Below the pieces are notes generated by a model. That model saw only the letters and a list, made by a program, of their open reading frames with translations. It was not told the DNA's origin and did no database searches. A program made the position numbers and the translations under genes. 23,347 bases of DNA from contig NZ_CALLYO010000353.1 of assembly GCF_937858865.1 (NCBI RefSeq), positions 1 to 23,347 on the forward strand. Direction: 5' to 3'. The DNA is from an uncultured Amaricoccus sp. GTDB lineage: Bacteria; Pseudomonadota; Alphaproteobacteria; Rhodobacterales; Rhodobacteraceae. Numbering within the stretch: position 1 is the stretch's first letter; each line of letters begins with the position of its first letter. Below are positions 1 to 23,347 of this stretch, one piece after another.

Positions 1-551
1 GCTGCGCCCGCAGGGAGTTCCGCAGGCTGTTGGCGTCGTATCCCTTGTCGGCGATGAGCCGTCTCGGCGCCGACCGGGTGGCCAGAAGGCTCGGTGCGGC
101 GGAGATGTCGGCGCTGTTCCCGGGTGTGAGCAGAAGCGCGACGGCGCGCCCGCATCCGTCTGTCAGGGCATGGATTTTCGTGGTCGGACCGCCACGCGAG
201 CGCCCGATGCCCTGAACCTTCGCCCCCCTTTTCCGCCCTGCGCCGAGCGATGCGCTCGGACGGCGGTCGAGTCGATGCTGATTTCCTCGCCGGGATCCGC
301 TCGAGCGACCAGTTCGGCGAAGATCCGCCCCCAGAGCCCGCGGCGGCTCCAGCGGTTGAAGCGATTGTAGACGCTGGTCGGCGGGCCATAAGCAGCAGGG
401 CAATCCTGCCACCGACAGCCCGATTGCAGCACATGCACGATCCCGCTGATCACGCGCCTATCATCGACCCGTCGCGCGCCGGGTTGGTTACACGGCAACA
501 GCGGCTCATCGCCGACCAAGCCCGATCCGAAAGCCAGAATACGCCTGCCAT
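1..551 (-). pseudogene. IS5-family transposase, frameshifted and cut by the window edge
   Basis: This is a DDE transposase of the IS5 family. The N-terminal part shows the conserved ARRVDDRRVISGIVHVLQSG and YGPPTSVYNRFNRW segments of the DUF4096 helix-turn-helix region. The first catalytic aspartate lies in ISIDSTAVRAH. The second half continues in the -1 frame as GIGRSRGGPTTKIHALTDG, then IADKGYDA with the second aspartate; the catalytic glutamate lies beyond base 1. The natural start appears to be the ATG at 551 (MAGVFWLSDRAWSAM). That frame is broken near 505-510, where one base seems to be missing between AWSAM and EPLLPCNQPG. This second break lies outside the usual frameshift site, so the copy is probably dead. 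Family assignment is secure; the deletion is inferred from how the reading frames fit the family. Confidence 0.8.
217..234 (-). other. Candidate -1 frameshift site (A4G6 run) in the transposase
   Basis: On the minus strand the run AAAAGGGGGG (232 to 223) lies exactly where the upstream transposase frame must pass into the -1 frame. Re-reading one G gives GGKGGAKVQGIGRSRGG, the sequence expected of the family. Two-frame transposases using frameshifting are known in the IS427 group. Either ribosomal slippage or transcriptional slippage on the G run would serve; the sequence does not tell which. Confidence 0.6.
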
Positions 552-629
552 CGTCCCTCCGGTTCATTTCCAGAAGGGAATCAGACACAACACGCTTCTT
601 CAACCGCTTGATTGAGTTTTGACCCTAGA

Positions 630-649
630 CGCTCACGCCCGCTCACGCC
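630..649. repeat. Perfect 10-base tandem duplication across the dhaL stop codon
   Basis: CGCTCACGCC occurs twice in a row, at 630-639 and 640-649. The dhaL stop (TCA on the plus strand, 643-645) lies in the second copy, so a second stop-like triplet lies just outside the gene. It adjoins the insertion-sequence boundary. Confidence 0.7.
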
Positions 650-1254
650 GGCGGCGCCAGCGCCTCCACGATCAGCGCCATGGCGAGCATGCCGGGATCG
701 TCCATGCCGTGGCTCTTCTCGGCGAAGATGCGGGCCCGCCCGACCGTCGCCGGCCGGTCGCGGAAATCGTCGAGCGCGCCCCGCACCGCCGCGCGGGCCA
801 CCTCGGCCGCCACGCCGGGGTCGGCGACGCCGTCGAGCGCCCGCGCCACCGCGTCGAGGCTGTCGAGCACCGTCTTGCCGCCGACCTCCGCCTTGCCGCG
901 CGCGATCATCGCATCCCGCGCCGCCGCGACGAGGCCCGCCAGCTCGGCCGTCTCGATCTCCGTCCGGCCCTTCGCAGCCTTCGCCATCGCCATCAGCCCG
1001 GTGGCGAGCAGCGTCCCGTAGGAGGAGCCGGAGGACCTGGTGAAGGCCTGCGCGCAGCGCAGCAGCGCCTGCCCGAGGTCGTCCGGCAGCTCTGGCCCCG
1101 CCTCGGCGACGAGCGCCATGCCGCGGGTCATGGTGACCCCGAGATCCCCGTCGCCGAGCGCCCCGTCCGCCGCGTTCAGCCGGTCCGCCTCCCGGTCCAT
1201 CGCCGCCCGGAGCCGCCCGATGGCGGCGGCCAGCGCCGCCCGGTCGATCGTCAT
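643..1254 (-). CDS. dhaL: Dihydroxyacetone kinase subunit DhaL-like, ADP/ATP-binding
   Basis: This is the nucleotide-binding subunit of a two-component dihydroxyacetone-type kinase. At 203 residues it is close to the family length of about 210. The magnesium/nucleotide signature is intact: D30, D35 and D37 in AADGALGDGDLGVTMTRG, at the same numbering as the aspartates of E. coli DhaL. The glycine-rich SSGSSYGT loop is also kept. It is the last gene of the minus-strand transport operon; its ATG overlaps the dhaK stop by 4 bases, implying translational coupling. No DhaM or other PTS partner is present, so whether phosphate comes from ATP or from a phosphotransferase chain cannot be decided here. 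The true substrate may be another alpha-hydroxyketone (for example a ketotetrose) rather than dihydroxyacetone. An insertion sequence ends 15-18 bases beyond the stop. Confidence 0.9.
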   Translation of the reverse strand: MTIDRAALAAAIGRLRAAMDREADRLNAADGALGDGDLGVTMTRGMALVAEAGPELPDDLGQALLRCAQAFTRSSGSSYGTLLATGLMAMAKAAKGRTEIETAELAGLVAAARDAMIARGKAEVGGKTVLDSLDAVARALDGVADPGVAAEVARAAVRGALDDFRDRPATVGRARIFAEKSHGMDDPGMLAMALIVEALAPPA

Positions 1255-2255
1255 CGGACGCTCCAGAAGGCGCAGTCGCAGGGCGCCCGGAGGTAGCCCT
1301 CGAGCTCCTCGTCGAGCCTGATCAGCGTGAAGGACACCCCGGCCATCTCCATCGAGGTCGCGTAGCGCCCGACCAGCGGCATGACGATCTCCGCCCCCGC
1401 CGCGTCGAGCCGCGCCTTCACCACACGGTAGAGAATGTAGAGCTCCTCCGGCGGCGTCGCCCCGAGGCTGTTGACCAGGATCGAGACCCGGTCGCCCCGC
1501 TCCACCGGCCGGTCGGCGAGCAGCCGGTCCATCAGCTCGCCCGCGATGGCGTCGGCGGGGCGCAGCTTGTCGCGCCAGACCCCAGGCTCGCCGTGGATCC
1601 CCATGCCCATCTCCATCTCGTCCTCGGCGATCTCGAAGGTCGGCCGCCCGGCCTGCGGCACGGTGCAGGGCGAGAGGGCGGCGCCGACCGAGCGGCAGGC
1701 GTCGGCCGCCTTCTGCGCCACGCGCGTCACGCCCTCGAGGTCGAGCCCGGCCTCGGCGGCGGCGCCGGCGATCTTGAAGGCATAGACCATCCCGGCGACG
1801 CCCCGCCGCTTCTCCCGCTCCTCCGGCCCGGCCGAGGCCACGTCGTCGGCGAGGAGCACGGTCGTGCAGCGGATGTCCTCGAACTCGACGAGATCCCCCG
1901 CCATGTCGAAGTTCATCACGTCGCCGCCATAGTTGCCGTAGAGCCTGAGCACCCCCGACCCCCGGTCGGCGGCGCGGATCGCGTCGGCCATCTGCTCGGC
2001 CGAGGGCGAGGCGAAGACGTCGCCGATGGCGCAGGCGTCGAGCAGCCCCGTCCCGACATAGCCGGTGAAGATCGGCAGATGCCCCGAGCCCCCGCCCGAG
2101 ACGATCCCGACCTTGCCCTCCGGCCCCGGCGTCGCGCGGGCGACCACCCGGTGGCTGTCGCCGTGCAGGCGGTAGAACTCGGGATGCGCGGCGACGAGCC
2201 CGTCGAGCATCTCGTCCACATAGTCGGCGGGGCGGTTCAGGATCTTCTTCATCAT
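1251..2255 (-). CDS. dhaK: Dihydroxyacetone kinase subunit DhaK-like, substrate-binding
   Basis: This 334-residue protein is the substrate-binding subunit of a DhaK/DhaL kinase, full length for the family (about 330-355). GGGSGH lies at residues 54-59, and YGNYGGDVMNF at about 106-116 forms the substrate pocket. His221 in GMGIHGEPG corresponds to the histidine that holds the carbonyl carbon of the ketone as a covalent hemiaminal. All pocket hallmarks are therefore present and the enzyme should be active on a short hydroxyketone. The start is ATG-ATG; the first overlaps the permease stop by 4 bases. Position in the operon, directly after the permeases and before DhaL, indicates that the imported compound or an early product is phosphorylated by this pair. 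Substrate identity is inferred only as a class. Confidence 0.92.
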   Translation of the reverse strand: MMKKILNRPADYVDEMLDGLVAAHPEFYRLHGDSHRVVARATPGPEGKVGIVSGGGSGHLPIFTGYVGTGLLDACAIGDVFASPSAEQMADAIRAADRGSGVLRLYGNYGGDVMNFDMAGDLVEFEDIRCTTVLLADDVASAGPEEREKRRGVAGMVYAFKIAGAAAEAGLDLEGVTRVAQKAADACRSVGAALSPCTVPQAGRPTFEIAEDEMEMGMGIHGEPGVWRDKLRPADAIAGELMDRLLADRPVERGDRVSILVNSLGATPPEELYILYRVVKARLDAAGAEIVMPLVGRYATSMEMAGVSFTLIRLDEELEGYLRAPCDCAFWSVR

Positions 2256-3277
2256 GTCTCCGTTCCGGGCGAGGGTTGCAGTCCGGGCTCGGCGCGGACG
2301 CGCGGCCGGGCCCGGAGCCGCGGCCAGCTGCCGGCGTTCACCACCATCACGACGAGGAGCAGCGCCCCCCAGATCAGCTCGCGGGCGAAGTTCGACACCC
2401 CGAGCATGTTGAGCCCGGAGGAGAGGAACTGCATCGACAGGACCGCCAGCACCACCCCGACGACCCGCCCGTAGCCGCCATAGGGGTTGACGCCGCCGAG
2501 CACCGCGATCAGCACCGCCAGCAGCAGATAGGACGAGCCGTAGTCCGCCTTGGCCGAATTCGCCCGGCTCATCACCACCAGCCCGGCGATGGCGGCGAGG
2601 ACCCCCGAGACGGCATAGACCCGGATGAGGAGGCGGGTGACGTCGACGCCGGCGAAATGCGCCGCCAGCGGGTTGGTGCCGTACATCTGCACCTTGAGCC
2701 CGAAGCCGGTGCGGGCCAGCACGAAGGCGAGCCCGCCGGCGAGGAGCGCGAAGAGAAGGAGCGGCACCGGCACGCCGGCGAGCGTCGCGTTGCCGAGCCA
2801 GGCGGCGGCCGCCGGGAAGCCCATCACCGCCGACCCGCCGGTCAGCGCGATGGCGATGCCGGTGAAGATGAGCCCCGAGCCGAGCGTCGCGAGGATCGCT
2901 GGCAGCCCGAAGACCGCGACCGCGACGCCGTTGAAGAGCCCGGCGACGAGCCCGATGCCCCCCGCCGCCGCGAGGGCGAGCGCCAGCCAGAGGACGGCGT
3001 CGGTCCCGGTCGTGCCGGTCGCGAAGCGGGTGAGGATCAGCGCCGCGACGATCGCCGAGAGGTTGGCGATGCCGACCACCGAGAGGTCGATGCCGCCCGT
3101 CAGCATGGTGATGGTCATGGCCAGCGCGAGGATGGCGAACTCGGGGAACTGGAACGCCATCGAGGTGACGTTCTGCACCGAGAGGAAGCGGTCGGGGGCG
3201 AGGAACGACATGCCGGCGAAGATCACCAGCGTGATGACGGCGAGGCGGCCCTCCGGCGCGGCGAGCAGGCGCTTCAT
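2252..3277 (-). CDS. Sugar ABC transporter permease (RbsC/LsrD type), second
   Basis: This is an inner-membrane permease of the ribose/AI-2-type carbohydrate ABC family (BPD_transp_2 fold), 341 residues. It consists of repeated hydrophobic helices from residue 15 onward. It has the family hallmarks TGGIDLSVVGIANLSA near residue 70, GLPAILATLGSG near 140, and LGGVNPYGGYGRVVG near 270. The ATG at 3277 was chosen because it overlaps the stop of the previous permease by 4 bases and the MKRLL start precedes the first helix properly. It probably pairs with the other permease as a heterodimer. The C-terminal tail (PRLRARPRVRAEPGLQ) is basic and cytoplasmic. Substrate specificity cannot be read from the permease itself. 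Confidence 0.9.
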   Translation of the reverse strand: MKRLLAAPEGRLAVITLVIFAGMSFLAPDRFLSVQNVTSMAFQFPEFAILALAMTITMLTGGIDLSVVGIANLSAIVAALILTRFATGTTGTDAVLWLALALAAAGGIGLVAGLFNGVAVAVFGLPAILATLGSGLIFTGIAIALTGGSAVMGFPAAAAWLGNATLAGVPVPLLLFALLAGGLAFVLARTGFGLKVQMYGTNPLAAHFAGVDVTRLLIRVYAVSGVLAAIAGLVVMSRANSAKADYGSSYLLLAVLIAVLGGVNPYGGYGRVVGVVLAVLSMQFLSSGLNMLGVSNFARELIWGALLLVVMVVNAGSWPRLRARPRVRAEPGLQPSPGTET

Positions 3278-4260
3278 GCTGCCCTCGCCGCGGCGCGCTT
3301 GGCCTGCCAGGCGGGCAGGCCGGTGCCGATCAGGATGAGGATGCCGATGGCGACCGACTGCCAGGTCGAGGGGATGCCGAGGACGATCAGCGAGTTCCTG
3401 ACCAGCACGATCAGCGCCACCCCGAGCAGCGTGCCGGTCAGCGTCCCGTAGCCGCCGGCCAGCCGCGCGCCCCCGAGCACCACGGCGGCGATCACCGAGA
3501 GCTCGAGCCCGACGAGGTCGAACGGATTGGCCACCCGCGCCATCGAGGCATGGATGATCCCGGCCAGCCCCGCCATCGTCCCGACATAGACATAGACGAA
3601 GAACTGCGTCGCCCGGACCGGGATGCCGATGCGCCGCGCGCTCTCCATCGAGCCGCCCATGGCGAAGATCGCCCGCCCGAGCATCGTGCGGTAGAGGATC
3701 GTCCAGGTGACGACCACCACCCCGACGAGGAAGGCGAAGGCCCAGGGCAGCGAGTAGAAGGAGCCGTCGGCGTTCGTCCCCCGCACCATCATCAGCCGCG
3801 AGAAGTCGCGCATCCCCGGCGGCAGGTTGGAGATGAGCTTCGAGCCGACGAAGGTGAGCAGGAAGCCGCGGAAGATCGAGAGGGTGCCGAGGGTGACGAT
3901 CAGCGTCGGCAGCCCGAAGCCGGCGATGAAGAGCCCGTTGAAGGCGCCGAGCAGCGCCCCGATCGCCATGGCGACGAGGAAGGCCGCCCACCAGGGCAGG
4001 CCCGGCGCCCAGTTCACCAGCAGGAGCGTCGTCGTGTACATGGCGAAGGCGGCGACGGCGGTGAAGCTCACGTCGATGCCGCCCGAGACCAGGACCAGCA
4101 TCGCCCCCACCGCGAAGATGCCGAGCACGATCCCGCCGCGCAGCAGGTCGGTCAGCGTCGGCATGGAGAGAAAGCCCGGGTCGACGACGGCGGCGATGGC
4201 GCAGAAGGCGAGGATGACGCCGGCGACCAGGGTCTCGTTGCGGGTGAGGTCGAGCTTCAT
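3274..4260 (-). CDS. Sugar ABC transporter permease (RbsC/LsrC type), first
   Basis: This 328-residue membrane protein belongs to the same BPD_transp_2 family as the next gene. Its hallmarks are VSGGIDVSFTAVAAFAMY near residue 60, FGLPTLIVTLGTLSIFRG near 120, and LGGARLAGGYGTLTGTLLG near 270. A long loop (residues about 135-170, with GMRDFSRLMMVRGTNADG) lies on the periplasmic side in family models. The ATG at 4260 overlaps the ATPase stop by 4 bases, and its own stop overlaps the next permease start by 4 bases, so ATPase, both permeases and DhaKL form one tightly coupled translational unit. The two permeases are clearly diverged from each other, as expected for an old heterodimer rather than a recent duplication. 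Confidence 0.9.
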   Translation of the reverse strand: MKLDLTRNETLVAGVILAFCAIAAVVDPGFLSMPTLTDLLRGGIVLGIFAVGAMLVLVSGGIDVSFTAVAAFAMYTTTLLLVNWAPGLPWWAAFLVAMAIGALLGAFNGLFIAGFGLPTLIVTLGTLSIFRGFLLTFVGSKLISNLPPGMRDFSRLMMVRGTNADGSFYSLPWAFAFLVGVVVVTWTILYRTMLGRAIFAMGGSMESARRIGIPVRATQFFVYVYVGTMAGLAGIIHASMARVANPFDLVGLELSVIAAVVLGGARLAGGYGTLTGTLLGVALIVLVRNSLIVLGIPSTWQSVAIGILILIGTGLPAWQAKRAAARAA

Positions 4261-5750
4261 GAGGCGAGCCTGTGGGCGAGATCGGCCTCGCTCGTGGCGG
4301 TGCCGGGCAGGTCGTCGGTGATGCGCCCCTCCTTCATCACCAGGATGCGGTGGCAGGTGGCGAGGAGCTCGGGCAGGTCGTCGGAGATCACCACGACGCC
4401 GAGGCCGCGCCCGGCGAGGTCGCGGATGATGCCGTGGATCTCGGCCTTCGAGCCGACGTCCACCCCGACCGTCGGCCCGTTGAGCAGCAGCATCCTCGGC
4501 CCGCGCGCCAGCCAGCGGGCCAGCACCACCCGCTGCTGGTTGCCGCCCGAGAGCGAGCGGACCGGCGCCGCCGGGTCGGGCGCCTTGACCGCGAGGCGGC
4601 GCAGCCACTCCTCCGCCTCGCGCCAGAGGCCGGCGACGTCGAGGAGCGGCCCCTGCGCATGCGCCTCGAGCCGGCCGATGCCGACGTTGCGGAGGATCGA
4701 CTGGGTGAGGAACAGCCCCTCGGTCAGCCGGTCCTCCGGGACGTAGCCGATCCCGGCCGCGGCGGCGGCGAGCGGGTCGCCGAGCGGCACCTCGCGGCCG
4801 TCGAGCGTGACGCGGCCCGCGTCCGGGGCGACGAGCCCGAAGAGCGCCTTGGCGAGCGGGGTGCGGCCCGAGCCGAGCAGGCCGGCGATGCCGAGCACCT
4901 CGCCGGCGTGGAGCTCGAAGCCGATGTCGGCGAAGGCGCCGGCCTTGGAGAGGCCGCGCACCTCGAGGAGCCGCGGCGCGCCGTCGGCGAGCGGCGAGGG
5001 CAGCGCCTCGGCCACGTCGCGCCCGGTCATGTGCCGGGCGAGCGAGGCGGCATCGAACTCGCCCGCCGGCCCCTCGGCGACCTTGCGGCCGTTCCTGAGC
5101 ACCACGACGTGCTCGCAGACCTCCAGCACCTCGGCGAGCTTGTGGCTGACGAAGAGGACGGCGACCCCGTCGGCCTTCAGCCGGCGGATGATGCCGAGCA
5201 GCACCCGCACCTCCCGCTCGGTCAGCGCGGTCGTCGGCTCGTCCATGATGATGAGCCGGGCGTCCGAGGCGAGCGCGCGGCAGATGGCGACGAGCTGCTT
5301 GTGGGCGACCGAGAGCGTCTCGACGCGCGCGTCGAGCGGGATGTCGACCCCGACCCGCTCGAGGGTCCGCGCCGCGAGCGCCCGCACCCGCCCGCGGTCG
5401 ACCAGCCGGTGGCCGGCGTGGAGCTCGGCGCTGAAGCCGATGTTCTCGGCCACCGAGAGGTTCGGGAAGAGCGAGAAGTCCTGGAAGATCACCATGATCC
5501 CCGCCCCCGCCGACTGGCGCGGGGTGAGCCGCGCGAAGCTCTCGCCGGCGACGGTGATGCTCGCCTCGTCCGGCTCCTCGGCGCCGGCGAGGATCTTGAT
5601 CAGCGTCGACTTGCCGCTGCCGTTCTCGCCGGCCAGCGACACCGCCTCGCCCTCGCGGATCGCGAAGCCGACGCCGTCGAGGGCGCGGATCCCGGCGTAG
5701 GTCTTCGTCACGCCCCGCATGACGATGAGGGGCTCGTCCGCCGCCGTCAT
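4257..5750 (-). CDS. Sugar ABC transporter ATP-binding protein, two NBDs (RbsA/MglA type)
   Basis: This is the energy-coupling ATPase of the importer, with two tandem nucleotide-binding domains (497 residues). The first has Walker A GENGSGKST, Walker B LIIMDEPTTAL and a divergent signature, LSVAHKQLV. The second has a degenerate Walker A (GLLGSGRTPL), a good signature (LSGGNQQRVVLARWL), and LLLNGPTVGVDVG where LILDEPTRGVDVG is usual, so the Walker B aspartate and the catalytic glutamate are both replaced. One working ATP site per protein is therefore likely. The start is uncertain: ATG at 5750 (MTAADEPL) is used here, but a GTG at 5762 in the same frame would add four residues. No strong ribosome-binding site precedes either. 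The gene is separated from the binding-protein gene by a hairpin and short repeats. Confidence 0.9.
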   Translation of the reverse strand: MTAADEPLIVMRGVTKTYAGIRALDGVGFAIREGEAVSLAGENGSGKSTLIKILAGAEEPDEASITVAGESFARLTPRQSAGAGIMVIFQDFSLFPNLSVAENIGFSAELHAGHRLVDRGRVRALAARTLERVGVDIPLDARVETLSVAHKQLVAICRALASDARLIIMDEPTTALTEREVRVLLGIIRRLKADGVAVLFVSHKLAEVLEVCEHVVVLRNGRKVAEGPAGEFDAASLARHMTGRDVAEALPSPLADGAPRLLEVRGLSKAGAFADIGFELHAGEVLGIAGLLGSGRTPLAKALFGLVAPDAGRVTLDGREVPLGDPLAAAAAGIGYVPEDRLTEGLFLTQSILRNVGIGRLEAHAQGPLLDVAGLWREAEEWLRRLAVKAPDPAAPVRSLSGGNQQRVVLARWLARGPRMLLLNGPTVGVDVGSKAEIHGIIRDLAGRGLGVVVISDDLPELLATCHRILVMKEGRITDDLPGTATSEADLAHRLAS

Positions 5751-5770
5751 GGGCGGCCGCACCCCGCCGG

Positions 5771-5838
5771 CGTCAACCTTCCGTCAACGACCACCCATAT
5801 GCTTTCCATACGCATTCCATATGCGTTCCATACGCGAT
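5771..5838. repeat. 11-base-period repeat array upstream of the ABC ATPase gene
   Basis: Four units start at 5795, 5806, 5817 and 5828: CCATATGCTTT, CCATACGCATT, CCATATGCGTT, CCATACGCGAT, consensus CCATAYGCNTT. Next to them CGTCAAC occurs at 5771 and 5782, also 11 bases apart. The array lies in the spacer between the binding-protein and ATPase genes, 20-90 bases before the ATPase start. A period of about one helical turn would put one protein-contact face on the same side of the DNA, so an operator or internal regulatory site is plausible. No known regulator is recognised. Confidence 0.65.
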
Positions 5839-5890
5839 TTTTGCAGCCTTTTCAGCGGCATGCGCCGGAACCGGGCGCCATCCCGCGATT

Positions 5891-5918
5891 CCGGCCCCGG
5901 AAGCGCTCCCGGGGCCGG
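5891..5918 (-). terminator. Strong hairpin just after the binding-protein gene
   Basis: CCGGCCCCGG (5891-5900) pairs perfectly with CCGGGGCCGG (5909-5918) around an 8-base loop. It begins 7 bases beyond the binding-protein stop, reading on the minus strand. No run of U follows, so it is more likely an mRNA-stabilising or partial-termination structure than a full terminator. Such structures are common after binding-protein genes, which need more product than the membrane subunits. Confidence 0.6.
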
Positions 5919-5925
5919 CGGCGGG

Positions 5926-6909
5926 TCAGAAGGGATAGTCGGCCATATTGTCCTTGTCGACGTTCACCCAGGCCTGGCCGTAGATCACCTTGCCGTCGAT
6001 CTTGACGTTCTCGTAGCCCTCGAGCCCGAGATCCATCCCGTCCGTCACCTCCTCGCCGCCCATCACCATGCTGGCGAGCTTGTTCATCGCGTAGCCGGCG
6101 AGCGAAGGATCCCAGAAGCCGATCCCGTCGACCGCGCCGGTCTCGAGATACTGCCCCGCGATCGAGGGCAGCGAGGTCCCGATCACGCAGGTCTGATCCT
6201 CGAGCCCCCGCTCCTCGATCGCGAGCCCGATCCCCGCCACGTCGGTCGAGGCAGACCCTTGGAATCCCTTGACATTCGGGAACGCCCGCAGCACCTCCTG
6301 CGCCTTGGCATAGGCGTTCTGCTGATCGTCGAAGGTCTCGTTCTTGTCCCCGACCAGCGTCATGTTCGGGTACTTCTCCTTCTGGTAGGCGATCGCCCCG
6401 TCGACCCACTGGTTATGCGTCTGCGAGGTCAGCGACCCGACGAAGACCGCATACTCGCCCTCGCCCCCCATGCACGTCGCCAGCCGCTCCATCAGGTTCG
6501 CCCCGAAGGCCTCGTTCTGGAACGCCTCGATGTCCCAGTTGGTATTCTGCTGTGCCGCCGCCTCGTGGGTGATGACGGTGATCCCCTGCCCCATCGCCTT
6601 GCCCAGCACCGGCTCCAGCGCCTCCGGCGACATCGGCACCACGGCGAGCGCGTTCACCCCCTGGGCGATCATGTCCTCGATCAGCGCCACCTGCTGCTGC
6701 GGATCCGCCTGCGCCGGCCCCACCAGGAAGGCGTCCGCCCCGGTATCGGCGGCGTACTGCTTCACCCCTTCCTCCATGCGGTTGAACCACTGGATGCCGG
6801 CGATCTTCACCACGGTCGCGATCTTCGGCTTGTCCTGGGCCACCAGCGGCGCCGCCAGCGCGGCGCCGGCCACGGCCGTGCAGGCGAGAAGCTTCAGTCC
6901 GGTCTTCAT
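5926..6909 (-). CDS. Periplasmic sugar-binding protein of the ABC importer
   Basis: This is a periplasmic binding protein of the ribose/rhamnose/AI-2 class (Peripla_BP_4 fold), 327 residues. The start [19 protein letters not shown] opens a Sec signal peptide with cleavage likely near residues 22-26. Mature features include [52 protein letters not shown] and a central [15 protein letters not shown]. The ATG at 6909 is preceded by GGGAGGA at 7 bases, which decides the start over upstream in-frame codons. As first gene of the minus-strand operon it defines what is imported, but sequence does not give the ligand. Short sugars, polyols, hydroxyketones or AI-2-like compounds are all compatible; the kinase downstream favours a small ketose or hydroxyketone. 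Confidence 0.9.
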
Positions 6910-6928
6910 TGCAGGTCCTCCCGTCGGT

Positions 6929-6945
6929 CCCCGCATCCCGCGGGG
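6929..6945 (-). promoter_or_regulatory. Small leader hairpin before the binding-protein gene
   Basis: CCCCGC (6929-6934) and GCGGGG (6940-6945) form a 6-base stem with a 5-base loop in what would be the 5' untranslated RNA of the minus-strand operon, about 20 bases before the start codon. Significance is uncertain in GC-rich DNA. Confidence 0.35.
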
Positions 6946-6961
6946 TTGCTGATCTCAAGGC

Positions 6962-6998
6962 ACTATAGGCGGAACGAGGCGCCTTTCCAGCACTGGAA
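6962..6998 (-). promoter_or_regulatory. Divergent promoter region with palindrome TTCCAG-CA-CTGGAA
   Basis: The perfect inverted repeat TTCCAG (6985-6990), CA, CTGGAA (6993-6998) lies in the spacer between the importer operon and acoA. On the minus strand a TATAGT box (6967-6962) has CTGGAA (6990-6985) 17 bases upstream as a weak -35, so the palindrome would overlap the importer promoter. It also lies 22 bases before the acoA start, so one regulator could control both arms. No regulator gene is in the window. Confidence 0.5.
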
Positions 6999-7020
6999 TC
7001 TCGCCGCCTCCTGGTGACAA

Positions 7021-8082
7021 ATGGAGGAGATCCAACGCCCGCGAGGCCCCATGCACGTGACCCCCGGCGCCAGCAACTCGGCGCTCCCCGCCCTCTACCG
7101 CACCATGCGGCGCATCCGCAGCTTCGAGGAGCGGGTGGGCGAGCTCTTCGTCCGCGGGCAGACCGCCGGCTCGATGCTCCACCTCTCGATCGGCGAGGAG
7201 GCGGCAGCGGCCGGCGTCACCGCCGCCATGGGCCCGCGCGACACCTTCACCACCCACCACCGCGGCCACGGCATCTTCCTCGCCCGCGGCGCCGACCCCG
7301 CGCGGATGATGGCCGAGATCGCCGGCAAGGAGGCCGGCTACTGCCGCGGCAAGGGCGGCTCGATGCACATCGCCGACATGGGCCTCGGCCACCTCGGGGC
7401 CAACGCCATCGTCGGCGGCGGCATCCCGGCCGTCGTCGGCGCCGGGCTCTCGGCGCGCCACCACGGCACCGGCGCGATCAGCGTCGCCTTCTTCGGCGAC
7501 GGCGCGACCGGGCAGGGCATCCTCTACGAGAGCATGAACATGGCGGCGCTCTGGGGCCTGCCCGTGCTCTTCGTCTGCATCAACAACCAGTACGGCATGG
7601 GGACGCGAATCGACCAGGCGACGGCCAACACCGCGCTGCACGAGCGCGCGCTCGCCTTCGGGCTCGAGGGGGCGACGGTCGACGGCGTCGACGTCGAGGC
7701 GGTCGCGGACGCCGCGCGTACGCTCGCCGACGCCGCGCGCGCCGGGCGGCCGGGCTTTCTCGCCGTCACCTGCTACCGCTTCTACGGCCATGCCCGGAAG
7801 GACAAGTCACCCTATCGCTCGCCGGAGGAGGAGGCCGAGGGCCGCGCCCGCGACCCGCTCGCCCGTGCCCGCGCCCGTCTCCTCGAGACCGGGCTCGCGA
7901 CGGAGGCCGAGCTCGAAGCGCTCGACGCCGCGGCCGACGCCGAGATGGACGCGACGATCGACTTCGCCGTCGCCGCCGGCGAGCCGCCGCTCGCCTCGAT
8001 GTTCCGCGACGTCTTCGACCCAGCCGAGCCCGAGCCGGAGCCGGTGCGGGCGCGGATCGACCGCGTGCTGGCGAGGGAGTGA
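7021..8082 (+). CDS. acoA: Acetoin/2-oxoacid dehydrogenase-type E1 component, alpha subunit
   Basis: This is the thiamine-pyrophosphate-dependent E1 alpha subunit of an acetoin-dehydrogenase-like complex, 353 residues. The conserved opening LYRTMRRIRSFEERV is followed by THHRGHGIFLARG and GYCRGKGGSMHIAD. The thiamine/magnesium motif runs from FFGDGATGQG to LFVCINNQYGMGT. YRFYGHARKD near residue 260 is the usual phosphorylation-loop region of the family. It is followed after only four bases by the beta subunit. The start is uncertain: ATG 7021 gives the full frame, but ATG 7051 (MHVTPGASN) is also acceptable, and no convincing ribosome-binding site precedes 7021. A pyruvate dehydrogenase E1 cannot be excluded by sequence alone, but the hydrolase-type E2 downstream argues for the acetoin-dehydrogenase family. 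Confidence 0.88.
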   Translation: MEEIQRPRGPMHVTPGASNSALPALYRTMRRIRSFEERVGELFVRGQTAGSMLHLSIGEEAAAAGVTAAMGPRDTFTTHHRGHGIFLARGADPARMMAEIAGKEAGYCRGKGGSMHIADMGLGHLGANAIVGGGIPAVVGAGLSARHHGTGAISVAFFGDGATGQGILYESMNMAALWGLPVLFVCINNQYGMGTRIDQATANTALHERALAFGLEGATVDGVDVEAVADAARTLADAARAGRPGFLAVTCYRFYGHARKDKSPYRSPEEEAEGRARDPLARARARLLETGLATEAELEALDAAADAEMDATIDFAVAAGEPPLASMFRDVFDPAEPEPEPVRARIDRVLARE

Positions 8083-8086
8083 GGCG

Positions 8087-9070
8087 ATGATCGAGCTCAC
8101 CTACCGCGACGCGCTGCGCCAGGCGCTTGCCGACGCCATGACCGAGGATCCCGACGTCGTCGTCCTCGGCGAGGAGGTCGGCCGCTACGGCGGGGCCTAC
8201 GGCGTGACCAGGGACCTCATCCGCGACTTCGGTCCCGACCGCGTCATCGACACGCCGATCTCCGAGGCCGCCATCGTCGGCGCAGCGGTCGGCGCGGCGA
8301 TGACCGGCCTCAGGCCCGTCGCCGAGCTCATGTACGTCGACTTCATCGGCATGACGATGGACCAGCTCGGCAACCAGGCGGCGAAGATCCGCTACATGTT
8401 CGGCGGCCAGACCGGCGTGCCGATGGTGCTGCGGACCCAGGGCGGCACCGGCCGCTCGGCCGGCGCCCAGCACAGCCAGAGCCTCGAGGCCTATGTGATG
8501 CATACGCCCGGCCTGCGGCTCGCCATGCCGGCGACGGTCGCGGACGCCTATCACCTGCTCCGCCAGGCCATCGCCTGCCCGGATCCGGTCGTCTTCATCG
8601 AGCACAAGGCGCTCTACACCATGAAGGAGACCGTCGATCTCGCCGCCGAGCCGCCACCCTGGGGCCGGGCCGCCGTGCGCCGGGAGGGCGGCGATCTCGT
8701 TATCGTCAGCTACTCGCGCCAGCTCTACCACGCCCTCGAAGCCGCGCGGCGGCTGGCGGAGCGGGGCATCGAGGCGACGGTGATCGACCTGCGCACGCTC
8801 AACCCCCTCGACTTCGACACCATCCGCGAGCGGGTCGAGGCGATCGGCCGGGCGATGGTGGTAAGCGAGGGCGCGATGACCGCGGGCGTTGCGGCCGAAC
8901 TCTCCGCCCGCATCGCCGAGGAATGCTTCGACTTCCTCGAGGATCCGGTGGTGCGCGTCGCCGGCGAGGATATCCCGATCTCCGTCTCGACCGCGCTCGA
9001 AGCCGGCTCCGTGCCCGGCCCGGAGCTGATCGCCGGGACCGCCGCGCGGATGCTCGGGGGCCGGGCATGA
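8087..9070 (+). CDS. acoB: Acetoin/2-oxoacid dehydrogenase-type E1 component, beta subunit
   Basis: This 327-residue protein is the E1 beta subunit (transketolase pyrimidine-binding domain, then transketolase C-terminal domain) that pairs with the alpha subunit. The N-terminal half shows VVLGEEVGRYGGAYGVT, RVIDTPISEAAIVGAAVGAA and AELMYVDFIGMTMDQLGNQA. The middle has RTQGGTGRSAGAQHSQSLEA, and the C-terminal domain has ATVIDLRTLNPLDFDTI and MVVSEGAMTAGVAAELSARI. ATG 8087 starts four bases after the alpha stop with GAGG just before it. Its stop overlaps the next ATG by 4 bases, so alpha, beta and E2 are translated as a unit. The catalytic glutamate for cofactor activation is expected in the GEEVG segment, as in the family. 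Confidence 0.9.
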   Translation: MIELTYRDALRQALADAMTEDPDVVVLGEEVGRYGGAYGVTRDLIRDFGPDRVIDTPISEAAIVGAAVGAAMTGLRPVAELMYVDFIGMTMDQLGNQAAKIRYMFGGQTGVPMVLRTQGGTGRSAGAQHSQSLEAYVMHTPGLRLAMPATVADAYHLLRQAIACPDPVVFIEHKALYTMKETVDLAAEPPPWGRAAVRREGGDLVIVSYSRQLYHALEAARRLAERGIEATVIDLRTLNPLDFDTIRERVEAIGRAMVVSEGAMTAGVAAELSARIAEECFDFLEDPVVRVAGEDIPISVSTALEAGSVPGPELIAGTAARMLGGRA

Positions 9071-10311
9071 CGCGCACGCTGGCGCTGCCCCGGCTCGGCG
9101 AGACCATGGAGGAGGCGACGGTCGTGCGCTGGCTGGTCGCGCAGGGCGACGCCTTCCGCCGCGGCCAGGCGATCGTCGAGCTCGAGACCGACAAGACCGT
9201 CGTCGAATATCCCGCGCTCGGCGACGGCGTGCTGGTGGAGATCCTCGCCGGGGAGGGGGCACGCCTCCCGGTCGGGGCCGCCCTCGCCCGCGCCACCGTC
9301 GCCGACGAGGGGGACTGGACCGAAGGCGCGCCGGCCGGAGCCGCCGAGCCGCCCTCCCCTCCCCCCGTCGAGGCGCCGAGGCCCGCGCCGGCGGGAACCA
9401 GGCTCCGGGCGACACCAGTCGCGCGCCGGCTGGCGCGGCAAGCGGGGCTTTCGCTCGACACCATCGCCGGCACCGGCAGGTGCGGCCGGATCGAGCGTCG
9501 CGACGTGGAGCGGGCCGAGGGCGCGGAGCATGGTCCCGGCCCGCGCTTCTTCGACCTACCGGGCGGCCGCATGGCCTGCGACCTCGCCGGTCCCGGGTCC
9601 GGCGAGACGACGCTTCTCCTGCACGGCTTCGCCGGCGACCGCCGCACCTGGGCGGCGACGGCGGCGATCCTCGCCCGCGCGGGGTGTCGGATCGCGGCGC
9701 CCGACCTGCCGGCGCACGGCGAGACCGGTATCGAGGCCGAGGATCCCGCGGCGATCGAGGCCGCGCTCGCCGCGCTCGCCGCCGAGCTGCCCGGCCGGCT
9801 GCGGCTGGTCGGCCACTCGCTCGGGGCGGTCGCCGCGGTCGGCCTCGCGGGGCGGCTCGGGGAGCGGGTAACCGAGCTCGTTCTCGTCTGCCCGGCCGGC
9901 GCCGGGCGCGAGATCGACCAGGGCTTCGTCGCGGGAATGGCGGCGGCGCGCACCCCGGGCGAGCTCGCCCATCTGCTGCGCCGGCTCGGGCCGAGGGGAG
10001 GCTCGCTGTCGGACGCCGCCCTCGCGGCGATGGCCGGCGAGACGGCGCGCGGCCGCCTCGCGCGCCTGGTCGACGCCTTCGTCGGCCCGCTGGGGCAGCG
10101 CACGGATATCCTCCGCCCGCTGGCCGCGCTCGCGCGCCGCCTGCCGGTGCGCGCCGTCTTCGGTACCGCGGACCGGATCGTGCCGGCGACCCATGCGCTC
10201 GCCATGCCGCCCGAGGTCGCGGTGCACTTCCTGCCGACCGGGCACATGCCGCAGTGGGACGCGCCGGCCGAGCTCGCGGCGCTCATCCTCGGGGGCAGGC
10301 CGCGCGGCTGA
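9067..10311 (+). CDS. acoC: AcoC-type E2: lipoyl domain plus alpha/beta hydrolase
   Basis: This 414-residue protein is the acyl-transfer component, with an unusual but known AcoC layout. The lipoyl domain (residues 1-80) carries Lys43 in ELETDKTVVEYPA as lipoylation site. A Pro/Ala-rich linker follows, then a peripheral-subunit-binding domain (115-150, ATPVARRLARQAGLSL). From residue 155 an alpha/beta hydrolase replaces the usual E2 catalytic domain: oxyanion LLLHGFAG, nucleophile Ser251 in VGHSLGAV, Asp369 in FGTADRIVP and His393 in PTGHMPQWD. The usual HxxxDG E2 active site is absent. The binding domain normally docks E1 and the E3 dihydrolipoamide dehydrogenase, but no E3 gene is present, so E3 must be supplied from elsewhere. 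ATG overlaps the beta stop by 4 bases. Confidence 0.9.
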   Translation: MTRTLALPRLGETMEEATVVRWLVAQGDAFRRGQAIVELETDKTVVEYPALGDGVLVEILAGEGARLPVGAALARATVADEGDWTEGAPAGAAEPPSPPPVEAPRPAPAGTRLRATPVARRLARQAGLSLDTIAGTGRCGRIERRDVERAEGAEHGPGPRFFDLPGGRMACDLAGPGSGETTLLLHGFAGDRRTWAATAAILARAGCRIAAPDLPAHGETGIEAEDPAAIEAALAALAAELPGRLRLVGHSLGAVAAVGLAGRLGERVTELVLVCPAGAGREIDQGFVAGMAAARTPGELAHLLRRLGPRGGSLSDAALAAMAGETARGRLARLVDAFVGPLGQRTDILRPLAALARRLPVRAVFGTADRIVPATHALAMPPEVAVHFLPTGHMPQWDAPAELAALILGGRPRG

Positions 10312-10380
10312 CGGCCGGGGGCGCTGCCAAAAAGGCCGGGCGCGGGTGGCATTTGCCGTTCCATCCTCCGGCCCTTGGGC

Positions 10381-10386
10381 TATAAC
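10381..10386 (+). promoter_or_regulatory. Possible -10 box for pyk
   Basis: TATAAC lies 34 bases before the pyk start codon in the 108-base spacer after acoC. No good -35 box is found at normal spacing, so support is weak. It suggests pyk may have its own promoter rather than depend on the aco genes. Confidence 0.3.
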
Positions 10387-10419
10387 CGGCCAAAACCGCA
10401 GGGATGGGATGGCCCGGGC

Positions 10420-11877
10420 ATGACCTCGCTCCGCCGGCAGCGCAACGTGAAGATCGTCGCGACACTCGGCCCGGCGTCGGATACCTACGAGATGATCCGG
10501 AGCCTGTTCCTCGCCGGCGCCGACGTCTTCCGGCTCAACATGAGCCACGGCACCCACGAGGACATCGCGCGCCGCCACGCGCTCGTCCGCCAGGTGGAGG
10601 CCGAGGTCGGCCGGCCGATCGGCATCCTCGCCGACCTGCAGGGGCCGAAGCTCAGGTGCGGCACCTTCGCCGCCGGTTCGGTGATGCTCGAGAAGGGGCA
10701 GCGGTTCCGCTTCGACCTCGACCCGGCCGAGGGCGACGCCAGCCGCGTCTGCCTGCCGCACCCGGAGATCTTCGCGGCGCTCGCGCCCGGCGCCACGCTG
10801 CTCGTCAACGACGGCAAGCTCCGGATGAGGGTCCTCGACTGTTCGCCCGGGCATGCCACGACCGAGGTGGTCGTCGGCGGCGAGATCTCGAACCGCAAGG
10901 GCGTCAACGTGCCCGACGTGGTGCTGCCGCTCGCGGCGCTCTCGCCCAAGGACCGGGGCGACCTCGAATTCGCCTGCAACCTCGGCATCGACTGGCTGGC
11001 GCTCTCCTTCGTGCAGCGGCCGAGCGACGTCTTCGAGGCGCGCGAGCTGGCCGACGGGCGGGCCGCTATCCTCTCCAAGATCGAGAAGCCGGCGGCGGTG
11101 AACGCCTTCGCCGAGATCCTCGAGGCTTCGGACGGGATCATGGTGGCGCGGGGCGATCTCGGGGTCGAGCTGCCGGTCCATCAGGTGCCGCCGATCCAGA
11201 AGCGGCTGACCCGCGCCTGCCGCGCCGCCGGCAAGCCGGTGATCGTGGCGACCCAGATGCTCGAGAGCATGATCTCCGCCCCCGTCCCGACCCGCGCCGA
11301 GGTCTCCGACGTCGCGACCGCGATCTACGAGGGCGTGGACGCGGTGATGCTCTCGGCTGAATCCGCCGCCGGCGACTATCCGGTGCAGGCGGTGACCACG
11401 ATGAGCAACGTCGCCGAGGCGGTGGAGCAGGACGAGATCTATCGCCAGGTGATCGACGCACAGCATACCGCGGCCCACTCCGGCGTCTCCGACGCCATCA
11501 CGGTCGCGGCACGCGAGGTGGCCGAGACGACGAAGGTCAAGGCGATCTGCTGCTTCAGCCACTCCGGCAAGACCGCGCTCCTCGCCGCGCGCGAGCGGCC
11601 GCGGGTGCCGATCATCGCGCTGACGCCGATGGTGGGCACCGCCCGGCGGCTGGCGCTCTCCTGGGGGCTGCACTGCGTGGTGGTGCCGGAGGTCGACCGC
11701 TTCAAGATGGCGGTGGTCAGTGCCGCCCGCGCCGCCCGCGAGGACGGCTTCGCCGCCGAGGACGACCGCATCGTCGTGACCGCCGGCATCCCGTTCGGCG
11801 TCTCCGGCTCGACCAACATCCTGCGCGTCGCCACCGCCAACGAGCGGGCGATCTACGAGGGCGGCGCCGAGGACTGA
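10420..11877 (+). CDS. pyk: Pyruvate kinase
   Basis: This enzyme converts phosphoenolpyruvate and ADP to pyruvate and ATP in glycolysis, in the cytoplasm. At 485 residues it is the normal bacterial length. The start RRQRNVKIVATLGPAS is followed by VFRLNMSHGTHED, DLQGPKLRCG and the B domain. The active-site signature is AAILSKIEKPAAVNAFAEI, followed by GIMVARGDLGVELP, VATQMLESMISAPVPTRAEV and DVATAIYEGVDAVMLSAE. The C-terminal allosteric domain ends with GVSGSTNILRV. ATG 10420 was chosen over an in-frame upstream ATG at 10375 because the family begins close to this point. Location after acoC on the same strand may be chance or may link pyruvate supply to the dehydrogenase; a separate promoter is possible. 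Confidence 0.95.
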   Translation: MTSLRRQRNVKIVATLGPASDTYEMIRSLFLAGADVFRLNMSHGTHEDIARRHALVRQVEAEVGRPIGILADLQGPKLRCGTFAAGSVMLEKGQRFRFDLDPAEGDASRVCLPHPEIFAALAPGATLLVNDGKLRMRVLDCSPGHATTEVVVGGEISNRKGVNVPDVVLPLAALSPKDRGDLEFACNLGIDWLALSFVQRPSDVFEARELADGRAAILSKIEKPAAVNAFAEILEASDGIMVARGDLGVELPVHQVPPIQKRLTRACRAAGKPVIVATQMLESMISAPVPTRAEVSDVATAIYEGVDAVMLSAESAAGDYPVQAVTTMSNVAEAVEQDEIYRQVIDAQHTAAHSGVSDAITVAAREVAETTKVKAICCFSHSGKTALLAARERPRVPIIALTPMVGTARRLALSWGLHCVVVPEVDRFKMAVVSAARAAREDGFAAEDDRIVVTAGIPFGVSGSTNILRVATANERAIYEGGAED

Positions 11878-11893
11878 GGCGTGCCGCGAACCG

Positions 11894-11977
11894 GTCCGCA
11901 CAGTGCGGGCTTCTGGCAACCTTCTGAAATCAATAAACAATATCCTGCGCGTTAACCACCTTTCAACCAAGGTTAAT
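11894..11977 (+). repeat. Intergenic element copy 1 (palindrome, CTGGCAAC, TAACC-N14-GTTAA)
   Basis: It starts 16 bases after the pyk stop with CCGCAC-A-GTGCGG (11896-11908). CTGGCAAC (11913-11920) comes next, then an AT-rich stretch, TAACC (11953-11957), 14 bases, and GTTAA from 11972. Spacing of every landmark matches copy 2. The tetR promoter begins 30 bases further on. Confidence 0.65.
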
Positions 11978-12006
11978 CCGTGGGGGCCTGTCGTCCTGAC
12001 TCTTGC

Positions 12007-12036
12007 TTGACATACATACCAACCAGTCGGTATGTT
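12007..12036 (+). promoter_or_regulatory. tetR promoter with embedded palindromic operator
   Basis: TTGACA (12007-12012), an exact consensus -35 box, is 18 bases from TATGTT (12031-12036). Between and over them lies an inverted repeat, ACATACC (12014-12020) and GGTATGT (12029-12035), with AC/GT partly conserved inside. The ATACCNACNNGTNGGTAT pattern is of the kind bound by TetR-family repressors, so this is most likely the site where the following gene represses itself. Confidence 0.8.
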
Positions 12037-12063
12037 ATCTGCAACCAGAAGGAATCGCCCGGA

Positions 12064-12681
12064 ATGCCGCCGCAGAAGGACGCCCGCACCAAGCTTCTCG
12101 ACGCCGCGATGGCCGTGATCCGCGGCAAGGGCTTCGCCGCCACCTCGGTCGACGAGCTCTGCCAGACGGCCGGCGTCACCAAGGGCGCCTTCTTCCACCA
12201 CTTCCGCTCCAAGGAGGAGCTCGGCGTCGCCGTGGCGAAGCATTTCGGCGAGATGGCGGCTGGCCTCTTCGCTACCGCGCCCTACCAGACGATGACGGAC
12301 CCGCTCGACCGGCTCCTCGCCTACGTCGACTTCCGCACCGCGATCCTCGCGGGGGAGATCCCGGAATACACCTGCCTGCTCGGCACCATGGTGCAGGAGG
12401 CCTACGCCACCCATCCGGCGATCCGCGCGGCCTGCGAGCGCGAGATCACCGGCCATGCGCTGACGCTCGCGCCGGACATCGCGGCCCTCCTCGCCCGTCA
12501 GGGGCGGAGCGACATCGACCCCGCGGGGCTCGCTCTCCACATCCAGGGCGTGCTGCAGGGGGCCTTCATCCTCGCCAAGGCCACCGGCGATGCGCGGGTC
12601 GCCGCCGACAGCCTTGGCCATCTCCGCCGCTACCTCACATTGCTCTTCGAAACCCAACCGCAAAGGAAGGCGCTGCCATGA
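12064..12681 (+). CDS. TetR/AcrR-family transcriptional regulator
   Basis: This 205-residue repressor has the N-terminal TetR helix-turn-helix (residues 8-55: ARTKLLDAAMAVIRGKGFAA, TSVDELCQTAGVTKGAFFHH, FRSKEEL) and a C-terminal ligand-binding half with TCLLGTMVQEAYATHPAIR and HIQGVLQGAFILAKA. The ATG at 12064 has AGAAGGA 10 bases upstream. It follows its own palindromic operator, which argues for autoregulation. Its stop overlaps the DUF1428 start by 4 bases, so the two are co-translated, and the RibD/VOC genes lie just downstream. The regulator therefore probably senses a small electrophile or drug-like compound handled by these enzymes, but the ligand is unknown. Confidence 0.92.
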   Translation: MPPQKDARTKLLDAAMAVIRGKGFAATSVDELCQTAGVTKGAFFHHFRSKEELGVAVAKHFGEMAAGLFATAPYQTMTDPLDRLLAYVDFRTAILAGEIPEYTCLLGTMVQEAYATHPAIRAACEREITGHALTLAPDIAALLARQGRSDIDPAGLALHIQGVLQGAFILAKATGDARVAADSLGHLRRYLTLLFETQPQRKALP

Positions 12682-13031
12682 GCTATGTCGACGGATTCGT
12701 CCTGGCGGTCCCCACCGCCAACCGCGAGGCCTACCGCAAGTACGCCGCGGAGGCGCTCGTCATCTTCAAGGAGCACGGCGCGACCCGCTGCGTCGAATGC
12801 TGGGGCGACGAGGTGCCGGACGGCAAGGTTACCTCCTTCCCCATGGCGGTGAAGCGCAAGGACGACGAGACCGTGGTCTTCTCCTGGATCGAATGGCCCG
12901 ACAAGGAGACCCGCGACACCGGCATGAAGAAGGTCATGGAAGACCCGCGCATGCCGCAGGACATGAAGGGCGCGCCCTTCGACGGCATGCGGATGGTCTA
13001 CGGCGGCTTCACGCCCCTCGTCGACGTCTGA
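12678..13031 (+). CDS. DUF1428 family protein (YbaA-like)
   Basis: This 117-residue protein is full length for the DUF1428 family, whose E. coli member is YbaA. It folds as a dimeric ferredoxin-like alpha/beta barrel in solved family members. Recognisable parts are MSYVDGFVLAVPTANREAYR at the start, FKEHGATRCVECWGDEVPDG, VVFSWIEWPDKETRD and FDGMRMVYGGFTPLVDV at the end. No catalytic function is established. The start is fixed by the 4-base overlap with the tetR stop, with AAGGAAGG about 8-15 bases before it. Members of this family often sit with VOC and RibD-like genes under TetR control, as here. Confidence 0.92.
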   Translation: MSYVDGFVLAVPTANREAYRKYAAEALVIFKEHGATRCVECWGDEVPDGKVTSFPMAVKRKDDETVVFSWIEWPDKETRDTGMKKVMEDPRMPQDMKGAPFDGMRMVYGGFTPLVDV

Positions 13032-13063
13032 GAGTCCTCTGCGAAACGGCCCGGGCGCAGACC

Positions 13064-13145
13064 GGGCACGCGTGCCCAACCTGGCAACATACTGGAATAT
13101 ATGTATTTATCCGGACAGAGTAACCACTTGCTGACGAAGGTTAAC
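13064..13145 (+). repeat. Intergenic element copy 2 (GGGCACGCGTGCCC ... TAACC-N14-GTTAAC)
   Basis: It starts 32 bases after the DUF1428 stop with the perfect palindrome GGGCACGCGTGCCC (13064-13077). CTGGCAAC (13081-13088) follows, then an AT-rich tract, TAACC (13121-13125), 14 bases, and GTTAAC (13140-13145). It fills much of the 224-base spacer before the RibD-like gene; the rest of that spacer is GC-rich with no other feature I can see. Confidence 0.7.
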
Positions 13146-13255
13146 GGCGCGGCGCCCCTTCTGCTGAGGTCTCTCTGAGGCCCGGCCGCCGCCCCGACGT
13201 CACCTGCGGCGGCGACCGCGAGCGTCGCCGGGATCGGCGGGCAAGGGAGGACGTG

Positions 13256-13858
13256 ATGCAGACCGCAGAGTCCAGGGTCGTCATCGAGATGAGCATGTCC
13301 CTCGACGGGTTCGTCGCGGGGCCGGACGACGGAGAGGAGTTTCCCAACGGTCGCGACGGCATCAAGCATGTCTTCGGCTGGCTTTCGAACGCCCAGGAGG
13401 AGGGCGGCGCCAACAAGGCCGAGGTCGACCGGATGCATGCCCGGTCCGGCGCCTTCATCTTCGGGCGGCGGACCTACGACATCACCGGCGGCTGGGGCGG
13501 ATCGCACCCGCTGACGGGCGTTCCGCTCTTCATCCTCACCCACCATCCGCCGGATCCCGAAACGGTCCCCAAGGGTCGCTCGAGGATCGTCTTCGTCACG
13601 GACGGCATCGAAAGCGCGGTAAGCCGGGCCAAGGCGGCGGCCGGCGGCAAGGACGTCCTGCTGTGCGGCGCGTCCCCCTGCCAGCAGGCATTGGATGCCG
13701 GCGTGGTCGACGAGGTGATGATCCACCTCGCGCCCAGCCTGATCGGCAGCGGCGTGCGCCTGTTCGAAGGGTTCAAGGGACCGATCGCCCTGGAAAAGCT
13801 GTCTGCGACCGACGGCCCGCTCGCGACCCACATCCGCTACCGCGTCATCAAGGACTGA
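13256..13858 (+). CDS. RibD C-terminal / dihydrofolate-reductase-like family protein
   Basis: This 200-residue cytoplasmic protein belongs to the RibD_C/DHFR-like superfamily (NADPH-binding reductase fold). The opening VVIEMSMSLDGFVAGPDDG, FIFGRRTYDITGGW in the middle, VLLCGASPCQQALDAGVVDE, and HLAPSLIGSGVRLFEG are the usual landmarks. Members such as E. coli YyaP-like proteins have no firmly assigned substrate. ATG 13256 has GGGAGG 5 bases upstream; an in-frame GTG at 13253 is an alternative. The VOC gene starts 21 bases after its stop, so it heads a three-gene unit. It is preceded by an intergenic repeat element that separates it from the TetR-DUF1428 pair. Confidence 0.88.
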   Translation: MQTAESRVVIEMSMSLDGFVAGPDDGEEFPNGRDGIKHVFGWLSNAQEEGGANKAEVDRMHARSGAFIFGRRTYDITGGWGGSHPLTGVPLFILTHHPPDPETVPKGRSRIVFVTDGIESAVSRAKAAAGGKDVLLCGASPCQQALDAGVVDEVMIHLAPSLIGSGVRLFEGFKGPIALEKLSATDGPLATHIRYRVIKD

Positions 13859-13879
13859 CGGCTGCCGAAGGAGGACAGC

Positions 13880-14791
13880 ATGCAGAAGATCACCCCCCAT
13901 CTCTGGTACGACAGCGATGCCGAGACCGCGGCGCGCACCTATGTCGACCTCGTTGCCGGCTCCGCCATCGGCTCGGTCGTGCGCTACCCGGAAGCCGGGC
14001 GCGAGATCCACGGCCGCGAGCCCGGCAGCGTGATGACCGTCGAGTTCCGCCTCGGCGACACCGGTCTGATCGCGCTGAATGGCGGCCCGCTTTTCCAGTT
14101 CACCCACGCCGGTTCGCTCTTCGTCACCCTCGAGGACAGGGCGGCCGTCGACCGCCTGTGGGAGGGCCTGATCGAGGGCGGCCGCGAGCTCATGCCGCTC
14201 GACCGCTACGAGTGGGGCGAGCACTATGGCTGGCTGGCCGACCGCTGGGGGCTGAGCTGGCAGGTCTGCCTCGGCAGCCGCGCCGCGGCCGGGCGCACCA
14301 TCACCCCGAGCCTCCTCTTCGGCGGCGAGGCCGCCGGCCGGGCGCAGGAGGCGATCGACCTCTACGCCTCCGCGCTCGGTGCGAGACTCGAGAGCGTCAT
14401 GCGCCACGACGGCAGCGGCAGGGACCCCGCCGGAGGCGTCCGGCACGCGCGGCTCACGATCGACGGCCAGCCCCTCACCATCATGGAGAGCGTCACCTCG
14501 GAGGCTCCCTTCACCGAGGCCTTCTCGCTGCTCGTCAACTGCGAGGACCAGGCCGAGATCGACCGCCTCTGGTCGGCGCTCTCGGCGGTGCCCGAGGCAG
14601 AGGCCTGCGGCTGGCTGAAGGACCGCTTCGGGGTCTCCTGGCAGATCGCCCCGCGGGCGCTCGGGGAGATGATGACCTCGGGCGACCGCGCCGGCGTCGA
14701 GCGCCTCACCGCCGCCTTCATGAAGATGAAGAAGCTCGACCTCGCGACACTCGAGCGCGCCTTCGCCGGGGCGGCCGTCGTCGACAGCTAG
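13880..14791 (+). CDS. Tandem VOC (PhnB/3-dmu-9) protein
   Basis: This 303-residue protein has two copies of the PhnB-type VOC (glyoxalase/dioxygenase fold) domain. Domain 1 covers about residues 1-135 (ITPHLWYDSDAETAARTYVD, then GWLADRWGLSWQVCLGS). Domain 2 covers about 138-290 (ITPSLLFGGEAAGRAQEAID, then CGWLKDRFGVSWQIAPRALG). Each carries the W/DRWG or DRFG plus SWQ landmark that closes such domains. Members are often annotated as 3-demethylubiquinone-9 methyltransferases, which is misleading; the real activity is unknown. GGAGG lies just before the ATG. The second domain and the next gene resemble each other more than either resembles domain 1, suggesting a local duplication history. Confidence 0.9.
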   Translation: MQKITPHLWYDSDAETAARTYVDLVAGSAIGSVVRYPEAGREIHGREPGSVMTVEFRLGDTGLIALNGGPLFQFTHAGSLFVTLEDRAAVDRLWEGLIEGGRELMPLDRYEWGEHYGWLADRWGLSWQVCLGSRAAAGRTITPSLLFGGEAAGRAQEAIDLYASALGARLESVMRHDGSGRDPAGGVRHARLTIDGQPLTIMESVTSEAPFTEAFSLLVNCEDQAEIDRLWSALSAVPEAEACGWLKDRFGVSWQIAPRALGEMMTSGDRAGVERLTAAFMKMKKLDLATLERAFAGAAVVDS

Positions 14792-14838
14792 CGGGGCCGG
14801 AGGGGCCCGCGCCCGCACCACCTGAAAGGAGAGAGATC

Positions 14839-15315
14839 ATGTCCGTCACCCCCTGCCTCTGGTTCAACGGCAACGCCGAGGAGGCCGTGAACTTCTACGT
14901 CTCGCTGATCCCGAACTCGCGGATCGTGTCCGTCGCGCGCAACACAGAGGCGACCGGCAACCCCGGCACCGTCCTCCTCATCGTCTTCGAACTCGACGGC
15001 CGCAGCTATCAGGCGCTGAACGGCGGGATGGATTTCCCCTTCACCGAGGCGGTCTCGCTCTCGGTCGCCTGCGACAGCCAGGAGGAGATCGACCGGATAT
15101 GGGCGCGCCTCGCCGAGGGCGGCAGGGAAGTGAAGTGCGGCTGGGTCAAGGACCGCTTCGGCCTGCCGTGGCAGGTCGCGCCGCGCCGGATCCCGGAATG
15201 GATCTCGGGCGACCCGGCGGCGGCCGACCGGGTGATGACCGAGGTGATGCGGATGGTGAAGCTCGACATCGCGACGCTCGAGCGGGCCTGGCGCGGCGAG
15301 GCGGCGCACGCCTGA
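14839..15315 (+). CDS. VOC family protein (PhnB/3-dmu-9 type)
   Basis: This is a single-domain VOC protein of 158 residues, the usual length for PhnB-like members. It starts with VTPCLWFNGNAEEAVNFYVS, keeps SYQALNGGMDFPFTEAVSLS in the middle, and ends the domain with CGWVKDRFGLPWQVAPRRIP. The C-terminal tail (VMRMVKLDIATLERAWRGE) closely parallels the tail of the preceding protein (MKMKKLDLATLERAFAG). The ATG has AAGGAGAG 8 bases before it. It is 47 bases after the previous stop and probably co-transcribed with it and the RibD-like gene. Substrate unknown; metal-dependent small-molecule resistance or detoxification is a reasonable but unproven guess. Confidence 0.92.
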   Translation: MSVTPCLWFNGNAEEAVNFYVSLIPNSRIVSVARNTEATGNPGTVLLIVFELDGRSYQALNGGMDFPFTEAVSLSVACDSQEEIDRIWARLAEGGREVKCGWVKDRFGLPWQVAPRRIPEWISGDPAAADRVMTEVMRMVKLDIATLERAWRGEAAHA

Positions 15316-15322
15316 GAGGCGC

Positions 15323-15351
15323 TTGCCTTCGAGGCACGGGAAGCCTATAAG
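15323..15351 (+). promoter_or_regulatory. Promoter for the rpmI-rplT operon
   Basis: TTGCCT (15323-15328) and TATAAG (15346-15351) are exactly 17 bases apart, 73 bases before the rpmI start. The leader between them and rpmI holds a small hairpin, GCCCG (15370-15374) with CGGGC (15382-15386). In E. coli ribosomal protein L20 represses this operon through its leader; whether that happens here is not visible. Confidence 0.65.
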
Positions 15352-15423
15352 CCCGCGCTCCACCGACGTGCCCGGCGAACACGGGCTGCCGCGGCGCGTC
15401 CGAACCTCTTGAAGGAGAGCGAA

Positions 15424-15624
15424 ATGCCCAAGATGAAGACCAAGTCGGGCGCCAAGAAGCGCTTCAAGGTCACGGCCACCGGCCGCATCCTCGTCGCCCA
15501 GGCCGGCAAGCGGCACGGGATGATCAAGCGGTCGACCAAGTTCATCCGCCAGGCCCGCGGCACCACGACCCTCTCGGCCCCGGACGAGAAGATCGTGAAG
15601 TCCTACATGCCCTACGCGCGCTGA
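15424..15624 (+). CDS. rpmI: 50S ribosomal protein L35
   Basis: This small basic protein of the large ribosomal subunit has 66 residues, the normal length. [20 protein letters not shown] at the start and [18 protein letters not shown] in the middle are hallmarks of L35. The ATG is preceded by AAGGAGAG at the right distance. It is followed after 13 bases by rplT, its usual partner. infC, the usual upstream neighbour in many bacteria, is absent, so the promoter lies just before this gene. Confidence 0.97.
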
Positions 15625-15637
15625 GGAGGCCCGAGAG

Positions 15638-16000
15638 ATGTCCCGAGTCACCGCTGGTCCGGCGAGCCACGCCCGCCACCGCAAGATCATCAAGCAGGCC
15701 AAGGGCTACTACGGCGCCCGCTCCACCAACTACCGCACCGCCAAGCAGGCCGTCGACAAGGCGCTGCAGTATGCGACGCGCGACCGCAAGGTGCGCAAGC
15801 GGCAGTTCCGGGCGCTGTGGATCCAGCGCATCAACGCCGCCGTGCGCGAGCACGACGCGAACCTCACCTACTCGCGGCTGATCGACGGCATGAACAAGGC
15901 CGGCATCGAGGTCGACCGCAAGGTGCTCGCCGACCTCGCGGTGCGCGAGCCGGCCGCCTTCGGCGCCATCGTCGACCAGGCGAAGGCCGCGCTGGCCTGA
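15638..16000 (+). CDS. rplT: 50S ribosomal protein L20
   Basis: L20 binds 23S rRNA early in assembly of the large subunit. At 120 residues it is full length. The start [20 protein letters not shown] is followed by [40 protein letters not shown] and [21 protein letters not shown] ribosome-binding GAGGAGG-like tract precedes it. Its last codons are part of a 13-base tandem duplication that crosses the stop. Downstream lies pheS. Confidence 0.97.
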
Positions 16001-16017
16001 TCCCCTGGCCTGATCCC
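15992..16017. repeat. Perfect 13-base tandem duplication over the rplT stop
   Basis: CTGGCCTGATCCC occurs at 15992-16004 and again at 16005-16017. The first copy holds the rplT stop codon (15998-16000). The second copy repeats the last codons and stop outside the gene, so the protein is unaffected. It looks like a recent replication-slippage event. Confidence 0.8.
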
Positions 16018-16021
16018 CGCC

Positions 16022-16045
16022 GGGGCCGGCGTCCGCGCCGGTCCC
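16022..16045 (+). terminator. Strong hairpin between rplT and pheS
   Basis: GGGGCCGGCG (16022-16031) and CGCCGGTCCC (16036-16045) form a 10-base stem (one G-T pair) with a 4-base loop, 22 bases after the rplT stop. No T run follows, so full termination is uncertain. A weak promoter-like TTGCAA (16050-16055) follows before pheS. Confidence 0.5.
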
Positions 16046-16102
16046 TCGCTTGCAATCCCGGGCCCTTGTGGTAGGCGTCTGCCCGGATTTGGGGGCGAGA
16101 CC

Positions 16103-17185
16103 TTGGACGACATCACCGGCCTGCGCGAGAAGTACCTGACCGCCATCGACGCCGCCGGCGACGAGGCCGGCCTCGAGGAGGTGCGGCTGGCGGCACTCGG
16201 CAAGAAGGGCGAGGTCTCGGCGCTGATGCGCGGCCTCGGCGCCATGTCGCCCGAGGAGCGGCAGACCGCCGGGCCGGCGCTGAACGCGCTCAAGGACGAC
16301 CTCGCCGAGGCGATCGCCCAGGCCCGCGCCCGTCTCGCCGACGCCGCGCTCGACGCGCGGGTCGCCGGCGAGTGGGCCGACGTGACGCTGCCGCCGCGCC
16401 CGACGGCGGAGGGCACCATCCACCCGGTCAGCCAGGTGATGGAAGAGATCACCGCGATCTTCGCCGACCTCGGCTTCGCCGTCGCCGAGGGGCCGGAGGT
16501 GGAGAGCGACTGGTACAATTTCGACGCGCTCAACATCCCGCCCGAGCATCCGGCGCGGCAGGAGCACGACACTTTCTACATGGCGCGCTCGGGCGGCGAC
16601 AACCGCCCGCCGCACGTTCTGCGCACCCACACCTCGCCGGTGCAGATCCGCGCGATGGAGAGGGAGGGCGTGCCGATCCGGGTCATCGCGCCGGGGCGGG
16701 TCTACCGCGCCGACTACGACCAGACGCACACGCCGATGTTCCACCAGGTCGAAGGCCTCGCCATCGACCGCGACATCTCGATGGCGAACCTCAAGTGGGT
16801 TCTCGAGGAGTTCTGCCGGGCGTTCTTCGAGGTGGACGGCGTCGAGCTCAAGTTCCGCGCCTCGCACTTCCCCTTCACCGAGCCCTCGGCCGAGGTCGAC
16901 ATCCGCTGCTCCTTCGCCGGCGGCCAGCTCCGGATCGGCGAAGGCGACGACTGGCTCGAGATCCTCGGCTCCGGCATGGTGCACCCCAAGGTGCTGGCCG
17001 CCGCCGGCGTCGATCCGGAGGAGTGGCAGGGCTTCGCCTTCGGCATGGGCATCGACCGGCTGGCAATGCTCAAGTACGGCATCCCCGACCTCCGCAGCTT
17101 CTTCGACAGCGATCTGCGCTGGCTCCGCCACTACGGCTTCCTGCCGCTCGACGTTCCGACGCTCCCGGGCGGCATCAGCCGCTAG
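16103..17185 (+). CDS. pheS: Phenylalanyl-tRNA synthetase, alpha subunit
   Basis: This is the catalytic alpha subunit of the (alpha-beta)2 class II synthetase that charges tRNA-Phe, 360 residues. The N-terminal coiled coil (about 1-90) contains [14 protein letters not shown] and [16 protein letters not shown]. Class II motifs follow: [64 protein letters not shown] (motif 2) and [15 protein letters not shown] (motif 3). The start is a TTG codon at 16103, deduced because the family begins with MDD-type residues exactly here and no ATG or GTG fits. The beta-subunit gene does not follow directly: three unrelated genes intervene, two of them on the other strand. Confidence 0.95.
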
Positions 17186-17222
17186 GCGCGCCGCGCGCCG
17201 GCACGGCGGGCTGGCGCGCGGC

Positions 17223-17633
17223 TCACTCGCCGCGGCGGACGTCGAGCACGGTCAGCCGGCGCTCCTCGCCCTCGCGGGTCTCCCAGCCGATCGAGGCGCC
17301 GGACCGCAGGCCGATTAGCGCGGCGCCGATCGGGGTCAGCACCGAGACGCGGCCGGCGGCGATGTTGGCGTCGGCCGGCAGCACGATCGTCACGGTCTGC
17401 TCGCGGCCGGTCACCTCGTCGCGGAAGCGCACGGCGGAGCCGATGTTCACGACGTCCCCCGGCATCTCCGCCGAGGGCAGAACGGTGGCGCGCGCAACCT
17501 CGCGCATCAGCCGGTCGCCGAGTTCCGCCGCCGGGCCGCGCATCGCGGTGGCGGCCAGCGACTCGAGGCGCTCGCTGTAAGCCGCGTCGAGCACGATCGG
17601 CGGCTCGGGCGGCGTGGTCGCGACATGGGACAT
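17223..17633 (-). CDS. rnk: Rnk/GreA-type transcription-factor-like protein
   Basis: This 136-residue protein has a short N-terminal helical part (IVLDAAYSERLESLAATAMR) and a C-terminal GreA/GreB-type domain (VVNIGSAVRFRDEVTG, VLTPIGAALIGLRSGASIGW). It lacks the long coiled coil of GreA and has the length of Rnk, the nucleoside diphosphate kinase regulator family, which binds RNA polymerase near its secondary channel. ATG 17633 is chosen because AGGAGGAG lies 5 bases before it on the minus strand. It lies between pheS and pheT on the opposite strand. Symbol is by family resemblance only. Confidence 0.85.
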   Translation of the reverse strand: MSHVATTPPEPPIVLDAAYSERLESLAATAMRGPAAELGDRLMREVARATVLPSAEMPGDVVNIGSAVRFRDEVTGREQTVTIVLPADANIAAGRVSVLTPIGAALIGLRSGASIGWETREGEERRLTVLDVRRGE

Positions 17634-17693
17634 GGAAACTCCTCCTGGCAATTCCTTCCGCCTCTCCGGGCGGGCATGATGTCTTGGATGGTC

Positions 17694-17748
17694 GGCCCGG
17701 GCGCGGCCCGGGCGTGCACGGACCTCAGCGCGCCCGGGTAATCGGGCG
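17694..17748. repeat. Short repeats and hairpin upstream of the Rnk-like gene
   Basis: GGCCCGGGCG is repeated in tandem with an 11-base period (17694-17704 and 17705-17715). Next to it CGCCCG (17731-17736) pairs with CGGGCG (17743-17748) around a 6-base loop. They lie in the 207-base spacer between the Rnk-like and patatin genes. No clear promoter or RNA gene is seen there. Confidence 0.5.
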
Positions 17749-17840
17749 GATCAGGAGCGGCCTTGCCGAAGCGCAGCCGCAGATGTCGCGGTTCTCGTGC
17801 ATGGTTTAGAGCTAGGGAGCCGCCCGGCCCGCGTCAAGCC

Positions 17841-18917
17841 TCACGTCTCGAGCGCCGGCGGAAGCTCGGCCGGCCGCGCCGCCGGCTCCTCGAAGAGCCG
17901 TTCGACGTCGAAGGTCGAGCAGCGCCCGATGCTGTCGAAATGCTCGCGCAGCCAGAGGTCCGCCCAGCGCCGCCCGCGGTCGAAGAGCTCGCGCAGGTAG
18001 CCCCATTCGGCGTTGAGCTTGCTCGAGGCGGCGAGGTCCTGCACCTCCTCGTCGACGTGCACGAGATGGAGGTAGAGCTGGCCCGTGCCGGCCGCCTCGA
18101 GTTCCGGCGCCAGCGCCGAGGCCCGCCGCAGCAGCGCCAGCGTCCGCAGCTCCTTGACCAGGCTGGTGTTGAAGCTGATCTCGTTCGCCCGGTTGATGAT
18201 GTCGCGCGCGGTCCGCGGCAGCGCCCGGCGGTGGATCGGGTTGATCTGCACGATGAGGATGTCGGGGCTCGCCGTGTTGGTGATCAGCGGATAGAGCGCG
18301 GGGTTGGCCGAGAAGCCGCCGTCCCAATAGGCCTCGCCGTCGATCTCGACCGCCTTGTACATCTGCGGGAGGCAGGCCGAGGCCAGCACCGTCTCGGCCG
18401 TGATCGCGCCGGTGTCGAAGACGCGCGGCAGCCCGGTCCGGACGTTGGTGGCGTTGATGTGGGTCGCGATCCCGCCCGGCGCGTTGACCCGGTCGAAGTC
18501 CACCCGCGCGACCAGGAGGTCGCGCAGCGGGTTGAGGTCGAGCGGGTTGAGCTCGTAGGGCGAGAAGAGCCGGCCGATCCCCTCCATCATCAGGTAGCCC
18601 GGCGAGCGGTCGAGGCTGTAGCGGCCGGCCATCCGGTCCCACCAGGTGCGCTGCGCCGGCGAGAAGCGCGCCGCGTCGCTGACCGCCTTCCAGAAGGCTG
18701 CGAGCGCCGCCCGCGCGCCTTCCCGCCCGCCGGCGGCGAAGCCGTCCGCCAGGACCACCGCGTTCATCGCGCCGGCGCTGGTGCCGCTGGTCTCGACGAT
18801 CGCGATGCGCTCGTCCTCGAGCAGCCGGTCGAGCACGCCCCAGGTCAGCGCGCCGTGCGAGCCGCCGCCCTGCAGCGCCAGATTGAGCGGCTTGGCGGGC
18901 GCCGCAGGCTTTCCCAT
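17841..18917 (-). CDS. Patatin-like phospholipase
   Basis: This is a patatin-family serine acyl hydrolase of 358 residues. The oxyanion motif GGGSHGA (residues 17-23), the nucleophile elbow GTSAG with Ser47, and the catalytic dyad aspartate in DGGFSANP (Asp199) are all present, so it should be active on lipids or esters. No signal peptide is seen at the start chosen (MGKPAAPAKPLNLALQGGGS), so it is probably cytoplasmic or membrane-associated. The ATG at 18917 has TCGGAGA 5 bases upstream on the minus strand; longer in-frame starts upstream encode no recognisable extension. The ABM-type gene is transcribed divergently 130 bases away. Its natural substrate is unknown. Confidence 0.92.
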   Translation of the reverse strand: MGKPAAPAKPLNLALQGGGSHGALTWGVLDRLLEDERIAIVETSGTSAGAMNAVVLADGFAAGGREGARAALAAFWKAVSDAARFSPAQRTWWDRMAGRYSLDRSPGYLMMEGIGRLFSPYELNPLDLNPLRDLLVARVDFDRVNAPGGIATHINATNVRTGLPRVFDTGAITAETVLASACLPQMYKAVEIDGEAYWDGGFSANPALYPLITNTASPDILIVQINPIHRRALPRTARDIINRANEISFNTSLVKELRTLALLRRASALAPELEAAGTGQLYLHLVHVDEEVQDLAASSKLNAEWGYLRELFDRGRRWADLWLREHFDSIGRCSTFDVERLFEEPAARPAELPPALET

Positions 18918-19047
18918 GCGAGTCTCCGAGATGCTTCCGGCCGCGTCGGGCGGGCGGGGCAGGATAGCGGCGCCGGGGACCGGTTGCCAAGACCGGCCGG
19001 CCGGGGCAGGCTCGCGTCCGTGAAGCATCGGGGAGGAGGATGACGTC

Positions 19048-19431
19048 ATGGCCTTCATGCTCAAGATCCGCTGGGAGATCTCGCCCGGCAAGGTCGCGGA
19101 CTTCCAGCGCAACCAGCAGGCGCTCGCCCACGTGATGCTGGAGCACCCCGGGGTCATCGCCTACCATGCGGAATATCCGGCCGAGGGGGTCAGCGAATGG
19201 GTCGAGATCTATGCGACCGACGCCGCCTTCCGGGCGCATCTCGAGAATTCCAAGGGCAAGGCCCCGCTCGCGGCGCTGGTCGGCGATTGCGACAGGATCG
19301 TCTGCCGCTGCTTCGGCGAGCCGGACGCCGCCTCGCGCGAGATCCTCAAGGGCTTCGGCACCAGCTACCATGCGACCGCTCCGGAGGCCTTCGTCCTCAA
19401 CCCGCGGGCCGACCGGGACTCGCCCGTCTGA
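19048..19431 (+). CDS. ABM-domain (antibiotic biosynthesis monooxygenase-like) protein
   Basis: This 127-residue protein has a dimeric alpha/beta-barrel ABM-like domain in residues 1-95: MLKIRWEISPGKVADFQRNQ, HVMLEHPGVIAYHAEY, SEWVEIYATDAAFRAHLENS. The family ranges from quinol and heme-degrading monooxygenases to proteins with no known activity, so no reaction can be named. A C-terminal tail (FGTSYHATAPEAFVLNPRAD) extends past the domain. GGAGGAGG lies about 10 bases before the ATG. It is divergent from the patatin gene and followed by the element upstream of pheT. Family assignment is moderate. Confidence 0.75.
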   Translation: MAFMLKIRWEISPGKVADFQRNQQALAHVMLEHPGVIAYHAEYPAEGVSEWVEIYATDAAFRAHLENSKGKAPLAALVGDCDRIVCRCFGEPDAASREILKGFGTSYHATAPEAFVLNPRADRDSPV

Positions 19432-19446
19432 CATGCCGGGCACGGG

Positions 19447-19530
19447 GTGGGCACGCGTGCCCACTTCGTCATGCCTTTGTTTTCGCTTGACTATCAAATT
19501 TTTGTTAACCGGATCGCAAGCATCGTTAAC
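19447..19530 (+). repeat. Intergenic element copy 3 (18-base palindrome ... TTAACC-N14-GTTAAC)
   Basis: It starts 16 bases after the ABM-gene stop. The perfect 18-base palindrome GTGGGCACGCGTGCCCAC (19447-19464) contains the same 14-mer as copy 2. TTAACC (19505-19510) and GTTAAC (19525-19530) follow at exactly the same distances from the palindrome centre as in copy 2. The middle differs from the other copies, lacking CTGGCAAC, but is likewise AT-rich. Confidence 0.7.
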
Positions 19531-19549
19531 GTGCCCGGGCGCGGTTCGG

Positions 19550-19580
19550 CCGGGGCCTCGGCCCGGTTTTCGGGGCTTTT
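19550..19580 (+). promoter_or_regulatory. Possible overlapping hairpins in the pheT leader
   Basis: A GC-rich stem (GGG at 19553-19555 with CCC at 19562-19564, extended by CC/GG across a bulge) is followed by TTTT at 19567-19570. An alternative stem, GCCC (19561-19564) with GGGC (19573-19576), is followed by TTTT at 19577-19580. They share bases, so they exclude each other, as in an attenuator. Support is limited to this arrangement. Confidence 0.35.
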
Positions 19581-19635
19581 CCTCGGTGCCGCCTTGGCCT
19601 AGATCGACGCGACCGCCGACTGCAGGACGCGCCCG

Positions 19636-22029
19636 ATGAAGTTCACCCTCGCCTGGCTCAAGGAGCACCTCGAGACTTCCGCCACGCTCGAGGAGATCAC
19701 CTTTGCGCTGACCGACCTCGGGCTCGAGGTCGAGGGCGTGACGAACCCGGCCGAGGCGCTCGCCGCCTTCACCGTCGGCGAGGTGCTCGAGGCCGTGCCG
19801 CATCCCGATGCCGACAAGCTGCGGGTCTGCCGGGTGATGACCGCCGACGGCGAGAAGCAGATCGTCTGCGGGGCCCCGAACGCGCGCGCCGGGATCAAGG
19901 TGGTGGTCTCCAAGCCCGGCGACTACATCCCCGGCATCGACACCACGATCAAGGTCGGCAAGATCCGCGGCGTCGAGAGCCACGGCATGATGCTGTCCGA
20001 GCGGGAGATGCAGCTCTCCGACGCCCATACCGGCATCGTCGAGCTCGACCCCGAGGCGCCGGTCGGCGCGCGCTACATCGACGTCGTCCCGTTCGATCCG
20101 GTCATCGACGTCGCGATCACCCCCAACCGCCCCGACGCGCTCGGCGTCGCCGGCATCGCCCGCGACCTCGCCGCCCGCGGGCTCGGGCGGCTCGTCACCC
20201 CGCCGGTCGAGCCGGTGCCGGGGGCCTTCCCCTGTCCGGTCGCCGTCTATCTGGCGCCCGACGTCGCCGGCGAGGCCTGCCCGCTCTTCGTCGGCCGGAT
20301 GATCCGCGGGGTCCGGAACGGCCCCTCGCCCGAGTGGCTGCAGGAGCGGCTGCGCGCCATCGGCCTCCGGCCGATCTCGGCGCTCGTCGACATCACCAAC
20401 TTCGTCACCTACGACCGCAACCGGCCGCTGCACGTCTTCGACGCGAAGAAGCTCAACGGGCCGATCACCGTCCGCCTCGCCCGGCCGGGCGAGACGATCC
20501 ACACCCTCGACGGCAAGGACTATGCCTTCGACGGCTCGGAGACGGTGATCTGCGACGCCACCGGCCCGGACGGGATCGGCGGCATCAAGGGCGGCATGCG
20601 CACCAGCGCCACCGAGGAGACGACCGACGTCTTCATCGAGGCGGCCTATTTCGACCCGGTCCGCACCGCCCGCACCGGGCGGCGGCTGAAGGTCGCCTCG
20701 GACGCCCGCTACCGCTTCGAGCGCGGCGTCGATCCGGCCTTCACGCCGGTGGGCATGGAGCTCGCGACCCGCCTGGTGCTCGACCTCTGCGGCGGCGAGC
20801 CCTCCGAGGTGGTGGTGGCGGGCGCCGTCCCCGACACGCGGCGCAGCTACCGCTTCGACCCGGAGCGGATCACCCGCCTCGTCGGCATGGAGATCCCCGA
20901 GGCCGAGCAGGCGCGCATCCTGGCCGCGCTCGGCTTCGCGGTCAGCGGCCGCGAGGTGGTGCCGCCGAGCTGGCGGCCCGACATCCAGGGCGAGGCCGAT
21001 CTCGTCGAGGAGGTCGCCCGCGTCGCCTCGCTGGCGAAGCTCGAGGGGCGTCCGCTCGCCCGCCCCGCCGGCGTGGCGCGGCCGATCCTCACCGCCGCCC
21101 AGCGGCGCGAGGGGCGGGTGCGGCGGGCGATCGCCGCGCTCGGCTTCAACGAGGCGGTCACCTACAGCTTCATCGACCGGGCGGCGGCCGAGCTCTTCGG
21201 CGGCGGCGACGAGGCGGTGCGGCTCGAGAACCCGATCAGCTCGGAGATGAGCCACCTCAGGCCGGACCTGCTGCCCGGGCTGCTGCGCGCCGCGGCCCGC
21301 AACCAGGCCCGCGGCTTCACCGACCTCGCCCTCTTCGAGATCGGCCAGACCTTCCCGGGCGGCGAGCCGGGCGAGCAGCGTCCGCAGGCGGCGGGGCTGC
21401 GCACCGGTGCCACCGCGCCGCGCAACCCGCAGGGCACCCGCCGGCCGGTCGACCTCTGGGACGCCCGCGCCGACGCCGAGGCGGCGCTGGCGTCGGCCGG
21501 CGCGCCGGCGACCCTCATCCTGCAGCGGAACGCGCCGGCCTGGTTCCATCCCGGCCGCTCGGCGACGCTGTCGCTCGGGCACAAGACCCGCCTCGCCGCC
21601 TTCGGCGAGCTGCATCCGCGCGTCCTCGCCGCGCTCGACGTGAAGGGCCCGGCCGTCGCCTTCACCCTCCACCTCGAGGCGCTGCCCGAGCCGCGCGGCC
21701 GCGGCGCGACCCGCCCGCCGCTCCGGGCGTCCGACCTGCAGCCGGTCGAGCGCGACTTCGCCTTCGTGCTCGACGCGCGCACCGAGGCGGAGGCGGTGCT
21801 GAAGGCCGCCCGCGCCGCCGACAAGGCGCTGATCGCCTCGGTCAGCGTCTTCGACGTCTTCGCCGGGCCGAAGGCCGAGGCGCAGATGGGGGTGGGCAAG
21901 AAGTCGCTCGCCATCGCCGTGCGGCTGCAGCCGACGACCGCGACCCTGACCGAGGCGGAGATCGAGGCGGTGTCGCGGCGCGTGGTCGAGAGCGTCACGC
22001 GGGCGACCGGCGGAACCCTGCGCAGCTGA
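19636..22029 (+). CDS. pheT: Phenylalanyl-tRNA synthetase, beta subunit
   Basis: This 797-residue subunit partners PheS; it binds tRNA-Phe and holds the editing site. Domains in order are: an N-terminal B1/OB-type tRNA-binding part (about 40-150, AVPHPDADKLRVCRV and IRGVESHGMMLSEREM), B3/B4 editing domain (about 210-390, ISALVDITNFVTYDRNRPLH, ATEETTDVFIEAAYFDPV), B5 domain (about 405-470), catalytic-like core (to about 670) and the C-terminal ferredoxin-fold anticodon-binding domain (SDLQPVERDFAFVLD). Length is normal. In the segment where most homologues read GVMGGE, this one reads GIKGGM. ATG 19636 agrees with the family start MKFTLAWLKEHL. Gene order is unusual only in its separation from pheS by about 2.4 kb. 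Confidence 0.96.
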   Translation: MKFTLAWLKEHLETSATLEEITFALTDLGLEVEGVTNPAEALAAFTVGEVLEAVPHPDADKLRVCRVMTADGEKQIVCGAPNARAGIKVVVSKPGDYIPGIDTTIKVGKIRGVESHGMMLSEREMQLSDAHTGIVELDPEAPVGARYIDVVPFDPVIDVAITPNRPDALGVAGIARDLAARGLGRLVTPPVEPVPGAFPCPVAVYLAPDVAGEACPLFVGRMIRGVRNGPSPEWLQERLRAIGLRPISALVDITNFVTYDRNRPLHVFDAKKLNGPITVRLARPGETIHTLDGKDYAFDGSETVICDATGPDGIGGIKGGMRTSATEETTDVFIEAAYFDPVRTARTGRRLKVASDARYRFERGVDPAFTPVGMELATRLVLDLCGGEPSEVVVAGAVPDTRRSYRFDPERITRLVGMEIPEAEQARILAALGFAVSGREVVPPSWRPDIQGEADLVEEVARVASLAKLEGRPLARPAGVARPILTAAQRREGRVRRAIAALGFNEAVTYSFIDRAAAELFGGGDEAVRLENPISSEMSHLRPDLLPGLLRAAARNQARGFTDLALFEIGQTFPGGEPGEQRPQAAGLRTGATAPRNPQGTRRPVDLWDARADAEAALASAGAPATLILQRNAPAWFHPGRSATLSLGHKTRLAAFGELHPRVLAALDVKGPAVAFTLHLEALPEPRGRGATRPPLRASDLQPVERDFAFVLDARTEAEAVLKAARAADKALIASVSVFDVFAGPKAEAQMGVGKKSLAIAVRLQPTTATLTEAEIEAVSRRVVESVTRATGGTLRS

Positions 22030-22093
22030 CGGGTTGCTCCGGGCGGTCCGCCGCGCTAGCTAGGTTCGCCGGAACGAACGCGGAGACGACGGG

Positions 22094-22516
22094 ATGCTGA
22101 AGGAATTTCGCGAGTTCATCGCCCGCGGCAACGTCATGGACCTCGCCGTCGGCATCATCATCGGCGCGGCCTTCACCTCCATCGTCAACAGCATCGTCGA
22201 CGACCTGATCAACCCGATCATCGGCTTCATCGTCGGCGGCATCGACTTCTCCGACCTCGCGTTCCGCTTCGGCGAGGGCGAGCATGTCGCCACGCTCCGC
22301 TACGGCGCCTTCATCACCGCGGTCATCAACTTCCTGATCATCGCCTGGGTGGTCTTCCTGCTGGTCAAGGGGGTCAACCGGGTCCGGGCCATGGTCGACA
22401 CCAGCGAGAAGCCGCAGGAGACGCCGGCCGGGCCGACCCAGGAGGAGGTGCTGATCGAGATCCGCGACATCCTCCGCGACCGCGCCGCGCCGCTTCCCCC
22501 GCCCTCGGCCGGCTGA
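22094..22516 (+). CDS. mscL: Large-conductance mechanosensitive channel
   Basis: This 140-residue inner-membrane protein forms the pentameric MscL channel, which opens under membrane tension to release solutes after osmotic downshock. TM1 with its conserved N-terminal helix is visible ([20 protein letters not shown], then [20 protein letters not shown]). TM2 is near residues 72-98 ([20 protein letters not shown]), and a charged C-terminal bundle follows ([14 protein letters not shown]). Length is normal. It stands between pheT and the convergent ispE; a 64-base spacer precedes it. Confidence 0.97.
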
Positions 22517-22530
22517 CACCGAAGGCCGGC
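22508..22530. terminator. Possible shared terminator hairpin between mscL and ispE
   Basis: GCCGGC occurs at 22508-22513 and 22525-22530; being self-complementary, the two copies can pair around an 11-base loop covering the mscL stop and reaching the ispE stop. There is no T run on either side. It is a weak candidate. Confidence 0.3.
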
Positions 22531-23250
22531 TCAGCCCTCGACCGGGGCGGCGGCGATCCACCAGGCCGGGTACGTCCGGCGCAGGGCGTCGGCGGCCGCG
22601 AGGGCCGGGGCCTCGGCGGCGAAGAGGCCGAAGCAGGTGGCGCCGGTGCCCGACATGCGCGCGAGGCGGCAGCCGGGCTGCGCCGCCAGCGCTGCCAGCG
22701 TCTCGCGGATCACCGGGGCGGCGGCGACGGCAGGCGGCTCGAGGTCGTTCCGCCCGGCGGCCAGCCAGTCGAAGAGCGCCGCGGCGTCGGCCAGCGCCGG
22801 GGGGTCGGGCATCGGCGGGTTGCTGCGCGAGGCGAGGCCGGCGAAGACGGCGGCGGTCGAGAGCGGCACGCCGGCATTGGCCAGCACGATCCAGAAGGGC
22901 GGCAGCGCCAGCGGCGCGAGTTCCTCGCCGATGCCGGTCATGCGGCAGGCCCGGCCGGCGAGGCAGACCGGTAGGTCGGCGCCGATGGCGAGGACGGCGT
23001 CGGGCGGCGGCAGCTCCACCTGCCAGAGGCGCGCGAGCAGGCGCAGCGTCGCCGCGGCGTCGGCCGAGCCGCCGCCGATGCCGCTCGCGACCGGCAGCGA
23101 CTTGGTGAGGCGGATCGCCGCCCCGCGGCCGGCGGCGAGAAGCCAGGCCGCGCGCAGCACGAGGTTGTCGGGCCCCGCGCTCAGCTCGCGCGCGAAGGGG
23201 CCGCCGATCGCCAGCGAGAGGCCGGCGGCCGGCTCGGCCTCGACGAGATC
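22531..23250 (-). CDS. ispE: IspE (CDP-ME kinase), 5' end missing
   Basis: This is 4-diphosphocytidyl-2-C-methyl-D-erythritol kinase of the MEP isoprenoid pathway (GHMP kinase superfamily). The ATP-binding loop [20 protein letters not shown] and the C-terminal [12 protein letters not shown] are present. Reading upstream past the GTG at 23160, the frame still gives IspE-like sequence ([26 protein letters not shown]) until about 23240-23250. Beyond that it becomes unrelated, and the expected N-terminal 40 or so residues (the PAKVNL-type opening) are missing. At the same point the opposite strand starts to encode a LivH-like permease. The enzyme is normally essential, so a broken only copy would be surprising. 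The left boundary given is approximate. Confidence 0.85.
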
Positions 23251-23347
23251 GCGGTCATCGCCGTCACCGTGCTGATGACCGTTGCGCTCTACTTCTACTT
23301 CAACCGCACCAAGCTCGGCGTCGCCATGCAGGCCTCGTCGCAGAACC
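23242..23347 (+). CDS. Fragment of a LivH-type branched-chain amino-acid ABC permease
   Basis: The plus strand from about 23242 to the window end reads without stops as [20 protein letters not shown] followed by [15 protein letters not shown]. The helix followed by [13 protein letters not shown] is typical of the middle of LivH-type permeases (cytoplasmic loop bearing the ATPase contact). No start codon or N-terminal half precedes it: the upstream DNA is ispE on the other strand. The gene therefore is cut at its 5' side, and its 3' side runs out of the window. Confidence 0.65.

Follow-up and report, generated by a model that had tools for sequence, protein, structure and literature searches.

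A probable REP/BIME-1-like mosaic repeat with a predicted IHF site at gene 3' ends in Amaricoccus and related genera

Short palindromic repeats occur widely, and the ones that are understood best are linked to RAYT transposases. In enterobacteria, interspersed palindromic elements that bind IHF are named RIP. Families without a RAYT raise the questions of how they spread and why gene ends are their place. Among the closest described systems, BIME-1 with IHF is treated in excerpts of PMC2817692. Excerpts of PMC3733652 describe GTAG/CGTC REPs as short palindromes, with subfamilies that have alternative complementary stems; in convergent arrangements they adjoin the 3' ends of both genes, and the CGTC families are common in alphaproteobacteria, seemingly without a dedicated transposase. 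We analyzed a 23,347-nucleotide stretch of an Amaricoccus draft genome (the window), in which three sites are copies of one dispersed, non-coding mosaic element of gene 3' ends that occurs in several genera of a single family and probably works like the REP/BIME-1 class that carries IHF.

An earlier note on the window had pointed to three look-alike stretches with a shared layout, which was confirmed by re-reading their palindromes, spacings, and dyads. The features are as follows (model R1 and R2 matches with their E values; left edges approximate, that of copy 1 taken from the identity profile; IHF-consensus-like sites hand-scored over nine specified positions and lying at the family offset from the palindrome; dyads from a pattern scan).

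11885..11978, plus strand: copy 1, odd-palindrome class (R1 match 11893-11978, E 1.8e-14)
11896..11908, no strand: copy 1 palindrome CCGCAC-A-GTGCGG, i.e., CCGCACAGTGCGG, centre 11902
11917..11929, minus strand: copy 1 IHF-consensus-like site, 7/9
11952..11976, plus strand: copy 1 right dyad TTAACC-N14-GTTAA
13054..13148, plus strand: copy 2, GGGCACGCGTGCCC class (R1 match 13063-13148, E 2.8e-12)
13064..13077, no strand: copy 2 palindrome GGGCACGCGTGCCC, centre 13070.5
13085..13097, minus strand: copy 2 IHF-consensus-like site, 6/9
13121..13144, plus strand: copy 2 right dyad TAACC-N14-GTTAA
19438..19533, plus strand: copy 3, GGGCACGCGTGCCC class (R1 match 19445-19533, E 1.4e-17; R2 match 19446-19526, E 3.0e-18)
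19449..19462, no strand: copy 3 palindrome core GGGCACGCGTGCCC, centre 19455.5, pairing extends to GTGGGCACGCGTGCCCAC
19470..19482, minus strand: copy 3 IHF-consensus-like site, 7/9
19505..19529, plus strand: copy 3 right dyad TTAACC-N14-GTTAA

Copies 2 and 3 do share one 14-mer palindrome, GGGCACGCGTGCCC, and copy 1 has CCGCACAGTGCGG. The claim of an equal distance from palindrome centre to TAACC holds for copies 2 and 3 (50.5 bases) but is half a base off for copy 1 (51.0), the copy with an odd palindrome. In all three copies GTTAA starts 19 bases after TAACC, with 14 bases between, as had been reported. The stretch CTGGCAAC that the earlier note saw in copies 1 and 2 is real and includes the CAA that makes up the left half of the IHF-like site. 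TAACC-N{0,30}-GTTAA has four strand matches in the window versus a mean of 0.01 in shuffles. The exact 13-mer palindrome of copy 1 is present in 15 of 99 own-genome copies, copy 1 included, and copy 2 has longer near-identical relatives at loci L053 and L152.

A search of the whole genome for further copies with the same spacing, whose failure the earlier note had named as grounds for dropping the idea, found many, and the idea stands. This draft genome holds at least 106 copies with model R1 (E ≤ 1e-3) and 133 with model R2 (E ≤ 0.01). The element is here ~95 bp long and non-coding, and consists of a GC-rich palindrome, a match to the IHF consensus 14 bases from the palindrome centre, a spacer, and TTAACC-N14/15-GTTAACG, with ~1 base of variation in spacing. 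TAACC-N{2,30}-GTTAA has 39 + 35 strand matches genome-wide versus 2 + 1 for the reversed control, with a gap of N14 or N15 in 57 of the 74 (hand count). By script, the palindrome is centred 50.5-51.5 bases before TAACC in 36 of 39 registered copies; for the remaining 3 the script settled on a longer palindrome at another place, and inspection by eye shows the expected palindrome, in part imperfect. In many of the 70 top-ranking copy pairs the alignment spans roughly model positions -6 to 88 and the flanks are unrelated, and the right boundary is sharp (identity falls from 0.95 to 0.45 to 0.34). Some copies have spread by duplication, their flanks being unrelated. A strict pattern matched only four own-genome copies and four others across 149 genomes of the family and was therefore replaced by model R2. 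Since R2 matches were chosen by similarity, part of the conservation within the module follows from that choice; a palindrome-only search in other genomes served as a counter-check.

The IHF consensus is in print (excerpts of PMC3281130 and PMC10380432), and its match in the element is the reverse of WATCAANNNNTTR. In the own genome the match is moderate (mean 5.96/9), with 25 of 99 copies reaching 8. Across 89 copies from 12 other genomes, it scores 7.08/9 at one offset versus 2.70 (SD 0.82) over offsets, and the opposite strand peaks at 5.79/9. The palindrome-only search in three other genomes found at least 7/9 at the predicted offset in 32 of 46 sites on one strand and in 0/46 on the other, versus a null rate of 1.0% for each strand, 14 of the 46 falling below threshold. 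Palindrome and IHF-like site also recur in relatives without the TAACC/GTTAA dyad, which is the less constant module. The own genome has three HU/IHF-family genes, and we infer that IHF may bind the element. Copy 3 carries a CAANNNNTTGAT block.

Matches occur in 11 of 120 genera of the family, own genus included. In the class, where 24 candidates were scored in each genome, a single match turned up among 189 other genomes, and it is marginal (E 7.6e-4). In an exact-pattern contig scan, one match was to an Amaricoccus contig, and those to contigs labelled Methylophilaceae, Nitrococcus, and Methylotenera were presumed to be chance; viral contigs gave no exact pattern match, and plasmids no blastn match to the one copy used as query. 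Across six genomes, palindrome identity is 0.91 within and 0.61 between genomes, and spacer identity is 0.37 versus 0.34 for the outside flank, so that the spacer is as random as the flank. Most genomes have a nearly constant palindrome of their own that mostly differs from those of other genomes, which together with the random spacer suggests a sequence-specific reader that differs from lineage to lineage; with the spacer at flank level, this constancy also suggests that the palindrome is under continued selection. Palindromes are not strictly private: TAACACGCGTGTTA is common to genomes G022 and G010, and single copies in G005 and G006 bear palindrome words of the own genome. The copies in G005 are heterogeneous (0.36 within) with a fixed register, aberrant palindromes being harder to find.

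Where both neighbours are present (93 own-genome copies), 44 copies lie between convergent, 45 between tandem, and 4 between divergent genes, versus 11/100/22 elsewhere, and 10 other genomes have the same bias. Copies are concentrated at the 3' ends of genes, most of all where two genes converge. The window copies end 84, 108, and 103 bases before the next start codons (copies 1, 2, and 3), of tetR (PF00440), a RibD_C gene (PF01872), and a gene with pheT domains. The earlier note's placement of the sites before these starts is thus right for the window but is one arrangement among several in the genome. Promoter-proximal operators of a transcription factor over tetR, the RibD_C gene, pheT, and others could be read from these distances and from the 49 of 93 copies with at least one flanking gene start. 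However, the other 44 have none, divergent gaps, where operators would be expected, are depleted, and the neighbour genes are a mixture, with 184 Pfam families spread over 138 of the 199 neighbour proteins. Already disfavoured by this gene context, such a regulon is very improbable. tetR has its own promoter-like site, downstream of copy 1.

A bidirectional RNA terminator or 3' stabiliser, with the palindrome as an RNA hairpin and the rest incidental, would also suit the position of the copies, which lie directly after stop codons and in convergent gaps. Stem changes are consistent with this and speak for the preferred reading as well: in copies that were aligned on the palindrome centre and had to have at least five palindromic pairs, pairs 3-18, 4-17, and 5-16, not used for selection, are paired in 96 of 99 cells, with two-sided changes in 35. 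Among 12 folded strands from six copies, the L042 minus strand folds well beyond shuffles (z -2.97), but the other 11 range from 0.84 to -2.22, and only 2 of 231 cells in the seven inner stem pairs are G-U. None of the three window copies has an intrinsic terminator, the only such site in 11700-19800 being at 19562-19574, outside the copies, and the IHF-like site and the fixed spacing are left unexplained. We consider this account, which overlaps with our preferred reading, unlikely. An RNA element was rejected on the mostly weak folding z, the only two pairs predicted by RNAalifold for a mixed alignment, and the 0 Rfam matches at gathering score in the window and six loci.

Another account is a purely selfish miniature mobile element without a host role, whose modules are recombinase recognition sites; the 3' bias could simply mark where insertions are tolerated. 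It accords with the unrelated flanks and with uneven copy numbers: 133, 60, 25, 25, 8, 5, 3, and four zeros over 11 genomes, the own one and its relatives, with 150 candidates scored in each. Little synteny is common to species. When 41 loci of genus relatives, some covering one place twice, were compared to own loci, few shared a neighbour, about as many as expected by chance on a rough hand estimate; L131/L227 and L172 may represent a single orthologous site, as one gene is 81% identical and the element lies to the same side of it. The pheT loci L102-L112 gave no R1-type match at E ≤ 1, and by eye there is no element upstream of pheT in G005 and one, reversed and with another palindrome, in G006. 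On the other hand, RAYT/Y1_Tnp (PF01797) was found in 0/11 genus genomes and 0/10 element-bearing genomes, drafts in which the gene may be missed (the same search found it in 5 of 14 control genomes), and there is no transposase among the 25 commonest of the 184 neighbour families. In 90 copies, target-site duplication (best of 924 settings, 10 observed versus 2.8 expected) and terminal inverted repeats (best of 1090 end-pairing settings, 2 versus 0.4) were scored as none, and a MITE was rejected accordingly. In five of the six genomes compared closely, the exception being G144 (0.49), the palindrome is also constant while spacer identity equals or comes close to that of the flank. A purely selfish element is a serious possibility, though not one we would call probable, and it overlaps with the preferred reading, which would hold with or without a host function.

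The best reading is a REP/BIME-1-like mosaic repeat, with a putative reader, predicted IHF binding, and a presumed function. As in the REP class, this is a high-copy extragenic palindrome at 3' ends, more often between convergent than divergent genes; as in BIME-1/RIP, an extragenic palindrome and an IHF site, here predicted, lie in a modular repeat. Unlike BIME-1, with two inverted REPs around the IHF site, it has a single palindrome and on the other side an unrelated TTAACC/GTTAAC dyad; its palindrome-to-IHF-site distance is fixed, its palindrome is mostly lineage-specific, and RAYT was not found. With the GTAG/CGTC REPs of the PMC3733652 excerpts it shares short palindromes, alternative complementary stems, and the 3' ends of convergent genes, but it has extra IHF-like and dyad modules and no fixed-place GTAG/CGTC tag, either in the left-flank base composition of 90 own copies or, by eye, in common across a per-genome listing. 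Excerpts of PMC2229807 describe two further relatives. Caulobacter CIR are likewise intergenic repeats of alphaproteobacteria (~110 bp) but have a conserved GANTC, which here occurs anywhere in 35 of 99 own copies and at no single position in more than 14. Correia/NEMIS of Neisseria is also a small, non-coding dispersed element, one form having an IHF site, but it ends in 24-bp terminal inverted repeats and duplicates its target site, and neither feature was found here. Rhodobacter, Roseobacter, Paracoccus, and Silicibacter are absent from the main text of PMC3733652, as are Rhodobacter and Paracoccus from that of PMC12306157 (a 2025 REP survey); among the papers listed by a search of the freely available PMC literature, no title or abstract opening dealt with such a repeat in Rhodobacteraceae.

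Taken together, palindrome, IHF-consensus match at fixed distance, and less constant TTAACC/GTTAAC dyad form one unit. The copy number, fixed spacing, sharp right boundary, occurrence in other genera, and IHF-consensus match bear out the earlier note's view of a single unit rather than independent terminators plus promoters. Of its two suggestions, the dispersed element is borne out, and the nucleoid-protein site is plausible as a prediction. Mechanistically, IHF would bind and bend the middle so that the palindrome and the right dyad meet, and a sequence-specific protein, with a specificity that changed between lineages, would read the palindrome. The complex behind stop codons might then be a 3'-end or insulator structure and/or a recognition site for copy multiplication.

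More tentatively, and with some doubt, these genomes could mark gene 3' ends genome-wide, a DNA-binding protein and IHF recognising the palindrome behind stop codons at 100 or more places, with the palindrome "password" rewritten in most lineages of the family and the IHF geometry kept. If true, reader and site would be co-evolving partners that insulate convergent genes from each other or drive a repeat family of the non-RAYT kind. In this family, environmental bacteria provide an architecture that is rigid and can be tested. Because the palindrome is lineage-specific yet near-constant within most genomes, even those with a randomised spacer, the reader protein should be retrievable, and once in hand it would show whether the reader copies the element or organises 3' ends.

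Re-reading the window sequence confirmed the locations of the three same-oriented intergenic copies that the earlier note had proposed to be one unit:

11894-11977, element copy 1
13064-13145, element copy 2
19447-19530, element copy 3

Their spacing, claimed to be identical, is so for copies 2 and 3, in which TAACC starts 50.5 bases from the palindrome centre, but is 51.0 in copy 1, a half-base slip due to its odd palindrome. GTTAA starts 19 bases past the TAACC start in all three, and TAACC-N{0,30}-GTTAA has four strand matches in the window versus a mean of 0.01 in shuffles. A promoter-like site downstream of copy 1 (12007-12036) is tetR's own. pheS (16103-17185) and pheT (19636-22029) are kept apart by other genes (17223-19431), among them a minus-strand patatin-like gene and an ORF of 127 aa with no Pfam match.

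We searched the own genome (3.62 Mb in 651 contigs) with TAACC-N{2,30}-GTTAA, which gave 39 forward and 35 reverse matches, 57 of these 74 with N14 or N15 spacing; the reversed control gave 2 and 1. Forty stretches were taken around matches and 40 candidates registered; 39 were aligned, the candidate in locus L062 being false in its registered orientation and therefore excluded. A palindrome centred 50.5-51.5 bases upstream of TAACC was detected automatically in 36 of the 39. A model from sequence only (R1) found 145 matches at E ≤ 1 (best 150 of 1151 candidates scored) and at least 106 at E ≤ 1e-3 (106 candidates scored), while a model with a 6-bp stem (R2) found 133 at E ≤ 0.01 (best 150 of 1116). 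Of the 108 copies that could be placed in fetched loci, 99 show palindrome arms of 5 or longer; in the 90 of these matching TTAACC at 5/6 or better, TTAACC lies 49.5 (39 copies), 50.5 (29), 50.0 (20), or 48.5 (2) bases from the palindrome centre. Since the palindrome-to-TTG distance is mostly 21.5 (58/84 own-genome candidates) or 22.0 (18/84), the one-base wobble is mostly in the stretch that joins the middle site to TTAACC. Another recurring 35-base sequence of this genome, unlike the element, has 25 bases between TAACC and GTTAA and a ATGATCYCAAAGGGATTCGTCG-like stretch inside (C45:13956-13990, C74:7692-7726, C300:182-216, and C224:15-49).

Many of the best 70 copy pairs have unrelated flanks but are 80-90% identical over model positions of about -6 to 88; some match further out and a few are longer duplications. 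In 96 pairs selected for similar cores and dissimilar flanks, identity drops from 0.95 to 0.45 to 0.34 immediately past GTTAACG, while the left edge fades about 17 bases upstream of the palindrome centre. The shared block, the unrelated flanks, and the sharp right edge bear out the one-unit reading, and argue that the copies are duplications of one unit rather than a convergence of independent terminators and promoters. Neither target-site duplications nor inverted termini stood out among element copies. Window 13031-13183 and loci L053 and L152 share 88-92% identity across some 150-160 bases, well in excess of the usual 95 bases, so a longer variant has spread too.

The sequence CAANNNNTTGAT, 14 bases past the palindrome centre, is what the IHF consensus WATCAANNNNTTR, as given in PMC3281130 and PMC10380432, reads in reverse. 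Own copies match it at a mean of 5.96/9, and 25/99 reach at least 8, where the average of all offsets is 2.44 (sd 0.86); window copies 1, 2, and 3 score 7, 6, and 7 by hand. In 89 copies from 12 other genomes (setting aside the single matches L205, L206, and L207 of weaker genomes), the mean is 7.08/9 versus 2.70 (sd 0.82), and 47 reach 8 at the predicted offset. With one base of slack 48 do, versus 0.25% of shuffles given equal slack; on the opposite strand the peak is 5.79 and 5/89 reach 8. The own genome has three HU/IHF-family genes, HU and IHF taken together, and IHF may bind the element. As an independent test, TWWCACGCGTGWWA alone was searched in six genomes, yielding 41 sites in G010, 37 in G117, and 15 in G022, none in G000 (own), G006, or G144, and none for the reversed control; all 34 G117 sites among the matches listed read TTTCACGCGTGAAA. 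We read 46 distinct sites: 15 lay in loci returned by the search, part of them known before, and 31 were fetched since they were not among the R2 matches listed. At least 7/9 IHF positions match at the predicted offset in 32/46 on one strand and in 0/46 on the opposite one, the null expectation being 1.0% for each strand; TTAACC at 5/6 or better is present in only 6/46. These counts make the palindrome and the IHF-like site the constant core, and the TAACC/GTTAA dyad singled out originally a third, less constant module.

The 99 own palindromes fall into GGGCACGCGTGCCC (45), TCGCACGCGTGCGA (23), CCGCACAGTGCGG (15), and GGGCGCGCGCGCCC (10), the remaining 6 being rare variants or misassigned. Stem pairing in 33 copies drawn from several genomes reaches 92.6% of cells versus 70.5% after shuffling, with 62 two-sided changes versus 20, part of this pairing excess being built in by preselection for at least 5 inner pairs. 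In the next three outward pairs, unused in selection, 96/99 cells are paired and 35 show two-sided changes. G-U cells are scarce (2/231 in the seven inner pairs), which fits a DNA palindrome no less well than an RNA hairpin. A duplicated locus with an element in each copy (L043 and L050, 84% identity over 488 bases) also has compensating changes in the palindrome arms.

Between genomes, the palindrome is a mostly genome-specific word, not a strictly private one: TTTCACGCGTGAAA in G117, TAACACGCGTGTTA in G022, TAACACGCGTGTTA and close forms in G010, GTGCACATGTGCAC in G144, GTGCGCGCGCGCAC in G006, and, on 3-4 copies each, TATCGCACGCGATA in G127, TCCCACGCGTGGGA in G066, and GTCCACGCGTGGAC in G091. 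One word is common to G022 and G010, which belong to different genera, TATCACGCGTGATA to G003 and G010, and an own-genome word occurs in one G005 and one G006 copy. In six genomes (without G000 and the heterogeneous G005), identity of the palindrome is 0.91 within genomes and 0.61 between them; the corresponding within/between values are 0.59/0.58 (IHF-like site), 0.37/0.34 (spacer), 0.62/0.57 (right site), and 0.36/0.33 (outside flanks). The palindrome values become 0.83/0.52 with G005 and 0.84/0.56 with G005 and G000. In most genomes, common origin is thus almost erased from the spacer while the palindrome is unvaried, G144 being an exception whose spacers are alike too (0.49). With the palindrome removed, 25/89 non-own copies, eight of them from G144, are closest to a copy from the genome they come from, compared to a mean of 5.6% and a maximum of 19% in label shuffles, and far below full clustering. 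Since a bare hairpin would allow stem letters to drift, their constancy suggests that they are read by a protein; such a reader is our inference from sequence. In G006, locus L103 has, by eye, a reverse-oriented element with another palindrome, GTCCCCATGGGGAC, upstream of pheT, with no R2 match at E ≤ 0.1.

Neighbouring genes were called with a simple codon-usage caller. The 93 of 108 own copies with both neighbours (15 lack one within the stretch) lie in 44 convergent, 45 tandem, and 4 divergent pairs, versus 11, 100, and 22 for element-free pairs of the same stretches (n = 133) and 2, 32, and 22 for those with gaps of at least 60 bases (n = 56; Fisher P = 3e-9 for the convergent excess). Ten other genomes gave 40, 38, and 7 (n = 85) versus 3, 22, and 24 for comparison pairs (n = 49). 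The palindrome centre lies a median of 32 bases from the stop codon (75 copies); on the other side, 16/71 convergent-reading genes stop within the element's end, with TAA from GTTAAC. The element may have an insulating or terminating role. In L218, from relative G127, a hairpin and six T, an ordinary-looking intrinsic terminator, immediately follow the copy, so some copies adjoin a separate terminator.

Among 11 genus genomes, R2 matches number 133, 60, 25, 25, 8, 5, 3 (weak, best E 0.003), and four zeros. At E ≤ 1e-3, 11 of 120 family genomes match (one per genus, own included; best 38 candidates scored per genome), with at least 38 in the own genome, then 33, 16, 15, 4, 4, 3, 1, 1, 1, and 1, two of these single matches (L206 and L207) being poor by eye. 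In the class scan of 190 genomes, matches were confined to the own genome and one marginal case.

A RAYT transposase was found in 0/11 genus genomes and 0/10 element-bearing genomes tested, control genomes being positive, and no transposase is among the 25 most frequent of the 184 Pfam families in neighbour proteins (138/199 scanned). In G010, seven copies (L272, L280, L285, L319, L338, L341, and L342) carry a second small repeat in their right-hand part, about 60 bases from the palindrome centre. Where it is seen from end to end, it measures 324-341 bp; it has CACACTRCACGACA ends, lies between 9-base direct repeats in L319, L338, and L341, and recalls the insertion sequences described in PMC1525189 as targeting REPs. 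Similar ends come after copies L001 and L170 of the own genome, at contig ends.

In other bacteria, REPs of convergent pairs are described as lying no more than 20 bases from either 3' end (PMC3733652), and BIME-1 as having an IHF site with an inverted REP on each side (PMC2817692). Like this class, our element has a gene-end palindrome, and it would work in a similar way. Since it lacks the REP tag and the paired inverted REPs, and no RAYT was found, it is best read as a variant set apart within a REP/BIME-1-like class. The element family, its geometry, its gene-end bias, and its within-genome palindromes are firm.
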